Shown here piece by piece: positions 1-64,000 of a DNA stretch of 64,000 nucleotides; within the stretch, counting starts at the first letter, position 1; every line of letters starts with the position of its first letter. Below the pieces are notes generated by a model, which saw nothing but the letters and a program-made list of their open reading frames with translations, searched no databases and was not told where the DNA came from. The stretch lies in NCBI GenBank assembly GCA_030431255.1, contig JAUIJL010000003.1, positions 1 to 64,000 of the forward strand, in the 5' to 3' direction. A program made the position numbers and the translations under genes. This DNA comes from Thermoanaerobaculia bacterium (lineage in GTDB: Bacteria > Acidobacteriota > Thermoanaerobaculia > Multivoradales > J023).

Positions 1-2
1 CG

Positions 3-2147
3 CCGTCCACGGAATACGTTTACGACGCCCTTGATCGTCTGACAGAAGTCCATCAACCCTTCGGTGGAGCGGGTGGCGGTGAAGTGGTCACGGGCTACGG
101 CTATGATGCCCAAGATCACCTCACCCGCGTCACCGATGGCGAGGGCACTGTGACCGAGTACGAGTATTCGGATCGCGATCTGCTCACCAAGGAGACCTCC
201 GAGGTCTCCGGCATCACCGACACCACCTACACCGACTCCGGCGAGCAGGAGACCAAAACCGATGCCCGCGGCATTGTGGAGTCTCGAAGCTACGACGCCC
301 TCGACAGGCTGACCGCCATCGACTATCCCGACGACAGCCTCGGCATCATCTACACCTACGACGATTCCGCCGCGGATTTCAGCACGGGTCGCCTGACGAG
401 CATCGAGCGGGACGGTCATGCCGTCGACTACGGATATGATCGATTCGGCCGTATCACCCGCGACGGCGAGCTGACCTTCACTTACGACAAAAACGGCAAC
501 CGCTCCGTTCTCGGATATCCTGGAAACATCGTGGCCAGCTACACCTTCGACTACGCCGACCGCGAAGCGACCCTGACCGTCGACGACGGCAGCGGAGCGC
601 AATCGATCATCTCGGCGGCAAGCTACCTGCCATCCGGCCCACTGGACGGGCTGACCCTCGGCAACGGCTTCTCCGAAACGCGAGCCTTCGACAGCCGCTA
701 TTTCCCGGATTCGATCGTGCTCGACGATGGAGTCGCCGACGTGTTGAGCTGGGATTACACCACCGACGCCGTGGGCAATCCGACCTTGATCGCCGACCTA
801 CTGGACCCGTCCAACGACCGCACCTACGGCTACCAGGACTACCAGTACTTCTTGACCCAAGGCGACGGTCCTTGGGGCACGCAGGCCTGGACCTACGACA
901 AGATCGGCAATCGCCTCACGGAATCCCGAGACGGCGCGGCAGCTGATGTCTACACCTACGTGCCGAATCTCGCCGGAAACAACTCACCGCAGCTCGATCA
1001 GATCACGCTAGGTACCGGCGGCACCCACAATTTCAGCTTCGACGCGGCGGGTAACCAGACCCAGGCGGATCTGGCGGGCAACGTCATCGAACGAGCCTAT
1101 GACGATGCGGGGCGCATGAGCCGTCAAGAACGGGCTGCGGCCGAAGCATCGACGGATTTTCTCTACGACGGTCGTGGATTCTTGCGTCGATCGGAAGGGC
1201 TGGCACCGTACGCGGCGGGCGAGACCGTCTTTTGTGATGGCTTCGAGTCGGGCGATACGTCCGGCTGGGGCTCAGGCGGAAGCACGTGCGTAGAAACGCT
1301 GACGGCCGAGCCGGTCTACAGCTCCGTAGGTCTACTGCACGGGAACGGTGACAGCACGATCTTCTACTTCGCGGGGCGTCCGGTGGGTCAGCTCGACGAG
1401 TCCGGGCTGCGCTTCCTGACCACGGATCATCTCGGGACACCGATCGCGGTTTCGTCGTCGGCCGTGGATTGGGGCGGCGGATTTGAGCCGTTTGGGGCGG
1501 ACTACTCCGGCGCAACGGAAGCTGGTGTGTATCTGCGGTTTCCGGGGCAGTGGGAGGATCGTGGTTGGCTGGAGAGCGGCCAGGGTGGCGAAATGCTCTA
1601 CAACGTCCATCGGTGGTACGCCGCCGAGCTTGGCAGATACACCCGGGTCGACCCCGTTCAGTGGAAACATTCGGGCACGGACTACTCTTACGCGCTTCTG
1701 CGCCCGATCGCACTGATCGATCCCCTGGGTCTGGAACCCGGACGCCGAACAGCGGATACCGCTGATGTCTTGCGTCGTGATCTCCAGCAGGATCTGAATT
1801 GCATTCGATCCGTGCGTGACAGTGTCCGTTCACGGGATCTTGAAGGTGAATCTCGGTATCAGCACTGCTATGGCAATTGCCTGATTGCGAAGGGATGTCC
1901 AAGCGGTAAAACCGGGGCTGCTCTTGCAAGCCTCTTCAAGGAATTCTCCGATGTGTTTCGATGCATCGTGCAAAGGCGAGGTGACAATTGCAGGAGTGCG
2001 TTTCAGCCCGCAGACTTCAGAGACAACACTCGAGGAAGGGACTGCCCAAAGGAAAAGTCATGCCAGAATCAATGCAAAAGTCTATTGGAGGAAGACGAGC
2101 CGCCGCCTGGCCCCTTCAAATTCCTCGTTCCTGTGGTCGACCCATGA
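3..2147 (+). CDS. RHS/YD-repeat protein, 5'-truncated by the window edge, with a Cys-rich variable C-terminal tip
   Basis: The frame is open from base 3, so the gene starts upstream; 714 codons are visible. YD-type repeats (for example YDALDRLT, YDKNGNR, YDKIGNR) run over most of the length, and the conserved RHS core end (GRYTRVDPVQ...LIDPLGL) lies near bases 1640-1737. RHS proteins form a beta-cocoon shell that carries a polymorphic C-terminal toxin or effector. After PLGL the tip is about 137 residues with nine cysteines, containing YQHCYGNCLIAKGC and, later, DFRDNTRGRDCPKEKSCQNQC. The DNxRGRxC pattern resembles C-terminal tips I have seen on other RHS proteins, but I cannot assign an activity. 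The motif FCDGFESGDTSGW lies inside the core near bases 1229-1268. The stop overlaps the next start as ATGA, which argues for translational coupling to a partner. RHS identity is secure; the tip function is unknown. Confidence 0.93.
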   Translation, partial: PSTEYVYDALDRLTEVHQPFGGAGGGEVVTGYGYDAQDHLTRVTDGEGTVTEYEYSDRDLLTKETSEVSGITDTTYTDSGEQETKTDARGIVESRSYDALDRLTAIDYPDDSLGIIYTYDDSAADFSTGRLTSIERDGHAVDYGYDRFGRITRDGELTFTYDKNGNRSVLGYPGNIVASYTFDYADREATLTVDDGSGAQSIISAASYLPSGPLDGLTLGNGFSETRAFDSRYFPDSIVLDDGVADVLSWDYTTDAVGNPTLIADLLDPSNDRTYGYQDYQYFLTQGDGPWGTQAWTYDKIGNRLTESRDGAAADVYTYVPNLAGNNSPQLDQITLGTGGTHNFSFDAAGNQTQADLAGNVIERAYDDAGRMSRQERAAAEASTDFLYDGRGFLRRSEGLAPYAAGETVFCDGFESGDTSGWGSGGSTCVETLTAEPVYSSVGLLHGNGDSTIFYFAGRPVGQLDESGLRFLTTDHLGTPIAVSSSAVDWGGGFEPFGADYSGATEAGVYLRFPGQWEDRGWLESGQGGEMLYNVHRWYAAELGRYTRVDPVQWKHSGTDYSYALLRPIALIDPLGLEPGRRTADTADVLRRDLQQDLNCIRSVRDSVRSRDLEGESRYQHCYGNCLIAKGCPSGKTGAALASLFKEFSDVFRCIVQRRGDNCRSAFQPADFRDNTRGRDCPKEKSCQNQCKSLLEEDEPPPGPFKFLVPVVDP

Positions 2148-2740
2148 TCGATAGGTCTTTCTTCAGTGGTGCGATCTGTGTCGCTCTGGCCTTATTGCAG
2201 GCCGCCTGTGGTGGCGAGATCAGGGATATCCCGCTCCTCAAGCCGTTCGATTCTCTAAGCTCCTACTCTTCCGATGAGGTGTCATTGGAGGTTTCCGATG
2301 ATTTCAAGGTGTCCGATTTCTGCAATCTCGATGTGTTTGCCGGTTTGAAGCCTGGCCTGACCAAGGAGGAAGCGGAGGCCTTTCTTGGACCGAGCAGTGG
2401 AAGCCGGCTCGAGCGGCAGAGCGCCGATGAGGTCTACCTTTTCCCTCGCGAAGACGGCGTGGTTGAGATCGTGCGCCAAAGGGTGGCATCAAGCGATGGT
2501 ACGAGCTCTTCCCATCGCTGGTTCGTGAGATTCTCACCCGTGAATACTGAGATCGAGCATCACCTAGATTCTGGGGTTGAGAATCTTCTGCGGGTCGCAG
2601 AGTTTGCTGGAGAATATTCGGTCAAGCTCTTCAATCAGTCCACCGCTGTCAAGTTCGAGATTAAAAACTCGAAGGTTGAGAGGGTTTGGTGGCTGCGAGA
2701 TGAGCCGGTAGAGCTACCGGAATCGGTGCCAGGTAAATAA
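2144..2740 (+). CDS. Small lipoprotein coupled to the RHS gene, possible immunity/partner protein
   Basis: The protein has 198 residues. I chose ATG 2144 because it overlaps the RHS stop (ATGA) and begins a good lipoprotein signal: MIDRSFF, a hydrophobic stretch, then LLQAAC with the acceptor Cys at residue 22. A longer in-frame extension to base 1988 would overlap the RHS gene by 160 bases and lacks such logic. The mature part contains CNLDVFAGLKPGLTKEEAEAFLG, where the 'G(L/M)tkeEae..LG' pattern is like the SmpA/OmlA-type start of small periplasmic domains. No enzyme motif is visible. Genes directly behind polymorphic RHS tips usually encode the cognate immunity protein or an accessory factor. 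That role is inferred from position and coupling only, and a lipoprotein suggests neutralisation in the periplasm. Confidence 0.72.
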   Translation: MIDRSFFSGAICVALALLQAACGGEIRDIPLLKPFDSLSSYSSDEVSLEVSDDFKVSDFCNLDVFAGLKPGLTKEEAEAFLGPSSGSRLERQSADEVYLFPREDGVVEIVRQRVASSDGTSSSHRWFVRFSPVNTEIEHHLDSGVENLLRVAEFAGEYSVKLFNQSTAVKFEIKNSKVERVWWLRDEPVELPESVPGK

Positions 2741-2745
2741 TCTGG
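2725..2745 (+). repeat. Copy 1 of a gene-end repeat (second copy at 3165-3186)
   Basis: The sequence ggtgccaggtaaataatctgg covers the last codons and stop of the RHS-linked lipoprotein. It recurs with one substitution and one insertion as the end of the decayed gene behind it. The shared end may mark duplication or recombination between immunity-type genes. Confidence 0.7.
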
Positions 2746-2758
2746 ATGCTCCGAAGCA

Positions 2759-3180
2759 TGCAACGCTCAGAGGCCCAAGAATTAGATTTGGTGCTCAGAT
2801 AAATCGCTGCTGCCCTGGATCTGGCCGCCGAGCTAGCCTCGAAACCATTCACGCAAGACGACTCCGGTCATTTTGGAAGCGAAATCGGCCGGATTAGAGG
2901 AGAGATCTACCATCGCGTCCATAAAGGTCTGGGAAACAACATTTCCGGCCCTTGTCTTGAGTACAACCGCCGATATCTCAGAACAAGTCGAGGGCGGAAC
3001 GGTCGCTGACCTTTTGACTTCAGTAGCGAGAGACCTCGGAGCTGCAGCTCAGGTCTTCGGCTCGAAGCGGTCCGAGCTGGAGCAGTTGAGGCGCACGGTC
3101 AACACCCTGCGCGCTTCTCGTGGATTCCTGTAGTCAAAGCTGGATGGATTCGAATTAGCGAATGGGTGCCAGCTAAATAA
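2759..3180 (+). pseudogene. Decayed small gene behind the RHS module (one frameshift, one in-frame TGA)
   Basis: A short start (MQRSEAQELDLVLR from ATG 2759) runs into TAA at 2800. The continuing protein-like frame begins at 2803: IAAALDLAAELASKPF, then FGSEIGRIRGEIYHRVHKG. It is cut by TGA at 3007-3009 and resumes to WIPVVKAGWIRISEWVPAK and the stop at 3178-3180. The end shares its last 20 or so bases with the end of the preceding lipoprotein gene. Amino-acid composition and the shared 3' end argue that this was a gene of about 140 codons, now carrying two lesions. The alternative 86-codon frame at 2873-3133 overlaps it and cannot be excluded as the true product. I do not recognise the family; it may be an old RHS tip or immunity gene. 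Confidence 0.5.
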
Positions 3181-3186
3181 TCTTGG
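3165..3186 (+). repeat. Copy 2 of the gene-end repeat
   Basis: The sequence ggtgccagctaaataatcttgg contains the stop of the decayed gene. It matches copy 1 at 2725-2745 apart from one substitution and one inserted T. Confidence 0.7.
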
Positions 3187-3202
3187 CTGAAGAAAGAACA
3201 CA

Positions 3203-3667
3203 ATGAAGAACAGAGCTTTTGTCGTTCTGCTAATCGTCAGCATTCTGGTTGCCGTGTCAGCCTACAGTTCCAAAAAAGTGCCGCCGCTTGCTTTGTCTGA
3301 GATGACCACCATCTGGATCGGACTTTCAGTGGGAGAGGTCTATGCCTACAGGGTCCATTTACATCCTAACGGGAAAGGCTTGGTCGCCATCACCAAGAAA
3401 AACCAAGAGCCCATTGTGTTTTCAATTGCTGACTGGGATTACTCGAAAGGCAAAATTTGAATCACAGGTGAGGCCATTGAGGCTGCGAACAAGAAACGGA
3501 TTACTCAGCTGAGCAGTGAGGTGATAGGTCCAACTATGACTCTGATCGACCGAGGAAGCGATTGGAAGATCAAGGTCAAGCTTCGGCGTGAATCGGAGAT
3601 GCTCGACTGGCTCAAGCGGCTCCAGAGAGCGATGGAATCTGGTGCCGAGGGGGCTGAGGGGCGCTAG
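3203..3667 (+). pseudogene. Small exported/membrane-anchored protein interrupted by an in-frame TGA
   Basis: ATG 3203 follows a GAAGAAAG ribosome site and opens with a signal or anchor segment (MKNRAFVVLLIVSILVAVSA). The first part ends at TGA 3458-3460 after WDYSKGKI. The same frame continues without another stop for 69 codons (ITGEAIEAANKKRI, LRRESEMLDWLKRLQ) to TAG at 3665-3667. A single TGG-to-TGA change (Trp codon) would explain it, so I annotate one 154-codon gene broken by a nonsense codon. Read-through or an assembly error are alternatives. It is the third small gene in a row behind the RHS tip and the second with such a lesion, which suggests decay of an immunity-gene array. The family is not recognised. 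Confidence 0.6.
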
Positions 3668-3815
3668 GTTAGGTGCGGACGGTCAAAGGGTGAGCTCGAG
3701 GGTGAGCATCTATTTTGGGGTCATCAGCGAAAGAACAGTTGTCGAGGTGGGAGCCCGTCCGGGCGTATCCCACCGTCCCCAAATGCTCGTGCTCAGGGAA
3801 ATCATCGGAGGATCC

Positions 3816-4364
3816 ATGGGACCCAACCTGACCCTCAAGATATTGCTCCTCTCAGCTTTGCTGCTGATCGGCAGCGGCTGTGCTTCTTCAAATCAGAGTC
3901 CTCTACCGACGGTGGAGCAGGTCGACCTCGATCGGTTCATGGGAGATTGGTATGTCGTCGGCCTGATCCCCAATCGGATCGAAAAGAATGCCTATGAGTC
4001 CGTCGAGAGCTATGCCATGCGCCCCGACGGTAAAATCGCCATCACGTACGACTACAAAAAGGGCGGATTCGACGGGCCGAAGAAGACCCTGAATATGGTG
4101 GCTCGAGTGGTCGACGACGGCCAAGGAGCGGAGTGGCGGGTGCGGCCCTTCTGGCCGTTGTCGCTGAAGTATTTGGTCACGGATTTAGCGGAGGACTATC
4201 GCTACACGGTCGTCGCCCATCCGTCGAGGAATTACGCCTGGATCATGGCCCGGGAGAAGACCCTCAGCGATTCGGATTGGCAGGATGTGCTCGGGCGTTT
4301 GGAAGGTCAGGATTTCGAGCTGGACCGCATCGTCCGGGTGCCGCAGATTCCACCGAGTCGCTGA
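3816..4364 (+). CDS. Lipocalin-family lipoprotein (Blc-like)
   Basis: The protein has 182 residues. ATG 3816 is preceded by CGGAGGA and begins a type II signal peptide with lipobox IGSGC (Cys 22). The lipocalin signature GxW is present as F-M-G-D-W-Y-V-V-G-L (residues 41-50). It is followed by the usual VES/Y-x-M-R-P-D-G and TYDYKKGGFDG beta-strand pattern. The C-terminal W-I-M-A-R-E-K-T-L and W-x-D-V-L-x-R-L-E-x-Q match bacterial Blc. Such proteins are outer-membrane-anchored beta-barrels that bind lipids or fatty acids during envelope stress. An in-frame extension to base 3588 lacks a signal peptide and was rejected. The gene's stop lies inside a 15-bp tandem repeat. Confidence 0.9.
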   Translation: MGPNLTLKILLLSALLLIGSGCASSNQSPLPTVEQVDLDRFMGDWYVVGLIPNRIEKNAYESVESYAMRPDGKIAITYDYKKGGFDGPKKTLNMVARVVDDGQGAEWRVRPFWPLSLKYLVTDLAEDYRYTVVAHPSRNYAWIMAREKTLSDSDWQDVLGRLEGQDFELDRIVRVPQIPPSR

Positions 4365-4400
4365 GACGGGCGCAGCTGAGACCAGCGCGGCTGAGGCTGG
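4356..4400 (+). repeat. 15-bp tandem repeat x3 across the lipocalin stop codon
   Basis: Three degenerate units of the form cgc(a/g)gctgag(a/g)c follow one another at 4356-4370, 4371-4385 and 4386-4400. The first contains the lipocalin TGA. Because the unit is a multiple of three, two further in-frame TGAs follow at 4377 and 4392. Confidence 0.7.
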
Positions 4401-4443
4401 CGATCCCCTGGAATCCTCGTCGCGGATCTGGCAGGGTAGTGTC

Positions 4444-5346
4444 TTGAGCGATCCGACAAAAATAACCCATCCGACGAAAATACTCGTGACCGGGGCCGCC
4501 GGCAAAACCGGCCGGGCGATTCTTTCGGCCCTCAGGACTCGGGGCTTGGCTTGCCTGGCCTGGGTTCGGCGCCCCGAGCAAATCGAAGATGCCCTGAGCC
4601 GCGGGGCCGTCGAGGCACGGGTGGTGGACCTCTCCCAACCCGAGACGTTCGTTTCCGCCTTGGTGGGAGCCGACAGCGTCTACCACATCTGCCCCAACAT
4701 GCATCCCGACGAGGTGGTGATCGCGAGCGAGCTCCTCGCGGCGGCGGCTCGGCAAGGGGTCGAACGCTTCGTCTTACATTCCGTGATGCATCCACAGATC
4801 GAGGCGATGCCCCATCATTGGCGAAAGATGCGGGTGGAAGAGCTGCTGCTCTCGTCCGGTCTCACGTTTTCTCTGATTCAGCCCAGCGCTTACCTGCAGA
4901 ATCTTCTGCCCTATTGGCGCCTAGCTCGGAACCGAGGAAATTTTGAGCTGCCGTTCTCCGTCGACGCGCCGATCTCCATGGTCGATCTGGGAGATGTGGC
5001 CGCGGCGGTGGCCGAGGTGCTGACCGACCCGGAGCATGCTTTCGGCACGTATCCGTTGGCGGGCAGGGCCCAAAGTCATCGCGATGTTGCCGAGATCTTC
5101 TCCTCCGTCTTGGGCCGTCCGATCGAAGCACGGCGAATTCCGGTGGATCGCTGGGCGGAGTCGGCTCGCGCGGCGGGTCTGACCCCGGGGCGCGTCGACG
5201 ATTTAATTTCCATGTTCAACCACTACGATCGTCACGGCTTCGTCGGTAGCCCAAAGGTGCTCGAATCCCTGCTCGGCCGGCCGGTGGTAGGCATCGACAC
5301 TTGGGTAAGGCGCCTGGCGCAACGGGATGCCCGGGCAGCGGAATAG
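4444..5346 (+). CDS. NmrA-like NAD(P)-binding oxidoreductase / epimerase
   Basis: The protein has 300 residues from TTG 4444, which has GCAGGG upstream and directly precedes the Rossmann start. The longer ATG at 4285 would overlap the lipocalin and was rejected. The dinucleotide motif V-T-G-A-A-G-K-T-G-R is at residues 15-24, VRRPEQ follows beta2, and a YHICPNMHPDE segment lies where NmrA/SDR-a5 members carry the NYP-type pocket. LHSVMHPQ and the SLIQPSAYLQNLLPYW stretch are typical of the family (NmrA, quinone reductase 2-like). Members bind NAD(P) and act as redox sensors or reductases; the substrate is unknown. It is probably cytoplasmic. The gene lies between two lipoprotein genes without an obvious operon link. 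Confidence 0.85.
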   Translation: MSDPTKITHPTKILVTGAAGKTGRAILSALRTRGLACLAWVRRPEQIEDALSRGAVEARVVDLSQPETFVSALVGADSVYHICPNMHPDEVVIASELLAAAARQGVERFVLHSVMHPQIEAMPHHWRKMRVEELLLSSGLTFSLIQPSAYLQNLLPYWRLARNRGNFELPFSVDAPISMVDLGDVAAAVAEVLTDPEHAFGTYPLAGRAQSHRDVAEIFSSVLGRPIEARRIPVDRWAESARAAGLTPGRVDDLISMFNHYDRHGFVGSPKVLESLLGRPVVGIDTWVRRLAQRDARAAE

Positions 5347-5439
5347 GATCGGCCGCCAAGGCTCATTCGGGAAAATCTCAGCCGGATAGGGGCGGCCGCA
5401 AGGCCCCGCGGTTCCGGTCGAATTTGCTAGTCTCCGCCA

Positions 5440-7269
5440 ATGAAGCTTTGTCCCAAATCGACGAGAGTAGGTATCCCGAACGTACGGAAGGGTCTTGTAC
5501 AAGCCCCGCCCCCACATCGGAATCGTCCACGGCGGGATGAGAACGCCGAAATTCATGATCCGAATGCTCGGCTGCCGTTCGGAAGCAGCGCGCTGGGTGG
5601 CTTGGTGGCATTGGCGCTTTGCCTGCTGATCTCCTGCGCCCCGAGGTCTGACACCCCAAAGGTGGCGCCTCCGGAGACGTCGAGCCCGCCGGAGCGGAGC
5701 TTCGTTATCCTCTCGATCAACGATGTCTATCGCTTGGAGGGAATCGAAGGCGGCAGCCGGGGCGGCTTGGCGCGGGTCGCCGCCTTGCGGCGGCAATTGG
5801 AGCAAGACGATCCGGACCTTCTCTTCCTGCACGCCGGCGATTTTCTTTTTCCGTCCCTTTTGTCGAATACCTTCAAGGGCCGACAGATGGTGGACATCCT
5901 CAATCGCCTCGACGGGGCCGAGCACGTCTTCGACGAGCGGACAGTGGTGGTCTTCGGCAACCATGAATTTGATCGCAACGGCGCGGCCGGAGTCGAGCTG
6001 CTCAATCGTCGCTTGGCGGAGTCCGAGTTCCGTTGGTTGCATACCAACATCCAATTCGCAGGAGATCCCGAAACCGGCCTTCCTTTGATCACCGGCAAGT
6101 CGCTGGCCCGTCAGGTGGTGGTGGAATCCGGTGGTGTGAAAGTGGGGCTCTTCGGCCTCACCCTCGGCGACGAGCATCCGGACTACGTAGAGTCCTTCAA
6201 GGATCCCATCGAAGTCGCCCGTCGACAGGTGGAGGAGCTGAGATCCCGAGGGGCGGAAGTGGTGGTGGCCTTGACCCACCAGAGCATGGACACCGACCTG
6301 GATCTTTTGCGTGCACTCGGCGACGGCGGGCCCGATTTGGTGATCGGGGGGCACGAGCACCAACAACAACACAAAGAGGTGGACGGTCGTTGGGTGCTGA
6401 AAGCGGACTCCGACGCGGTCACCGCCTGGGTAGCACGGGTGACCCTGAGCCGGGACGGGCAGATTCGGGTGGAGAAGCGCCTCGAAGCTTTGGGCCCAGT
6501 GGATCCCGATCCGAATCCCGAGCTAGTGGATCGCATCGCCTATTGGCGCACCTACCACGGCGAGCTCTTCTGCGGTGCCATGGATCCGCCCAGGGAGCCG
6601 GATTGTCTCGACGAGCAGATCGGCACGAGCAGGGTCAAATTGTTGGGGGAAGAGCTCGAGATCCGAAAATTCGAAACCAACCTCGGCAATTGGATTCTGG
6701 ATCAGGCGCTGGATGCTTTCGATGAGCAAGGAGCGCAGCTGGCGCTGATGAACTCAGGCGGCCTACGGCTCAACCAGAATCTACCTGCGGGCAAGCTTCT
6801 GTTGCGCCACGTCAAGGAGCTGCTGCCCTTCGAAGCCGAGATGTCGATGATCGAGATCTCCGGCGCGACCCTCATGGAGGCGGTGCGCCACGCGGTCTCG
6901 CAATGGCCCGGCAATGGCCACTTCTTGCAGATCTCCGGGTTCGCCTTTCGCCATGACCCATCGGTCGAAGACGGCGCCGTGCGCGATCTGACTCTATTGA
7001 CCGGGGACGGCCCCCGGCCGATCTCGCCTGAGGAAACTCTGCGGGTGGTGGTCAACGACTTTCTGCTGAACGTGGATCGGGGGCAGGACGGCTTCACCAT
7101 GTTCAAACCCGAGCATCGGGTCGCGAGCTCACCCACCTATAAGCTCGAAGAGCTGCTGCTCAACGGGCTGGCGCGCGCGGGTGAGCGCGGCATCGGGCCG
7201 GCGGTGGAAGGTCGAATCTGCGCGACCGGTGAGCGGGATGATCCTTGCTCAGCCATGGCTGGCGAGTGA
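5440..7269 (+). CDS. 5'-nucleotidase / UshA-family metallophosphatase lipoprotein
   Basis: The N-terminal metallophosphatase domain shows SINDVYRL (residues 92-99), LFLHAGDFLFP, FGNHEFD (N174, H175) and IGGHEHQQQ (H305, H307). These supply the two-metal ligands. The C-terminal 5'-nucleotidase domain shows LMNSGGLRLNQ (N438) and the QISGFAFRHDP segment. Family members hydrolyse nucleotides, sugar nucleotides or cyclic phosphodiesters outside the cytoplasm. A hydrophobic stretch with lipobox LLISC (Cys 66) indicates a lipoprotein. The start is doubtful: ATG 5440 leaves an unusually long, basic 50-residue n-region with only a weak ribosome site. The closer TTG/GTG codons at 5602-5605 would give a very short n-region. 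The usual DxH in the first motif is NDV here. Confidence 0.9.
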   Translation: MKLCPKSTRVGIPNVRKGLVQAPPPHRNRPRRDENAEIHDPNARLPFGSSALGGLVALALCLLISCAPRSDTPKVAPPETSSPPERSFVILSINDVYRLEGIEGGSRGGLARVAALRRQLEQDDPDLLFLHAGDFLFPSLLSNTFKGRQMVDILNRLDGAEHVFDERTVVVFGNHEFDRNGAAGVELLNRRLAESEFRWLHTNIQFAGDPETGLPLITGKSLARQVVVESGGVKVGLFGLTLGDEHPDYVESFKDPIEVARRQVEELRSRGAEVVVALTHQSMDTDLDLLRALGDGGPDLVIGGHEHQQQHKEVDGRWVLKADSDAVTAWVARVTLSRDGQIRVEKRLEALGPVDPDPNPELVDRIAYWRTYHGELFCGAMDPPREPDCLDEQIGTSRVKLLGEELEIRKFETNLGNWILDQALDAFDEQGAQLALMNSGGLRLNQNLPAGKLLLRHVKELLPFEAEMSMIEISGATLMEAVRHAVSQWPGNGHFLQISGFAFRHDPSVEDGAVRDLTLLTGDGPRPISPEETLRVVVNDFLLNVDRGQDGFTMFKPEHRVASSPTYKLEELLLNGLARAGERGIGPAVEGRICATGERDDPCSAMAGE

Positions 7270-7315
7270 TTCGTCGCGGCAAGCCGGCGATGTAGAATCC
7301 CGCCATTCGAGCAGC

Positions 7316-7360
7316 ACAGGAAGAAGCGGCACAGGAAGAAGCGGCACAGGAAGAAGCGGC
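7316..7360 (+). repeat. 15-bp perfect tandem repeat x3
   Basis: The unit acaggaagaagcggc is present three times without a mismatch (7316, 7331, 7346) and is followed by two decayed units. It lies between the nucleotidase stop and the symporter small-subunit start. Transcripts of the symporter operon would carry a purine-rich leader with several Shine-Dalgarno-like AGGAAG cores. Confidence 0.9.
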
Positions 7361-7416
7361 AGCCGAAGAGGCAGCAGCGGAGACAGCGGCAATGGAAACT
7401 CGGTAGAGGAGAGAGC

Positions 7417-7722
7417 ATGCCCGAGCCCAAACATCCCGACGAGCCCGGCCAGACCGATGGCGCCGACCTAAGCAACTCTCAGCGCAAAGCTTATTGGAGC
7501 AAGAATCGGCGATTGATCGGTGTGTTGCTGACGATTTGGGCGCTGGTGTCCTACGGCTTCGCCATCTTGATTCCCATGGACTTCGAGGTCGGTCGATTGC
7601 CGGCCAATTTCTGGTGGGCCCAACAGGGGGCCATGTTCGTCTTCGTCATCTTGATCTTTGTCTATGCATGGCGCATGGACGCGATCGACCGTGAATTCGA
7701 CGTGCACGAGGAGGGGGAGTGA
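7417..7722 (+). CDS. Sodium:solute symporter small subunit (DUF4212)
   Basis: This 101-residue protein has two membrane helices (about residues 33-52 and 66-86). It carries the family patterns YWSKNRRLI, FGxxxPMDF-like ILIPMDFEVG and FWWAQQGAMFVFVILIFVYA. The DUF4212 subunit is always paired with a large symporter subunit of the VC_2705 type, as here. The two genes overlap (TGATG at 7720-7724), so subunit synthesis is coupled. A GGAGAG ribosome site precedes ATG 7417. Members of this pair are thought to take up acetate-like or other organic acids with sodium; the substrate is not shown by the sequence. Confidence 0.92.
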   Translation: MPEPKHPDEPGQTDGADLSNSQRKAYWSKNRRLIGVLLTIWALVSYGFAILIPMDFEVGRLPANFWWAQQGAMFVFVILIFVYAWRMDAIDREFDVHEEGE

Positions 7723-9401
7723 TGGATTTGAGCGTGACCGAGCTGTGGACTCTGGCGTTCGTCATCCTGACCTTCGGCGCCTACCTCTATATCGGGTACA
7801 CCAATCGCGTTCGAGACACCAAGGGTTTCTTTGTCGCGGGCCAAGGGGTGCCGCCGGTTTTCAACGGCATGGCCACCGCCGCGGATTGGATGTCCGCCGC
7901 TTCTTTTATCTCCATGGCCGGCTTGATTTCTTTCATGGGTTACGACGGGGCCGTCTACTTGATGGGTTGGACCGGCGGCTATGTGCTGCTCGCCCTGCTG
8001 CTGGCTCCGTATCTGCGAAAATTCGGAAAATTCACCGTGCCGGACTTTGTCGGAGACCGGTACTACTCCCAAACCGCACGCATCGTGGCGGCGATCTGCG
8101 CGGTCTTCGTGTCCCTGACCTATGTTGCCGGACAGATGCGAGGTGTGGGGGTGGTCTTCTCTCGCTTCTTGGGGGTGTCGATCACCGGCGGCGTGTTGAT
8201 CGGCATGACGGTGGTGGCCTTCTTCGCGGTCCTTGGCGGCATGAAGGGCATCACTTGGACCCAGGTGGCGCAATACTCCGTGCTGATTGTCGCCTTCCTC
8301 ATTCCATCGGTCGCCATTTCCCAAAAGCTCACGGGCAATCCCATTCCCCAGCTGTCGTTCACCTTCTCCGACATCACCGCCAAGCTCAATCAGATCCAGG
8401 TGGACTTGGGATTCACCGAGTACACGGCTCCGTTCCAGAACAAAACCCAGCTCGACGTGCTTTGCATCACTTTGGCGTTGATGGTCGGCACCGCGGGTCT
8501 GCCCCATGTAATCGTGCGCTTCTACACCGTGCCGAGTGTGCGAGCCGCCCGTTATTCCGCGGGTTGGGCCCTGCTGTTCATCGCCTTGCTCTACACCACG
8601 GCACCCGCCCTCGCCGCCTTTGCCCGTTACAACTTGATCGATTCCTTGCACGAAACTCCGATCGAGGAAGCCAGGTCCATGGAGTGGGTCAGCAGCTGGG
8701 AAGCCACGGGATTGTTGGGATTGGACGACAAAAACGGTGACGGCCGGTTGCAGCTGAGCCCCAACGCCGAGCTCAACGAGATTCAAATCGATCGCGACAT
8801 CATTGTGTTGTCCACCCCGGAGGTCGCCGGTCTGGCCCCTTGGGTGATCGCATTGGTGGCGGCCGGGGGCTTGGCCGCGGCCCTTTCCACCGCCGCCGGC
8901 CTGATGTTGGTGATCTCCAGCTCCCTTTCCCATGACATTTACGCCAAGCTCATCCATCCGGGAGCCTCGGAGAGAGAGCGGCTCTTTGTCGGCCGCGTGA
9001 TGATCTTCTTGGCGGTGTGTGTGGCCGGCTACTTTGGTATTCATCCACCCGGTTTTGTGGCGGAGGTGGTTGCGTTTGCCTTTGGTTTGGCCGCGGCGAG
9101 CTTCTTCCCGGTCATCCTCCTGGGCATTTTCGACAAGAGGACCAACCGCGAAGGGGCTATTGCGGGCATGTTGGTCGGCATCGGCTTTACCAGCTTTTAC
9201 ATCATCGGCAATCGCTTCTTCGGCATGGATGCCTTTCTCTTCGGCATCAGCGCCCAGGGCATCGGAACGGTGGGCATGTTGCTGAATTTGGTCACCACTC
9301 TCGTGGTCTCGCGGTGGACCCCCGCGCCGCCCTTGGAGGTCCAAGAAATGGTGGAATCCGTAAGAGTGCCCCGGGGGGCCGGCGAGGCTTCGGCCCACTG
9401 A
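7722..9401 (+). CDS. Sodium:solute symporter large subunit (SSS family, VC_2705-type)
   Basis: The protein has 559 residues. ATG 7722 overlaps the small-subunit TGA and has a GGAGGGGG ribosome site; the GTG one codon earlier is possible. About 13 helices are visible. SSS signatures include GYTNRVRDTKGFFVAGQGVP, TAADWMSAASFISMAG, TVPDFVGDRYYS and GTAGLPHVIVRFYTVPSV (sodium-site region). An extra soluble loop with D-D-K-N-G-D-G-R (about residues 333-341) looks like an EF-hand-type calcium loop, common in this subfamily. It works with DUF4212 as a sodium-coupled carboxylate transporter in the inner membrane. Its stop codon lies inside a perfect 21-bp duplication. Confidence 0.93.
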   Translation: MDLSVTELWTLAFVILTFGAYLYIGYTNRVRDTKGFFVAGQGVPPVFNGMATAADWMSAASFISMAGLISFMGYDGAVYLMGWTGGYVLLALLLAPYLRKFGKFTVPDFVGDRYYSQTARIVAAICAVFVSLTYVAGQMRGVGVVFSRFLGVSITGGVLIGMTVVAFFAVLGGMKGITWTQVAQYSVLIVAFLIPSVAISQKLTGNPIPQLSFTFSDITAKLNQIQVDLGFTEYTAPFQNKTQLDVLCITLALMVGTAGLPHVIVRFYTVPSVRAARYSAGWALLFIALLYTTAPALAAFARYNLIDSLHETPIEEARSMEWVSSWEATGLLGLDDKNGDGRLQLSPNAELNEIQIDRDIIVLSTPEVAGLAPWVIALVAAGGLAAALSTAAGLMLVISSSLSHDIYAKLIHPGASERERLFVGRVMIFLAVCVAGYFGIHPPGFVAEVVAFAFGLAAASFFPVILLGIFDKRTNREGAIAGMLVGIGFTSFYIIGNRFFGMDAFLFGISAQGIGTVGMLLNLVTTLVVSRWTPAPPLEVQEMVESVRVPRGAGEASAH

Positions 9402-9435
9402 CGACGGCATCGAACCCACTGACGACGGCATCGAA
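9394..9435 (+). repeat. 21-bp perfect tandem duplication spanning the symporter stop codon
   Basis: The 21-bp unit beginning cccactgacgacggcatc occurs at 9394-9414 and 9415-9435 with no mismatch. The symporter TGA (9399-9401) lies in the first copy and is repeated in frame at 9420-9422. Confidence 0.92.
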
Positions 9436-9452
9436 CCAAGGATTGCGAGGAG

Positions 9453-10748
9453 ATGGTCTTGAAGACGACGACACAGCTGAAAACGGGACAGCGGAAAAGC
9501 GGAGCTTGTTTGGGCGTAATTTTGCTGTCCCTCGCGATCTCGATTCCCGAGGTCTGGGGCTCTGAGGGAGATCCACGGATTTGGCAGGGATTTCGAGGTG
9601 GTGTCGTCGAAGCCGGGACCCTGCCCGAGGGCTTTGAGCTGGCCACACAGTGGAGCCGCGAGCTCGGCGCCGGCTATTCCAGCGTGGCCGTGGCCGGAGA
9701 CCACCTCGTGACCCTCTTCACCTCAGGCCCCGACGACGTGCTGGCGGCCTTTTCCGTGGCCGACGGCAAGGAGCTGTGGAGGCTGAGGTTGGCGGATAAA
9801 TACGTCGGCCACGAGGGCTCCGACGATGGGCCGCTGTCTTCGCCGATGATCGCCGGCGACCGGGTCTTCGCTCTCGGGCCGAAAGGCCAGCTGGTGGCGA
9901 CCCAGCTGAGCGACGGTGCCGAGCTGTGGCGGATCCAGCTCGATGAATCGAATTCCATGGTGCCTTACTACGGTTATACCTCGTCACCGCTGCCCGTGGA
10001 CGGCTTGGTGGTGGTGCTGACCGGGGGGGAAGGAAGGGCGGTTTCCGCATTCGACCAAAAGAACGGCGCGTTGAAGTGGACGGTGGGCGACGATTCGGTG
10101 ACCTATCAAACAGCCATCGTCGCCGAGCTGGGCGGGCTCCGGCAGCTGGTGGCGGTGACGGATCACCAAGCCATGGGCTTGGAGATCGCGACCGGTCGAG
10201 TGCTTTGGAGCTTCGACCACAGCGTCGGCTCCGCACGCCAGGAGTCTGCCCACCCGACCCCGGTCGATTCGAGCCATGTCTTGCTCAACCTACAAAGCGA
10301 GTCTTTGATGCTCAAGGTGGAAGGGGCGGGCGAGACTCAAAAGGCCGAGGAAGTGTGGAGAAGTCGGGCTTTTGCCAATTCTTTGGTGCTGCCGGTGGTC
10401 CACGGTCAGAAGCTTTTCGGCTTCACCGGCCGTATCCTTTCGGCGGTCGATCCTGCCACCGGAGAATTTGCTTGGCGGTCCCGGGAAGCGCAGGCGCTCA
10501 ACCTGAGCTTGGTGGACGGTCGAATGGCGATGGTCACCAACGACGGTCATTTGGTGGTCGTGCACGCCGATCCTGAGCAATATGAAGAAGTCGCGCGGGT
10601 CAAAGTTTTCGAAAAGGGCGACTATGCCGATCCGGCATTCGCCGATGGCCTGTTTTTCGTCCGCAATCAGAGCCACCTGGCAGCGGTCCGAGTAAAAGCT
10701 GTTTCCAAAGTTGTTGAGGCATCGTCGGGCGACGCCGTTCAACCCTAA
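9453..10748 (+). CDS. Exported PQQ/BamB-like beta-propeller protein
   Basis: This 431-residue protein opens with a signal peptide (MVLKTTT..., hydrophobic LGVILLSLAIS, cleavage likely after VWG near residue 35). The rest consists of PQQ_2-type blades with repeated G-x-x-LWR/W motifs: DGKELWRLRL, DGAELWRIQL, NGALKWTVG, TGRVLWSFD, TGEFAWRSR. This is the eight-bladed propeller seen in PQQ dehydrogenases and BamB. No catalytic Asp or Cys pair of a PQQ dehydrogenase is visible, so a scaffold or binding role is more likely than catalysis. A GCGAGGAG ribosome site precedes ATG 9453. It may form a unit with the symporter genes 50 bases upstream, but the function is not determined. Confidence 0.85.
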   Translation: MVLKTTTQLKTGQRKSGACLGVILLSLAISIPEVWGSEGDPRIWQGFRGGVVEAGTLPEGFELATQWSRELGAGYSSVAVAGDHLVTLFTSGPDDVLAAFSVADGKELWRLRLADKYVGHEGSDDGPLSSPMIAGDRVFALGPKGQLVATQLSDGAELWRIQLDESNSMVPYYGYTSSPLPVDGLVVVLTGGEGRAVSAFDQKNGALKWTVGDDSVTYQTAIVAELGGLRQLVAVTDHQAMGLEIATGRVLWSFDHSVGSARQESAHPTPVDSSHVLLNLQSESLMLKVEGAGETQKAEEVWRSRAFANSLVLPVVHGQKLFGFTGRILSAVDPATGEFAWRSREAQALNLSLVDGRMAMVTNDGHLVVVHADPEQYEEVARVKVFEKGDYADPAFADGLFFVRNQSHLAAVRVKAVSKVVEASSGDAVQP

Positions 10749-11174
10749 ATCTGCACTGCTCATAACTGCAAATGACTCATAAAATATTGAGCCGGCCGCC
10801 GAAATTCCCTTTCTAGACGATGTGGCGAGGCGCCTGTGTCCGCTCACATACCTTGGTTGCATTGTGTAAGTCTCTTGTTTTCAGCTTTTGTCGGCTGTCA
10901 TTCGATAAGCCCTCGGGCTGGGGCCGCCGAATTATTGCTTGAGTCTTTTGTTCTAACCGCACTGAAAGTGTCACAGCTGATGGAATGTGATTGGTTCGAA
11001 TCGTTTGACACTTCAGTGGCGTTGAGGTAAAAATCTCGTGCTCTCCGTAGTGGGGCGGCGAGATGGCCCAGCTCAATGGAATAGAACACCGGGCGACATT
11101 CACCTCGCTGCACAACCATTGGCGCTCGCGACGCACGGGCTCGATATTTGTGGTGGTGGATATGGACGTATCGA
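10749..11174. other. Intergenic region before the peptide cluster
   Basis: No convincing gene was found in these 426 bases. They hold a 59-bp imperfect inverted repeat (10960-11018) and a possible 39-codon ORF (11063-11182, MAQLNGIEHRATF...). That ORF overlaps the next start and shows no family features. The base composition is more AT-rich than the flanks, so the cluster promoter is probably here, but no clear -35/-10 pair stands out. Confidence 0.5.
10960..11018. repeat. Inverted repeat upstream of the peptide cluster
   Basis: The left arm cactgaaagtgtca (10960-10973) and right arm tgacacttcagtg (11006-11018) are complementary over 13 bp with one bulged base. They enclose about 32 bases. 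It could be a cis-regulatory hairpin or the end-to-end remnant of a small mobile element. No T-run follows, so it is not an obvious terminator. Confidence 0.75.
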
Positions 11175-11417
11175 ATGGCTAAGCGGCGGACACTCAAGGG
11201 TGGCTTGGCCGAGAATATGGACATCGTCGAAAAGGCTAAGCAGCGGGCGCTCGAGGCCCGCAGGCTGATACCGACCCGAGTTGAGGTAAGCCCCGGCCAT
11301 TGGATTTTCAAAATGGTCGAGCCTTCCGAAGCCGTGTCCGGCGTCGAGCCTTCCTCTGCCCTCGAGCCCTCCTCTACCCTCGAGCCACAGACAGGCGCTC
11401 AGTCGGAGTCGAGGTGA
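11175..11417 (+). CDS. Small basic protein with EPSS repeats at the head of the peptide cluster
   Basis: The protein has 80 residues from ATG 11175; the upstream in-frame ATG at 11148 (MWWWIWTYR) has no ribosome site. The N-terminal part is basic and helical (MAKRRTLKGGLAENMDIVEKAKQRALEARRL), then VEVSPGHWIFKMVEPSE. The tail is a low-complexity E-P-S-S-(A/T)-L repeat encoded by an 18-bp DNA duplication at 11346-11381. There are no cysteines, no signal peptide and no known domain. It is followed after four bases by the GTG start of the first eight-cysteine protein, so it belongs to the same transcript. I do not recognise it. A DNA- or leader-binding role is possible but unsupported. Confidence 0.6.
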   Translation: MAKRRTLKGGLAENMDIVEKAKQRALEARRLIPTRVEVSPGHWIFKMVEPSEAVSGVEPSSALEPSSTLEPQTGAQSESR

Positions 11418-11421
11418 TCCG

Positions 11422-12000
11422 GTGAGCTCGACGTCGAATACGGAAAAGGCGATGCCGGTCCTGGACGATAAGAGCTCGTCCCCCCGGATGGCGTCTTCAG
11501 CTGCCTCCTCCCCCCAAGAAACATCTCCCCGAAAAGCTGCTCGCGGAAAGACGCTCTTGCCGGTGATCGCCGAAGCCGGGGATACCCGACTGTGTCCGAG
11601 TTACAGCCCGAGAGAGCCGGGATCGGGTTGGGTTTTCGGCGTCGTCGAGCCGACTGAAGAGGGGCCCCGCATGGTGCCCTTAGACAAACCCGAAGCGGTG
11701 ACGGAGGCGGTCTTTCAAATGGCATCTCCGCTGCATCCCGGTGAGCTCTTTCGCATCACCGCACCGTGCATGGGAGCGCCTTGTAAGAATCACGGGGAGG
11801 GCGGCATCTGTCACTTGGCTCGCTCGGTAGCCAAAAGGCCGATCCCAAAAGTTTCAAAGGGGCTTCCGCCCTGCACCATTCGCGCGTCTTGTTTGTGGTG
11901 GGACCAAGAAGGCCGGGACGCCTGTGATCGCTGCACCGCTTTCACCACGACCACCAATACCACCCTCGCGGCCATTCAAGGCAAAGGGGCCGATGACTAG
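11422..12000 (+). CDS. Eight-cysteine protein, copy A, paired with a GG-leader peptide
   Basis: The protein has 192 residues from GTG 11422, which has GAGGTGAT upstream and starts just after the previous stop. The first 45 residues are Ser-rich and not conserved. The core from residue 46 (LLPVIAEAGD) is closely similar over its whole length to copy B at 12242. Shared features are LCPS-x-SPR-x-PG-x-GWVFGVV, an EGPRMV strand, PLHP-x-E-x-FRIT and CKN-x-GEGGICHL, then LPxCxIRxxCxWWxQEGxxACxxC. Eight cysteines in pairs suggest a metal or Fe-S site; this is inferred, no family assignment is certain. There is no signal peptide, so it is probably cytoplasmic. Its position directly before a leader peptide in both copies suggests a role in peptide handling. 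Confidence 0.8.
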   Translation: MSSTSNTEKAMPVLDDKSSSPRMASSAASSPQETSPRKAARGKTLLPVIAEAGDTRLCPSYSPREPGSGWVFGVVEPTEEGPRMVPLDKPEAVTEAVFQMASPLHPGELFRITAPCMGAPCKNHGEGGICHLARSVAKRPIPKVSKGLPPCTIRASCLWWDQEGRDACDRCTAFTTTTNTTLAAIQGKGADD

Positions 12001-12062
12001 TTTCAGAACGAGCGTTTGGACGGCACCTTATTGTGTACCGTGAAAACCTAAGGAGATCATCT

Positions 12063-12227
12063 ATGTCCGATTCCACTGAATCCAACCCGAAACCCGGTTT
12101 TGAGATTGAAGAGCTGAGCGACGACTCTTTGGAAGAAGTTTCTGGCGGTGAGTCTTGTACCGGTTGCGGGGGTGGCTGTGAACAAGACTGCAGCGGCACG
12201 GGTGGGGGACTCTCCCAGCAGATGTGA
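12063..12227 (+). CDS. GG-leader peptide 1 (putative RiPP/bacteriocin-like precursor)
   Basis: This 54-residue peptide follows a strong ribosome site (AAGGAGATCATCT). The acidic leader (residues 1-29) ends in F-E-I-E-E-L-S-D-D-S-L-E-E-V-S-G-G, the double-glycine pattern cut by C39-type peptidase-transporters. The 25-residue core has four cysteines (C32, C35, C39, C43) in a Gly-rich setting (CTGCGGGCEQDC) and the tail CSGTGGGLSQQM. Peptide 2 has the same leader logic and nearly the same tail. The gene sits between the two eight-cysteine proteins. The precursor role is inferred from leader architecture and repetition; no maturation enzyme is encoded nearby. Confidence 0.82.
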   Translation: MSDSTESNPKPGFEIEELSDDSLEEVSGGESCTGCGGGCEQDCSGTGGGLSQQM

Positions 12228-12241
12228 TCCAGGGAGAGCCC

Positions 12242-12691
12242 ATGAAGAAAAAGAATCTCTTACCGGTGATCGGTGATCTCGGCGACAAGAAGCTCTGTCC
12301 GAGCTTCAGTCCCAGAAGGCCTGGCAAAGGATGGGTCTTTGGTGTGGTGACTCCCACCGACGAGGGCCCGCGAATGGTGGCTTTGGAGAAACCGGAGCCG
12401 GTGACCGAAGAGACCTTTGCCATGGCCGCGCCACTGCATCCCAGCGAGGTCTTTCGAATCACCTCGCCGTGTGTGGAGGGTCATTGCAAGAATTTCGGCG
12501 AGGGTGGAATCTGCCACTTGGGGCATACCGTCTCCAAGAGTCGGGCCGAAGGTGAGGATCTTCCGGTTTGCCAGATTCGCCCGGAATGCGTTTGGTGGCA
12601 CCAAGAAGGGCCTGCAGCCTGTGCCCAATGCTCGAAGATGGTGACCAACAACGAGAAGAGCCGGGCGATGCGCGATGAGATGGGGCGTTGA
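12242..12691 (+). CDS. Eight-cysteine protein, copy B
   Basis: The protein has 149 residues from ATG 12242 (AGGGAGAG upstream), 14 bases after peptide 1. It aligns with copy A without the Ser-rich extension: LLPVIGDLGDKKLCPS, GWVFGVVTPTDEGPRMV, PLHPSEVFRIT, CVEGHCKNFGEGGICHL, LPVCQIRPECVWWHQEGPAACAQC. All eight cysteines and the WW-x-QEG motif are kept in both copies, pointing to a structural metal or cluster site. By eye, well over half of the aligned core positions are identical. That indicates a tandem duplication of an [eight-Cys protein + GG peptide] unit. The molecular function is unknown; a precursor-binding or maturation factor is my working hypothesis. Confidence 0.8.
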   Translation: MKKKNLLPVIGDLGDKKLCPSFSPRRPGKGWVFGVVTPTDEGPRMVALEKPEPVTEETFAMAAPLHPSEVFRITSPCVEGHCKNFGEGGICHLGHTVSKSRAEGEDLPVCQIRPECVWWHQEGPAACAQCSKMVTNNEKSRAMRDEMGR

Positions 12692-12789
12692 TCCCCTACT
12701 TTTCTCAGTCAGCAGTGAGTCGCGCTCGGTACGGGAAGGGATCCCGGCTTCGGCCGTCCGTACAAATCCACAACCGCTGAGGAGCAGAG

Positions 12790-12975
12790 ATGACGAAAGA
12801 CGACAAAACTCAACCGCAAGACAAACTGCCTGAATTCGGCATTGCGGAGATGGAAGAGCTCCAGGACGACGCGCTGGACGACGTCTCCGGAGGGTCGGAC
12901 TGTGGCGGCTGCACTCTGTGCGGCGGTGTCAGCCCTGATTGCAGCGGAGGCGGTGGTCCGAGTCAGAACGTTTAG
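12790..12975 (+). CDS. GG-leader peptide 2 (putative RiPP/bacteriocin-like precursor)
   Basis: This 61-residue peptide starts at ATG 12790 (GAGGAGCAG upstream). The leader ends in F-G-I-A-E-M-E-E-L-Q-D-D-A-L-D-D-V-S-G-G (Gly 34-35), parallel to peptide 1. The 26-residue core SDCGGCTLCGGVSPDC has four cysteines (38, 41, 44, 51) and the tail CSGGGGPSQNV, almost identical to that of peptide 1. Cysteine spacing differs (C-x2-C-x2-C-x6-C against C-x2-C-x3-C-x3-C), so the mature products would not be simple copies. It follows copy B of the eight-cysteine protein by about 100 bases. Confidence 0.82.
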   Translation: MTKDDKTQPQDKLPEFGIAEMEELQDDALDDVSGGSDCGGCTLCGGVSPDCSGGGGPSQNV

Positions 12976-13065
12976 GAATCCGTAGACCGCTCTGGAAAAG
13001 TTTCGAGTAGCCATGATGCATGGCTCGGTTACCCAAAAAAGCCTTTCGAGGCCAAGGAGAAGCAC

Positions 13066-13203
13066 GTGAAGAAAGATCCGAATGCCATCAAAGAGCCGAA
13101 GTTCGACATCAAAGAGGTCGAGGACGAGCAGATGCTCACCGACATCGCCGGGGGATGGGGGAGCTGCAGCGGTGGTCCCCCCACCGACGGCACGGGTGGG
13201 TGA
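13066..13203 (+). CDS. GG-leader peptide 3, short GTG-started precursor-like peptide
   Basis: This 45-residue peptide has an excellent ribosome site (AAGGAGA, five bases before GTG 13066). The leader KEPKFDIKEVEDEQMLTDIAGG keeps the F-x-I-x-E-x-E-x-x-x-L-x-D-(V/I)-x-G-G pattern of peptides 1 and 2. The core is only 15 residues, WGSCSGGPPTDGTGG, with one cysteine. It is the last gene before a strong terminator. Because of its size and GTG start it is easily missed. It could be a divergent precursor, a decoy or a truncated copy. Confidence 0.75.
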   Translation: MKKDPNAIKEPKFDIKEVEDEQMLTDIAGGWGSCSGGPPTDGTGG

Positions 13204-13227
13204 TTCCCGCTCATCGAGCCTTCAGCC

Positions 13228-13259
13228 GCCGATCGGACCTTCGGGTTCGATCGGCTTTT
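13228..13259 (+). terminator. Intrinsic terminator of the peptide cluster
   Basis: A perfect 8-bp stem gccgatcg / cgatcggc (13228-13235 and 13248-13255) with a 12-base loop is followed at once by TTTT. It begins 25 bases after the stop of peptide 3 and closes the 11.2-13.2 kb transcript. Confidence 0.88.
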
Positions 13260-13393
13260 CATTTAGGGGGCTGCGTCGCTGCCGAACCCCAGGGCTGCTT
13301 CGGATTGACGATTCCGACTCGGATGGTTAGGTTTGCGCTCCGTGACCGGCGACCGTCCCGCCGGGTCCAACCAACGTCAGGATAGGAGACATC

Positions 13394-14020
13394 ATGATTC
13401 CGGCAGTAGAGGCCCTCGAGCGATTGAAAAAAGGCAATCAGCGGTTTGTCTCGGAATCCCGTGACCTATCCAACGTCGCAGGTAAGAAGCGTCGAGAGGA
13501 GCTGATTTCTGGGCAGAAACCTTTTGCCGTCATTTTGGGATGCTCCGATTCGCGGGTGCCGGCCGAGCTGGTCTTCGATCAAGGCTTGGGCGATCTCTTC
13601 GTGATCCGCGTGGCCGGAAATATCATCGCCCCGTCTCTGGTAGGAAGCGTGGAATTCGCCGCGGCGACTTTTGATACCCGTTTGGTAGTGGTGCTCGGGC
13701 ATTCGCAATGCGGTGCGATCGGGGCCACCCTCGATGAGCTGGAGCAGCCCTCGGAGGTCCGTTCCCCGAACTTGCACTCCATCGTCGATCGGATTCGTCC
13801 CGCGGTGGAGCCTTTGTTGGAAGGCGATGAGACCCCCGAGCGTTCGGTGCTCGTGCATCGAGCGGTTCGGGCCAATGTCCGGGCGTCCGCCAACCATCTC
13901 CGTCACGGCTCGGCGGTGCTCGAAGAGCTGATCCGAGACGGCGGGTTGAGGGTCGTCGGGGCGGAATACTCTTTGGAGACGGGCGTCGTAGATTTCTTTG
14001 ACGGCCTGGATCAGCTCTGA
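13394..14020 (+). CDS. Beta-class carbonic anhydrase
   Basis: The protein has 208 residues, the usual length. The zinc ligands are visible as C50-S-D52-S-R54 and H103-S-Q-C106 (GHSQCGA); D52/R54 form the catalytic dyad. The enzyme interconverts carbon dioxide and bicarbonate in the cytoplasm. ATG 13394 has AGGAGA upstream. RVAGNI and GSVEFAA are also typical. The next gene begins 8 bases downstream, so the two are probably co-transcribed. A sulfate permease-type partner is not present. Confidence 0.95.
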   Translation: MIPAVEALERLKKGNQRFVSESRDLSNVAGKKRREELISGQKPFAVILGCSDSRVPAELVFDQGLGDLFVIRVAGNIIAPSLVGSVEFAAATFDTRLVVVLGHSQCGAIGATLDELEQPSEVRSPNLHSIVDRIRPAVEPLLEGDETPERSVLVHRAVRANVRASANHLRHGSAVLEELIRDGGLRVVGAEYSLETGVVDFFDGLDQL

Positions 14021-14028
14021 GGTTCGGT

Positions 14029-14802
14029 TTGGATCTCGGGCTACAAAATAAAGTTGCGGTGGTCACCGGAGCCAGCCGTGGGTTGGGTTTGGCGATCGCC
14101 GAATCCCTCGCCCGCGAGGGCTGCAAGCTGGCGATCTGTGCCCGCGGCAAAGACGGGCTGGAGGCGGCGGCCGAGAAGCTGGAGAAGCTCGGGGCAGAGG
14201 TGTTGTCGCTTTCCGCCGACATTACCGATCCCGATGCCCATGGGCGTTTGATCGGTGCCACAGTGGATCGATTCGGCCGTTTGGATGTCTTGGTGAACAG
14301 CGCGGGAGGAAATCGCCGGGGCCGTTTTACCGAGCTCGACGACCAGGCTTGGGATGAGATTTTGGATCTCAACTTCAAGGCCCATGTGCGGATGACCCGC
14401 TCGGCCGTTCCACACCTGAGCCGCGTATCCGGTGCGGTGCTTTTCATCGCGTCGATTTTTGGACGGGAGGCCGGTGGGCCCGGCTTGACCGCCTACAACT
14501 CTACGAAGTCGGCCTTGATCAGCCTGGCCAAAATTATGGCCTTGGAGCTGGCGGAGCACGGAGTGCGGGTCAACAGCCTGGCGCCGGGCTCCATTCGATT
14601 CCCCGGCGGCAGCTGGGATCGGCGCTGCCTCGAGGATCCGCAAGCCATGGAAGAGTTTGTGGACCGCAACCTGCCGCTCGGCCGATTCGGACGGGCCCAA
14701 GAAATCGGCGATGTGGCGGCCTTCCTGTGCTCGGAGCGGGCTTCATGGATTACCGGCGCCTGCCTCAACGTCGACGGTGGACAAAGCCGAGCGCTTTTCT
14801 AG
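14029..14802 (+). CDS. Short-chain dehydrogenase/reductase (3-oxoacyl-ACP reductase-like)
   Basis: The protein has 257 residues from TTG 14029, eight bases after the carbonic anhydrase stop. The NAD(P) motif is V-T-G-A-S-R-G-L-G (12-20), the structural motif NSAG is at 90-93, and the catalytic residues are S142, Y156 and K160 (YNSTK). The C-terminal N-V-D-G-G-Q is as in classical SDRs. Arg 17 after Ser 16 suggests NADP(H) preference. The substrate is unknown; FabG-like or sugar/polyol dehydrogenases are closest by pattern. Confidence 0.9.
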   Translation: MDLGLQNKVAVVTGASRGLGLAIAESLAREGCKLAICARGKDGLEAAAEKLEKLGAEVLSLSADITDPDAHGRLIGATVDRFGRLDVLVNSAGGNRRGRFTELDDQAWDEILDLNFKAHVRMTRSAVPHLSRVSGAVLFIASIFGREAGGPGLTAYNSTKSALISLAKIMALELAEHGVRVNSLAPGSIRFPGGSWDRRCLEDPQAMEEFVDRNLPLGRFGRAQEIGDVAAFLCSERASWITGACLNVDGGQSRALF

Positions 14803-14811
14803 GCCTGTCGG

Positions 14812-16257
14812 TCAGGGGGTCGTTGTCGGTGTTTCCGAGGCTAGGTCTTCGGCGGTGCGTTGGATGAGCTGCCAGGCTTGCTCGATGTGCTCGGCTTTGG
14901 TTTGCCATTGCCCGATCGACATACGCAGGGTGTAGATGTCCCCGAGCTTGGTGTGGGTGAGGTAGATGCGGCCGTCTCGGTTCAATCGCTCGACCAGCTG
15001 CTCGTTGAAGGCGTTGCCGCGGCGATGGCGAAAGCAGACCAAGTTGAGCTGCCGGGGCACCACCAGCTCGAATGCCTCGCTGTCGTGAATCCAGGCTTCG
15101 AATTCCGTCGCCAACTGCACGTGCTCCCGGACCAATTGCGCCAGACCCTCGCGACCGTGTTGACGGATCACCATCCACAGCTTGAGAGCCCGGAATCTTC
15201 GGCCCAGAGAGATTTGCCAATCCCGATAGTCGATCACTTGGCCGCTGGCCGTGGCCTGGTTGCGCAGATACTCAGGCAGAATGCTCAGGGCATTCAATAA
15301 GGCCTGGCGATCATCGACGAAGAAGGCGTTGCAATCGAAATTGACGAACATCCATTTGTGGGGATTGAACGTGTAGCTGTCCGCTTGCTCGATCCCTCGA
15401 TGCATGGATCTCAGCTCTGGGCACAGGGCCGCCGTGCCCGCCATGGCCGCGTCCACATGCAGCCACAGACCGTGCTTTCGGCAGATCTCCGCGATCTCTG
15501 GGATCGGATCGATCGCCATCGAAGAGGTGGTGCCGACGGCCGCGCAGACGAAGAACGGTTTGAGACCACTCTCTATGTCCCGGCGAACGGCCCGCTCCAG
15601 AGCTTCGGAAGACATAGCAAAGTCTTCGTCGACCTCAATTTTGCGCAGCATTTGCCGGCCGATACCGGCGATCAAGCAGGCCTTCTCAATGGAGGAATGG
15701 GCCTGGCTGGAGGAGTAGGCGACCAAATCGCCTTTGGCTCCCGACTCGTTGCTTGCTCCGCTGGTGGCCTGTTCCCGGGCAGCCAACAAGGCGCAGAGGG
15801 TAGCGCTGGAGGCGGAGTCTTGGATGACACCTCCGCCCTGGGTTTCAGAGCGAAATTTCTCGGGCAGTGCCAGCAGGTCGACCAACCAATCCATCATGTG
15901 GGTTTCGAGCTCCGTACAAGCCGGGCTGGTCGCCCAGAGCATGCCTTGGACTCCGAGACCGGCGGAGAGCATTTCGCCGAGGATCGAGGTCGGGGAGCTA
16001 TTGGTGGGGAAGTAGGCGAAAAAATTCGGCGACTGCCAGTGGGTGATTCCGGGCAGGATCACCCGATTCAAATCTTCCATGACCGCTTCGAAGGGCTCCG
16101 GATCTTCCGGTGGCGCGTCGGGCAAGGCGTCGCGAACGTCGCCGGGCTCTAGCTGCGAAAGCACCGGCCGGGATTCGACTTCTTCGAGGTATTGAGCGAT
16201 CCAATCCACCACCTGGTGGCCGTATTTGCGAAATTCGTCCGAGGTCAAATGGCTCAT
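14812..16257 (-). CDS. PLP-dependent group II decarboxylase (aromatic-L-amino-acid decarboxylase-like)
   Basis: The protein has 481 residues. I chose ATG 16257 (MSHLTSDEFRKYGHQVVDWIA), which matches the family N-terminus and has GGAG upstream; a 14-residue extension is possible. The PLP lysine is K301 in N-P-H-K-W-M-F, with upstream H-V-D-A-A-M-A-G binding the pyridine ring. HWQSPNFFAYFPTNSS near residue 80 is the substrate-loop signature of DDC/tryptophan decarboxylases. Such enzymes decarboxylate Phe, Tyr, Trp or DOPA to amines. Which one is used cannot be read from the sequence. The gene converges with the SDR gene, with nine bases between stops. Confidence 0.92.
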   Translation of the reverse strand: MSHLTSDEFRKYGHQVVDWIAQYLEEVESRPVLSQLEPGDVRDALPDAPPEDPEPFEAVMEDLNRVILPGITHWQSPNFFAYFPTNSSPTSILGEMLSAGLGVQGMLWATSPACTELETHMMDWLVDLLALPEKFRSETQGGGVIQDSASSATLCALLAAREQATSGASNESGAKGDLVAYSSSQAHSSIEKACLIAGIGRQMLRKIEVDEDFAMSSEALERAVRRDIESGLKPFFVCAAVGTTSSMAIDPIPEIAEICRKHGLWLHVDAAMAGTAALCPELRSMHRGIEQADSYTFNPHKWMFVNFDCNAFFVDDRQALLNALSILPEYLRNQATASGQVIDYRDWQISLGRRFRALKLWMVIRQHGREGLAQLVREHVQLATEFEAWIHDSEAFELVVPRQLNLVCFRHRRGNAFNEQLVERLNRDGRIYLTHTKLGDIYTLRMSIGQWQTKAEHIEQAWQLIQRTAEDLASETPTTTP

Positions 16258-16711
16258 GGAGGCTCCGGGGATTCCAGAAACCCTGGGTTTGGACACCACT
16301 GGGTTTGAATACTAGGGATAAGAGGTGGGCTGACCGCACGAGCTCGCGACCCGTTGAGCCAAACACCCGTTCGATGTCGATGAGGCCGGTCCGAGCCTGA
16401 AAGGGCGGAATCCGACGGGGCAGAGTATAGCGCGCCCCTAGAGAGCCGGACGGTCTCGGATGAAGTGATTTTTTGTCCTAACAAGCTCGCCCGCGACGTT
16501 TCAAATCGTTGGGCAAGCCGGCCTCAACCGTGATCGGTTGGTGAGCCATGAAGGCAAGCCCGGCGACCCGCTTCCAAGCGTTTCGATGAGAGCTTGAGCC
16601 CAGGTTCCGAACTCTCATGTGTCTGCTTTCTGTCTATTCGTCCCCGTGGGTCGGATAACGGTCCCGTCAGATTTGATTTTGTCACCATTTTATCAAGTTG
16701 CATCTCTTCTC

Positions 16712-16740
16712 TTGACGTGGTCTTAACGGACTCCTAAACT
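16712..16740 (+). promoter_or_regulatory. Sigma-70-type promoter of the TonB receptor gene
   Basis: TTGACG (16712-16717) and TAAACT (16735-16740) are separated by exactly 17 bases. They lie in a locally AT-rich stretch, about 145 bases before the receptor start. Confidence 0.72.
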
Positions 16741-16759
16741 GGAATCAATCCTATGATGC

Positions 16760-16778
16760 TGCCGCGATTTTCGCGGCA
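16760..16778 (+). promoter_or_regulatory. Perfect hairpin in the receptor mRNA leader
   Basis: The arms tgccgcga and tcgcggca form an 8-bp stem with a 3-base loop about 15 bases after the predicted transcription start. No T-run follows. It may protect the 5' end or regulate the long (about 140-base) leader. Confidence 0.6.
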
Positions 16779-16886
16779 CAGAACGAACGAGCTTCCGAGC
16801 TTGGTAGGGCTTGGTGTACCGATTTGGTGCACCGGTCGTGTCGACCTGGGAAGGTCGTGCTATGACGTGATGTAAGGAGCTCCGAA

Positions 16887-19800
16887 ATGATCCGAGAAGA
16901 GACTCTCAGGCTGGGTTTCGTCCTGGTGCTGGTCGCCCTAATCTTGGGGGTGCCGACCTATGCGCAGGAACAGACCGGTTCCGTGAGCGGAACCGTGGCG
17001 GATGCGGACGGGGGAGCCATCCCCGGTGCGTCGGTCACCATCACCGGTCCCAGTTTCTCCAAAACGGTCGCGACCAACGCAAAAGGCTTCTACCGCATTC
17101 CCGCTCTTCAACCAGGCACCTACAGTGTGGCCGCTGAGCTCGATGGCTTCCAAAAAGCCGAGTACACCAAGGTCCGCGTCAGCTTGGGCGGCCGGTTGGA
17201 GCTCGACTTCACCATCCATCCGGATACGGTGAAAGAAGTGATCGAGGTGACCGCCGAGGCGCCGATTATCAGCCTCCGGGCCAGTGATACCTCCGCGGTG
17301 ATCAGCAAAGAGTGGGTAGAAAAGCTGCCCACCGGCCGTGACTTCACGGACGTGGTCTCCCAAGTGGCCGGTGCCAACGACGAAGATGATTTGCTGGGCG
17401 GTATCTCGATCGACGGCGCCAGTGGCGCGGAAAACCGGTTCATCGTCGACGGCATGGACACCACCAACCTTCAGGAGGGTACCTCCGAGAAGACCCTGAT
17501 CACCGACTTCCTCGAAGAAGTCCAGGTCAAGGCCAGTGGTTATACCGCTGAGTTCGGTGGCTCCACCGGTGGTGTGATCAGCGCGGTGACCAAATCCGGC
17601 AGCAACCAATTCAAGGGTGAGGTCCATGGCTACTACGAGGACAGCGGCTTGCCCCTCGACGAGCGGGACATCAACACCGGTGACGGCCGTCCCGAGACTC
17701 TGCAGCTGAGCCCGACCACCGGTGAGGCGGAATACGCCCTCTTTGACGAGGACGATTTCACCCGCACCGAGCCGGGCTTCTCCCTCGGCGGTCCGATTTA
17801 CAAGGACAAAGTGTGGTTCTTCCTCGGTTACTCGCCGGCGACTTGGGATGTGACCCGCGTGGTCGACTACGGTGGCGGTGAGGTCAACACCTTTGAGCGC
17901 ACCACGGACTACGATTACGGTACCGCCAACATCAGCGCGAGCTTCGGCAGCTTGTTCGTCAAGCTTTCCGGCAACATCAGCGACAGCTTCCGCGACAACG
18001 AGCTTCCGTCCCGCAACGGCACCGGCTCCTCGGATCCCGCAGACTATAACGTCGACCGTGACGAGCCGAATCGCAGCTACTCGTTGAATACGGATTGGTT
18101 GGCGAGCTACAACACCAGCCTCAACCTGCGCGCCGGCCATTTCGAGTACGACACCCGGGACACGGGTTTCTACACCGGCATTTGGTACGGGTTCTCCACC
18201 TCGAGCCGGATTCCGACGGACATCTTTCCCGACTTCCCCGCGGAGCTGAACGCGCCTCTGGGTAGCATTTCTCCCACCAACAGCGGTACCGCTTTCGATT
18301 TCTTCGAGCGTGATTTCATCACCGGCGACGTGACCTATTACGCGGACGGTTTCGGCGGCGAGCACGAGATCAAGGTGGGTGGTCTTTGGGAAGAAATCGG
18401 CAACGAGGTGCTCACGGGTTATACCAACACCCGCTTGCTCTTCTATTGGGGACGTAGCGTGGTCGACTTGACCGGCGAGCCGCGCACGGGCCTGTACGGC
18501 AACTATCGTGTGCTTCAGATCGCCACCCAAGGCCAGGTCTCCGCGCAGAACTCGGCGCTCTACGTGCAGGATAGTTGGCGTCCGAACAGCCGCTTGACCG
18601 TCAACCTAGGTCTGCGTGCTGAGAAGGAGCGGATTCCCTCCTTCGCCGCCAGCTCCAACATTCCGCCGACGGCGATCGGCTTCGACTACGACGACAAGAT
18701 TGCGCCCCGTCTCGGCTTTGCCTACGACATGAAGGGTGACGGTCGCTGGAAGCTCTACGGCTCCTACGGCATCTTCTACGACAACACCAAGCTGGAAATG
18801 CCTCGTGGCTCGTTTGGCGCCGACAAATGGGTGGATTGGTATTTCGGTCTCGACACCTTCGATTGGCCGTCGATCGTCGCCAATTGCCAGATCCAGGAGA
18901 ATTCCATCGAAGCAGGACTGCCCCCGGGTTGCCCCGGCCAGTTCCTCTTCGCTGCCGATCGTCGGCATCCGTCCAACGATCCTGACGACTCCACCATCGA
19001 TCCGAATTTGAAACCCATGGAGTCCAACGAGATCACCATTGGTGTTGAGCACATGCTGAACCCCAAGATCGCCATCGGCGCTCGCTTCGTGCACAAAGAG
19101 CTGGAGCGCACCATTGAGGATGTGGGTGTGCTCGATCCCGCGATCGGCGAGGTCTTCTTCATCGCCAATCCGGGCGAGGGCGTGGCCACCGATATTCTCG
19201 GTCCCAACTTCCCGAGCCAGCCGAAGGCCGAGCGCGAATACGACGGTTTGACCCTCACGTTCCGCAAGAACTTCAGCAACAGCTGGGGCCTCAACGCGAG
19301 CTACACCTACAGCCGGTTGTACGGTAACTATTCCGGCCTGGCCAGCTCCGACGAAGACGGTCGGTTGTCGCCCAACGTCAACCGCTTCTTCGATGGTCTG
19401 CAGTCGAGCTTCGACGCCAACGGAAACGCCGTTTACGGCCGACTGGCTTCGGATCGTCCGCACCAATTCAAGATGCAATTCATCTACGAGACCCCTTGGG
19501 GCTCGATCGTCGGTGTCGACCAAAGGATCGCTTCCGGCACCCCGGTGACCACCGAATACGATGTGTCTCCTGGCCTGCCGTTCTTCCCCTATGGTCGTGG
19601 CGACCGAGGCCGGACCCCGACTCTGACCCAAACCGACCTTTACTTGGCCCACGAGTTCCCGGTCGGCGCGGATAAGGGGTTGGAGATCAGCCTGAGCATC
19701 TTCAACCTCTTCGATGAGGATGCGGCGATCGACATCTACAACTCGGGCGTGCTGAGAGACCTGCCGTTGTCGGAGCAGGAGTTCTTTGCCGGCTTCAATC

Positions 19801-19913
19801 CTGAGCAGGTGATCGACAGCGAGAACGTGCCTCGCGACCCACGCTTCGGCTTGGCCGAGGAGTTCCAGAAGGCGCGCTCCGTGCGCCTCGGCATCCACTT
19901 CCGCTTCGATTGA
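16887..19913 (+). CDS. Oar-like TonB-dependent outer-membrane receptor with N-terminal carboxypeptidase-regulatory domain
   Basis: The protein has 1008 residues. The signal peptide (1-26) ends before AQEQTG. A CarboxypepD_reg beta-sandwich follows (GSVSGTV...GGAIPGASVTI...GFYRIPAL.PGTYSV, about 30-115). Next come a plug domain (residues about 120-235: DRGGxD-like DGMDTTNLQEG, GGVISAVTKSG) and a large 22-strand barrel ending in LGIHFRFD with the C-terminal aromatic-x-x signature. SLNTDWLASYNTSLNLRAG and GAKWxxYGSYG-like strands match the Oar/TonB receptors abundant in Acidobacteriota. It probably imports large oligosaccharides, peptides or chelates, or mediates adhesion. GTAAGGAG precedes ATG 16887; own promoter and terminator make it monocistronic. 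Confidence 0.93.
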   Translation: MIREETLRLGFVLVLVALILGVPTYAQEQTGSVSGTVADADGGAIPGASVTITGPSFSKTVATNAKGFYRIPALQPGTYSVAAELDGFQKAEYTKVRVSLGGRLELDFTIHPDTVKEVIEVTAEAPIISLRASDTSAVISKEWVEKLPTGRDFTDVVSQVAGANDEDDLLGGISIDGASGAENRFIVDGMDTTNLQEGTSEKTLITDFLEEVQVKASGYTAEFGGSTGGVISAVTKSGSNQFKGEVHGYYEDSGLPLDERDINTGDGRPETLQLSPTTGEAEYALFDEDDFTRTEPGFSLGGPIYKDKVWFFLGYSPATWDVTRVVDYGGGEVNTFERTTDYDYGTANISASFGSLFVKLSGNISDSFRDNELPSRNGTGSSDPADYNVDRDEPNRSYSLNTDWLASYNTSLNLRAGHFEYDTRDTGFYTGIWYGFSTSSRIPTDIFPDFPAELNAPLGSISPTNSGTAFDFFERDFITGDVTYYADGFGGEHEIKVGGLWEEIGNEVLTGYTNTRLLFYWGRSVVDLTGEPRTGLYGNYRVLQIATQGQVSAQNSALYVQDSWRPNSRLTVNLGLRAEKERIPSFAASSNIPPTAIGFDYDDKIAPRLGFAYDMKGDGRWKLYGSYGIFYDNTKLEMPRGSFGADKWVDWYFGLDTFDWPSIVANCQIQENSIEAGLPPGCPGQFLFAADRRHPSNDPDDSTIDPNLKPMESNEITIGVEHMLNPKIAIGARFVHKELERTIEDVGVLDPAIGEVFFIANPGEGVATDILGPNFPSQPKAEREYDGLTLTFRKNFSNSWGLNASYTYSRLYGNYSGLASSDEDGRLSPNVNRFFDGLQSSFDANGNAVYGRLASDRPHQFKMQFIYETPWGSIVGVDQRIASGTPVTTEYDVSPGLPFFPYGRGDRGRTPTLTQTDLYLAHEFPVGADKGLEISLSIFNLFDEDAAIDIYNSGVLRDLPLSEQEFFAGFNPEQVIDSENVPRDPRFGLAEEFQKARSVRLGIHFRFD

Positions 19914-19950
19914 TCGAAGTCTGCTCGTAGGAGCAGATGCAGCATAGGAA

Positions 19951-19987
19951 GAGGGAGAGCGGTCTTCGGACTCTCTCCCTTTTTCTT
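19951..19987 (+). terminator. Intrinsic terminator after the TonB receptor
   Basis: The stem agggagag / ctctccct (19952-19959 and 19973-19980) is followed by a T-rich run (tttttcttt). It lies 40 bases after the receptor stop. Confidence 0.88.
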
Positions 19988-20107
19988 TGGCAGGTTTGAG
20001 CAGTAGCGAGTGGCAAATGCTCTGCCGACCGGGCATGAATTTGTCGATTTGCCTTTTTATGCCGACAAAGACACGGCTGATGAAGACACGTGATATTTTG
20101 ATCGGCC

Positions 20108-20365
20108 ATGGAAATGTTGCGGGAACAAATGGAAACCGTAGTGGTCAATCTTCTGGGACCCTATTTGGGCGAGTCGATGGCCCGGGCCTCGGTTTCCGGT
20201 CATTGCCGCAAGCTTTCTATCCACGGAGAAACCGTAGAGCCGGCCGAAATGGAACAGCTGGTGGAGCAGTTGCGCAAAGGCATGCTGATTTTTGTCGGGC
20301 CTGAAAAGGCGGAGGCCCTAGCAACGGCTCTGAGAAGAAACCTCCATTTGGGAGCCGACCTTTGA
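20108..20365 (+). CDS. Small conserved-type hypothetical protein, coupled to a membrane protein
   Basis: This 85-residue soluble protein has a mixed alpha/beta pattern (MEMLREQMETVVVNLLGPYLGE, HCRKLSIHGETVEPAEMEQLVEQLRKG, IFVGPEKAEALATALRRNL). It contains no signal peptide or cofactor motif. Its stop overlaps the start of the next gene (TTGA at 20362-20365), so the two are translated together and may form a complex. I do not recognise the family. Confidence 0.65.
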   Translation: MEMLREQMETVVVNLLGPYLGESMARASVSGHCRKLSIHGETVEPAEMEQLVEQLRKGMLIFVGPEKAEALATALRRNLHLGADL

Positions 20366-21168
20366 CCGTGGGCCTTTCACCCACCGTTCGGCGGTTGTTG
20401 ACCTGGGCGCTGTTCGGCGCAATGCTGATCGGTTTGGCGATGATTGTTGCCGCGGCCTTCGGTTGGGCAGGATTGAGAGCGGACCACGGGCCTGCGCTCA
20501 CCGTGGTGGCCCTCTCAAAATGGACGGTGCTGCTGCTCGGTGGCGTTGCGGCAACCGCCTGCGCTCTTCGTTTGACCCGCCGATCATGGCGTTTGATGGC
20601 CGCCGGGCTGTGGTTATTCGCCGCGGGCCAGTCGGTTCTGGTCTATTTCCAACTGATCCGCCATGAGCCGACCCCATTCCCTTCACCGGCGGATATCTTC
20701 TTCCTCTCCGGCGTTTTGCTGATGGCCTTGGCCCTGGGAGTTTTCTTATTGGAGCTGTCGCGGTCCGGATTTCCGATCGAGCTCGGGGGACGTCTTCCGT
20801 GGATCGCCCTTTTGGTGATGGGCGCAGGCTCATTGGTCTCCTGGATCATGCTCCGGCCGCTCTTGCCGGTGGAGTCCTTCGAGACCAAGACCGTTCTGAG
20901 CTTGCTCTATCCACTGACGGATCTTCTCCTCTTGGTGCCGGTAGCGGCTCTACAGCAGGTAACCCTTCAATTCCGTGGTGGTGAGGTTTGGCGGGTTTGG
21001 ACCACCATTTTGATCGGCTTCGGTCTTTTCCTATTAGGGGATCTCTCGTTTGCCCTCTACTTGGAAGATCCCTCTCGGCTGCTGGCCGCTATCGTCGACA
21101 GCTGCTACCTCGTAGGTTACGGCTTGATCTCGAGAGCCTTTGTGCTTCAGCTCGGCATTTTGGACTGA
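20362..21168 (+). CDS. Polytopic membrane protein (sensor-like membrane domain)
   Basis: The protein has 268 residues from TTG 20362 (GGGAG six bases upstream), with about seven to eight helices. The segment P-F-P-S-P-A-D-I-F-F-L (about 112-122) resembles the YPSPADxxYL motif of the membrane sensing domain found on some histidine kinases and diguanylate cyclases. Here no output domain follows, as it ends in LQLGILD. It may be a stand-alone sensor or a subunit acting through the small protein in front of it. The function is unknown. Confidence 0.7.
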   Translation: MTVGLSPTVRRLLTWALFGAMLIGLAMIVAAAFGWAGLRADHGPALTVVALSKWTVLLLGGVAATACALRLTRRSWRLMAAGLWLFAAGQSVLVYFQLIRHEPTPFPSPADIFFLSGVLLMALALGVFLLELSRSGFPIELGGRLPWIALLVMGAGSLVSWIMLRPLLPVESFETKTVLSLLYPLTDLLLLVPVAALQQVTLQFRGGEVWRVWTTILIGFGLFLLGDLSFALYLEDPSRLLAAIVDSCYLVGYGLISRAFVLQLGILD

Positions 21169-21370
21169 GCCTTCCTCCCCAGCCGGCGATCACGCCGTCC
21201 TTCCGCAACATTCAATTCCTCGGCCCCAACCCGGAATCTCACCAGCCTGCTGAAATTTCCGGGCTAAGGGTTTTTCGGCGGTTCGTCGCACTGATTGATG
21301 ACACGAAGCCTTCCGTGTGGCTCAAGCACACTAGGCAATCACGCCGAAGAAACTTTAAAAGGGAATTGTC

Positions 21371-21805
21371 ATGACCAATCAGCCGAAAAATGCGCCGACT
21401 TCTTTCTGGATCATCAGCGGCGTCTTCCTGCTCTGGAATCTGATGGGGGTGATGGCCTTCTTCATGCAGGTCACCATGGGACCGGAAGCTCTGGCCGCTC
21501 TGCCCGACGCCGAAAGGGCCCTCTATGAAGCCACGCCGGCCTGGGCCAACGCAGCCTTCGGCTTGGCCGTCTTTGCCGGCGCCCTGGGCTCGCTATTTCT
21601 CCTGCTGCGCAAAGCTTGGGCGCTGCCGGCGTTGGTGGCGTCCTTGGTGGGCATCGCGGTGCAGCTCTTCCACGCTTTCGCGCTCAGCGATGCCTTCCAA
21701 GTCCTGGGAGCGGGAGGTTTGGTGATGCCGGTATTGGTCACTGTGGGAGGGATCTCCCTGCTGCTCTTCGCACGATCCGCCCGCAGCCGCCAGTGGATCG
21801 TCTAG
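21371..21805 (+). CDS. Four-helix integral membrane protein
   Basis: The protein has 144 residues from ATG 21371 with AAAAGGGA upstream. Four hydrophobic helices are spaced regularly. The start SFWIISGVFLLWNLMGVMAFFMQ and the acidic loop LPDAERALYEATPAW match a widespread group of small uncharacterised inner-membrane proteins. No catalytic residues are visible. Its stop codon is part of a strong hairpin (21799-21828). Confidence 0.75.
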   Translation: MTNQPKNAPTSFWIISGVFLLWNLMGVMAFFMQVTMGPEALAALPDAERALYEATPAWANAAFGLAVFAGALGSLFLLLRKAWALPALVASLVGIAVQLFHAFALSDAFQVLGAGGLVMPVLVTVGGISLLLFARSARSRQWIV

Positions 21806-21828
21806 CCCGGAAATTTGCGGGCTAGACG
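21799..21828. terminator. Long perfect hairpin between convergent genes, overlapping a stop codon
   Basis: An 11-bp stem (cgtctagcccg, 21799-21809, with its complement at 21818-21828) encloses an 8-base AT-rich loop. It includes the stop TAG of the membrane-protein gene and lies just after the end of the minus-strand YdeI-like gene. There is no T-run, so it may be a bidirectional barrier or an mRNA 3'-end stabiliser. Confidence 0.65.
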
Positions 21829-21831
21829 GCC

Positions 21832-22347
21832 TCAAGGTCGAGGCGGTTTTCGAGATGCTCTCGAAGGTGGTCCTTTGAGGATCCTTTCGACCGCTTGGCT
21901 CAATCGCCGCTCGCGGGTCGCGGCCGCTTTGGCGGAGTCCAGCCATCGCACCAGCTGTCGCCGATCGGCCGGTGAGCGGGACCATAGATTTTCCATGCCG
22001 TGGGGTGTTGCCGCCAGCCGATCCATCAGATCTTGGGGCAAGTCGGGCTCGCCGCGGCTGGGATCCGATCCCACGACCAAGGTGATCTCGTCCCCCGCGT
22101 CGGCGCCGGCGGCATCGCAGAGGGCTTTGGCCACGACCAATCGAAAGCCGCCGCCCTTGTTGCGCAGCAAGGAGGTCGAGACCACCCTGTCGCCGACCCG
22201 AATCCGCACTGGAATGGTGGCTTGTCGACCTTCGGTGGATCCAGGCGGGCCACCGAAGGCCTTGGAGATCTGGTCGGGAACCCGCACGCACCGTTGGACG
22301 CCGATCCGGTAGAGGGTGGCGGTGAAGAAGGATTCTTTTCCCGTCAT
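21832..22347 (-). CDS. DUF1905/YdeI-type protein (OmdA-like)
   Basis: The protein has 171 residues from ATG 22347 (MTGKESFFTATLYRIG); longer in-frame starts run into the neighbour and lack support. The N-terminal DUF1905 beta-barrel shows VRVPDQISKAFGG, VRIRVGDRVVSTSLL and GADAGDEITLVVGSD. The C-terminal YdeI/OmdA helical motif shows S-P-A-D-R-R-Q-L-V-R-W-L-D-S-A-K and TRERRLSQAVERILKG. YdeI-type proteins are linked to envelope stress and bacteriocin protection, but the biochemical role is not established. It follows the flavoprotein gene by 38 bases on the same strand and may share its transcript. Confidence 0.85.
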   Translation of the reverse strand: MTGKESFFTATLYRIGVQRCVRVPDQISKAFGGPPGSTEGRQATIPVRIRVGDRVVSTSLLRNKGGGFRLVVAKALCDAAGADAGDEITLVVGSDPSRGEPDLPQDLMDRLAATPHGMENLWSRSPADRRQLVRWLDSAKAAATRERRLSQAVERILKGPPSRASRKPPRP

Positions 22348-22385
22348 TACTTCCGCCCCCTTTCTTCGCGGGGATCGCAGGCAGC

Positions 22386-24710
22386 TCATTCCCGTGGATC
22401 CGACTTTCTTTGCGCGGCCTTGGGTGGACGTGGAGCGCCCAGCACATATTGACCCGGCCATGGCTGGTCGAAGTAACCGTAGGTTTCAGCGGCCCGGCGG
22501 GTGAGGTAGGCGTCTCGGAGATGCGGTCGGGCCATGGCCACCAGGTCGGCTCGACCGGCGGCGAGAATGGTGTTGGCTTGATCCGCGTCCAGCACGGCCC
22601 CCACGGTCATCACCGGGATATCGACCTTATGGCGGATAGCTTCGGCGAAGGGAACTTGGTACATGCGGCCGTAGTCCGGTTGCGATTCCGGTGAGTTGCC
22701 GGCGGTCGAAACGTCGATCAGGTCGCAGCCCGCTTCCGACAAGAGCTGGGCGAGCGTGACGGAATCCTCGAGGGTGGTTCCCCGTTCTCCCAGCCAATCG
22801 GTGGCGGAAATTCGCACCGCGAGAGGGCGATCTTCCGGCCAAGCGCGACGCACCGCGCGGAAGACCTCGAGGGGGTAGCGCAATCGGTTCTCGAGCGACC
22901 CGCCATATTGGTCCTGCCGCTGGTTGGAAAGCGGGGAAATGAAGCTCGACAACAAATAGCCGTGGGCCATGTGCAGCTCCACCAGATCGAAGCCGGCGGC
23001 CAGGGCGCGGCGAGTCGCGGATACGAAGGCTTCACGGACGGTATCCATATCGTGCCGATCCATGGCCCGCGGAGCCGGCCAGCCGTCTCGGTAGGGTAGG
23101 GCGGAGGGAGCGAGGGTTTGCCAGGCACCTTGTTCCTCGGTAAGCGGGACGTCGTCCCCCTGCCAAGGATGGAAGACCGAGCCTTTTCGCCCGGCGTGGG
23201 CAAGCTGAATGCCGATTTTGGTGCCGCTGTTGGCGTGCACGAAGTCGACGATGCGTCGCCAGGCCGCGGTTTGCTCGTCATTCCACAGGCCGGTGCATCC
23301 CAGGGTGATGCGTCCCTCCGGCGTGACGTCGGTCATTTCGGTGATCATCAGACCCGGGCTGCCGATGGCGCGGCTGCCCAAATGCACCAGATGCCAATCG
23401 TTGGGCAAGCCGTCCTCGGCCGAGTATTGGCACATGGGGCTGACCACTAGGCGGTTGTCCAACCTCAGATGTCGAAGATCGAGGGGTGTGAAGACCGGAA
23501 CCGGGATCTCGCCTTCACCCTGTCCCTCGCTCTCGGGGTCGCGGGATCGCAATCGATCGATCTGTTGGTGATGGAAATAGTCTCGGGCGCGGTCCACCAG
23601 CTCGGGATCCCGCAGCCGCAGATTGTCGTAGGTGATCCGTTTGGATCGGGTCATGAGGTTGAACGAGAATTGAATCGGGCTCTGGTGGGTGAATTGGGCG
23701 GATTTCTCGAACCACTCCAAGCTGGTTTGGGCGGCTTTTTGGAGCTTGGCCACATCGACCCAGCGATTCTCCTCGTATTCGTGCAGCACCTTGGGGATGT
23801 CGTCCAAACCGTGACGCTGGAATTCGTCCACTAAGGCGATGGCGTCTTCCATGGCCAATTTGGTGCCGGAGCCGATGGAGAAGTGGGCGGTGTGCGCGGC
23901 GTCCCCGATCAGCAGCACGTTTCGACGGCCGTCACAGAGGTGCCAGGTCTCGCAGGTGACCGTGGGGAACACTCGCCAAATGGACCGATTGTTGAGCAAG
24001 CGGTGGCCGTCGAGATCGTCGGCAAAGAGCTGCTCACAGAAACGGACGGTTTCCGCTTCGTCGGCGCTGTCGAGCCCGGCGGCCTTCCAAACCTCCTCGC
24101 GACATTCCACAATCCAGGTTCCCAGGTTCTCCTCGAAGGGATAGGCGTGCACTTGGAAGAGGCCGTGGGGAGTGTCCTTGAAGATGAAGGTAAAGGCTTC
24201 GAGGGGTTTGTCGGTGCCGAGCCACGTGAAGCGGCACTTTCGCCAGTCGAGGTCGGGGCGGAAGTGATCCACGAATCGGCCGCGGACCCAGGAGCTGACA
24301 CCATCGGCTCCGAGCAGCAAGTCGGCCTCGGGAAGGTCTTCCAGGGAGCTGATCTCGCGCTCGAATTGAAGCTTCACACCGAGCTCCCGGCAGCGTTCCT
24401 GAAGGATCAGGAGCAAGGTCTTGCGCGAGAGCGCACAGAATCCATGGCCGGTGGAGACCACCTTTTCGCCACCGTAGAACGTCTCGATATCCCGCCAGTA
24501 TTTAAACTCTCCAGTGATTTTTGCGTAGGTCTCTGGGTCGGCTTGCTCGAAGGCCGATAGGGTCTCGTCGGAGAACACCACGCCCCAGCCGAAGGTGTCG
24601 TCGGGCCGATTGCGCTCGATCACCTGGATCTCGACCTCCGGAAAGGCCTTCTTCATCAGGATTGAAAAATACAGACCGGCGGGTCCGCCGCCTAACGTTG
24701 CGATATTCAT
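22386..24710 (-). CDS. Fused FAD monooxygenase / old-yellow-enzyme (2-aminobenzoyl-CoA monooxygenase-reductase or salicylyl-CoA 5-hydroxylase type)
   Basis: The protein has 774 residues from ATG 24710 (MNIATLGGGPAGLYF). Residues 1 to about 385 are a PHBH-fold FAD monooxygenase: G-G-G-P-A-G at 7-12, the VIERNRPDDTFGWGVVFSDETL signature, and G-D-A-A-H near 272. Residues about 400-774 are an OYE-type NADH:flavin reductase: VFTPLDLRHLRLDNR, P-M-C-Q-Y-S near 423, ELHMAHGYLLSSFISPLSNQR near 577. This exact fusion is known from the CoA-dependent 2-aminobenzoate pathway and from salicylyl-CoA 5-hydroxylases. The substrate is likely an aryl-CoA thioester, but no aryl-CoA ligase or ring-cleavage gene is in the window, so it appears as an orphan here. 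Confidence 0.9.
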   Translation of the reverse strand: MNIATLGGGPAGLYFSILMKKAFPEVEIQVIERNRPDDTFGWGVVFSDETLSAFEQADPETYAKITGEFKYWRDIETFYGGEKVVSTGHGFCALSRKTLLLILQERCRELGVKLQFEREISSLEDLPEADLLLGADGVSSWVRGRFVDHFRPDLDWRKCRFTWLGTDKPLEAFTFIFKDTPHGLFQVHAYPFEENLGTWIVECREEVWKAAGLDSADEAETVRFCEQLFADDLDGHRLLNNRSIWRVFPTVTCETWHLCDGRRNVLLIGDAAHTAHFSIGSGTKLAMEDAIALVDEFQRHGLDDIPKVLHEYEENRWVDVAKLQKAAQTSLEWFEKSAQFTHQSPIQFSFNLMTRSKRITYDNLRLRDPELVDRARDYFHHQQIDRLRSRDPESEGQGEGEIPVPVFTPLDLRHLRLDNRLVVSPMCQYSAEDGLPNDWHLVHLGSRAIGSPGLMITEMTDVTPEGRITLGCTGLWNDEQTAAWRRIVDFVHANSGTKIGIQLAHAGRKGSVFHPWQGDDVPLTEEQGAWQTLAPSALPYRDGWPAPRAMDRHDMDTVREAFVSATRRALAAGFDLVELHMAHGYLLSSFISPLSNQRQDQYGGSLENRLRYPLEVFRAVRRAWPEDRPLAVRISATDWLGERGTTLEDSVTLAQLLSEAGCDLIDVSTAGNSPESQPDYGRMYQVPFAEAIRHKVDIPVMTVGAVLDADQANTILAAGRADLVAMARPHLRDAYLTRRAAETYGYFDQPWPGQYVLGAPRPPKAAQRKSDPRE

Positions 24711-25126
24711 CGAGAGCTGGCTCCGGCAGTAGGGGTCGGCGTCGATCGAAGGACCGACTGGCAGGTAGGTGATGGGCCCGGCAGATCTTACCGGAGTCGA
24801 CGATTGGATCCGAGAGCTTGATGTTATAGCGCCGGAGCGGGCATTGCAGGTCTTTGCAACCACCGATGTCTATAGAGATGCGAGAAAAATTCGGTCACTG
24901 TGATGGTTGAGGAGGCTCTTTTACGCCTTACCCAGTGAAGGCCATGCCAAATCCGCCGCAGGCGACCTTGAAGCCCACGGCGAATATCGAATGGGCTGCC
25001 GATCGGCCCAACCGGTACGTCTCTGTTCTGCCTCGGCTCGCGATGGCCCACATGCGCGAGCCAACCCCGAGGCGGCGGAGCTGCCATGAAGGACACCGGA
25101 GCTCCGCTGAGTTGGAGAGTGAACAG
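24711..25126. other. Divergent intergenic region
   Basis: These 416 bases lie between the flavoprotein gene (minus) and a hypothetical gene (plus). An in-frame extension of the plus gene to ATG 24935 is open but basic and low in conservation signals. No hairpin or clear promoter was identified. Confidence 0.5.
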
Positions 25127-26125
25127 ATGACAGCAGCGACCTTGCCCAGCCCGCAATCCTCGGAACGGTCTTCTCGTCGGCCTGATCCCGGCCGTCGGCA
25201 AGTCGGTTCGACGACGGTCAGGAATCCGGCCGCCCAATTGGCTTTTCAAAACACTCGGCCGAGCTTCGAGGATCAGCTCCGATTAACGGAAAGAAAACGG
25301 CGCAAAGCTAGGGTGGCGGCAGACCAGGTGGCGATTCAGCTGGTGGAAAGTCTCCGCTCTGAGGATTGGACGGATCGGGATGTGGAGCTTGTGATCGCGT
25401 CCACGGTGACCTGGCTTCCGCAGCTGGCTCCGAGCCTGAAGGCAAGGTGGTCCGAGCTCCCCGACCGCTTGGCGGCCTCCCCGGCGTCCCAGGCTCGAAG
25501 CTTGTTGGCGCGGTGGCAATTTCGGGAGCTCTTTGCCCAAGAGCTCTATTTTCTCGCCGAAGCGCTTTTCAGCGCCCTGCCCTTGGAGCAGCGGGATCCA
25601 CTGTCCGTGGTCAGCACTCTGCACGTCTACTTCATGGCGTTGAAGCAGATGCGTCTCGGTATGGAGGATCTACCCCGAGATTTGCAGCTCAAAGTGCAGA
25701 GATCGGTGAGCTTCTTGCGCCTACATCTCGGCTCAGGGGACTATCGCCAAGGTACCCCGTATTGCGCATCTCCGGAGCTGCTCCTGTGCTTGATCAGCGA
25801 GCTGTGGCGCGAAACCGTGCCTTTGGCAGCGGAGCTACGACTTTCATTGGAACAGGCCATCCGCTGGGAGCTGGAGGTCGAGGCGGCGGTGACGCCCCTT
25901 TCCTGCGCGACACTGACCATCGCCGCCGAGAATCTTCATCTCAAAGGTGTGGATCCCCGGGAGCAGAGGATGGAGCTGATGGCTCTTCAGGGTCCGACCG
26001 GCGACTACGCGCCGACAATCTTTCGTCGGCCCGACGGCTCCGTATTCGCCGCCGGCCATCTGCTCAATCAGATGTTCATTGCCCGAGCCCTAGCCGGCCA
26101 ACCGAGAACCGGTCGGGCCGCGTAG
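25127..26125 (+). CDS. Hypothetical helical cytoplasmic protein
   Basis: The protein has 332 residues from ATG 25127 (TTGGAGAG upstream); the longer ATG 24935 adds a 64-residue Arg/Pro-rich stretch of doubtful reality. After a Ser/Arg-rich head it is almost entirely helical. Features are DQVAIQLVESLRSEDWTDRDVELVIASTV, LLARWQFRELFAQELYFLAEALF, CASPELLLCLISELWRE and the end FRRPDGSVFAAGHLLNQMFIARAL. There is no signal peptide, membrane helix or catalytic motif that I recognise. The stop codon is inside a 14-bp tandem array. Confidence 0.6.
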   Translation: MTAATLPSPQSSERSSRRPDPGRRQVGSTTVRNPAAQLAFQNTRPSFEDQLRLTERKRRKARVAADQVAIQLVESLRSEDWTDRDVELVIASTVTWLPQLAPSLKARWSELPDRLAASPASQARSLLARWQFRELFAQELYFLAEALFSALPLEQRDPLSVVSTLHVYFMALKQMRLGMEDLPRDLQLKVQRSVSFLRLHLGSGDYRQGTPYCASPELLLCLISELWRETVPLAAELRLSLEQAIRWELEVEAAVTPLSCATLTIAAENLHLKGVDPREQRMELMALQGPTGDYAPTIFRRPDGSVFAAGHLLNQMFIARALAGQPRTGRAA

Positions 26126-26194
26126 GTCGGGCCGCGTAGGTCGAGCCGCGTAGGTCGAGCCGCGTAGGTCGAGCCGCGTAGGTCGGGCCGCGTA
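26111..26194 (+). repeat. 14-bp tandem repeat x6 spanning a stop codon
   Basis: Six units of ggtcg(g/a)gccgcgta lie head to tail (26111, 26125, 26139, 26153, 26167, 26181). The units differ only at one G/A position, and a partial seventh follows. The first unit contains the last codons of the hypothetical gene and completes its TAG. The array fills the gap to the convergent gene ending at 26201. Confidence 0.93.
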
Positions 26195-26200
26195 GGTCGG

Positions 26201-28114
26201 CTAGGGGGCTGCTTCCAAGGCTCTGGACCGCTCCAGCCAGATCGCGGCTTCCTGCTTCCGACCGATGGCCTGCAGAAACTGGGCTCTTTGGGCGGCCATG
26301 AAGCCGTAGACTCTGCGGACCTTGGTTTTTGCTGTGGGCTGAAGATTGTCGAGCAGCAGTGCTTGCCAACGGGGCTCCGCAGGCTCGGGCTCCGGCTTTG
26401 GCGCCCCGGGGTGCAGCCGATAGGTCAGGGCTCGCGGGATCCATGTGTAGGCGGCCCCGACTCCGGTTTCGATCGGCACCATGACGTGGACCTCACGATC
26501 GGGAAGACTCGCGGCGATCATCGCTTCGATCAAGGCGTGGTAATGACGGGTCAGCTCGTCGGCGTCGAATGCTTGCCCCTGCTCCCACCGTTTTACCCCC
26601 TCGGCGTAGGGCCGCCCGGCCTCCGCGCAAGCCGTCATCAGGTCTCCGGCGCTTCGATCCAAATGGCTCAGATACCAGGAATACCGCAGCAGATTGAGAT
26701 TGACGACATGGGCGTCCGGTCGGAAGCCTTCGATGCGCGAGAGGTATAGAAACGGCGCGTGGAATTGCCAATCTTTGGTCAGCACCAAGCCGCCTCTTTG
26801 GACATCCGCCAGAACATCTTCCACATAGTGGCGAGCGACTTGATCCTTGGAGCGATCCAGGTCCGGGAAGCGATCCATGACCTGCCAAATCCACAGGGCC
26901 GCGGCGATCAACGGCAGACCTGCGCGCAAGAGCGCCCGCCTCCCGTCGATGGAGCTTCCTTCGCCGGATCTTCCATCGATCAAGCGCAGGCCGCCGACGG
27001 CGCAGAGCCAAGCGCTGGCCCAGAGCGCCGGCAGTGCATAGGCGTCGCCGTCCTCGGCGATGTCGTACCAGGCGGCATAAGCGAGTGCACACCCACATCC
27101 CACGAGCACCAAGACGAGCGTCCGAGGATGATGCTTGCCCAGCACCCAGGCGCCGAGCATCGCCAGGAGCAAGCCCAAGGGAGTGAGATGGTCGAGCCAC
27201 AGGCCGCCGAGCTCCATGAGGTTCTGCCGGAAGATCGTCCAGCTTCCTTGGGAGAGGTAGGAGCGGTATTGGCCGGCGCTGACGTGCCACCAGAAGCCGT
27301 GCCATGAATCCGGTGACCCCCAATTGAGCCAAGGTTGCCGCGAAGACGCCCAGGGCAGATACGCGTACGCGCACAGGCCGGGAAGGGAGCCGAAGGCCAC
27401 GCGACCGTAGGCGAGCAGCACCGACAGAGCCCGTCCACGGTCATGCCGGCGCAGCCCCAGGAACATGGAGAGCATGAACGCCGGGGCCCACAACACCCAT
27501 GAGATGTGGTGCACCCCAAGGCCGAGACCGACCCAAAATCCTACCCAGATGAGGCGAGCATCCTGTTTTGGGGCGCCGGGATCCCAAGAGGTCAAACACA
27601 GGACCGCGGCTCCGAAAAGAGCGGTGTTGAGGCTGTAGACCTCGGCGACGGTGGCGTAGAAGGCAGGGCTTGGGGAGCCGGCGAATGCCGTTCCGACCAG
27701 CGTGCACCACAGAGCCGCGGGCCACCACGAGGCCTCTGGCTGAGGGAGGCCTGGGCTGGGCGAGCGGGAGCGCAGGCAGAGCATGGTCAGCAGAGCCGCG
27801 GCCGAGGCGCCGAATACCGCCGACATGAGGCTGAGCCTGAAGGCCGGTGAGCCGATCGGTAGCCACGAAAAAAGATGGCCCACCAGCACGTAGAGCGGAA
27901 AACCCGGCGGGTGTGCGATGTCGAGCTCGACCGCTGCGAGAATCAGCTCTCCACTGTCCACGAGGGTGACGTCTCGGGCCGCGGCCGCGGTGAGAAAGGC
28001 GGCGGCCGCCACGAAAGTAGCCAACGGAGGACTCACCGTTCGGAAAAGCTCCATCCATCGGCTCTCGGCCAAGGGGGCGGTGGATTCTCGATCTGGGAGG
28101 GTGCCGGCGCTCAT
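26201..28114 (-). CDS. DUF2723 membrane protein (GT117/TMEM260-like)
   Basis: The protein has 637 residues from ATG 28114; longer frames upstream run into the malate dehydrogenase gene region and are shadows. The DUF2723 signature is clear: V-D-S-G-E-L-I-L-A-A-V-E-L-D-I-A-H-P-P-G-F-P near residues 54-75 (first extracytoplasmic loop). About ten to twelve helices follow, then a soluble C-terminal domain of roughly 220 residues (GGLVLTKDWQFHAPFLYLSRIEGFRPD). The conserved acidic residue after the first helix and the multi-span fold are those of lipid-phospho-sugar-dependent GT-C transferases. A role in glycosylating surface or exported proteins is likely but not proven. Confidence 0.87.
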   Translation of the reverse strand: MSAGTLPDRESTAPLAESRWMELFRTVSPPLATFVAAAAFLTAAAARDVTLVDSGELILAAVELDIAHPPGFPLYVLVGHLFSWLPIGSPAFRLSLMSAVFGASAAALLTMLCLRSRSPSPGLPQPEASWWPAALWCTLVGTAFAGSPSPAFYATVAEVYSLNTALFGAAVLCLTSWDPGAPKQDARLIWVGFWVGLGLGVHHISWVLWAPAFMLSMFLGLRRHDRGRALSVLLAYGRVAFGSLPGLCAYAYLPWASSRQPWLNWGSPDSWHGFWWHVSAGQYRSYLSQGSWTIFRQNLMELGGLWLDHLTPLGLLLAMLGAWVLGKHHPRTLVLVLVGCGCALAYAAWYDIAEDGDAYALPALWASAWLCAVGGLRLIDGRSGEGSSIDGRRALLRAGLPLIAAALWIWQVMDRFPDLDRSKDQVARHYVEDVLADVQRGGLVLTKDWQFHAPFLYLSRIEGFRPDAHVVNLNLLRYSWYLSHLDRSAGDLMTACAEAGRPYAEGVKRWEQGQAFDADELTRHYHALIEAMIAASLPDREVHVMVPIETGVGAAYTWIPRALTYRLHPGAPKPEPEPAEPRWQALLLDNLQPTAKTKVRRVYGFMAAQRAQFLQAIGRKQEAAIWLERSRALEAAP

Positions 28115-28175
28115 GGCGTCGGGGACTATAACGCAGCGGGGCGGGAATCCCAGGTGGAAGGAAATCCCGCGTGGC

Positions 28176-28216
28176 CCAAAAAGAAACGATCCCGAGCCGA
28201 TGGGGCCCAGGATCGT
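28176..28216 (-). terminator. Intrinsic terminator of the malate dehydrogenase gene
   Basis: On the minus strand a long stem (acgatcc...ggatcgt, 28186-28216, with further pairing inside) is followed by TTCTTTTT. It lies about 50 bases after the mdh stop. Confidence 0.8.
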
Positions 28217-28262
28217 GTTGTTTTTGCGCCTGGTTAGGGCGCGAGACGCTGGATCAGCGGGA

Positions 28263-29687
<1,425 letters not shown>

Positions 29688-30620
29688 TTGGACATGAAGC
29701 AGAAATCTCGACGCTGTGAGCGAAAGGTGGGCGTTTCAGCCTTCGGAGTGTGCTTGATTTCCACGGTTTTGTGCGCATTCGCCGGCATGTCCGCCGCGGT
29801 GGAGCCCGGGAGCCGCGGAACGGTCTCGCAGGAGCTGAACGCGTTGCGAGCGTTGTCTCAGCTCGAGAGCCTCGATAGCGCGGTGACGGGTGGGGCGAAA
29901 CGGGTGTCGGCGTCGTCGCGGTTATTGTTGCCCTACTTCAGGGTCGACACCACCAATGGCGCGGGCGACACGACCCTCTACGCGATTCGCAACGAGTCCC
30001 TCGGCTCGATCACCGTCGATATTGATTACTTCGAGGTCGATAGCCCCCAAGCACCCCAAAGGACGGACCAAGTCGTGCTCGGACCCAAGGAAATCCACCC
30101 GGTCAACGTTCGCGATGTGGCCAATCTCGAGGTGGACGGAGCTGGAATTGCGGAAGGGTATGTGTTCTTCAGCGTGGTGGGAGGAGGATCGGTGCTTTCC
30201 GGGGATGCCTTTCAAGTTACGCCCGGGGATGCTTTTGCTACCGGTGAGCGAATGATCGACGCGGATCCTCAGAGCTCCCAGAGCGGGCTATGCAGCGTCT
30301 TTTCCACCCGCTTCCTTTCGGGCGGCGCGTTCAGCGGTGGCACGACCCTGACCTTTTGGTTCGAGGCGGAAACTCTGCCCGTGGATCCATCGACGGTGTC
30401 CTACACCCTTTATGACGAAGGCGGCGATGTGATTCTCACCAGCGACCTGCCCGTGGATCAAGTGGCGGGCCAAGTCACGGTCGAGACTCTCTTGGGCCCC
30501 TTCAACGCCAACGCCGGAGCCGTAGAGATCCAATTCTCAGGGCGGGTCGGCTATGTGGCGGCGACTTTGAGCGCCAGCGGCCTGTTTTCGGTGGGGCTGG
30601 ACGCGGTCTGCCGGGACTGA
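29688..30620 (+). CDS. Exported hypothetical protein with paired beta domains
   Basis: The protein has 310 residues from TTG 29688, seven bases after GGAGG; ATG 29694 is the alternative. The signal peptide (hydrophobic FGVCLISTVLCAFAGMSAAVE) is cleaved near residue 40. The mature part contains YFRVDTTNGAGDTTLYAIRNES and ITVDIDYFEVDSPQAPQ, matching secreted beta-rich proteins of uncultured acidobacteria whose start is 'lpyf.vd.....t.fairN'. A second part, GLCSVFSTRFLSGGAFSGGTTLTFW, has a Cys that may pair with the terminal Cys. No enzyme motif is seen. It is probably a periplasmic or surface protein; the function is unknown. Confidence 0.75.
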   Translation: MDMKQKSRRCERKVGVSAFGVCLISTVLCAFAGMSAAVEPGSRGTVSQELNALRALSQLESLDSAVTGGAKRVSASSRLLLPYFRVDTTNGAGDTTLYAIRNESLGSITVDIDYFEVDSPQAPQRTDQVVLGPKEIHPVNVRDVANLEVDGAGIAEGYVFFSVVGGGSVLSGDAFQVTPGDAFATGERMIDADPQSSQSGLCSVFSTRFLSGGAFSGGTTLTFWFEAETLPVDPSTVSYTLYDEGGDVILTSDLPVDQVAGQVTVETLLGPFNANAGAVEIQFSGRVGYVAATLSASGLFSVGLDAVCRD

Positions 30621-30839
30621 GCACGGTTTCTGGGGCGAAGCTCCCCCCCGAGTCCTGGGGCGAAGCGGACCCTCAGGGGGTGAGCCGCCGGATTGTAGGG
30701 GTGAGCTTGAAATGTGTGTCCTCTGGGGAGGACACTCCTGCCGTCCAAGATCTGTCGACGGGCCCATGGCGGTTGATTTTCAGGCTTCTCGGTGGGTGGC
30801 ACGGCCCTTGCTTTACTGTTGGGCAGGAGGTGACGAACC

Positions 30840-32003
30840 ATGAGTCCGCAGCATTTCAACCCAGACAACCATCACCGCTCAGACGGCCATGAAGGCCGAC
30901 TTCGATTCCATCGTCCTTTTCGATCAAACCGTCCATTCCAGTTTAGAGGTAGAGCTCTGAGCGCCCGATTGGGCGTGGCGGGTCTCACCCTGATGATGAT
31001 CACCCCGCCGGTTTGGGCGATCCCGGAGAGTCAACCGGAACGCAGCCAACGGTCCGCGGATCAGCAACGCAAACCCCAGGTTCGCGGTCACAGCAGCAAG
31101 CCTAATAGGGACTCTCGCTCCGAGCGTCGCCGTGAGGGCCGGCGCAACGATCGTTCCGAAAGGCGCGGCTCCGCCAGCCAAAGGAATCATCAGGAGTCCC
31201 GAGGTCAAGGTCAGACCCATCGTCGCCAGGAGTCCCGTCGGGAGCATCGGCAAGACCGACGTCAAGAGCGCCGACGCAATCAGGATCGGCGACAAGAGCA
31301 ACGCCACGAGATTCGCCGGGAACGGCGTCAGGATCACCGTCGGGATCACCGAGCCGATCGCCGCCAGGAGCGTCGAGCCGAACGAAACCATGAGCGTCGG
31401 CACGATCGCAGGGCTGACCAACGCCACGAGCGTCGTCATGAGCGCCGGGCCGACCGTCGTGACCACCGTGCCGACCGTCGGGATCATCGCCGGGATCATC
31501 GCCGGGATCATCGCTACGACCGTCGAGATCATCGCTATGATCGGCGTGACCATCGCTCAGACCATCAATACCGCGATAGGAATCGCCACCACGGCAAGCG
31601 CTACCATCACTACGACCGCAATCACTACCGGGTGAAGCGTGGATACGAGTCGAGATACCATCGTCGGGCCCGCCACCGTGAGTGGATTCGGCGCCAGAAT
31701 CGAGCTTGGTACGACTGCCATGACTACGGCGGCTTCTACGTCAGGTTGGGACGTTATCTAGATTACCGCTTCGACATTCCGCGGTTTATCCGCCACGACC
31801 ACCTGAGTCGCTACGACGAGTACTACTACGGTCAGGTCTACCACGGTCCCCACGACGAGATTTACGACGTGTATCTCTTCCCGGTCTACTTACATGATCG
31901 CGTGGAATATCGACCGTATGTCTATTGTGACGGTAAGTTTTTCGGTCGCGCCCGATTCGATTCCTACGGTGGCTTGAATTTCGAAGTCGGTTTCCGATTC
32001 TGA
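30840..32003 (+). CDS. Exported Arg/His/Asp-rich repeat protein with a compact aromatic C-terminal domain
   Basis: The protein has 387 residues from ATG 30840 (GCAGGAGGTG upstream). A hydrophobic segment at about residues 42-60 (LGVAGLTLMMITPPVWA) looks like a signal peptide with a long basic n-region. Residues about 65-280 are made of R/H/D-rich units such as RRDHRRDHRYD and RRQERRAERNH, mostly in 4-residue RRDH register. The last 90 residues are different: Tyr/Asp-rich and folded-looking (YDCHDYGGFYVRLGRYLDYRFD, VYLHDRVEYRPYVYCDGKFFG, end NFEVGFRF). Alternating basic and acidic residues suggest an extended polyampholyte that may bind metal ions, polyanions or the envelope. No close family is recognised. 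The DNA is an imperfect 12-base repeat. Confidence 0.72.
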   Translation: MSPQHFNPDNHHRSDGHEGRLRFHRPFRSNRPFQFRGRALSARLGVAGLTLMMITPPVWAIPESQPERSQRSADQQRKPQVRGHSSKPNRDSRSERRREGRRNDRSERRGSASQRNHQESRGQGQTHRRQESRREHRQDRRQERRRNQDRRQEQRHEIRRERRQDHRRDHRADRRQERRAERNHERRHDRRADQRHERRHERRADRRDHRADRRDHRRDHRRDHRYDRRDHRYDRRDHRSDHQYRDRNRHHGKRYHHYDRNHYRVKRGYESRYHRRARHREWIRRQNRAWYDCHDYGGFYVRLGRYLDYRFDIPRFIRHDHLSRYDEYYYGQVYHGPHDEIYDVYLFPVYLHDRVEYRPYVYCDGKFFGRARFDSYGGLNFEVGFRF

Positions 32004-32025
32004 TTCGCGAGCCAAAGGCAGAAAC

Positions 32026-32057
32026 AACGCGGGAGGTCCCAGGGCCTTCCGCGTTTT
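32026..32057. terminator. Terminator between convergent genes
   Basis: The stem acgcgg(g)agg / cct(t)ccgcgt (32027-32054) has a 6-base loop and is followed by TTT. It lies 24 bases after the repeat-protein stop and before the end of the convergent DUF445 gene. Confidence 0.75.
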
Positions 32058-32069
32058 GCGTCTTGGTGG

Positions 32070-33386
32070 TTAGAGCAGAGTGTCCCCGAAGACGAAGAAG
32101 AGCTGGCCGAGGCCCGCCAGCAGTCCTAGAAAGGCCCCCACCAGGATCAGCTTGAGCTCGTCTTCTTGGAAGCAAGGCCGGAGCAGGCCCTGGAATTCTT
32201 CCGGTGGCATCTCTTCCATGCGCTGGCGCAGAAGCGACTCGATGCGTTGGGAGCGTTCCTGATTGAAGTGCCAGTCGTCGAAGGGCTCGGTGGACACCTC
32301 CACGGATTTCTCTCCCACCTTTTCCGTGATCTCTTCCATCTTGTCGCGACCCACGGCGATCTCCACCGGCAGGTCGAAGGGGCTGACGGTTTCGCGCACC
32401 AAAGGCGCGATGCTCCTGCGGACCAGCTCTCGGCTGCGCTCCTGCTTGGGGCCGTTGAGCATGGCGTGGATCACCGAGCGGACATTGACGATTTCGGTGG
32501 TGACCAATCTGCACCAAGAGGCCGCGACCTCTTTCTGTCGACGCAAGAAAATTCCCTGGAAGGTCCAAGGCCCGATGCGAGTCGGCTCGAGGGGGCGAAA
32601 GATCACGTTGAGGGCGATCCAATTGGTGGCGTAGCCCACCAGCACACCGAAGGTGGGCAAGACCCACGGCTCTGGATAGAACACCCACACCGCGAGCTGG
32701 ATCAAACCGAAAAGAAAGCCGAAGTAGAGGCCCGAGCGCACGATGAATTTGAACTCGGCCGAGCCCGATTCGAGAAATAGGCGATTCAGAAGCGCCCGAT
32801 CACCGGTCAATCGGGAGACGATCATCTCCTTGAAGTCCACCAAATTGTCGATGTCGCTGTTGGCTTCCGCCATCAGCCGGTCCACCAATACCGGCAGATG
32901 ATCACGGGCCCGGGCGTAGATCCGTTGTTTCACCAAATCCGGCGTGCTGCGCCAGAGGGCGTCGTCCTGCCGGAACATAATTTCGTCGGTGTAGCGCTCG
33001 AGGCGAGGGGTCATCACTTTAACAATCTGATCGGCGATTTTATCCGGCTCCATTTCTTGAAAGAGCTCCGGTAGGGTACCGAGCTTGCTCATGGTGGAGT
33101 CGACGAAAATGCCGGCCATGCGGCCGGCTTTGGAAGGAATGATGCCCTGCCAGCCGAGAAACGGACGGATGCCTTTGAACTCAACGGGTTTGAAAGTCAG
33201 CTCGATGGCCGCCCAATTGGTGCCCCAGCCCACGAGGCCCGCCACCACCGGAATGGACGCGTATTTCCAGAATTCGGGATGATCGAAAATCTGGGCCGGC
33301 CAAGCCCAAATTTGGAGCGATTGGAGGAGCTGCCACATGGGCCGCAGCATATCGAAAATGACGGTTGCGGTTCCGGCCCAGGGCAC
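32070..33386 (-). CDS. DUF445-family membrane protein
   Basis: The protein has 438 residues from GTG 33386 with AGGAG nine bases upstream; ATG 33350 is the alternative. It shows the duplicated DUF445 signature G-W-G-T-N-W-A-A-I-E-L-T-F-K-P-V-E and, later, G-Y-A-T-N-W-I-A-L-N-V-I-F-R-P-L-E. Each is followed by a GWQGIIPSKAGRMA or TFQGIFLRRQKEVA segment. Helices lie at the N-terminus, in the middle (YFGFLFGLIQLAVWVFYP) and at the C-terminus (LILVGAFLGLLAGLGQLFFVF). Members of this inner-membrane family are uncharacterised. The gene is divergent from the DUF4388 protein gene, with 78 bases between the starts. Confidence 0.9.
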   Translation of the reverse strand: MPWAGTATVIFDMLRPMWQLLQSLQIWAWPAQIFDHPEFWKYASIPVVAGLVGWGTNWAAIELTFKPVEFKGIRPFLGWQGIIPSKAGRMAGIFVDSTMSKLGTLPELFQEMEPDKIADQIVKVMTPRLERYTDEIMFRQDDALWRSTPDLVKQRIYARARDHLPVLVDRLMAEANSDIDNLVDFKEMIVSRLTGDRALLNRLFLESGSAEFKFIVRSGLYFGFLFGLIQLAVWVFYPEPWVLPTFGVLVGYATNWIALNVIFRPLEPTRIGPWTFQGIFLRRQKEVAASWCRLVTTEIVNVRSVIHAMLNGPKQERSRELVRRSIAPLVRETVSPFDLPVEIAVGRDKMEEITEKVGEKSVEVSTEPFDDWHFNQERSQRIESLLRQRMEEMPPEEFQGLLRPCFQEDELKLILVGAFLGLLAGLGQLFFVFGDTLL

Positions 33387-33464
33387 GATTGGCAGCTCCT
33401 GTGGATTCGAGTACCATGGCCGGATGAGGATTGAGCACCAGTCGGGCCCCGACCAAAAGCTTCT

Positions 33465-35063
33465 ATGAGCATCAACGGCGTTCTAGAAGATCTGCCCTTG
33501 GCGGATGTGTTGCAGTTCGTGCACCTCGGCCGGCGCACGGGCACGCTCTACATGTGGATCGACGACGATGACCAACAGGCGGAGATCGGCTTTCACGACG
33601 GCAAGATCGTCAGTGCTTGGACGCCCAACCAGCGCAAGCTCGGAGATCTCCTGGTGGCGGCCGGCCTGTTGGAGCCCGCGGTTCTAGGACGTCTGCTGCA
33701 GGATCCCCGTCTGCACCGCAAGAGCCATACCCTGGGGCAGCTCTTGCTCGAATCGGATCTGGTTGCCCGTCGACAGATTCACGACGTGATCCGCGAGCAG
33801 GTCAAGGCGACCATTTTCGAGCTCGTCACGTGGCGCAAGGGCAATTTCCACTTCGAGATCGACGAGCTCAACCCGGTCGACGACCTGGCTTTGGCGCCGG
33901 GAGAGATCCTCCAGGACTTGGACCTCAATACCCAGATGTTGTTGCTGGAAGCGGCACGCGTATTCGATGAGCAGCGCCGGGGCAAAGTCTCGGCGAAAGA
34001 GCCGGCGGAGTCGGAGCTCGATCGTCGATTGCACCGCGCGGGTTTGGGCAGGGCTCCCACCCAGGATCGCTCCACCAACGGCAAGAACGGTCGGCGGCCA
34101 CGTCACGACAGCCCGAGGACCTTGGAGGCCATCCGCTGCCAGGTGGTGAGCGACGACAAGGATCTCCTGGCTTTGTTGAGATCCAGGCTGCCCCAGGAGC
34201 TGGTCAAGGTGGTGTCGATTCGGCTGCGGGAAGCGGGCAATCGATTCCCTGGGGAGTCCGAAGCACCCATCGTTTTGATGGACCTGCGCCAACCGGATCT
34301 ATCCGCGGCCAGTCTGGCGGGGGTCGCCCGGACCCGTCCGGCGGCGCCGCTGATCGCCCTGGCGTCCAACGAGCAGGAAGCGGTGGAAGCCCGAAAGGCC
34401 GGCGCGGTGGCGGCGCTGCTTCCGGGGGACGACTCCCTGGCGGATTGCGTGCGCAATCTGGTGCGGGTGTTCAGCCATCCCACGCCCAAAGGGACTTTCG
34501 GCTCCGCGGCCAAGGGCGGCTTCAGCCGTTTCCGACGGGTGGTCTTCGACGTCCAGAGCGGATTGTTGTCGGCGACCATGGCGCTTAATTTGATGCATGT
34601 CATTTCGGAGTCGGTGGAGCGGGCGATGCTCTTCCTGGTCCAAGAAGACACCTTGGTCGCTTGCGGCGCTTTTGGTTTTGCGGTCAATGGTGAGCCCCTC
34701 GCCACCGCTACTCGCAACCTCCGCTGGCGTTTGGAGCCGGGCAGCGTCATGCAACAGGCTCTCGAGCAAGCCCAGCCCGTGTCCGTGCGCTTTGATCGCG
34801 CCGGCTTGCCCGACGAGCTGGCCGCGAAAATCGGCCGACCCGCCTACGAGGAGGTCGTGCTCTTCCCGGTGCTCGGGGCCGAGCGACCGATCTCCCTGAT
34901 CTACACCGACAACGGCAATCTCGACGAGGAAATCCAAGACATCCGGATTCTCGAGCTGGCCACGTCCCAGGTGGGCGTGGCGTTCGAAAACGAGCTCTTG
35001 CGCCAACGGCTGGGAGACCTCGGCTTGACCATGGATTCCGACTCCTTTTTGGAAATTTCCTGA
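33465..35063 (+). CDS. DUF4388 protein with receiver-like and GAF-like regions
   Basis: The protein has 532 residues. The N-terminus (1-165) is DUF4388/PATAN: S-I-N-G-V-L-E-D-L-P-L-A-D-V-L-Q-F-V-H-L-G-R-R-T-G-T-L. It is followed by a helical region with LGQLLLESDLVARRQIHDVIREQV, the usual 'tail' of this family. Residues about 225-345 look like a degenerate receiver domain (CQVVSDDKDLLALLRSRL, PIVLMDLRQPDLS, PLIALASNEQEAVEARKAGAVAALLPGDD), in which the phosphoacceptor region has drifted. Residues about 370-520 have the GAF-like pattern (ESVERAMLFLVQEDTLVACGAFG, ISLIYTDNGNLDEE, LELATSQVGVAFENELLR). Such proteins act in polysaccharide, motility or GTPase signalling; here the partner is unknown. 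Confidence 0.82.
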   Translation: MSINGVLEDLPLADVLQFVHLGRRTGTLYMWIDDDDQQAEIGFHDGKIVSAWTPNQRKLGDLLVAAGLLEPAVLGRLLQDPRLHRKSHTLGQLLLESDLVARRQIHDVIREQVKATIFELVTWRKGNFHFEIDELNPVDDLALAPGEILQDLDLNTQMLLLEAARVFDEQRRGKVSAKEPAESELDRRLHRAGLGRAPTQDRSTNGKNGRRPRHDSPRTLEAIRCQVVSDDKDLLALLRSRLPQELVKVVSIRLREAGNRFPGESEAPIVLMDLRQPDLSAASLAGVARTRPAAPLIALASNEQEAVEARKAGAVAALLPGDDSLADCVRNLVRVFSHPTPKGTFGSAAKGGFSRFRRVVFDVQSGLLSATMALNLMHVISESVERAMLFLVQEDTLVACGAFGFAVNGEPLATATRNLRWRLEPGSVMQQALEQAQPVSVRFDRAGLPDELAAKIGRPAYEEVVLFPVLGAERPISLIYTDNGNLDEEIQDIRILELATSQVGVAFENELLRQRLGDLGLTMDSDSFLEIS

Positions 35064-35101
35064 GCCGCCGGACTCTCGGCCCGCGGTGGTAGCATCCCGG
35101 G

Positions 35102-35935
35102 ATGAACGAGCACTCTCAACCCGGCCGTCCCTTGGTGCAGGAGCTTTTCTCCGTGCCTCGGGCTTTGATCGGCATGTTGCATCTGGGCGCTTTGCCCGGC
35201 ACTCCTCGCAGCCGGGATTCCGTGCAGGACATCGCGGATCGAGCGGTGGCCGAAGCGCGGATCTACCGCGACGCCGGCTTTCACGGTTTGGCGATTGAGA
35301 ATATGTCCGACCTGCCGTATCTGAGGGGCGGGGTCGGTCCCGAGATCACCGCAGCCATGGCGGTGGTGGGAGCGGCGGTCACCCGGGCGGTGGATCTGCC
35401 CCTCGGGGTGCAGGTTTTGGCCGGGGCCAATCGCGAGGCCCTGGCGGTGGCCAAGGCCTGTGGCGCGGCCTTTGTTCGGGTCGAGGGATTTGTCTTCGCC
35501 CACGTGGCTGACGAGGGCATCCACCAAAGTGATGCCGGGGAGATATTGCGTTACCGGCGCCAGATCGACGCTGAGGGCGTCAAAGTCTTCGCGGACATCA
35601 AGAAAAAACACGCGTCCCACGCTTGGACCGACGATGTCGGCTTGGTGGAAACCGCGCGGGCCGCGGCTTTTTTCGGCGCCGATGGCGTGATCCTCACGGG
35701 CGTGTCCACGGGCCGGGCCGCCGAGCCCCGAGAGCTTGAAGATCTGGTGTCCGGCTTGGGCGCGCAACGTCCGATGCTGCTCGTGGGCTCGGGCATCGAC
35801 ACCACCAATGTGGTGGAGTATGCGGCCGCCGACGCGCTCATTGTCGGCTCGTCGGTTAAAGAAGGGGGCTCCTGGGATCAGCCCCTAAGCCCTCAGAGGG
35901 CGGAGGCCCTGGTCCGGGCTTTCGAGCAAACGTGA
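35102..35935 (+). CDS. BtpA/SgcQ-family TIM-barrel protein
   Basis: The protein has 277 residues from ATG 35102. The BtpA signature is seen in L-I-G-M-L-H-L-G-A-L-P-G-T-P and GFHGLAIENMSDLPY, then LPLGVQVLAGANREALAVA, FVRVEGFVFAHVADEGI and VFADIKKKHASHAW. Further on are GVILTGVSTGRAAEP and PMLLVGSGIDTTNV. BtpA is needed for photosystem I stability in cyanobacteria. In other bacteria homologues (SgcQ) are found with sugar-kinase and PTS genes and are probably sugar-phosphate-metabolising barrels. The next gene, a PfkB kinase, starts inside its stop (GTGA at 35932-35935), supporting a joint role in sugar or nucleoside metabolism. Confidence 0.9.
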   Translation: MNEHSQPGRPLVQELFSVPRALIGMLHLGALPGTPRSRDSVQDIADRAVAEARIYRDAGFHGLAIENMSDLPYLRGGVGPEITAAMAVVGAAVTRAVDLPLGVQVLAGANREALAVAKACGAAFVRVEGFVFAHVADEGIHQSDAGEILRYRRQIDAEGVKVFADIKKKHASHAWTDDVGLVETARAAAFFGADGVILTGVSTGRAAEPRELEDLVSGLGAQRPMLLVGSGIDTTNVVEYAAADALIVGSSVKEGGSWDQPLSPQRAEALVRAFEQT

Positions 35936-37092
35936 GCGAGGCATCGGGCCGGAGCGAGCGGCTGGACTTGGTGGTGGTCGGCAACCTGGTGGTCGACGAT
36001 CTGGTTCACGCCGACGGCACCACCCGCATGGGGCAGGCGGGCGGCGCCGTGATTTACGTGGCTCTGGCGGCTCGTTGCAGCGGATTGAAAGTCGGGATCC
36101 TCAGTCGGGTCGGCGCCGACTACCCGCGCTCGATGCTGGAAGAGCTCAGTGCCCGTGGAATCGACGTCTCGGGCATCCAACCCATGGACGGGCCGGGCCT
36201 GCGGCTGTGGCTGCTCGACGAAGGTGCCAAACGCCAGGTGGTGCATCGGCTGGAAGGCCCGAGTCACGGTCAAGCGACCCCGAAACCCGGCGATCTGCCG
36301 ACGGCATGGCGCGACGCAAAAGCCGTGCATCTGGCACCCATGCCCTTTGAGGATCAGCTGGCTTGGGTGGCGGCCTTATCGGAGACGAGACTGTTGGGGG
36401 CACAGCAGGATCGACCTCTCCTTTCCTTGGACCCCTTCGAGCTGCTCCGTGACCCGCTCGACCGCTGGCGGCCGTTGCTCGATCCCCTCGACGTCTTTTT
36501 CGTCAGTGAAGACGAGCTGCTCCTGCGGGGCGACGCCGAGGCGACCTTGCTTCCCTTGATTCGGCAGGATGCGGCATTGGTGCTCAAGCAGGGGAAGCGG
36601 GGCGGGGTGGTCTGGCATCGAGGCGAGCGTTCGACTTGGTCGGCTCGGGCCCAGCGGGTGGTGGACACCACCGGAGCCGGCGACGCCTTTGCCGCGGGAT
36701 TCCTGGCCGGCCGTTTGGGGCATCAAGACGTTGAGAAATGCGCGGAGCTGGCGGATGGGGCCGCAGCCATGGCCATCGGTGGAATTGGGGCGGAGGGGCT
36801 TCTGTCGGCGGATCCTGCCCGTGAGCGGGCGAATACAGAGGCGTTGCCGGACAGCGCCTATCTACCCCTCGTCCGGATAGCGCCAGTGGGGAGCGGCTCG
36901 CCAGCGAAGGGCGGGCCGAACCAGCGGGGCCAGGGCCGGGCCGAGAAAGCTTTCCGTGAGCTCGCCGTCGCGCAACCGAATGGATCTCACCACGGCGTCC
37001 CAAAGCACGGCGAGAAAGAACATCAACACCAAGGCATCGCCGGGGATGGCGGAGTCTTGGGTAATCCGAAAGGCGCCGACGGCAAGCATTAA
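35932..37092 (+). CDS. PfkB-family sugar/nucleoside kinase with an unusual C-terminal extension
   Basis: This is a 386-residue ORF from GTG 35932, overlapping the BtpA stop. Motifs are VVGNLVVDDLVH, the GG switch G-Q-A-G-G-A-V-I-Y-V-A-L-A-A (about 36-49), VFFVSEDELLL, and the anion hole with catalytic Asp in D-T-T-G-A-G-D251-A-F-A-A-G-F. The kinase fold normally ends near residue 300 (GAAAMAIGGIGAEGLL). The remaining 75 or so residues are Gly/Lys/His-rich, unlike a folded domain, and are read from the strand opposite the 3' end of the convergent gene for 231 bases (36862-37092). The extension is probably a read-through tail after loss of the original stop. The substrate is unknown; ribokinase-like activity is likely. 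Confidence 0.85.
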   Translation: MSEASGRSERLDLVVVGNLVVDDLVHADGTTRMGQAGGAVIYVALAARCSGLKVGILSRVGADYPRSMLEELSARGIDVSGIQPMDGPGLRLWLLDEGAKRQVVHRLEGPSHGQATPKPGDLPTAWRDAKAVHLAPMPFEDQLAWVAALSETRLLGAQQDRPLLSLDPFELLRDPLDRWRPLLDPLDVFFVSEDELLLRGDAEATLLPLIRQDAALVLKQGKRGGVVWHRGERSTWSARAQRVVDTTGAGDAFAAGFLAGRLGHQDVEKCAELADGAAAMAIGGIGAEGLLSADPARERANTEALPDSAYLPLVRIAPVGSGSPAKGGPNQRGQGRAEKAFRELAVAQPNGSHHGVPKHGEKEHQHQGIAGDGGVLGNPKGADGKH

Positions 37093-38304
37093 GACGGCGA
37101 AGAAGATGGAGAAACGGATCGAGCCCCGGGTGTTGCGCCAGCTCTCGTAGCCGTAGATCTCTGCCAAGGCTTCCTGGAGCTTTGGGTCGGTATAACCCCA
37201 AAGCAGGCCGAAGGACTTGACCAAAGAGCCGATGCTCAGCCGCTTCTGGGCGCGATAGACCTCGCGCACTTCCTTCGGATCGTAGGTGTGAACGTCGCGG
37301 AAGAGGACGTCTTCGGCGGCTTCCTGGAGCTTGAATCCGTAGGGCAGCTCTTGGGACGGATCCTCGGTTCGGTCTTCGAGCACGTACCGCCGTCCCTGCC
37401 AGTCGATGGCGTGGATGTTGGCGCTCCAATGCCCCTTGGGCAACAAGGAGCGAACTTCCAGGCGATGCTTGCCGTCGAGGCTCGGGGGCAGGTCCCGGAT
37501 CTGATCCTCGGCTTCGAGCCATTTCTCACTCGGGCCCTGGATTGCCCTGGCCGTGGGCACGAGATCAGGGGTCTTCCGGTCCGACGACTTGCCCAACAAG
37601 CTGCTGATGAGCGAATACGGGCCGGCGACCAAGAAGGTGCCGATCGGTTCGTCGCCGATGCCGCTGTTGATTCTGAACAGGGATTCGACCACCAGATAGA
37701 GAAAAACCGGAAAGAAGAGAAAGGCGACGTCGGCGTAGGCGGTGAGGAACCGACCCAGGGGAAAGCCTTGAAGTCTGGCGAAGATCAACAACAAGGTGGC
37801 GATCGATCCGCTGCAGAGCACTGCGGCCGAAGCCATGGTGCCGAGCGCCGGTCGGATGCCGTATTCGAGCTCCAAGCGCTCTTGGACCTCCCGGGGAAGC
37901 ATGCCGACGAAAAAGATCAACCAGCCCGCCCGTTTGGCTTTCCGTGCCCGGATCAGCTCCAGATGATAGGCCGCCGTCGCCCGTTCGCAAGCTTCGGGGG
38001 TCAGCTCTTGGGGGGCACGGATCGGATGGTTCGACGGCCACGGCTCGAGGTGGTAGAGGGTCCTCGATCCGGCGGACGGCCGTTCCATGCGAACGACCTC
38101 ATACCAGCGCTCTCGGGCCCACACCGCGGTGCCTGGAAACGCCGGTCGGCTGGGGACACGGGGCGGGCGAGGCCGCCAGCCGGGAAGCACAAAACCCGCG
38201 TCCACCTGGAGACGGTCAGGCCGTGAGGGATCAAAGGTGGAGAGCACATCGCCGCCGATCCGCTGTCGGTACGGCAGGGACGGTTTGTTGGGCGAGTCCC
38301 TCAA
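36862..38304 (-). CDS. Hypothetical multi-span membrane protein
   Basis: The protein has 480 residues from TTG 38304; GTG 38247 is a fair alternative, as neither has a strong ribosome site. After a soluble N-terminal part with YRQRIGGDVLSTFDPSRPDRLQVD and WARERWYEVVRME there are four to six helices (AGWLIFFVGMLP, AAVLCSGSIATLLLIFARL, VAFLFFPVFLYLVVESLFRI, SIFFAVLMLAVGAFRI). A soluble loop lies between them (HWSANIHAIDWQGRRYVLEDR). No known family is recognised. Its 3' end overlaps the convergent PfkB gene by 231 bases, which is far beyond the usual few bases. Confidence 0.7.
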   Translation of the reverse strand: MRDSPNKPSLPYRQRIGGDVLSTFDPSRPDRLQVDAGFVLPGWRPRPPRVPSRPAFPGTAVWARERWYEVVRMERPSAGSRTLYHLEPWPSNHPIRAPQELTPEACERATAAYHLELIRARKAKRAGWLIFFVGMLPREVQERLELEYGIRPALGTMASAAVLCSGSIATLLLIFARLQGFPLGRFLTAYADVAFLFFPVFLYLVVESLFRINSGIGDEPIGTFLVAGPYSLISSLLGKSSDRKTPDLVPTARAIQGPSEKWLEAEDQIRDLPPSLDGKHRLEVRSLLPKGHWSANIHAIDWQGRRYVLEDRTEDPSQELPYGFKLQEAAEDVLFRDVHTYDPKEVREVYRAQKRLSIGSLVKSFGLLWGYTDPKLQEALAEIYGYESWRNTRGSIRFSIFFAVLMLAVGAFRITQDSAIPGDALVLMFFLAVLWDAVVRSIRLRDGELTESFLGPALAPLVRPALRWRAAPHWRYPDEG

Positions 38305-38527
38305 GGTGCGGCTAGATCTTGCCCAGAAGCGGCGTCATCGGATGAAACCAAGGCCGGATGGACCGAGGACGGAAGCGAAGCTTGTCTGAGCGGCACAGCT
38401 TTTGAATCGGCATGAGATCTACCACATCAGTGCTTTGTATCGGAACGTCGGCGGTCGCGCGAGTTCGTAGCGACGCCCGCAGGCCATCCGGCCGCCGAAC
38501 ACGAACGAGTTTCAAAGCCGATCCCCG

Positions 38528-40000
38528 CTAGCGTTCCACCCAGTAGTTTGGAGCTTCCTTGGTGATCGTGACGTCGTGGGCGTGGCTTTCTTTGAGCCCG
38601 GCGGGGGAGATACGGACCAGCTCAGAGCGGAGTCGCAGGTCTTCAATCGACGAGCAGCCCGAAAGCCCCATGCCGGAGCGCAGACCGCCGATCAATTGTT
38701 GCACCATCTGATGCACGCTGCCTTTATAAGGCACCATGCCCTCGATGCCTTCCGGCACCAATTTGGAGAGAGAGTGGTCGCCGTCTTGAAAATAGCGGTC
38801 CGCGCTGCCTTTAGCCATGGCCGAAAGGGAGCCCATGCCCCGATACGCCTTGTAGGTGCGGCCTTGGTAGAGAATGGTTTCTCCCGGGCTTTCCTCGGCG
38901 CCGGCAAAGAGAGATCCGATCATCACACAGTGGGCACCGCAGGCGATGGCCTTGGCCAGATCACCGGAGAACTTAATGCCGCCGTCGGCGATGGCCGGCA
39001 ACCCGGCGTCCTGGGTTGCTTTGACCGCATCCATGATCGCTGTGACCTGGGGCATGCCGGCTCCGGTCACGATGCGGGTGGTGCAAATCGAGCCGGGTCC
39101 GATACCGACCTTGACCCCGTCGACACCACGCTCTATCAACGCCTTGGCTCCGGCTTCCGTGGCCACGTTGCCGGCGATGATCTTGAGGTCGGGGAAACGT
39201 TGGCGAATGGCGTCGATGCCGTCCAACACCCCTTTGCTGTGGGCATGGGAAGAATCGATCACCAGGAGGTCCACCTGGGCATCCACCAACGCCTGGGCGC
39301 GATCCATGGCGTCACCCGAAGCGCCCACGGCCGCGCCGACCCGCAACCGCCCGAGCTCGTCCTTGCAGGCGTTGGGGTATTTGGTCATTTTTTGGATGTC
39401 TTTGACGGTGATCAGGCCGCGCAGAATGTTGCCGTCTTCCACCACCAACAGCTTTTCGATGCGATGTTTGTGCAGGAGGGCCTTGGCGTCTTTGAGGTTG
39501 GTGCCCGGAGGCACGGTGACCAAATCCTTGGTGGTCATGAGATCGCTGACCGGTCGCTGGGCGTCGGTCTCGAAGCGGAGATCTCGATTGGTCAGAATGC
39601 CGACCAGGCGGCCCTCTTCGTCGGTCACCGGCAGGCCGGAGATACGGAAGCGCGCCATGATGTCGAGCGCTTCTTGAATGCTCTGATCGGCGCGCATGGT
39701 CACCGGATCGACGATCATGCCGGCTTCCGAGCGTTTGACCTTGTCGACCTCACCGGCCTGCTCTTCGATTGAAAGATTCTTGTGCACGATGCCGATGCCG
39801 CCTTCTTGGGCCAAGGCAATCGCGAGGGCGGACTCGGTCACCGTGTCCATGGCGGCCGAAACCAGGGGAATATTGAGTGAGATGCCGCGGCAGACCTCGG
39901 TTTTGAGATCGACGAGATTCGGGTGAACCTCGGAATATCCGGGGACGAGCAGCACGTCGTCGAAGGTTAAAGCTAAGCGGGGGGCGTCGAGACTGGCCAT
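38528..40000 (-). CDS. guaB: IMP dehydrogenase
   Basis: The protein has 490 residues from ATG 40000. It carries [15 protein letters not shown], two CBS domains (about 95-210), the catalytic loop G-P-G-S-I-C306-T-T-R-I, the [18 protein letters not shown] phosphate site and the mobile flap with Y-R-G-M-G-S. It oxidises IMP to XMP with NAD, the first step to guanine nucleotides. It stands alone; guaA is not adjacent. It is divergent from the sigma-factor gene. Confidence 0.97.
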
Positions 40001-40165
40001 GGGCGAAGCTCTCCGGGTGCTCGAGAAGTTTGGGGGTGGGAGTCGGCGGCCCCGGCGGGGGTCGCGGTGCAGGCGAGGATATACTTTCGAGAAAAATTTG
40101 GCTATCGGCGGGAAATTTTCAAGGTAGCGGTCAACCTTTTCGTGGTCGGCGGTATCCTAGGTGTG

Positions 40166-40819
40166 ATGGCCGTGCTGACCTCTTTCCGAAGCTCCGCAGC
40201 GGGACCGACGAAAACATCGTCTTCCGCCCCGCCTCCCACCGAACCAAACCCTGGAGCGGTGGAGCTGTCATTTGACGAGCGACGGGACGTTTCCTTAGCG
40301 CAAGAGGGCGACGTGCAGGCCTTCGAGCGGCTGTATCGACGCCATCTGGGTCGTACCTACGCCCTCAGCCTGCGCATGTGCGGAAATGCCTCCGAGGCTG
40401 AGGAGATGGTCCAAGAGGCGTTCATCCGGTGCTGGAGCAAGCTCGAGACGTTTAGGGGAGGCAGTGCTTTCGGATCGTGGTTGCATCGGCTTACGGTCAA
40501 CACGATCCTCGGGCGTTGGAGATCCGCGGGGCGTTATCGCGAGCGGGTGGTGGCGCTGGAGGATTTGTCCGAGGTGCCCCATCCCCAAGTCCAGGCCGGC
40601 ACCGGAGGCTCCCTGGATTTGGAAAGGGCGATCGCCGGCCTTCCCGACGGCGCCCGCACGGTATTTGTATTGCACGATATCGAAGGCTGGAAACATCGAG
40701 AAATCGCCGATCAAACCGGATTGGCGGTGGGCACCTGCAAGACCCAATTGCACCGAGCCCGAAGTCTCTTGAGAAAGGCTCTTTCGACCACGACGCCCGA
40801 GGTGGCTGATCATGACTGA
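40166..40819 (+). CDS. ECF-type RNA polymerase sigma factor
   Basis: The protein has 217 residues from ATG 40166; ATG 40067 would add 33 residues read through the promoter region. Sigma region 2 is AFERLYRRHLGRTYALSLRM, then EAEEMVQEAFIRCWSKLETF and SWLHRLTVN. Region 4 is LPDGARTVFVLHDIEGWKHREIADQ and VGTCKTQLHRARSLLRKAL. It directs RNA polymerase to stress or envelope genes. The downstream gene overlaps by eight bases (start at 40812) and encodes its likely membrane anti-sigma factor, the usual arrangement. Confidence 0.93.
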   Translation: MAVLTSFRSSAAGPTKTSSSAPPPTEPNPGAVELSFDERRDVSLAQEGDVQAFERLYRRHLGRTYALSLRMCGNASEAEEMVQEAFIRCWSKLETFRGGSAFGSWLHRLTVNTILGRWRSAGRYRERVVALEDLSEVPHPQVQAGTGGSLDLERAIAGLPDGARTVFVLHDIEGWKHREIADQTGLAVGTCKTQLHRARSLLRKALSTTTPEVADHD

Positions 40820-41468
40820 GCACATGGATCGCGATTATTTGGCCGAGCAGCTGGATCGTCTGCCCATGGAAATGCAGCCGCAGCACGACCTGTGGCCGGG
40901 CATTGAGGCCAGGTTGGAGAGTCGTCGAGGCGAGGCTCCGAGCCGAGGGCAAGGAGCCGGTTTTGGACGCCGCTCCTGGGGGGTGAGGGAATGGGGATTG
41001 CAGAGCCTAGCCGCTCTGCTCTTCATGGCCGTGGGAAGCCTGATCACCTGGCTGTCTATCGGGATGTCCGGCGGCACGCCCACGGTTGCGCCGGGCGAGT
41101 CGGGCCCGCGAGTCGCGGCCCACGGCTCGGCTGGGATCGGTGGGGTCGCCCAGCCCATGGCGCAGACCGCCGGATCGGTCGAAACCGTCTCTTTCACAGG
41201 CCAGGCAGGGCATCCCCTGGATGTGGTGGAGGCCAATTACCTCCGGGCTCGCGACGCCCTGTGGTTGCAGGCGGTGGAGAATCGGGAAGCTCTGCCGCCG
41301 GGCACGCTGAAAGTCGTCGAAAAGAATCTCGAGATACTGGAGCGGGCGATCTCCGACCTGCGCAAGGCGTTGGCTTTGGATCCGGGCAATCCCAACCTGG
41401 AGCGGCGCTTGCTCGACAGCCACCAGCGATCGATCGACCTTCTGCGTCGGGTGGTGCGCGAGGTCTGA
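40812..41468 (+). CDS. Probable membrane anti-sigma factor without a zinc-finger motif
   Basis: This 218-residue protein has one helix (about 62-84, LQSLAALLFMAVGSLITWLSI). The cytoplasmic N-terminal 60 residues (DYLAEQLDRLPMEMQPQHDLWPGIEARL) have the P-x-x-D-L-W-P-x-I-E-x-R-L pattern common in Acidobacteria-type anti-sigma factors. The His-x3-Cys-x2-Cys zinc site of classical ZAS domains is absent. The extracytoplasmic part ends in helices (NLEILERAISDLRKALALDPGN). Position and overlap with the sigma gene support the role. Confidence 0.82.
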   Translation: MTEHMDRDYLAEQLDRLPMEMQPQHDLWPGIEARLESRRGEAPSRGQGAGFGRRSWGVREWGLQSLAALLFMAVGSLITWLSIGMSGGTPTVAPGESGPRVAAHGSAGIGGVAQPMAQTAGSVETVSFTGQAGHPLDVVEANYLRARDALWLQAVENREALPPGTLKVVEKNLEILERAISDLRKALALDPGNPNLERRLLDSHQRSIDLLRRVVREV

Positions 41469-41594
41469 CCCCCAGGAACCCGGCTTCCGGCTTCAAGTGG
41501 GTTGAGCAGGGACGATTCCTATCGTTTTTGGGTCGCGACGGCCTGATCCGGGGAGGAATCGGCTACGGTCGGTCGTTGGTGGTGGGCTAGTGAA

Positions 41595-43655
41595 ATGGTA
41601 GCATTTGGGAATCTCAACATGAGGATTTCCCACTGGATGGACCCTTCTGCGACCGAACATCAGGCTGAATCTCCCTCGGGAGCCACTGCTGAAACCCCAG
41701 CCGTGACTCGCTCCGAGTCCAACCCAAAGGCCCACAAGATGCTTTGGGGTAGCCGCCCATATTGGATTCTGCTCGTCGATGTGGTGATCGCCTGGGTGGC
41801 GCTGTGGGCCGCGATCAACCTACGCTTCCTCGACGGTGAATCCGGCGACGCCAGGGGATTAGAGTCCTACTTCCAGACCACCCGTTTCGTGGCCCTCGGA
41901 CTGGTTTTGATGCTGGCCCGCACCGCCTCGAATCTCTATTTCAGCCTGCACCGGTGGTCGTTCAAGTTCTCCAGCTTGCGAGACGGCGCTAGGGTGGTGT
42001 TGGCGGTGACGGCCGGCACGGTGATTTTCGTGGTGCTCGGATTTTTCGGCCTCCGCTCCTTCGGTTACGACGTTCCGGCCCGCGGCATCGTGGCCTTGGA
42101 AGCGATGCTGACCCTGGCGGGTCTGGCGGGATTCCGTTTCATGCCCCGCCTGGTTTGGATGTATCGAGCCGATTTGTGGGGAAGCCGCCGGGGGGTCCGG
42201 ACGTTGATCGTCGGCGCCGGCGCGTCGGGCGAGATGCTGTTGCGCAGCCTGCAACGGGATCCGGACCTCGATTACCACGCGGTGGGTTTCGTCGACGACG
42301 ACCGGACCAAATGGGGACATATCGTCGGCGGCAAGCCGGTGTTGGGCGCGATCGACGATCTACCGAAGCTGGCAAAGTCCCTCCGTGTGCGTCAGGTGGT
42401 CATCGCCATTCCCCGGTTGAAGTCGAGCCGCCTGCGCCAAATTCTGTCGGCGACCTTCGTCGATCCGGTGAGCTTCAAGATTCTGCCCATGTCCTTCGGC
42501 TCTCTCGAAGGGCGAGATCTCAACGAGACCCTGCGGGACATTTCCACCGAGGATTTGATGCCTCGCGCCGAGCTGGTCTTCCATTACGACGCGTCGTTGC
42601 CGGGCATGGATTTCGACCCGGATCGCTGTTTGCTGGTCGCCGGCGCCGCCGGATCCATCGGTAGCGAGGTGACCCTCCAGCTTCTGCGGTTGGGGGCTCG
42701 ACGGCTGGTGATGGTCGACACGGACGAAAATGGCCTCTACGTGTTGCGCCGTCGTTTCGAATGCCTCTTCCCGGAGTCCGAGCTGATCGCCGAGGTGGGA
42801 GATATCCGGGAACGGAGCCGTATGCAGGTCCTCTTTGCCCGCCATCGTCCCAAGGATGTTTTCCATGCCGCCGCTCGGAAACACGTTCCGCTGATGGAGG
42901 CGGCTCCCTGCGAAGCGATCAAAACCAACGTGACCGGCACCCTGCACCTGGCGAAAGCGGCGAAGGAATTCCAGGTGGAGCGATTCGTCTTCATGTCGAC
43001 CGACAAAGCGGTGCGCCCCACCAGCGTGATGGGGGCTTCGAAACGCCTCGGGGAGCTCGTCCTACAGGCCCTGACCCACGATTCTCAGACCCGCTTCTCG
43101 GTGGTGCGATTCGGCAATGTGCTCGATTCCGCCGGCTCGGTGGTGCCGCTCTTTCGGGAGCAGATCGCCCGCGGGGGCCCGGTGACCGTGACCCATCCCG
43201 AGATGCAGCGTTATTTCATGACCATTTCCGAAGCAGTTGGGCTGGTGCTGCGAGCCGCTTACGGTGACTACGGACGCCTATGCGTGTTGGAGATGGGTGA
43301 GCCGCTCAAAATCGTCGACTTGGCGAAGCAGATGATCACCATGGCCGGCTTGGTTCCGGATGTGGACGTGCCGATTCAATTCACCGGCCTGCGTCCTGGA
43401 GAGAAGCTCTTCGAGGAGCTGCTGAACGATCAAGAGACCGTGGTCGAGACCATCGACAAGAAGATTCGGGTGGTCGAAGGTCCGCCGGCCGGCTCCGATC
43501 TCCTGTCCCAGGTAAGAGATCTGCAAACCGCCGCGGCGGCGGAGGACGAAGCCGCGGTCTGGGTGCTACTGCAACAAATCTTGCCGGAATTTCGCTCCTT
43601 GAAACGGTTGGGATCCCTGGAGAGCACAGATCTCTCGGGCTCCATCGCGGTCTGA
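41595..43655 (+). CDS. Membrane-bound nucleotide-sugar 4,6-dehydratase (CapD/PglF/WbpM type)
   Basis: The protein has 686 residues. N-terminal membrane part: four helices between about residues 55 and 185. Next is a CoA-binding-like Rossmann domain (LIVGAGASGEMLLRSL), then the catalytic SDR domain with V-A-G-A-A-G-S-I-G near 348. Catalytic residues are S468-T-D470-K471 and the V-M479-G-A-S-K483-R motif. Met replaces the usual SDR Tyr, as in known PglF/WbpM/CapD enzymes. They convert UDP-GlcNAc to UDP-4-keto-6-deoxy sugars for O-antigen, capsule or glycoprotein synthesis. The start is uncertain: ATG 41595, 41622 and 41637 are all possible. Followed by a glycosyltransferase. Confidence 0.93.
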   Translation: MVAFGNLNMRISHWMDPSATEHQAESPSGATAETPAVTRSESNPKAHKMLWGSRPYWILLVDVVIAWVALWAAINLRFLDGESGDARGLESYFQTTRFVALGLVLMLARTASNLYFSLHRWSFKFSSLRDGARVVLAVTAGTVIFVVLGFFGLRSFGYDVPARGIVALEAMLTLAGLAGFRFMPRLVWMYRADLWGSRRGVRTLIVGAGASGEMLLRSLQRDPDLDYHAVGFVDDDRTKWGHIVGGKPVLGAIDDLPKLAKSLRVRQVVIAIPRLKSSRLRQILSATFVDPVSFKILPMSFGSLEGRDLNETLRDISTEDLMPRAELVFHYDASLPGMDFDPDRCLLVAGAAGSIGSEVTLQLLRLGARRLVMVDTDENGLYVLRRRFECLFPESELIAEVGDIRERSRMQVLFARHRPKDVFHAAARKHVPLMEAAPCEAIKTNVTGTLHLAKAAKEFQVERFVFMSTDKAVRPTSVMGASKRLGELVLQALTHDSQTRFSVVRFGNVLDSAGSVVPLFREQIARGGPVTVTHPEMQRYFMTISEAVGLVLRAAYGDYGRLCVLEMGEPLKIVDLAKQMITMAGLVPDVDVPIQFTGLRPGEKLFEELLNDQETVVETIDKKIRVVEGPPAGSDLLSQVRDLQTAAAAEDEAAVWVLLQQILPEFRSLKRLGSLESTDLSGSIAV

Positions 43656-43670
43656 GCCCCGTGGCGAATC

Positions 43671-43708
43671 TCCAGCGATGAGCCTCCAGCGATGAGCCTT
43701 CATTGATG
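43671..43708 (+). promoter_or_regulatory. 14-bp duplication creating two overlapping mini-ORFs before the glycosyltransferase start
   Basis: The unit tccagcgatgagcc occurs at 43671-43684 and 43685-43698, and a weaker third copy contains the glycosyltransferase ATG. ATG 43678 reads MSLQR and stops at 43693-43695. ATG 43692 reads MSLH and stops at 43704-43706, overlapping ATG 43706 as TGATG. No good ribosome site precedes the true start, so re-initiation through these mini-ORFs is a possible way of setting its translation. Confidence 0.55.
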
Positions 43709-44908
43709 AATATCCTGTGGGTCGCCACCAAGGCTCCGTGGCCGGCGGTGGACGGCGGTCGATTGTTGATGCATCTGACCCTCGAAGCCTTGGCGGAGGC
43801 GGGGCATCGAGTCACCGTCGTGGCACCGTCTCGACCCGCCGACCCGCCGGTGGTCGGCGATCCCGTGGCTATCGTGCCCGAAGGCGTGGCGTGGGTACCG
43901 GTCGTTGATGCGTTTCGGCCCAAAGCCTTGGATTTGCTCCGGGCCTGGCCACGGGGGCGAGCTTTCTCCTTGGAGCGTCACCGCTCGAAAAAGACCGCGG
44001 CAACAGTGCGGGAGCTGCTGGAACGTGAGCGCTTTGACGTGGTGCACGTGGAACAGGTCCATGCCCTGGGAAATGTCCCGGAGTGGGGCCATCCTGGGCA
44101 CGTCGCTCCACTGCCGGTGGTGCTCAGGGCGCAGAATGTGGAAAGCGATCTTTGGCGCCTGCTGGCGAGCCGTCGTGCTCGGGTCGGTCCGGCTTTGCGC
44201 TGGGAGGCTCGATGGCTGGCTCGGGCGGAGGCGAGGGCGGCTCGCGAGTGCGACGCGGTCGCGGCATTGACCGCTGAGGACGCCTGGAAGCTGTCTCAGC
44301 TGGCGGGCGACGGAGGGCGGGTGACCGTGATCCCTCCTCCTTTTCCGTCCCAGCTGCCGTCGGCGGAGGAGAAGCTTGACGGAGATCCCGCCCTCGTGAT
44401 CTTCGGCAGCTCCGGCTGGATTCCCAACCGTGAGGGCACAGAAGGGTTCCTGAGCTCGATCTGGCCTGAGCTGGCTCGCCGCCGGCCGGGGGTCAAGCTG
44501 CACCTCTTCGGAGGTGGTGCGGATCTCAGCATCGGGCATTCAAGGGTGGAGCATCATCCGGCTCCGGACGACAGCCGTGACGCCTTCGCCCCAGGGAGCA
44601 TCTTAGTGGTTCCTCTGAGCATCGCCTCCGGCATTCGAATGAAGATCCTCGAAGCTTGGGCGAGGGGTGTGCCGGTGATCGCTACTCCCACTGCGGCCGC
44701 CGGTCTTGGGGCAACCCACGGTGAGCACCTCTTCGAGGCCCAGACCGCGGAGGAATTCGTGACCGCGGTCGCCGAGCTTGTGCAGCCCGAGCGCTATGGG
44801 CAGATGGTGGAGGCGGGCAGGGAGCGCCTGCGGCGAGTCCATGCTCCCCAGGTGATCGCGGAGGCCTGGGAACAGGTCTATGCCAAGGTGATGGAATCGC
44901 CAAAGTGA
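43706..44908 (+). CDS. Family-4 type glycosyltransferase (GT-B)
   Basis: The protein has 400 residues from ATG 43706. N-terminal pattern ILWVATKAPWPAVDGGRLLMHLTLEALAEAGHRVTVVAPS; central LRAQNVESDLWRLLA, a motif of the Glyco_trans_1_4-type sugar transferases. C-terminal donor site: VIFGSSGWIPNREGTEGFL, LVVPLSIASGIRMKILEAWARGVPVIATPTAAAGL with the E-x7-E-like acidic position. It is presumably a cytoplasmic enzyme acting on a surface polysaccharide, given the dehydratase before it and ABC exporter after it. Its stop is duplicated in a 17-bp repeat. Confidence 0.9.
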   Translation: MNILWVATKAPWPAVDGGRLLMHLTLEALAEAGHRVTVVAPSRPADPPVVGDPVAIVPEGVAWVPVVDAFRPKALDLLRAWPRGRAFSLERHRSKKTAATVRELLERERFDVVHVEQVHALGNVPEWGHPGHVAPLPVVLRAQNVESDLWRLLASRRARVGPALRWEARWLARAEARAARECDAVAALTAEDAWKLSQLAGDGGRVTVIPPPFPSQLPSAEEKLDGDPALVIFGSSGWIPNREGTEGFLSSIWPELARRRPGVKLHLFGGGADLSIGHSRVEHHPAPDDSRDAFAPGSILVVPLSIASGIRMKILEAWARGVPVIATPTAAAGLGATHGEHLFEAQTAEEFVTAVAELVQPERYGQMVEAGRERLRRVHAPQVIAEAWEQVYAKVMESPK

Positions 44909-44925
44909 TCGGATCGCCAAAGTGA
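44892..44925 (+). repeat. 17-bp tandem duplication ending in the stop codon
   Basis: tggaatcgccaaagtga (44892-44908) is followed by tcggatcgccaaagtga (44909-44925), with two mismatches. The unit ends exactly with the glycosyltransferase TGA, which is therefore repeated out of frame. Confidence 0.8.
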
Positions 44926-44938
44926 CGGAATCTAAGCG

Positions 44939-45754
44939 CTAACCCTCAGCGCCGGCAAATGCGCGGGGGCGGTCTGCTTCGGAGGACGCCGCCAGCATGG
45001 CGAGGGTGGCTTCGTCTTCGGACGATTCGGCGTAGGCGGAGAGCACCTCGTGGGGCGTGCCGTCGGCCCGGACTCGGCCTCCGTCCATCCACAGGCAGCG
45101 GGTGCAGTGGCTGAGGATCTCCGACGGGCTGTGGGACACGATCAAGACCGTGGTGCCGTCGTTGCAGAATTTGTGGATGCGCTCGTGGCAGCGGGACAAG
45201 AAGCGGGCGTCTCCCACCGCCAAGACCTCGTCCAAGACCAGCACGTCCGGTTGCCAGGCGGTGGCGACGGCGAATCCGAGACGGGCCATCATGCCGGTGG
45301 AGTAATTGCGAACCGGCGAATGGATGAAGTCGCCCAAACCGCTGAATTCCACGATTTGATCCCGGCGTTCCTCCACCTCCCGGTGTCGATGGCCCCGCAG
45401 CAAGGCGTTGAGATAGATGTTCTCGTGACCCGTCAGCTCGGGGTCGAAGCCCGTGCCCAGCTCGAGGATCGGAGAGATCAGGCCGCGCACGGCTCGTCGA
45501 CCTCGGCTCGGCGGCAACACGCCGGAAATCACTTTCGACAGGGTGCTCTTGCCCGCCCCATTTCGACCGACGATGCCCACCACCTCGCCCCGTTGAATCC
45601 GCAAATCCACGTCTTGCAAAGCCCACAGCTCGCGGTAGGCCAAGGCGCCTCGGACCCAATGGATGAAGTACTCCTTGAGAGCCGTGGCTTTTTGCTCCGC
45701 CAGCCGATATTTCAGGCTGACCGATTCAAGCTCGATGACGGGTTGGCTGCTCAT
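44939..45754 (-). CDS. Polysaccharide ABC exporter ATPase (Wzt/KpsT/TagH type)
   Basis: This 271-residue protein has Walker A G-R-N-G-A-G-K-S-T (63-71), signature Y-S-T-G-M-M-A-R-L near 147-155 and Walker B VLVLDEVLAVGD near 170-181. The segment LGTGFDPELTGHENIYLNALLRG is diagnostic of the O-antigen/teichoic-acid exporter subfamily. It ends soon after the ATPase domain, so it lacks the extra carbohydrate-binding domain that some Wzt proteins use to recognise a capped glycan end. It lies 17 bases after the permease gene and works with it in the inner membrane. Confidence 0.93.
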   Translation of the reverse strand: MSSQPVIELESVSLKYRLAEQKATALKEYFIHWVRGALAYRELWALQDVDLRIQRGEVVGIVGRNGAGKSTLSKVISGVLPPSRGRRAVRGLISPILELGTGFDPELTGHENIYLNALLRGHRHREVEERRDQIVEFSGLGDFIHSPVRNYSTGMMARLGFAVATAWQPDVLVLDEVLAVGDARFLSRCHERIHKFCNDGTTVLIVSHSPSEILSHCTRCLWMDGGRVRADGTPHEVLSAYAESSEDEATLAMLAASSEADRPRAFAGAEG

Positions 45755-45771
45755 GTAGGGTCGTTTCGAGA

Positions 45772-46539
45772 TCAGAGATAGAACGGGATGCGATGGCTGG
45801 TTTTGCGGAATGCCCAGATGCCCACGAGCAGCACCATCACCGCCAGGAAGATCGAAATCGAAAGGTGGCTGAGGGGCGGAATCTTGCCGTAGTAGATCGG
45901 ATCCCTGAAGACTTCGAGAATCGATCTAGCCGGATTATAAAAGACGATGGGGTAGAAGCTGTGCCCGGCGACGATCTCTTTGGGGTAGATGATCGGTGTC
46001 AGGTAGAACAATAGGGTCAGGCCTACGGTCACGAGCTCGATCACATCGGTGAAGAAAACCGCCAGGGGAGCCAGCAAGAGACCGGCCCCGAGGGTGAAAA
46101 TCGCGGCGATCAGAATCGAAATGGGCAGGAAAAATAGGGACGGACCGAATTTATGACCGGTCAGCCAGATCAGGATGAGCACCGGCAACATGGCCAGGAA
46201 GAGATTGATGATGCCGGAGATGACCGTGGCGATGGGGAAGACCGCCATCGGGACCGGTAGCTTTTGGAGAATGTAGGCGACACTCCTCAAGCTGTTCATG
46301 GAGCTGACGATGCTCTGCTGGAAGAAATTCCAGAACAACAATCCGGCGAGGGCATAAACGGGATAATTCCGCACCTCGAATCGGAAGATGCTCGAAAACA
46401 CGATGTAGAGCACGGCCATGGTCAGCAAGGGCTGGAGCATGGTCCAGATGAAACCGAGGAAGGAGCGCCGATACCGGACCTTGAGGTCGCGAACCACGAG
46501 GTTCCAAATCAGGTCTTGGTATCGAATGAGATTCTGCAT
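45772..46539 (-). CDS. Polysaccharide ABC exporter permease (Wzm/ABC-2 type)
   Basis: The protein has 255 residues from ATG 46539 (MQNLIRYQDLIWNLVVRDLKVRYRRS, the classical ABC-2/Wzm start). An upstream extension to 46692 would cross a terminator and repeats and was rejected. Six helices are seen. SFLGFIWTMLQPLLTM and YNPARSILEVFRD are conserved in O-antigen exporters. With the ATPase gene it forms a lipid-linked glycan exporter. Confidence 0.93.
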   Translation of the reverse strand: MQNLIRYQDLIWNLVVRDLKVRYRRSFLGFIWTMLQPLLTMAVLYIVFSSIFRFEVRNYPVYALAGLLFWNFFQQSIVSSMNSLRSVAYILQKLPVPMAVFPIATVISGIINLFLAMLPVLILIWLTGHKFGPSLFFLPISILIAAIFTLGAGLLLAPLAVFFTDVIELVTVGLTLLFYLTPIIYPKEIVAGHSFYPIVFYNPARSILEVFRDPIYYGKIPPLSHLSISIFLAVMVLLVGIWAFRKTSHRIPFYL

Positions 46540-46580
46540 TGGACTACCTGTCGCCGAAGAGAAAAGGCCGAGCCGGACAC

Positions 46581-46630
46581 AAGGTTGCTCCGGACAGAAG
46601 GTTGCTCCGGACAGAAGGTTGCTCCGGACC
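46581..46630. repeat. 17-bp tandem repeat x3 upstream of the exporter operon
   Basis: The unit aaggttgctccggacag occurs at 46581-46597 and 46598-46614 without mismatch, and as a 16-base copy at 46615-46630. It lies 42 bases upstream of the permease start, where promoter or operator elements of the minus-strand operon are expected. Confidence 0.9.
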
Positions 46631-46637
46631 AAAGCGA

Positions 46638-46666
46638 AAGCCGTCCCGGAGGTCGGGACGGCTTTT
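46638..46666. terminator. Strong hairpin terminator between the barrel-protein gene and the exporter operon
   Basis: The stem aagccgtccc / gggacggctt (10 bp, 46638-46664) has a 7-base loop and is flanked by TTTT on the plus strand and by CTTTCGCTTT on the minus strand. It should end transcripts of the barrel protein and may work in both directions. Confidence 0.82.
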
Positions 46667-46738
46667 CTATCCTGAAGCCTGCAACGATGCAAGATCGTCG
46701 ATAGATGCGTGGGGCGCCTCAGACGCCGGTAGACAGGC

Positions 46739-47404
46739 TCAGAAGGCGAAGATCAATCCGGCCCGCGCCTCGGATTGGAAGAAAAAGTCCTCGTTGAATT
46801 CACATTCGCCGTGCAGGAAGTAGTCGTCCGCGCAATAGAAGTCCTCGTCGTCCTCCATGAAGGTGGAGAAGATTCTGCCTTCCAGCCGCAGCCCGAAGTT
46901 CTCGTTGAACATCACCTTGACGCCACCACCGAGGCTGGTGGAGAAGCGGGTCTCGTCGGAAAGATCGCTCGGGGACGGTTGAAAGACCGTCGCACCCATG
47001 CTTCCGGCGATGAACGGACGAATGTGACCGGGAGTCCATTCATAGGTGACGCCGACGTGGGCGTAGGTGACGTCGAGGTCGAAGAGCTCTACGTCCGGTC
47101 CGAAGATGAAGCCTTCGTCGATCAGCACCGATTCCTGTTGATCCCAGAGAAACTCAAGGGTCCAATGGCGGCTGAGGCCGACCCCGAGGGTCAGGCCGAT
47201 GCTTTCGGAATCCTCGACCTCCAGATCGAAGCCCAGATCGAAAATGAAATCGGTGTCGAACTCGCCACCGGACCGATAGACGATGGTCGGGGTGAGCTCG
47301 ATGCGGCGATCGTCAGACGAATCGGCGGCGGCGGGCAAGGCGGCCATCAGGCCCGCGAGCATAGATATGGCGATCAAGGCAGCTGAAAGTTTTGAAGGTC
47401 TCAT
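46739..47404 (-). CDS. Outer-membrane beta-barrel protein (OmpW/OmpX-like)
   Basis: The protein has 221 residues from ATG 47404. The signal peptide (1-27) ends ...LPAAADSS. The rest is alternating amphipathic strands: YRSGGEFDTDFIFDLGFDLEVEDSESIGLTLGVGLS, FDLDVTYAHVGVTYEWTPGHIRPFIAGSMGA, FGLRLEGRIF, ending ARAGLIFAF with a terminal Phe. An acidic loop with two cysteines (DFYCADDYFLHGECEF) lies before the last strand. It is a small eight-stranded barrel of unknown role, anchored in the outer membrane. Confidence 0.86.
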   Translation of the reverse strand: MRPSKLSAALIAISMLAGLMAALPAAADSSDDRRIELTPTIVYRSGGEFDTDFIFDLGFDLEVEDSESIGLTLGVGLSRHWTLEFLWDQQESVLIDEGFIFGPDVELFDLDVTYAHVGVTYEWTPGHIRPFIAGSMGATVFQPSPSDLSDETRFSTSLGGGVKVMFNENFGLRLEGRIFSTFMEDDEDFYCADDYFLHGECEFNEDFFFQSEARAGLIFAF

Positions 47405-47712
47405 CTCTCTTGCTCCGAGGGGGTCAAGTCTTGGTTGTTGTCTCGCGAGCGGGGCGACCCAACGTCGGCCGAGCGAAAAGGCGGCTGGGCTCGTGGATGA
47501 CCGGGCTCGCAGGTGCTCGGGCCGTGAGGACCGAGCATAATGATCGCAGGAGCAAATACGGTGCCGGCCGGCGGAGGCAGCCCGTTCGGGGGCAATGCCT
47601 GCTGATCATGCTTCTGGATACGCATGGGAGCGGGGTTCGTTGCAGGCATCGCCTCGCGGAACCGAAGGTTTTTAAAGGCGGGTGTCGGTTTTTTCTGACG
47701 GTGCCGTCGCTT
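47405..47712. other. Intergenic region without a recognisable gene
   Basis: These 308 bases lie between the glycosyltransferase operon end and the barrel-protein start. They hold a weak hairpin with a T6 run at 47661-47696 on the plus strand, which serves no obvious gene. The minus-strand barrel-protein promoter is expected at the right-hand side of the barrel start but was not identified. Confidence 0.5.
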
Positions 47713-49254
47713 TCAGACGCCGCCTACGGGATGGGTGTGGTCCTTGCCGATCGGCGGGAAGAGATCCGGTAGGTCGGCGAGGGTCTCGGCGGCCTTCCGG
47801 GCGCCTCCTTGCAGCTCCGACCGCAGCCGGCGGCTGGGCTCGCGCAAGGCGCCGGCCAGCCAGGAGGCGAGCCACAGCTCGCGATGGCGCTGGTCTTCGG
47901 ACAGTCCTTCGAGCACCGAAACATGGAAGAGACCCAGCAGAAACGCATCGGTGCCCGGCGGATCGGACCGGTCGAGGGCGGTGGCGATCTCCATGGCCTG
48001 GGACTTCAGCTCCGGCAGCCGTCGGCCCAGGTCGACGAGGGTCTGCCATCGATGCCGGCCCAAGCACAGGATCTCTGCCCGACGTCGACTCAGGCCGGGG
48101 AGCCCGGTCCACTGGCTGAGCTCGGGATGTAGGCGAGCGAGAGATCGCCCCATCCGGCCGCAGCGCTGCTGACGCCTCGCGAAGGCCGCAGCGGTATAGG
48201 GGTGGTGGTGAAACGCCAGAGCATCTTCCAAGAAGAGGATACGCATTCCCCGCAGGCTCAGGCGATAGGCGAGCTCCGCATCCTCGAAGGCGGCGTCGGG
48301 AAAAGAGGTGTCGAAGCCGCCCACTTCTGCGATCGCCGATCGGTGCAATGAGATATTCGACGTGTAGAAGTGTCGGAAATCGTAGGCCCGGCCCGCTTTC
48401 ATCCAGCCGTAATTGAATTGTTGGGAGCCGGGTCCGTCGATATGGCGCATGGTGGCGGTGAGCTCGGCCTCCGTCGGCCATCGGGTGAGACCCAACGCGG
48501 CAAGCCGGCCGTCGAAAGGAGACGCGCGATGAAATTGCCAGTGGCGCAGCAGAAGATCCGGTGTCGGCTCGATATCGTCGCCGGTAATAAACACCAGGTC
48601 GGCTCGGGCTGCTTCCAGGCCTTTATTGCGAGCCGCCGCCGGCCCAGAAGGGGCTTGATAAAGCATCTGCAAGGGGTAGCGATCCACCTGGGGCCTTTCC
48701 CTGAGCAGGACCTCCGAGCCGTCGGTGGAGCCGTCGTCGACCACCACGATCTCAAAGCTCAGGCCAGGGTTCTGAGCTCGATAGGCGTCGAGGGTTGCCA
48801 TCAGCCGGGGTCCGCGGTTGCGGGTGGGCATGATCACGGAGAGATGGGGAGGCTGCCCTGGACCGACCGGGCTGGGCATCAGACGGCGAGCTCGGGCGCG
48901 ATCCATGGACCAACTCATGTCTCTGATCGCGGCGGAGGTCCGCCGTGCCAGCACCCGTGCGGCCCGCCAAGGCAAGAGGGCGCGAGGGATTGTCGGCGGC
49001 GTTTTCGGCAAGGGCAGGTCCGCACCGGGACCGAGCTCTCGGCGCTGCCGCACGATGCGCTCGACCTCCGTCGCCAAGCGGGTGCTTTGCTCGACCTGCG
49101 CCTCGAGATCTTGGAGAGCCTGTCGGCGGGCTTGGGGGTCGGGAGCTTGTGAAGGGGTGATCGAGCGTTTGCGGGCTTCGAGCTCGGCGAGGTGAGTCTT
49201 CAGCTCAAGCGCCAGATCTTCGGCGAGCTGGGTCTTCAGCGGATCGTCGTTCAC
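47713..49254 (-). CDS. Family-2 glycosyltransferase with N-terminal coiled-coil region
   Basis: The protein has 513 residues from GTG 49254 (GGGAG upstream). Residues 1-75 form a likely coiled coil (LALELKTHLAELEARKRS, ALQDLEAQVEQSTRLATEVERIV). The GT-A domain begins near 138: LSVIMPTRNRGPRLMATLDAY, then VVVDDGSTDGS (donor Asp) and ADLVFITGDDIEP, where T-G-D-D-I replaces the usual D-D-D/DxD. A C-terminal helical region follows. It is the last gene of a five-gene minus-strand operon led by NUDIX and kinase genes. The acceptor is unknown. Confidence 0.88.
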   Translation of the reverse strand: MNDDPLKTQLAEDLALELKTHLAELEARKRSITPSQAPDPQARRQALQDLEAQVEQSTRLATEVERIVRQRRELGPGADLPLPKTPPTIPRALLPWRAARVLARRTSAAIRDMSWSMDRARARRLMPSPVGPGQPPHLSVIMPTRNRGPRLMATLDAYRAQNPGLSFEIVVVDDGSTDGSEVLLRERPQVDRYPLQMLYQAPSGPAAARNKGLEAARADLVFITGDDIEPTPDLLLRHWQFHRASPFDGRLAALGLTRWPTEAELTATMRHIDGPGSQQFNYGWMKAGRAYDFRHFYTSNISLHRSAIAEVGGFDTSFPDAAFEDAELAYRLSLRGMRILFLEDALAFHHHPYTAAAFARRQQRCGRMGRSLARLHPELSQWTGLPGLSRRRAEILCLGRHRWQTLVDLGRRLPELKSQAMEIATALDRSDPPGTDAFLLGLFHVSVLEGLSEDQRHRELWLASWLAGALREPSRRLRSELQGGARKAAETLADLPDLFPPIGKDHTHPVGGV

Positions 49255-49297
49255 GGCGGCTCCCTGGAGCGATGCGGAGGATCAATGACCTGAGCCT

Positions 49298-50314
49298 TCA
49301 ATGAACCTTGGGCTGCGCCGAGTCGAGGAAGGTGCCGATCAGCTCGAGCACCGCGTCTTGGTCGTCGAGCATGAGCCAATGCCCGGCACCCCGCAGGATG
49401 GCGACCTGAAGCTCGGGTTTTAGCCGATGCAGGCTGAAGGGTAGGTCATTGGCGGGGCTCAGAAGACATCGCACCGGTCCCTGGAAGGCCTTCTCGTAGG
49501 CTTCGAGGTCCTGGAGCGGGCTGTAAGCGAAACCCGCGGCCAAGGATTGATGCAACACGTTCGCGGGGGTCGCGCTGAGGTCGTCCAACACCCGCTCGGC
49601 CACGGCTGGATCGGAGCCTTGCACCAGCTCTCGATAATGCCATTCCAGGGTCTCATGGGCATCCGCCCGGCTCTCGTCGAGCACTGCTCGTCGCTCGGCC
49701 TCCGGAATTCGACTCTGATCGCCGTTGGGATCTACCAAGAGCAGCCCGGCTACCCGTCGGCTCTGACGACCGGCGTAGCTGATCGCCACCGCGGCGCCGA
49801 GGCTGTGACCGACGATGACGAATCGACGCCAACCCATGCCGTCGGCCACCGCGCCCACCGCCGCTGAGAGATCACTCATGGTCAAGGGGTTTTGGTCGTC
49901 GGCTGAGGTGTCGGACGAACCGTGACCTGGAAGATCGAGGGCGATGGCTTCGATCGACGCCGGCAGAGCGGTCAGAACGCCGCGCCACTGCTCGCAGCTG
50001 CCCCCCAGCCCGTGGACGAAAAGGATCGGCAGGTCCGCGGCCAGTAGGCTCGGATCGCTGTTCTTCTTCAGCAGGTGAAGAGAGCCACCCATGCCGGGGA
50101 CCCAGAGCTGCTCGAGAGTCGATGCGTCCGGGGATCGCTGCTCGGCAGTGCTTGCCGAAGATCCGGCGCTGGACTTGGTTTCCGGTTCAGCGGTCTTGCC
50201 GATCCTTCCCGGGGAGCTTTTTCTCGGGCGTCGCCGTGCCGCGGCAAAACCCGCGCCCGCCCAGGCCAGCAATTTGAAAGCGCTCTTGATGGGATCGCGC
50301 TCACGGCCGCTCAA
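49298..50314 (-). CDS. Alpha/beta hydrolase
   Basis: The protein has 338 residues from TTG 50314, which overlaps the previous stop (TTGA) and has GGAGG seven bases upstream. The first 70 residues are basic and low-complexity. Oxyanion region H-G-L-G-G (101-105), nucleophile G-H-S171-L-G, acid D290 (SPAND) and H312 (GAGHW) complete the triad. It resembles esterases, lipases and haloperoxidase-like hydrolases; the substrate is unknown. Located between a TPR-like protein and a glycosyltransferase in one operon. Confidence 0.88.
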   Translation of the reverse strand: MSGRERDPIKSAFKLLAWAGAGFAAARRRPRKSSPGRIGKTAEPETKSSAGSSASTAEQRSPDASTLEQLWVPGMGGSLHLLKKNSDPSLLAADLPILFVHGLGGSCEQWRGVLTALPASIEAIALDLPGHGSSDTSADDQNPLTMSDLSAAVGAVADGMGWRRFVIVGHSLGAAVAISYAGRQSRRVAGLLLVDPNGDQSRIPEAERRAVLDESRADAHETLEWHYRELVQGSDPAVAERVLDDLSATPANVLHQSLAAGFAYSPLQDLEAYEKAFQGPVRCLLSPANDLPFSLHRLKPELQVAILRGAGHWLMLDDQDAVLELIGTFLDSAQPKVH

Positions 50315-51657
50315 TTGGAATCCTCCGAAGCCGGTTCCGACTCGTCATCGTCGGGATCTTGCCCTTCCGTGGGCTCAGCTCCCGAAGCGGAGTCGATGGT
50401 CCGCTGCCAGAGCGATTGGAAGGCGGGGGAAAAGAAACGCTTGCCCGGGCCGCCCAGATTGCCCTTCTCATTGAGGGATTCCGCCAGCAGGATCTGCTCC
50501 TTGGCGGCATCTTGGAGCCCGGTGTCCTTCATGCCATCGGCGATAAAGAGTCCGTGATAACACGCCGCTTGTAGGAGGGAAGCGTGGTAGCGCGCGCGAT
50601 CCCGTTTGAGCTCCGCGGCTTCCAGAAGCTCCAGGGCGACTTGAAAATCCTGGTCCAGGAAAGCCTGGACCGCTTCGGTCAAGGCCTGGGGTGGCCGCCG
50701 AGATCGGGATCTCACCGTCTGGGCGCTCTTCTTCAGGCTGGCGGTGAGACTCTTCAGCTCTTCCAGACCGGCGTCCTGCCGTCGAGTTTCCGCTTGGCTC
50801 AGCTTGCGTCGCAAATCCTGGGCTCCGCGATCCAACCTAGGGGGAAACGGCTCCAGGTCTGAGATGGAATCCAAAACCTGCTGAGCCTCCTGCCGGGCAC
50901 CATCGAGCTCGCGGGCGGCGCCGCCGCGGGCGGCGTGGGCTTCGCCGAGCAAGGATTCGGCGTCCGAGGCTAGCTTTTCGAGGGCCTTCGCCCCTTGGTC
51001 GGCGTCCCGCCGCGCGGTTGCCAAGAGGTTCATGTCGAGGGATCGGTTGCCCTGCTGAGACTTCTTAGCGGCTCGGTCCAACAAGTCGGCAGCTTCTTGG
51101 CGGCGCGTGGCAAACGAGGGGGAGCCCGTCGACCAGGTCTTGGCCAGAGCGCCTTGACGACTGAGGCTGTCGACGGAGTCGAGGGTGTTGCGCCCTCGGT
51201 TGACGATCTGATCGATCTCTTCCTTGGCCTGGCGAGCGTCTGTGACCTCTTGCTCACATCGGGCTTTGCGCTTGGCGCGGTCCCGGCTCTCGTCGCTATT
51301 GGGTTTGACGATGGCGAATTTTTCCGATGTCTTCCAGGCTTCTAGGGCGCCGCGACAATCTCCCCGTTCTTGCAGCACGATCCCCAAATAGAAATAGGGC
51401 GTGTAGCGTGCGCCGAGGGGTCGCCGCTTGGCCGTGGGCTCGTCGGCGATGGCCGAGCGCAGGAGCTTTTCGGCCTCTTGCCAATTTTGGGCCTCCACCG
51501 CATCCCTGGCTTTCTTGAAATCGTCCCAATAATTGGCAAGGGCCGCTGAGGGTCCGCAGATCGCAACGATCCACACAGCGAGAAGGGAGATTCGCACGGC
51601 TCGGAGACCGCCCGGTCGCCGATGGAAAAGGGTTGAAGCTCGCGGTGTCCTTTGCAT
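50311..51657 (-). CDS. Exported TPR/coiled-coil protein
   Basis: The protein has 448 residues from ATG 51657 (GAAGG upstream); a TTG at 51678 would overlap the kinase gene. The signal peptide ends near ...GPSAALANYW. TPR-like helices follow (DFKKARDAVEAQNWQEAEKLLRSAI, RYTPYFYLGIVLQERGDCRGALEAWKTSE). Then come a long coiled coil (about 130-320) and a second TPR-like pair near the end (VQAFLDQDFQVALELLEAAELKR), closing with an acidic tail. The pattern recurs as a companion of transmembrane Ser/Thr kinases, as here (gap of 8 bases). A scaffold role in the periplasm is inferred. Confidence 0.8.
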   Translation of the reverse strand: MQRTPRASTLFHRRPGGLRAVRISLLAVWIVAICGPSAALANYWDDFKKARDAVEAQNWQEAEKLLRSAIADEPTAKRRPLGARYTPYFYLGIVLQERGDCRGALEAWKTSEKFAIVKPNSDESRDRAKRKARCEQEVTDARQAKEEIDQIVNRGRNTLDSVDSLSRQGALAKTWSTGSPSFATRRQEAADLLDRAAKKSQQGNRSLDMNLLATARRDADQGAKALEKLASDAESLLGEAHAARGGAARELDGARQEAQQVLDSISDLEPFPPRLDRGAQDLRRKLSQAETRRQDAGLEELKSLTASLKKSAQTVRSRSRRPPQALTEAVQAFLDQDFQVALELLEAAELKRDRARYHASLLQAACYHGLFIADGMKDTGLQDAAKEQILLAESLNEKGNLGGPGKRFFSPAFQSLWQRTIDSASGAEPTEGQDPDDDESEPASEDSN

Positions 51658-51665
51658 ATCAGCCT

Positions 51666-53762
51666 TCACTGCCACCAACCGTTGTCTTTGAAGAAGTCCA
51701 GCGGCAGAGGCTCGCCGAGCCGCTCGTTGCAGGTCACGATCGTTTCCGCGGTCACCTCCACCTCGCAGATGCGCTCTTGGTCCTCGGGCTGGTCGGCTTG
51801 CGGAAAATTGAGGGTCACGCGGTATAGGCCCTCGGGAGCGGGAAGAAATACCGGGGTCGTTGTGGATGCCGGCAGGCTCACCAAATTGCCCGAGTCATCG
51901 GTCACTTCCATGACCTCGGCCCATGGGGTCGCCACAACCACGATACCCGAGGACGGCGCGGCCGTGGCGAGTGGCTCGGTGGCGGTGGGCTCGAGGGGCT
52001 GCTCGACTTCCGGCGGTGCCTCGGTCTCGTCCTTGCCGCCGAGCCAGAGACCCAGACCCGCGGCGATCACCACCAACACCGCGATGCCGACACCGATGAG
52101 AAGCTTATGATGACCTCCAGAGCCGGCTTTCGAACCCGCCGGTGGGGCCTTGGCGGTCCTTGTCGTCCTGGCGGTAGGGGCCGCTTGCGGCGCTGGAGAG
52201 GTGCGGGCGTGGTCGAGCTTTATCGTCGGCAGATCCGGGCTCACCGCTGAGGGGGCTGCTTGCCCCGGGACCGCGGCAGGCACGGGGGGAAGCGGAGGAT
52301 CGGCCGGATGCCGAGTGGCCGGCAGCCCGGTGGTCTGCTCCCGCCGCTGGATCGTTTGTTCCAACTGGCTCATGGCCGCCTGCAAATCCCCGGACGCCAC
52401 GAGCTTGGAGATTTCCTCGGCGCTGGATTCCAGAACCGGTGGCGGCGAGCTCGTTCCCACGACGGTGGGCATTTCGTCGCCCCCTCCACTCGGGGAATCG
52501 ATCATTTCGACGAGCCCGGGCTCGAGCACCACCCTTTGGGTGACGGCGGTGTCCAGGTTGTCGTCCGCGCCGACGACGAAGGTAGAGTCCTCGGCCGCGG
52601 CGTCGGGTGTGCTCGGTGCCGCGTTGGGCGGTGCGGCGGAAGGCGGAGCGGGTGTTGGTGGAGAGGCGGCCGGCTGGGGCACGGGCGGGGTCGGCTGTTT
52701 GGGGGCGATACCTTGGGGGGTAATACGTTGGGGGGCAATACGTTGGGTTTCCGCGGCCACGGCGCCCATGGGCTGGGTGGCCTTGGCCGCCTTGATGTCC
52801 GCGGACGCCACTTCCCGGGTGACGTCTTTGGCGGTGCGGGCGATCAAGCTCTGGGACAAGATCGAGCCGGAGGTGCTGGGCTCGTCCTCAGTGTGAAAAC
52901 CGCTGGCCGGTGTGGTCGGTGGCGTGACAGCAGGCCATCGACCTTCCAACACCCCTTGGCGGATCTCCAGCAATCGACCCACCACGGTTTCCATATCGGG
53001 ACATCGCTTGCCCGCGTCTTTTTCCAGGCAGCGTCCGATCAAATCCGAGAGCTCCGGTGGGCAAGTCGGCCAGACGGTCGCCAATGGGTCGGGGGATTTG
53101 TAGAGGATCTGATAGACCAGGGCGGAGATGGTTTTGCCCCGGAACGGCCGTTGATAGCAGAGCAGCTCGTAGGCCAGCACACCGAAAGAAAAGATGTCCG
53201 CGCGATGGCTGACCTCGCCACCGCGGACTTGCTCGGGGGGCAGGTAGCTGGCGGTGCCCATGGTGACACCTTTTTGGGTCAGCTGACTTTCGTCGTTGGC
53301 CAGCTTGGCGATTCCGAAATCCATGATCTTCGCCCGCAGATCCGGCAGCACGCGGATATTGGCGGGTTTGATGTCGCGGTGGATGATGCCGCGGGTGTGG
53401 GCGTAGGCGAGCCCTCGGCCGATTTGCAGCAAGACGTCTAAACGTTGGGTGACGCTCCACGCTTCCCGGCGACGGATGATTTCCCGCAGGTCCTCGCCAC
53501 GGAGGAATTCCTGCACCAGGAACGGCACGCCGTTTTCTTCCGCGAAGGCCTGCACCGAGACGATATTTTCGTGCTCGAGCTGGCGAGAGATCTCCGCCTC
53601 GCGGGTAAAACGTTGACGCAGGGAGGGGTCTTCAAGGGTGCAAACCTTGATCGCCACGTCCTTCTTCATCAAGGGGTCCTGGCCGTGGTAGACCACGCCG
53701 AAGCTGCCTCGGCCCAATTGGCCGACGATGTCGTATCTTCCGAGCCGTTTGAAGCCGCTCAC
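51666..53762 (-). CDS. Transmembrane Ser/Thr protein kinase with periplasmic C-terminal domain
   Basis: The protein has 698 residues from GTG 53762 (GGAGG upstream). Kinase domain about 8-270: glycine loop L-G-R-G-S-F-G-V-V (16-24), K39, H128-R-D130-I-K-P-A-N, D-F-G-I-A-K and the [12 protein letters not shown] activation segment. The middle (about 280-550) is Pro/Ala-rich and disordered. One helix (about 552-574, [21 protein letters not shown]) leads to a short periplasmic domain with two cysteines ([22 protein letters not shown]), resembling a PEGA-like sandwich. It probably senses an envelope signal and phosphorylates cytoplasmic targets. Second gene of its operon. Confidence 0.94.
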
Positions 53763-53774
53763 GATACCTCCATC

Positions 53775-54413
53775 TTAACCGTGCTCCCCGCGTTGCTGCT
53801 GTCTTTGGTCTCGCCGCTGCCGGCCTTCTCGTTCTCGTGCTGAATTCTCTGCCGCGGCACCCGCTCGGTGCAAGCCCAGCCAATGAAAGGCGGCGATCAC
53901 CAGCGAGTGAGAAATGCGTTGCGAGCGCAATAGCCCGGGAATGGCGGTTTCGGGCTCGAGCACCACCCGGATGTCTTCGCCGTCATCGAGGGCCATTTCG
54001 CCGATTCGACGGGCGTTTTCGATCAAATAGGTGGCACAGACGTTGTTTTGAATCGCCGGGTTCGGATGGACATTGCCGAGAAAGATCGGTGGCTCGCCCA
54101 CATATCCGGTCTCTTCTTCCAGCTCCCGGGCGCCGGCGGCCCCCGGATCCTCGCCCTCCTCGATCATGCCGCCCGGAATCTCCAGGGTGAAATCGTCGAT
54201 GCCGTGACGGAATTGCTCGATCAGCACGACCTCTTGGTCGGGAGTGAGGGCCACAACATTGACCCAATTCGGCGCCTCGATCACTTGGTAGCGACCCACC
54301 TTGCCGGTGCGCGGAGAGCGTCGGTCCACGGGGCGGACCGAAAAGACTCGAAAGTCCGTGGCTTCTCCCTGCTTGAGGGTCGGCCAAAGCTCGAGCTGTG
54401 GAGAATCTTCCAT
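53775..54413 (-). CDS. NUDIX hydrolase (ADP-ribose pyrophosphatase-like)
   Basis: The protein has 212 residues from ATG 54413. The Nudix box is complete: G82-x5-E88-x7-R96-E97-L98-x-E100-E101-x-G103. Upstream WVNVVALTPDQEVVLIEQFRHGID and downstream PNPAIQNN are typical of ADP-ribose/nucleoside-diphosphate-sugar hydrolases. The last 30 residues are a Gln/Arg-rich tail not seen in the core family. First gene of the kinase operon; the kinase starts 13 bases later. Confidence 0.92.
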   Translation of the reverse strand: MEDSPQLELWPTLKQGEATDFRVFSVRPVDRRSPRTGKVGRYQVIEAPNWVNVVALTPDQEVVLIEQFRHGIDDFTLEIPGGMIEEGEDPGAAGARELEEETGYVGEPPIFLGNVHPNPAIQNNVCATYLIENARRIGEMALDDGEDIRVVLEPETAIPGLLRSQRISHSLVIAAFHWLGLHRAGAAAENSAREREGRQRRDQRQQQRGEHG

Positions 54414-54546
54414 CGATTAAGGAGCTCCGTCAAAAGTGGCTCCGGCGCCTCGCGACGAAGCGGGTCAAAGGTCGGGGCGGGTCGCCGAGTGGACGGGCCG
54501 TCCGCACTTGCAGTCCGGGCCGCCATGCCATAACGTCCGGGGCGAT

Positions 54547-55809
54547 ATGGAGGGCACACGAAATCTACCATGGCACGGGCGTCTTCACTGGCGAATCCTG
54601 ATAGCCATGGCGGCCGGCATCTTGGTCGGCCACGTGGGTGGAGCCGAGGTGGTTCCTTGGTTGGGGTGGCTGGGCACGCTTTTCGTCAAGCTGCTGCGCA
54701 TGATCATTGTGCCTTTGGTGTTGACGTCCATCGTCACCGGCGTCTCCTCTTTGGGCGATAGCCGCAACCTCGGCCGACTCTTCAGCAAGACCCTCGGTTA
54801 TTACGTGCTGACCAGCTTTCTCGCCGCCACGGTCGGTCTGATCTTCGTCAACATCATCAAGCCGGGGGTCGGGGCCGAGCTGACGGCGGCGATCCAAGAA
54901 GAGCTGCCGGAGCTGAGCAGCCCGTCCTCGCCGGTCCAGCTGTTGCTCGACATCGTGCCCCAGAACGTAATTCAGGCGGCGGCCGAAGCGGATATGCTGG
55001 CGCTGATCTTCTTCTGCATCCTCTTCGGCATGTCGATCGCCGCGCTGCCGGAGAATCATCGGGTGGTGCTCAACGGTTTCTTTGAAGCCGCCTTCCAAGC
55101 GATGATGAAGCTGACCGGTGGGGTGATTCAATTCGCTCCCATCGGCGTTTTCGGCCTGATGGTCAGGACGGTCGGCGAAACCGGCTTTTCGGCCTTCAAA
55201 GCCCTCGGGCTTTACATGATCACCATCGCCAGTGGATTGACCGTGCACCTTCTGGTGGTGCTGCCCATGCTGTTGATCCTGCTGGGCCGCATCCGACCGT
55301 CGATACATTTTCGCAATATGGGAGAAGCCATCGCCATGGCATTCTCCACCAGCTCCTCGGGGGCGACTCTGCCGGTGACTTTGAGGTCGGTGGAGGAGAA
55401 GGTCGGGGTTCCCAACCGTATTTCCTCGTTCGTGCTGCCCATGGGGGCGACCGTCAACATGGACGGCACGGCGTTGTACGAATGCGCCGGTGTGCTGTTC
55501 ATCGCCCAAGTTTTGGGGGTCGAGCTGACCCTGGGCCAACAGGTGATCGTGGTGGCGACCGCTTTGTTGGCATCGATCGGTGCCGCCGCGGTGCCGTCGG
55601 CCGGTTTGGTGATTATTTTCTTGGTGCTCGAAGCGGTGAATCTCCGCGGTCCGGAGGTCGAAACCATCGTCGGCATGATGCTCGCCATCGATCGACCGTT
55701 GGATATGTATCGGACGGTCGTCAACGTATTCTCCGACTCCTGCGGAGCGGCAATCATCGCCAAATCCGAAGGGGTCGAGCACGTGAACGAGCGGGTGGCC
55801 GACACATAG
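54547..55809 (+). CDS. Dicarboxylate/amino acid:cation symporter (DAACS family)
   Basis: The protein has 420 residues from ATG 54547; the open frame back to 54436 is not supported. Eight helices and two hairpins are seen. HP1 carries A-F-S-T-S-S-S-G-A-T-L-P-V-T; helix 7 carries P-M-G-A-T-V-N-M-D-G-T-A-L-Y (the NMDGT cation motif). HP2 carries A-A-V-P-S-A-G, and helix 8 carries D-R-P-L-D-M-Y-R-T-V-V-N-V with the substrate Asp/Arg/Asn positions. It transports glutamate, aspartate or C4-dicarboxylates with sodium or protons. It shares a divergent 130-base region with the NUDIX gene. Confidence 0.95.
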   Translation: MEGTRNLPWHGRLHWRILIAMAAGILVGHVGGAEVVPWLGWLGTLFVKLLRMIIVPLVLTSIVTGVSSLGDSRNLGRLFSKTLGYYVLTSFLAATVGLIFVNIIKPGVGAELTAAIQEELPELSSPSSPVQLLLDIVPQNVIQAAAEADMLALIFFCILFGMSIAALPENHRVVLNGFFEAAFQAMMKLTGGVIQFAPIGVFGLMVRTVGETGFSAFKALGLYMITIASGLTVHLLVVLPMLLILLGRIRPSIHFRNMGEAIAMAFSTSSSGATLPVTLRSVEEKVGVPNRISSFVLPMGATVNMDGTALYECAGVLFIAQVLGVELTLGQQVIVVATALLASIGAAAVPSAGLVIIFLVLEAVNLRGPEVETIVGMMLAIDRPLDMYRTVVNVFSDSCGAAIIAKSEGVEHVNERVADT

Positions 55810-55859
55810 CTGAGCGCCGGCTCGATTCCGGTCAGCGGATTCGAATTTCAGGAGACAAG

Positions 55860-56675
55860 ATGAGTCGTTTGAAGTTGAAGAGGGTGTTGGTGACCGGTGC
55901 TGCTCGCGGCGTGGGAAAAGTGATTGCCGAGCGCTTCGCCGCGGCCGGCTGCGAGCTGGTGATCACGGACATCCAAGAAGAGCTGTTGGCAGAAACCCGG
56001 GCGGAGCTGGAAGCGACGGGGACCCGTTGCAACGCCTACGTGCTGGACGTGACGGACGTCGATCGCATCGCCCAGGTGAAAGAAGAGATTCATCGGGATA
56101 TGGGCAAGATCGATATCTTGATCAACAACGCGGGTGTGGTCTTCGGTGGTCCCTTTCTCGACGTGAGCATGGCCCAACACCAGCTCACGTATCGGGTCAA
56201 CACCGAAGGGCCGATGGCCATGACCCACGCGTTTCTTCCCGACCTGATCGACGGCGGCCACGGACATTTGGTATTTATTGCCAGCGCCTCCGGCTTCGTC
56301 GGCCTGCCCAACGGTGCGTCCTACGCTTCGAGCAAATGGGCGGTGATCGGTTTCGCCGAGTCGATTCGCGCCGAGCTCAAGCACCAAGGTCATAAGCAGG
56401 TGGACGTCACCACGGTCTGCCCGACCTACATCAACACCGGCATGTTCGAAGGGGTGGAGCCGCCCAAAACCACGGCTTTCCTCGAGCCCGGCTTTATCGC
56501 CGACAAAGTGGTGCAAGCGGTGGAGAAGAGGCAGGTCTGGGTGCTCGAGCCGTGGATCGTGAAGCTGACACCTTTCCTGAAGCATTGCCTGCCGACCCCG
56601 GTCTCTGATTTTCTGTCCGAAGCCTTCGGTGCCAACCGGAGCATGGACCATTGGAGCGGGCACGAAACCCATTGA
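55860..56675 (+). CDS. Short-chain dehydrogenase (SDR) of the 17-beta-HSD11/classical type
   Basis: The protein has 271 residues from ATG 55860 (CAGGAGAC upstream). The cofactor motif is V-T-G-A-A-R-G-V-G (11-19), with D37 after beta2 pointing to NAD; N-N-A-G is at 89-92 and the catalytic Y155-A-S-S-K159. C-terminal C-P-T-Y-I-N-T-G-M-F and a membrane-tending end resemble retinol/hydroxysteroid dehydrogenases of the SDR16C group. The substrate is a hydrophobic alcohol by analogy. It follows the symporter by 50 bases and directly precedes the TraB-like gene. Confidence 0.9.
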   Translation: MSRLKLKRVLVTGAARGVGKVIAERFAAAGCELVITDIQEELLAETRAELEATGTRCNAYVLDVTDVDRIAQVKEEIHRDMGKIDILINNAGVVFGGPFLDVSMAQHQLTYRVNTEGPMAMTHAFLPDLIDGGHGHLVFIASASGFVGLPNGASYASSKWAVIGFAESIRAELKHQGHKQVDVTTVCPTYINTGMFEGVEPPKTTAFLEPGFIADKVVQAVEKRQVWVLEPWIVKLTPFLKHCLPTPVSDFLSEAFGANRSMDHWSGHETH

Positions 56676-58052
56676 TTGGACCCATTGATCTCAAGTGCGG
56701 TGGCTCGGGCGACCGCACAGTTGTTCGATTCCGAGGTTGCTTTGACAGATCCTAAACTTCCTGAAGAACCCGACTCGCCGGCTGGGGCTACCGTGGATGG
56801 GGCCGCCGCGAATGGCGACGAGGGGACGCCGCCGGATAGCCAATCTTCTACATCTTCCGCGTCTTCCGAGAGCGAGTCGGATTCGCCGTATCCCCAAGAA
56901 GTGCGGATTCTCGACCTGGACGGTCGACGATTCGTCTTGGTGGGAACCGCCCATGTTTCACGATCGTCGGTGGAGCTGGTCCATCGGGTCATCGAGCAGG
57001 AAAAGCCCGATTGTGTCTGTGTGGAGCTGGACCCCCAGCGAGCGGAATCCCTCTCCCAGAAGACCAAATGGGAAGATCTCGACCTCAAGCAGCTGATTCG
57101 CAAGAAGCAGCTGACCACGCTGCTGGTGAATCTGTTGCTGGCTTCTTACCAAAAGAAGCTGGGCAATGAGCTCGGGGTGCAGCCGGGCATGGAGCTACAG
57201 GAAGCTCGGGTGGTAGCGGAGGAGATGGGCATTCCGGTGACCCTCTGCGATCGCGATGTGCGCGTGACCCTGCGCCGAGCCACCCACGCCACCCCGTTCT
57301 TCCGCCGTTTGCTGTTGATGTCCGAGCTCATCTTGACCATGTTCGACGGTCCCGACGTCACCGAGGAGCAGCTGGAAGAGCTGCGCGAGCAGGACGTGCT
57401 GACGGAGATGATGGAAGAGCTCGGGCGACGTCATCCGAGCCTGAAGCAGGTCCTGATCGACGAGCGGGATTCTTATCTCGCCCAGAAGATCCACGATTCA
57501 CCGGGTCAGCACCTGGTGGCGGTGGTCGGCGCGGGACACCTGAAGGGCATCGAGCGCGCGCTGAGGGAGCACGAGCAAGTCGATCTCGAAAAGCTGGAGG
57601 TGATCCCGCCGGTCAGCCCGTTCTGGAAGCTCGTGGGCTGGGCGGTTCCGGTGTTGATCTTGGGAGCCATCGGCTACATCGGTTGGTCCCAGGGTTTGGC
57701 CGAGGCCGGCGACAACGCTCTATTTTGGATCCTGGCCAACGCGATTCCCGCTGGAATTGGCGCGATCTTGGCTTGGTCTCATCCACTCACCATCCTGGCC
57801 GCCTGCGTGGCCGCGCCCCTTGCCAGCCTGTCGCCGATCATCGGCACCGCCTACATCACGGCCTTTGTGCAGACCTGGGTCGCCCCGCCCAAAGTGCGGG
57901 AGTTTCAAACCGTGGCGGAAGACATCGCCAAGGTTCGGATGTGGTGGAAAAATCGTCTGTTGAAGATTTTCTTGGCCTATCTCTTGCCGGGCATCGGCAG
58001 CATGATCGGCAGCGTGGTAGGCGGCGGCAAGATTCTCTCGGAGCTGTTCTAA
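56676..58052 (+). CDS. TraB/PrgY/GumN-family membrane protein
   Basis: This 458-residue ORF begins with TTG at 56676, immediately after the SDR stop; GTG 56700 and TTG 56742 are also in frame, and the first 70 residues are an acidic, Ser-rich leader. The TraB domain shows FVLVGTAHVSRSSVELVHRVIEQEKPDCVCVELD, REAR-like MELQEARVVAEEMG and VVGAGHLKGIERAL (GxxH of the second half). Three to four helices close the protein. The family, including the pheromone shutdown protein PrgY, is thought to act as membrane-bound metallopeptidase or inhibitor; the activity here is unknown. The next gene, a kinase, follows by 23 bases. Confidence 0.88.
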   Translation: MDPLISSAVARATAQLFDSEVALTDPKLPEEPDSPAGATVDGAAANGDEGTPPDSQSSTSSASSESESDSPYPQEVRILDLDGRRFVLVGTAHVSRSSVELVHRVIEQEKPDCVCVELDPQRAESLSQKTKWEDLDLKQLIRKKQLTTLLVNLLLASYQKKLGNELGVQPGMELQEARVVAEEMGIPVTLCDRDVRVTLRRATHATPFFRRLLLMSELILTMFDGPDVTEEQLEELREQDVLTEMMEELGRRHPSLKQVLIDERDSYLAQKIHDSPGQHLVAVVGAGHLKGIERALREHEQVDLEKLEVIPPVSPFWKLVGWAVPVLILGAIGYIGWSQGLAEAGDNALFWILANAIPAGIGAILAWSHPLTILAACVAAPLASLSPIIGTAYITAFVQTWVAPPKVREFQTVAEDIAKVRMWWKNRLLKIFLAYLLPGIGSMIGSVVGGGKILSELF

Positions 58053-58075
58053 CAGGCTGCTGAAACGGGACGGCC

Positions 58076-60115
58076 GTGAGCTCTCAACCCCAAGACGAAA
58101 CCCTTCCCCAATCGGATCAAGATCTCCAGGCCGCCCTGGAGCGGGCCGAGCGGTCCGCGGGTCGAGGAGCCGTGGATGCTCCGGCGCAGATTCCGGGCTA
58201 TGAGCTGATCCGTCCCTTGGGCCGAGGCGCTTTCGGAGAGGTCTGGCTGGCCCTGGCCGGAAATACTCGTCGTGAGGTGGCGATCAAGATCTTCACCCGT
58301 CGTTCGGGTTTGGATTGGCAGCTGCTGCGTCGAGAGGTCGAAAAGATGGCCGCGGTGGCCACCGAGCGCCGGGTGGTGCAATTGCTCGAGGTGGGCTGGG
58401 AAGGGGAGCATCCCTACTTCGTCATGGAGCTCTTGCCCGGAGGTTCCTTGGCGGAGGCTCTGGACGGCGTGCGACCGCCTGTCGAAAAGTCCGTGGGTTA
58501 TTTCCGTGAGGTGGCCGAGGCGTTGGTCTATCTCCACAGCAAGGCCATCATCCATTGCGATCTCAAACCGGCCAATGTGCTCTTGGACGGTCACGGGGGC
58601 ATTCGTTTGGGGGATTTCGGCCAGGCCAGAGCTCGCCATGAGCGAGGCTCGGTGGCGGGCACGCTGTTCTACATGGCCCCGGAGCAAGCGACTCTCAATG
58701 CTCGGCCCGATGTGCGCTCGGATCTCTACAGCCTGGGGGCGATCCTCTTTGCGCTGTTGACCGGTCACCCTCCCCACGCCACGTCGGAGAACAGCCGGGA
58801 GCTGGCCAGCTCCTCGACGGTGACCGACCGGCTGGAAAAATACCGCCGGCTGCTGCAATCCGCCGAATCACCCCTTCAACATCCGGATATTCAGCGGCTC
58901 GACAAGCCTTTGCAGTCGATTCTTAGGCGCTGCCTGGATCCCGATCCCGCCGAGCGATTCGCCAACGCTCAACAGGTGCTCGACGCCGTGGATGCTCGGC
59001 AGCGGATCCGTCAGCAGCGCCCTCTTTTGATCTTCGGGCTGTTGGCTCCCCTGGTGCTGTGGGTGGGCACGGCGGCCCTCGGCTTGGGGGCCTTCGACGC
59101 CACGGTCGCCGGCGCGCGAGCGACGCTGGTGGAGCAAGCCCTGGCGGCCGGCTCGGCCACGGCTAAAGTCGCCGCGGCCGCGGTCGACTACAACCTCAAC
59201 GGGGTGGAGAGGCGGGTCAGCCGGGAGGCGTCCCGCTCCCGCCTGGTCGAGCTCATGGAGAAGCCGTCGAGCTCCGCTTCCCAAGCGTTGCAGGACTATG
59301 CCGACGAGCTCTATGAGTCTTATCGCCGGCGCGATTTCTTCAGCTGGGTGATTGCCGACCACAATGCGGTTGCCCAGGCCCGGGCGCCTTTTGATGCTCG
59401 GGTCGTGGGTAGCTCCTACGGTTATCGGGAGTGGTTTTCCGCCAGGGTCGAGTCCCTTCATGGGGATCATCCCGTGGATACCAGCCCGCGGACAGAACCG
59501 GGTTTGACCCTGGCGTTTCGCAGCACCGCCCAAGGCGAGCCGGTGCTGATCAGCGTGGCGGCGCCTATTCTCGCGTCTCCGTCTCCGGCACCCGAGGTCC
59601 TGTCTCCGGCCCCCGGGGCTCTGTCTCCGGCACCCGAGGTCCTCGGTGTGGTGGCCGCGACCCTGCACTTGGAAACGTTTCACGAATGGCTGGGTCGGGC
59701 CGAGTCGTTACGGCCCGAAAGCTGCCCGGAGCGCATGATTCTTCTGCTCAATCGGGGCCAGCTCGTCCGCCATCCCTGCCCGTCGTCCACGGCCCCTCCT
59801 TTGCCTGTTTCCGCGGCTGAGTTCTTCGACCGACCGTCGGTGCAAGAGTTGTTGTCGAGCGAGTCGTTGACCCATGCTGAATTCGAAGATCCGCTGAATC
59901 CCGGCACCGAATACCTGGCCGTCGCGGCCAGGTTGCAAGGCCACCCGGATTGGACGGCGTTGGTGCTCGAGGAGAAGGCCAATGCCCTGGCACCGTTGCG
60001 CGATCTGGCGCGCGGGCTGCGCAAGTTGGCGGCAGTCGGTTTGGCGGTCGGCCTGCTCATGGTCCTTTGCCTCTACGCCCTCCTATTTCGGGTCATTCGT
60101 TCGCCCCGCTCCTGA
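58076..60115 (+). CDS. Transmembrane Ser/Thr kinase with extracytoplasmic sensor domain
   Basis: The protein has 679 residues. Kinase domain about 42-305: L-G-R-G-A-F-G-E-V, V-A-I-K, H160-C161-D162-L-K-P-A-N (Cys in place of the Arg of the HRD motif), D-F-G-Q-A-R and YMAPEQ. Two helices (about 316-340 and 651-673) enclose a 310-residue extracytoplasmic domain. It begins with a long helix (ATLVEQALAAGSATAKVAAAAVDYNLNGVERRVS) and contains VVGSSYGYREWFSARVES, the pattern of dCache-type ligand sensors. A 21-bp DNA repeat adds three S-P-A-P units in one loop. It is probably a ligand-sensing kinase co-transcribed with the TraB-like gene. Confidence 0.92.
   Translation: MSSQPQDETLPQSDQDLQAALERAERSAGRGAVDAPAQIPGYELIRPLGRGAFGEVWLALAGNTRREVAIKIFTRRSGLDWQLLRREVEKMAAVATERRVVQLLEVGWEGEHPYFVMELLPGGSLAEALDGVRPPVEKSVGYFREVAEALVYLHSKAIIHCDLKPANVLLDGHGGIRLGDFGQARARHERGSVAGTLFYMAPEQATLNARPDVRSDLYSLGAILFALLTGHPPHATSENSRELASSSTVTDRLEKYRRLLQSAESPLQHPDIQRLDKPLQSILRRCLDPDPAERFANAQQVLDAVDARQRIRQQRPLLIFGLLAPLVLWVGTAALGLGAFDATVAGARATLVEQALAAGSATAKVAAAAVDYNLNGVERRVSREASRSRLVELMEKPSSSASQALQDYADELYESYRRRDFFSWVIADHNAVAQARAPFDARVVGSSYGYREWFSARVESLHGDHPVDTSPRTEPGLTLAFRSTAQGEPVLISVAAPILASPSPAPEVLSPAPGALSPAPEVLGVVAATLHLETFHEWLGRAESLRPESCPERMILLLNRGQLVRHPCPSSTAPPLPVSAAEFFDRPSVQELLSSESLTHAEFEDPLNPGTEYLAVAARLQGHPDWTALVLEEKANALAPLRDLARGLRKLAAVGLAVGLLMVLCLYALLFRVIRSPRS
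59579..59641 (+). repeat. 21-bp in-frame tandem repeat x3 inside the sensor kinase
   Basis: Units at 59579-59599, 59600-59620 and 59621-59641 each encode (P/L)-S-P-A-P-(E/G)-(V/A). The first and third are almost identical. It lengthens a Pro-rich loop of the extracytoplasmic domain without shifting the frame. Confidence 0.88.
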
Positions 60116-60211
60116 TCGCTCGCGGCCCCTTTTGGACGGCCGTGCTTGCCGTTTCGTAAGCCTGGGTGGTGATGCAGAGCACAGCGGAACGACGATTCGG
60201 AGGGATTCACC

Positions 60212-60780
60212 ATGTTCGAGGGTTTGGCTCGAGATCTCAAAGGCTCGGTGAGGCGTTTGGCAGCTACGCCCCTATTCGTCGGTTTGGTGGTGCTGCTGTT
60301 GGCCCTGGGTATCGGCGCCGCTACGGCCTTTTTCAGTGTGGTGGACGGGGTTCTGATCCAAGATCTGCCCTATCGTGATCCCGATCGTCTGGTGTCGGTG
60401 GCGGTCACCGGTTTGGAGGACTTTCGGGATCTCCGGGTCGGCACCCGCCATGACGTCCTCCGGCTGTGGCAGCAGGCGGGAATTCTGGAAGATTTGGCGG
60501 GATACCGAGGTACCTCGGCGAGCGTTGTCGGCCCCGACGGTCCACGGTCTTGTCCGGGATGTGGGTCGACCCCAACCTTTTCTCCTTGCTCGGTGTTGCC
60601 CCGGAGGTGGGTGGCCTGTTGCAAGGGTCGTCGGACCCCTCGTTCAATGTCTCGGGCCTCGGCCTGACCGAGGTGTCGACGGTGCTGCTTTGGCTCCTGC
60701 TCGCCACCTGGCTGGCGACTTGGGGGCCGTTGCGACGGGCCCTGAGGATCGAGCCGTCCGAAGCCTTGCGCGAGAGCTAG
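60212..60780 (+). pseudogene. Remnant of an ADOP/MacB-type ABC permease (frameshift and internal deletion)
   Basis: ATG 60212 starts a typical ADOP permease: MFEGLARDLKGSVRRLAATP, a helix VGLVVLLLALGIGAATAFFSVVDGVLI, then LPYRDPDRLVSV. The frame is correct to about base 60535 (GTSASVVGPDG). The continuation V-L-S-G-M-W-V-D-P-N-L-F-S-L-L-G-V lies in another frame to the stop at 60778-60780. From there it jumps directly to the last helix and the standard end GPLRRALRIEPSEALRES. A complete protein has about 800 residues, so some 600 codons are missing. It is a non-functional relic. Confidence 0.9.
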
Positions 60781-60943
60781 ATATCTCCAAAAGCCTCTAT
60801 GCCCCACAGATGTGTCGATGCGGCAAATACCCGTGATGGCGAGGACGGGCAGTGTCGTGGATGTTCGGCCTTCTCCTTTCCTGTGAGCCTGTAACTCGAA
60901 AAAAAGCGAATGAGGTGAGAGCTTTTTTGGGCGCCGTCGTCTA

Positions 60944-60980
60944 TGCATATGTAAATCAGCAAATATGCAACTCATATGCA
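60944..60980. promoter_or_regulatory. Perfect inverted repeat before a small secreted-protein gene
   Basis: tgcatatg (60944-60951) and catatgca (60973-60980) are complementary, 21 bases apart, in an AT-rich stretch ending ten or so bases before the start codon and including the ribosome-site side. It could be an operator for a dimeric regulator or an mRNA hairpin that hides the start. Confidence 0.55.
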
Positions 60981-60992
60981 AGGAGTTACGAC

Positions 60993-61520
60993 ATGCGCAA
61001 GCACATCCGCCGATCCTTCACCATCGCCTTGGTCTCTTGCTCGGCCTTGCTCCTGGGCTCACCGTTGGTCGCCCAGGATCTCTTCGCCAAGCGCTACACC
61101 CTCAACGAGCAGCTCATCCCGTTCGAAGGTGAAAAGCTCCACTGCCTGGCATTCTGCGTGGAGCTGATCGTCGAGAAGACGGACGTGGAATGCGACCCGG
61201 TGCTGGCGCCGCCGATCGAAGGCTGCGATCTACCTTGGATCGATCCCCAGCGGCCCAATCCGTTTCCCCCGGGCAATCCCATGGAGTGGTGCATTCCCGA
61301 AAAGCCGGAGCTGGCCGGTTATAAGCTGAATCACGACACCGTGCGGGCGCGGCGCATCGTCACCCACGACAGCAATTGCGAGAGCACCGCTGTGGATACG
61401 GTGCTCGAGGTGCTGCCCGAAACCTGGTCCACGAGAGCCTGCCCCGATCCCGGCCCGTGGAGCATGGAAGACGAGCGCATCCTGAGCTTCCGCTGGGTGA
61501 CCTGTCCCGAGACCGAATGA
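60993..61520 (+). CDS. Small Cys-rich exported protein
   Basis: The protein has 175 residues from ATG 60993 (AAGGAG, 7 bases upstream). The signal peptide ends near ...PLVAQD (residue 28). The mature part has seven or more cysteines (LHCLAFCVEL, VECDPV, EGCDLP, EWCIP, SNCES, RACPDP, VTCPE) that could pair as disulfides in the periplasm or outside. There is no known domain. It is bordered upstream by an inverted repeat and downstream by a repeat-filled terminator, so it is probably a single-gene unit. Confidence 0.75.
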   Translation: MRKHIRRSFTIALVSCSALLLGSPLVAQDLFAKRYTLNEQLIPFEGEKLHCLAFCVELIVEKTDVECDPVLAPPIEGCDLPWIDPQRPNPFPPGNPMEWCIPEKPELAGYKLNHDTVRARRIVTHDSNCESTAVDTVLEVLPETWSTRACPDPGPWSMEDERILSFRWVTCPETE

Positions 61521-61532
61521 TCCCGAGCCATG

Positions 61533-61631
61533 GCGAGAGCGTCGATTTCGCCACAGTAGTCGATTCCGCCACAGTAGTCGATTTCGCCACAGTAGTCGAT
61601 GACGCCACAGTATCGGCGCTCTCGCGATTTT
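61533..61631 (+). terminator. Terminator hairpin whose loop is a 18-bp x4 tandem repeat
   Basis: The arms gcgagagcg (61533-61541) and cgctctcgc (61617-61625) are perfectly complementary and followed by TTTT. The 75-base loop is filled by four units of gtcgattccgccacagta (61541-61612; the variable bases lie in the middle of the unit). Confidence 0.75.
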
Positions 61632-61764
61632 CTGCCTGCTGAAACCTAGACCTCATAAGACCTGTTTGATGTCCCACGACCCGCTGGGTTTCGGCGGGTA
61701 GGGACGGCGTGCGCCCCGCGGCGATCAGAAATACCTTCAGAAATACCTCAGGAGCTGCTCAACC

Positions 61765-64000
61765 ATGGACGATCTCAAAACCTTTTTTCATATTGCTTCC
61801 GAACGGATGCTTTTCTTCTCGGTGCTCATTCTGTTGGGCGCGTTTTTGGGCACCTCGGGCGCTTTCGCCCAGCCCCATCTTCAAGAGGTCCAGGCGACCC
61901 AATTCGCGCGGATCGACGTGTCCGTACAGGCCGGATCCTCGTATAGCTTTCGGACCCTCGATTTGAGCTCCGGCGGTGACACGGAGCTGAGGCTGGTGCG
62001 TTGGCAGAGCAGCCAAGTGCAATACAACGACAACTACGGCGGGTCCACCGCCTCTTACATGACTTATTTCTCGCCGTTCATCTCCGCTCCCCACCAGCTC
62101 TACGTTTTGGCCCGTCCGGGCACGCCGGCGGGCACCTGTCGGGTGATCGTCACCAAAGACGGCGCCGAGATCGTCAACCAAGTCGTGCCCTTCGGCGGTA
62201 CCACGGTCGATGTGCCGGTTTCCTCCCAGTCAAGAACCCATCACTACTACGCGGTCTCACCGCCGGGCGGCCACGACGATCCGATCCTGCTGGGGTTGGG
62301 GCAGTGGAATACCTTGATGGCGGTGGACGAGCAAACCGGTGTCGGCCAGGAGGCCGCCATTCTCGGGGTGTCCGGCATTCATCAATTGATCGTTGGCAGC
62401 CTGGTGCCCGTGCAAGGCAATGGGAAAGTGCGGATTCTGGCCAACGACGTGTGGGCCGATCGAGACGGCGACAATATCGGCCCCTTGTTGGAATCGGCTT
62501 TCGGCAGCTGCGACCACCATTCCGACCCGGGCTGCAACCTGGTCCACAACCTCCAAGACAGCGACCGCGACTCCATTCCCGACTACGCCGAGATCGTCGG
62601 CTTGGCCTACCAACCGCCCCTTTTCTTCCCTCGCTGGGGAGCGGATCCCGCCCACAAGGATGTCTTCATCGAGGTCGACTACAAAGACCAATATCCGACC
62701 CAACCGTTCACCGAAGCCCACGCTGAGGCGTTGCAAGCCATTTATGACGACGGACCTTCCGGCGATCTTTTGAATCTGGACGGCGAGCCGGGGATCCGTC
62801 TGCATTTCGATGCCGGGGTGCAGCCCGTGGATCCGGCCAACGCCGCCTTGATCGGCGATTGGGGAGGGGCCAATCAAATGGCCCCCGGCTCGAGCTTCGC
62901 GGCCAATATTTCCAATACCCGCGACTCACTCTTCTTCCACGGGATCATCGACAGCGGTGGCCAAAGCTTCGGTCGTACCTTCGGCGTCGGCCTGGGCGGC
63001 GGCACACCGACGGCCCAAGTCACCACGTTCGCCCACGAGCTGGGCCACAGTCTGGGGCTGTCCCACGGAGGTCACGAGAGCTGGGGATTCAACTGCTCAC
63101 CGATCTACAACTCCACCATGAATTACGCCGCAAGCGCCTTCGGCGGCGGAGTAAATTTTTCCTTGGAGAGCTTTTTCCCGGGAGTCCGGCTCAACCCAGC
63201 TTATTTGTGCGAGGCCGACGGTCTGAACGGCGTGCCGGTATCTCACCTATCGGCTTGGGGCATCCCGACCCAGGGCTCGGCGGTGGATTGGAATCGTGAC
63301 GGCATCATTCAGGATTGCTCCACGCCGGTGCGTGCCGCGATCAACTTCTGGCCACCGAGCGGCTGTGGCGCGCACGTTCGCGGCGAGGAAAAGATCGACG
63401 ACGGTTACGCTCCGTCGCTGTCGAAAATGGGCTCCTGGATGTACGCCTTCTACGTCGACAACAAGGGCGACATCACTTACCGTCGGGGATTGATGTATTC
63501 CGACGCCAGGGAGTCCGGCTGCCCCAACGGCTGGGCGGTGGAAGGTGGCGAGACCTGCACCTATTGGGAGCCGCCCGTGGTCTTGCCCATGGACGGCAAG
63601 GTGGGGGACCTCAACACCTTTTCCCTCGACGGCGAGGTCCACCTCTTCTTCCGTTTCGCGGGCGATACCGGCGTCCACACCATGACCGCGAGCTCCCAGC
63701 AAAGCACCGGCGTGCTGACCGGATGGACGTCGCCCAAGCTGCTCTCCGGAGTCAAAACCGAATCCATACCCGAGCTTTCATTGCTCTACGTGGATCCGAG
63801 CCTCTACGGCATCGATCGTCTGGTGACGGCGGTTTGGCCCACGGTCGGCTCCAACAAGCTGATGACCTCGGTCTTCGATCCGAGTCGCGGCGTGACGTTT
63901 TCGAATATCGGCCCCCTCCAAGACATCAACGGCCAAACCCTGATTTCCAACGGCGCCCGTCCGACCCTGGCCCATTGGGGGGCCGATACCGGTGTTTTCT
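61765..64000 (+). CDS. Secreted metzincin-type zinc metalloprotease, 3'-truncated by the window edge
   Basis: ATG 61765 opens a frame that stays open to the window end (745 codons). The signal peptide is near residues 12-35 (MLFFSVLILLGAFLGTSGAFAQ). Two calcium-type Asp loops (D-R-D-G-D-N near 234 and D-S-D-R-D-S-I-P-D-Y near 269) resemble thrombospondin type-3/EF-hand repeats. The protease motif is H424-E-L-G-H-S-L-G-L-S-H434 (HExxHxxGxxH, three His ligands), followed by a Met-turn S-T-M452-N-Y-A. It is therefore a metzincin, presumably degrading proteins outside the cell. The last visible part is beta-rich with two disulfide-like Cys pairs. The family within metzincins is not certain. Confidence 0.88.
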   Translation, partial: MDDLKTFFHIASERMLFFSVLILLGAFLGTSGAFAQPHLQEVQATQFARIDVSVQAGSSYSFRTLDLSSGGDTELRLVRWQSSQVQYNDNYGGSTASYMTYFSPFISAPHQLYVLARPGTPAGTCRVIVTKDGAEIVNQVVPFGGTTVDVPVSSQSRTHHYYAVSPPGGHDDPILLGLGQWNTLMAVDEQTGVGQEAAILGVSGIHQLIVGSLVPVQGNGKVRILANDVWADRDGDNIGPLLESAFGSCDHHSDPGCNLVHNLQDSDRDSIPDYAEIVGLAYQPPLFFPRWGADPAHKDVFIEVDYKDQYPTQPFTEAHAEALQAIYDDGPSGDLLNLDGEPGIRLHFDAGVQPVDPANAALIGDWGGANQMAPGSSFAANISNTRDSLFFHGIIDSGGQSFGRTFGVGLGGGTPTAQVTTFAHELGHSLGLSHGGHESWGFNCSPIYNSTMNYAASAFGGGVNFSLESFFPGVRLNPAYLCEADGLNGVPVSHLSAWGIPTQGSAVDWNRDGIIQDCSTPVRAAINFWPPSGCGAHVRGEEKIDDGYAPSLSKMGSWMYAFYVDNKGDITYRRGLMYSDARESGCPNGWAVEGGETCTYWEPPVVLPMDGKVGDLNTFSLDGEVHLFFRFAGDTGVHTMTASSQQSTGVLTGWTSPKLLSGVKTESIPELSLLYVDPSLYGIDRLVTAVWPTVGSNKLMTSVFDPSRGVTFSNIGPLQDINGQTLISNGARPTLAHWGADTGVF

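What the first reader, a model, noticed from the sequence alone, without database searches (positions are those of the whole stretch)
11175..13263. Unrecognised ribosomal-peptide cluster: three GG-leader peptides interleaved with two eight-cysteine proteins
In 2 kb on one strand the order is small basic protein, eight-Cys protein A, peptide 1, eight-Cys protein B, peptide 2, peptide 3, terminator. Peptide leaders share F-x-I-x-E-x-E-x-L-x-D-x-x-L-x-(D/E)-(V/I)-x-G-G; cores are Gly/Cys-rich. Known RiPP and bacteriocin systems couple such leaders to C39 peptidase-transporters and often to a modifying enzyme, and none is here. The repeated [eight-Cys protein + peptide] unit suggests that the eight-Cys protein is the dedicated partner.
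Basis: partly seen in the sequence, partly recalled or inferred. Interest (0 to 1): 0.88.

Follow-up and report, generated by a model that had tools for sequence, protein, structure and literature searches.

The report
Peptide genes paired with eight-cysteine partner
A bacterium carries small export-leader peptides next to an unnamed eight-cysteine protein, and the same peptide-plus-partner pair recurs in distant bacterial phyla, which points to an unrecognised way of making or handling small peptides.

Summary
The six genes are real and read as one operon (11,175-13,255). The 8-Cys proteins have no significant match in Pfam, NCBIfam, PHROGs, PADLOC or PDB, yet relatives occur in Acidobacteriota, cyanobacteria, Pseudomonadota, Streptomyces and Spirosoma; all eight Cys are invariant in 23 of 23 aligned members. 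In 21 of 22 loci of one genome scan a small peptide gene lies directly upstream. In gamma- and betaproteobacteria it has a GG leader, followed by 8-Cys, HlyD and a C39 exporter. Peptide profiles trained on other lineages rank the partner peptide first in 26 of 30 loci; in the window they pick the 'small basic protein'. C39 exporters exist in this genome (six). P1-P3 have 14 paralogues there, 12 in arrays behind two glycosyltransferases with RRE-like tails. Best reading: a cytoplasmic, probably metal-binding protein that binds and matures or escorts leader-bearing peptides; its chemistry is not shown.

The parts
11005..11034 (+). promoter-like site (TTGACA-18-AAAAAT)
   Evidence: consensus match only, 1 found against 0.5 expected
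11175..11417 (+). small basic protein (80 aa): stand-alone partner peptide with helix motif AKQRALEARR and PGHWIFKMVEP
   Evidence: first of 1131 window open frames with 2 of 4 partner-peptide profiles (GG-type, E 0.02; all peptides, E 0.17), not in the listed top six of the other two; first again (E 0.2); rank 30-452 with shuffled training; same helix fused to 8-Cys in Nostoc
11422..12000 (+). 8-Cys protein A (192 aa, Ser-rich N-terminal extension)
   Evidence: 8-Cys family member, all 8 Cys invariant in 23 sequences; starts 4 bases after the small protein
12063..12227 (+). P1: GG-leader peptide, core ESCTGCGGGCEQDCSGTGGGLSQQM
   Evidence: second of 1131 frames with the GG-type partner profile (E 0.22)
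12242..12691 (+). 8-Cys protein B (149 aa; alternative GTG start at 12224 overlaps the P1 stop)
12790..12975 (+). P2: GG-leader peptide, core SDCGGCTLCGGVSPDCSGGGGPSQNV
   Evidence: third of 1131 frames with the GG-type profile (E 2.5)
13066..13203 (+). P3: GG-leader peptide, core WGSCSGGPPTDGTGG
13228..13255 (+). intrinsic-terminator-like hairpin followed by TTTT

Best explanation
The locus holds two tandem [leader-bearing peptide, then 8-Cys protein] units (small protein/A and P1/B) plus two extra GG peptides. The 8-Cys protein is a soluble cytoplasmic protein whose eight invariant Cys most likely bind metal (two Fe-S or Zn sites). It recognises its cognate small peptide, most likely through the A..RAL.AR helix, and matures or escorts the core that follows. 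GG-type peptides are then cut and exported by a C39 transporter: encoded next door in gamma- and betaproteobacteria, presumably in trans from another contig here. Shown: gene order, the conserved pair, invariant Cys, linkage to HlyD/C39, NHLP, Nif11/radical-SAM and ATP-grasp peptide loci, the helix fused to 8-Cys in Nostoc, C39 genes in this genome. Inferred: metal binding, leader binding, maturation or chaperone role, export in trans.
For: Relatives in 22 loci; a small same-strand peptide gene directly upstream in 21 of 22 (judged by eye), in the 22nd (Microcoleus) beyond a DDE transposase and one more gene. Held-out-lineage profiles rank the partner peptide first among all open frames in 26 of 30 loci, window included; shuffled training gives 1-7 of 30. 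Eight Cys plus R, W, Q invariant in 23 of 23. 16 of 17 hits in the order of Methylomonas have GG peptide, 8-Cys, HlyD and the start of a C39 gene in that order. Cyanobacterial loci sit beside TIGR04103 radical SAM maturases (3 of 3 tested), an MvdC ATP-grasp maturase (1), HlyD/C39 genes; Nostoc plasmid: Nif11 and NHLP precursors and that maturase; Spirosoma: NHLP export genes, a DUF7005 gene, a peptide with leader LTDDALDAVSGG, then 8-Cys. Helix AKQRALEARR of the small protein recurs as AKQRAIEARQ fused to Nostoc 8-Cys.
Against: No catalytic family or fold recognised; the model is poor (mean pLDDT 60). The hosts of L017, L019, L022 (Acidobacteriota) and L037 (Ruegeria) have the pair but no Peptidase_C39 match (some are incomplete MAGs), so export is not its universal role. 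P1-P3 lack the G-I-I type core. No partner peptide in L099, L100 or Polymorphobacter; the two Streptomyces peptides rank 14 and 4. Of four profiles two do not list the small protein in their top six. The strict helix pattern is in 15 of 38 peptides. Metal binding was not tested.
Confidence: 0.5

Rival explanations
1. The 8-Cys protein is the cognate immunity protein: it stays in the producer's cytoplasm and sequesters or blocks the peptide it is encoded with.
For: Close adjacency with the peptide; two different peptide/8-Cys pairs in one operon; position between peptide and exporter in gammaproteobacteria.
Against: Eight Cys and further residues are invariant across phyla although the peptides vary greatly; immunity proteins usually vary with their peptide and are often membrane-bound (recalled). 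P2 and P3 have no 8-Cys gene of their own.
Confidence: 0.2
2. The pair is an intracellular two-gene module (toxin-antitoxin-like or regulatory) that has only secondarily joined peptide-export loci.
For: Sporadic distribution: 5 of 396, 17 of 201, 15 of 338, 1 of 250 and 9 of 248 genomes, centre genomes included; pairs beside unrelated genes in other Acidobacteriota; hosts without C39.
Against: GG, NHLP or Nif11 leaders and linkage to export or maturation genes in gamma, beta, cyanobacteria and Spirosoma; no PADLOC or PHROG match better than E 0.02 (9 proteins each).
Confidence: 0.15
3. P1-P3 are ordinary members of the genome's own Cys-rich GG-peptide family, matured in trans by the two glycosyltransferases with RRE-like tails and exported by C39 on contig C44; the 8-Cys genes serve the small basic protein only.
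For: 14 paralogues with the same leader outside the window, 13 on C44, 12 of them in arrays behind the two glycosyltransferases; two C39 genes on C44 at 78 and 90 kb.
Against: P1 is coupled to 8-Cys B (14-base gap or overlap) as partner peptides are in relatives; P1 and P2 rank second and third with the GG-type partner profile, though with weak E-values and not with the all-peptide profile.
Confidence: 0.3

Closest known systems
Double-glycine bacteriocin loci with HlyD and C39 ABC transporter (cyanobacterial groups of PMC3140520; passages read)
   Same: GG-leader small peptides; HlyD and C39 exporter next to the 8-Cys pair in gamma/betaproteobacteria and in some cyanobacteria
   Different: The word 'cysteine' occurs 0 times in that paper's main text; in the window the exporter is not adjacent
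Nif11/NHLP precursor loci with nif11-class peptide radical SAM maturase 3 (TIGR04103)
   Same: In several cyanobacteria the 8-Cys pair sits beside such genes
   Different: No such maturase among the window neighbours and no Nif11/NHLP leader match for P1-P3
Glycocins (GG leader, Cys-rich core, glycosyltransferase; e.g. PMC12457901, search listing and abstract start only)
   Same: P1-P3 paralogues on C44 are Cys-rich GG peptides behind glycosyltransferases
   Different: These glycosyltransferases are GT4-like with a PqqD-like C-terminus just under Pfam's cut-off; none is beside P1-P3
Class IIc bacteriocin leader (Pfam PF10439)
   Same: Weak leader similarity of P1 and P2
   Different: 14.4 and 17.0 bits against a cut-off of 27.1

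Membership tests
8-Cys/partner-peptide family (defined here) | eight invariant Cys in the family spacing | tested here: met
   A and B carry all 8; invariant in 23 of 23
8-Cys/partner-peptide family (defined here) | small partner peptide gene directly upstream on the same strand | tested here: met
   small protein 4 bases before A, P1 14 bases before or overlapping B; ranks 1 and 2 of 1131 with the GG-type profile
8-Cys/partner-peptide family (defined here) | hydrophobic G-I-I type core in the partner peptide | tested here: inconclusive
   small protein has PGHWIFKMVEP, only loosely like PREWYGIILHP or PRIWVGIWIDP; absent from P1-P3 (by eye)
RiPP cluster of a known class | known modifying enzyme next to the precursor | tested here: not met
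   tested neighbours: carbonic anhydrase, SDR and PLP decarboxylase downstream, PQQ-propeller protein and sodium/solute symporter upstream
RiPP cluster of a known class | leader-bearing precursor peptides | tested here: met
   P1-P3 leaders and 14 paralogues
C39-exported GG peptides | Peptidase_C39 transporter in the same genome | tested here: met
   6 places, all over the cut-off
C39-exported GG peptides | cleavage after GG and secretion | not testable with these tools
   needs mass spectrometry
Nif11/NHLP natural product precursors | Nif11 or NHLP leader domain | tested here: not met
   no such NCBIfam match to P1, P2, P3
Glycocin | glycosyltransferase adjacent to the precursor | tested here: not met
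   none among the tested neighbours of P1-P3; two on C44 beside paralogues
Class IIc bacteriocin (PF10439) | score over the gathering cut-off | tested here: not met
   14.4 and 17.0 against 27.1 bits
Toxin-antitoxin pair | peptide toxic alone, neutralised by partner | not testable with these tools
   only a PADLOC scan without a significant match

The most novel reading that the evidence does not exclude
The 8-Cys protein founds a new class of RiPP partner: a small metalloprotein (two metal sites in eight Cys) that recognises an A..RAL.AR leader helix, present in cis on the precursor, as a separate small protein, or fused to itself, and installs an unknown modification on the adjacent core; it is portable across five phyla and across C39, NHLP, radical-SAM and ATP-grasp peptide loci, and works without a C39 exporter in some bacteria.
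Probability: 0.33. Interest if true: 0.88.

Novelty: new variant of a known kind. Interest (0 to 1): 0.72.

Why it matters
A protein family with eight invariant cysteines and no name in the libraries searched, tied to small, often leader-bearing peptides in phyla as far apart as Acidobacteriota, cyanobacteria, Pseudomonadota and Bacteroidota (and, more weakly, Streptomyces), is a ready marker for peptide loci that tools keyed to known modifying enzymes would miss. Isolate genomes among the hosts (Methylomonas, Nostoc, Ruegeria) make it directly testable.

Tried and rejected
Viral contigs gave no relative. The six-member alignment A5 had no stretch conserved enough for the genome-contig scan; a five-member one worked. 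AlphaFold with window B as query was poor (pLDDT 44); with a gammaproteobacterial member better but still poor (60; N-terminal part fair, Cys-rich half not), and fold searches found nothing (best E 2.5; no Z of 2 or more). PDB sequence profile: best E 0.98, unrelated. The glycosyltransferase of C44 was found in this genome only of 98 searched, so its link to P1-P3 could not be tested by comparison. Rejected: leaders as parts of longer structured proteins (frames are short and the leader recurs in 14 paralogues). Not concluded: that 8-Cys is absent from print. Eight paper searches listed nothing on it, but three lists were capped (12 of 1,031, 15 of 22, 12 of 21) and the library is partial. Literature was seen as search listings and abstract starts, except passages of PMC3140520.

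Limits of my tests. 'Upstream peptide' calls were made by eye. In one search one listed row (L016) had no coordinates and was skipped, leaving 30; training peptides were chosen by adjacency, two (L120, L130) by motif because they are not directly upstream; several loci are near-duplicates (L031/L032, L027/L028, L033/L034); the label 'terriglobia' covers other Acidobacteriota too, and for the window test these stayed in the training set (the GG-type profile has none of them and ranks the small protein first as well). The rule that marks the target frame also admits overlapping frames (44 marked frames for 30 loci); the printed top frames are the right ones for all rank-1 rows. Some loci are the genomes again (L071/L032, L072/L031, L089/L024, L105/L034, L108/L035, L109/L037 by coordinates).
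Full report
What is there. Six genes on the + strand between 11,175 and 13,203 are followed by a terminator-like hairpin of 12 pairs (13,228-13,255). In order: small basic protein (80 aa), 8-Cys A (192 aa), P1 (54 aa), 8-Cys B (149 aa), P2 (61 aa), P3 (45 aa). Gaps are 4, 62, 14, 98 and 90 bases; a GTG for 8-Cys B would overlap the P1 stop. So the closest pairs are small protein/A and P1/B: the unit is peptide then 8-Cys. The tested flanking genes are ordinary: symporter and PQQ-propeller protein before, carbonic anhydrase, short-chain dehydrogenase and a PLP decarboxylase after. The organism is an acidobacterium by inference: genome G167 of its phylum set has a contig of 214,236 bases whose 8-Cys locus lies where that of record JAOAPY010000011.1 (214,236 bases, 'Acidobacteria bacterium') lies.

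The 8-Cys family. No significant Pfam, NCBIfam or PDB-sequence match for 23 family members (best E 0.04, 0.05 and 0.98), nor PHROG or PADLOC match for the 8-Cys proteins among the 9 proteins given (best E 0.02). Relatives were found in 5 of 396 genomes of the phylum (profile of three), 17 of 201 of the order of Methylomonas, 15 of 338 of the class of Microcoleus, 1 of 250 of the order of a Rhodocyclaceae genome, 9 of 248 of the family of Ruegeria, the centre genomes included, and in 22 loci of the collection of 84,980 species genomes (a scan by two short patterns, 111 stretches matched, hence a lower bound). Plasmid records add Nostoc, Agrobacterium vitis, Streptomyces, Spirosoma and Polymorphobacter (9 records, 8), where the listed names are 'hypothetical protein' or none. 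In 23 of 23 aligned members the eight Cys, the CPS motif and single R, W and Q residues are invariant.

The partner peptide. In 21 of the 22 loci a small same-strand peptide gene ends just upstream of the 8-Cys gene (in L026 the contig end cuts it). In the Microcoleus locus it lies beyond a DDE-superfamily transposase and one more gene. Among the 44 loci, a motif-bearing upstream peptide (by eye) is seen in all 17 of the order of Methylomonas (least clear in L087), in the one beta locus and in all 9 of the family of Ruegeria (in L114 split over two frames). Of 17 cyanobacterial loci it is upstream in 10; the rest are Microcoleus again (L089), one with the peptide downstream (L097; L120), two without one (L099, L100) and three degenerate copies (L101, L102, L104). 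Of six plasmid loci read, five have a small gene upstream and Polymorphobacter has none that fits. The peptides share an amphipathic stretch (A..RAL.AR in its clearest form, matched by a strict pattern in 15 of 38) and, mostly, a later hydrophobic G-I-I type stretch (PPITVGLIA, GIIAGG, PREWYGIILHP). Profiles trained on peptides of other lineages, then run on all open frames of each locus, put the partner peptide first in 26 of 30 loci, second in 2, and 14th and 4th in two Streptomyces loci. Training on shuffled peptides gives 1 to 7 of 30 over eight trials. In the window the first of 1131 frames is the small basic protein (E 0.2). In one search it is first with the GG-type profile (E 0.02; P1 second, P2 third) and with the all-peptide profile (E 0.17), but neither it nor P1-P3 is in the listed top six of the profiles made from Acidobacteriota peptides alone or from alphaproteobacterial peptides plus L006. 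The E-values are modest, so rank and position carry the argument. In cyanobacteria a helix of this kind is fused to the N-terminus of the 8-Cys protein: in L133 and L030 (Nostoc) a helix profile finds it (E 0.012), in L025 and L100 only a pattern does. The Nostoc one reads AKQRAIEARQ against AKQRALEARR in the window's small protein. In L025, L030 and L133 the upstream precursor is long (162-185 aa); L133's is annotated as NHLP leader family, and the other two look alike by eye.

Links to peptide export and maturation. In 16 of 17 hits of the order of Methylomonas, and in L026, L029, L031, L032, L033 and L034, the order is GG peptide, 8-Cys, HlyD, C39 transporter; L028 shows HlyD before its contig ends (flanks often end inside the C39 gene, and some of these are the same genomes). 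In cyanobacteria the pair sits beside radical SAM maturases (TIGR04103 over cut-off in 3 of 3 tested: L118, L121, L124; a radical SAM/SPASM protein in L120), an MvdC ATP-grasp maturase (L123), HlyD and C39 (L119), HlyD (L122) and a PpiC-related protein below its cut-off (L120). The Nostoc plasmid has Nif11 and NHLP precursors next to it. In Spirosoma the pair follows the NHLP export genes and a DUF7005 gene, and its peptide carries the leader LTDDALDAVSGG, close to LSDDSLEEVSGG of P1 and LQDDALDDVSGG of P2.

Results against a pure export reading. Of 13 host genomes searched, Peptidase_C39 is over the cut-off in 8; no match at all in the hosts of L017, L019, L022 (Acidobacteriota) and L037 (Ruegeria), and one below the cut-off in the host of L027. 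Several of these genomes are MAGs and may be incomplete. There the pair stands without C39. So either the peptide acts inside the cell in those lineages or it leaves by another route; the Streptomyces peptides look by eye as if they begin with a Sec signal.

P1-P3 in their own genome. A profile of P1-P3 finds 14 further peptides in the genome: 13 on contig C44 and 1 on C35. On C44, seven and five of them stand behind two 674-aa GT4-type glycosyltransferases with a PqqD-like C-terminus (PqqD 21.1 and 20.8 bits, just under the cut-off of 23.4); cores read like CTGCEGCDRCNGCDGQGGG. The same contig has a lanthipeptide dehydratase and two C39 transporters. P1-P3 thus belong to a local Cys-rich GG family; export in trans by these transporters is plausible, not shown. 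The glycosyltransferase was found in 1 of 98 genomes searched, this one.

Mechanism. The best-supported reading is that the 8-Cys protein is the dedicated cytoplasmic partner of the peptide encoded just before it. Eight invariant Cys in a protein without a signal peptide visible to the eye argue for metal sites rather than disulfides (inference). The fused helix argues that the helix is what 8-Cys works with (inference from fusion). Whether 8-Cys modifies, escorts or neutralises the peptide is open; I put about one half on maturation or escort. No catalytic family, fold or metal was identified.

Novelty. The exporter and leader logic is known (PMC3140520, passages read). The 8-Cys partner and its cross-phylum pairing have no entry in the family libraries searched, and eight paper searches (listed under Tried and rejected, some lists capped) showed nothing; the library is partial. 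I file it as a new variant of a known kind (leader-peptide loci), with a realistic chance that it is a new class of peptide-maturing protein.

Noticed in passing
own genome G000:C44:100,954-110,850 (L068): Two 674-aa GT4-type glycosyltransferases with a PqqD/RRE-like C-terminus, each followed by an array (7 and 5) of Cys-rich GG-leader peptides: a glycocin-like locus of unusual make-up.
   Followed up: partly
own genome G000:C44:72,109-80,578 (L062): Lanthipeptide dehydratase (N and C domains), PRMT-like methyltransferase, GAF-domain protein and a C39 ABC transporter in a row.
   Followed up: partly
own genome G000:C35:300,603-305,486 (L070): Lant_dehydr_C protein, a peptide with CGST repeats, a LanC-like protein, an S8 protease and one more Cys-rich GG peptide.
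   Followed up: partly
L025, L030, L133, L100: Cyanobacterial 8-Cys proteins carry an N-terminal extension with a helix like the partner peptides' (AKQRAIEARQ in Nostoc).
   Followed up: yes
L130 5,450-7,914 (Microcoleus): A DDE-superfamily transposase gene and one further gene separate the partner peptide from the 8-Cys gene.
   Followed up: partly
window 11,175-11,417 and the N-terminal parts of 8-Cys A and B: PGHWIFKMVEP in the small protein resembles PGSGWVFGVVEP / PGKGWVFGVVTP near the 8-Cys N-terminus; possibly a shared beta-strand motif, not tested.
   Followed up: no
L135, L136 (Streptomyces plasmids): The gene upstream of 8-Cys encodes a short protein with a Sec-like N-terminus (by eye) and a C-terminal GID...C end, beside NRPS-type genes.
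   Followed up: partly
MT836289.1 (L139): An unverified, unannotated 'Bacteriophage sp.' scaffold encodes an 8-Cys protein 50% identical to the gammaproteobacterial one; possibly a bacterial scaffold.
   Followed up: no
window 30,840-32,003: A 387-aa open frame with a long Arg/His/Asp-rich repetitive middle.
   Followed up: no
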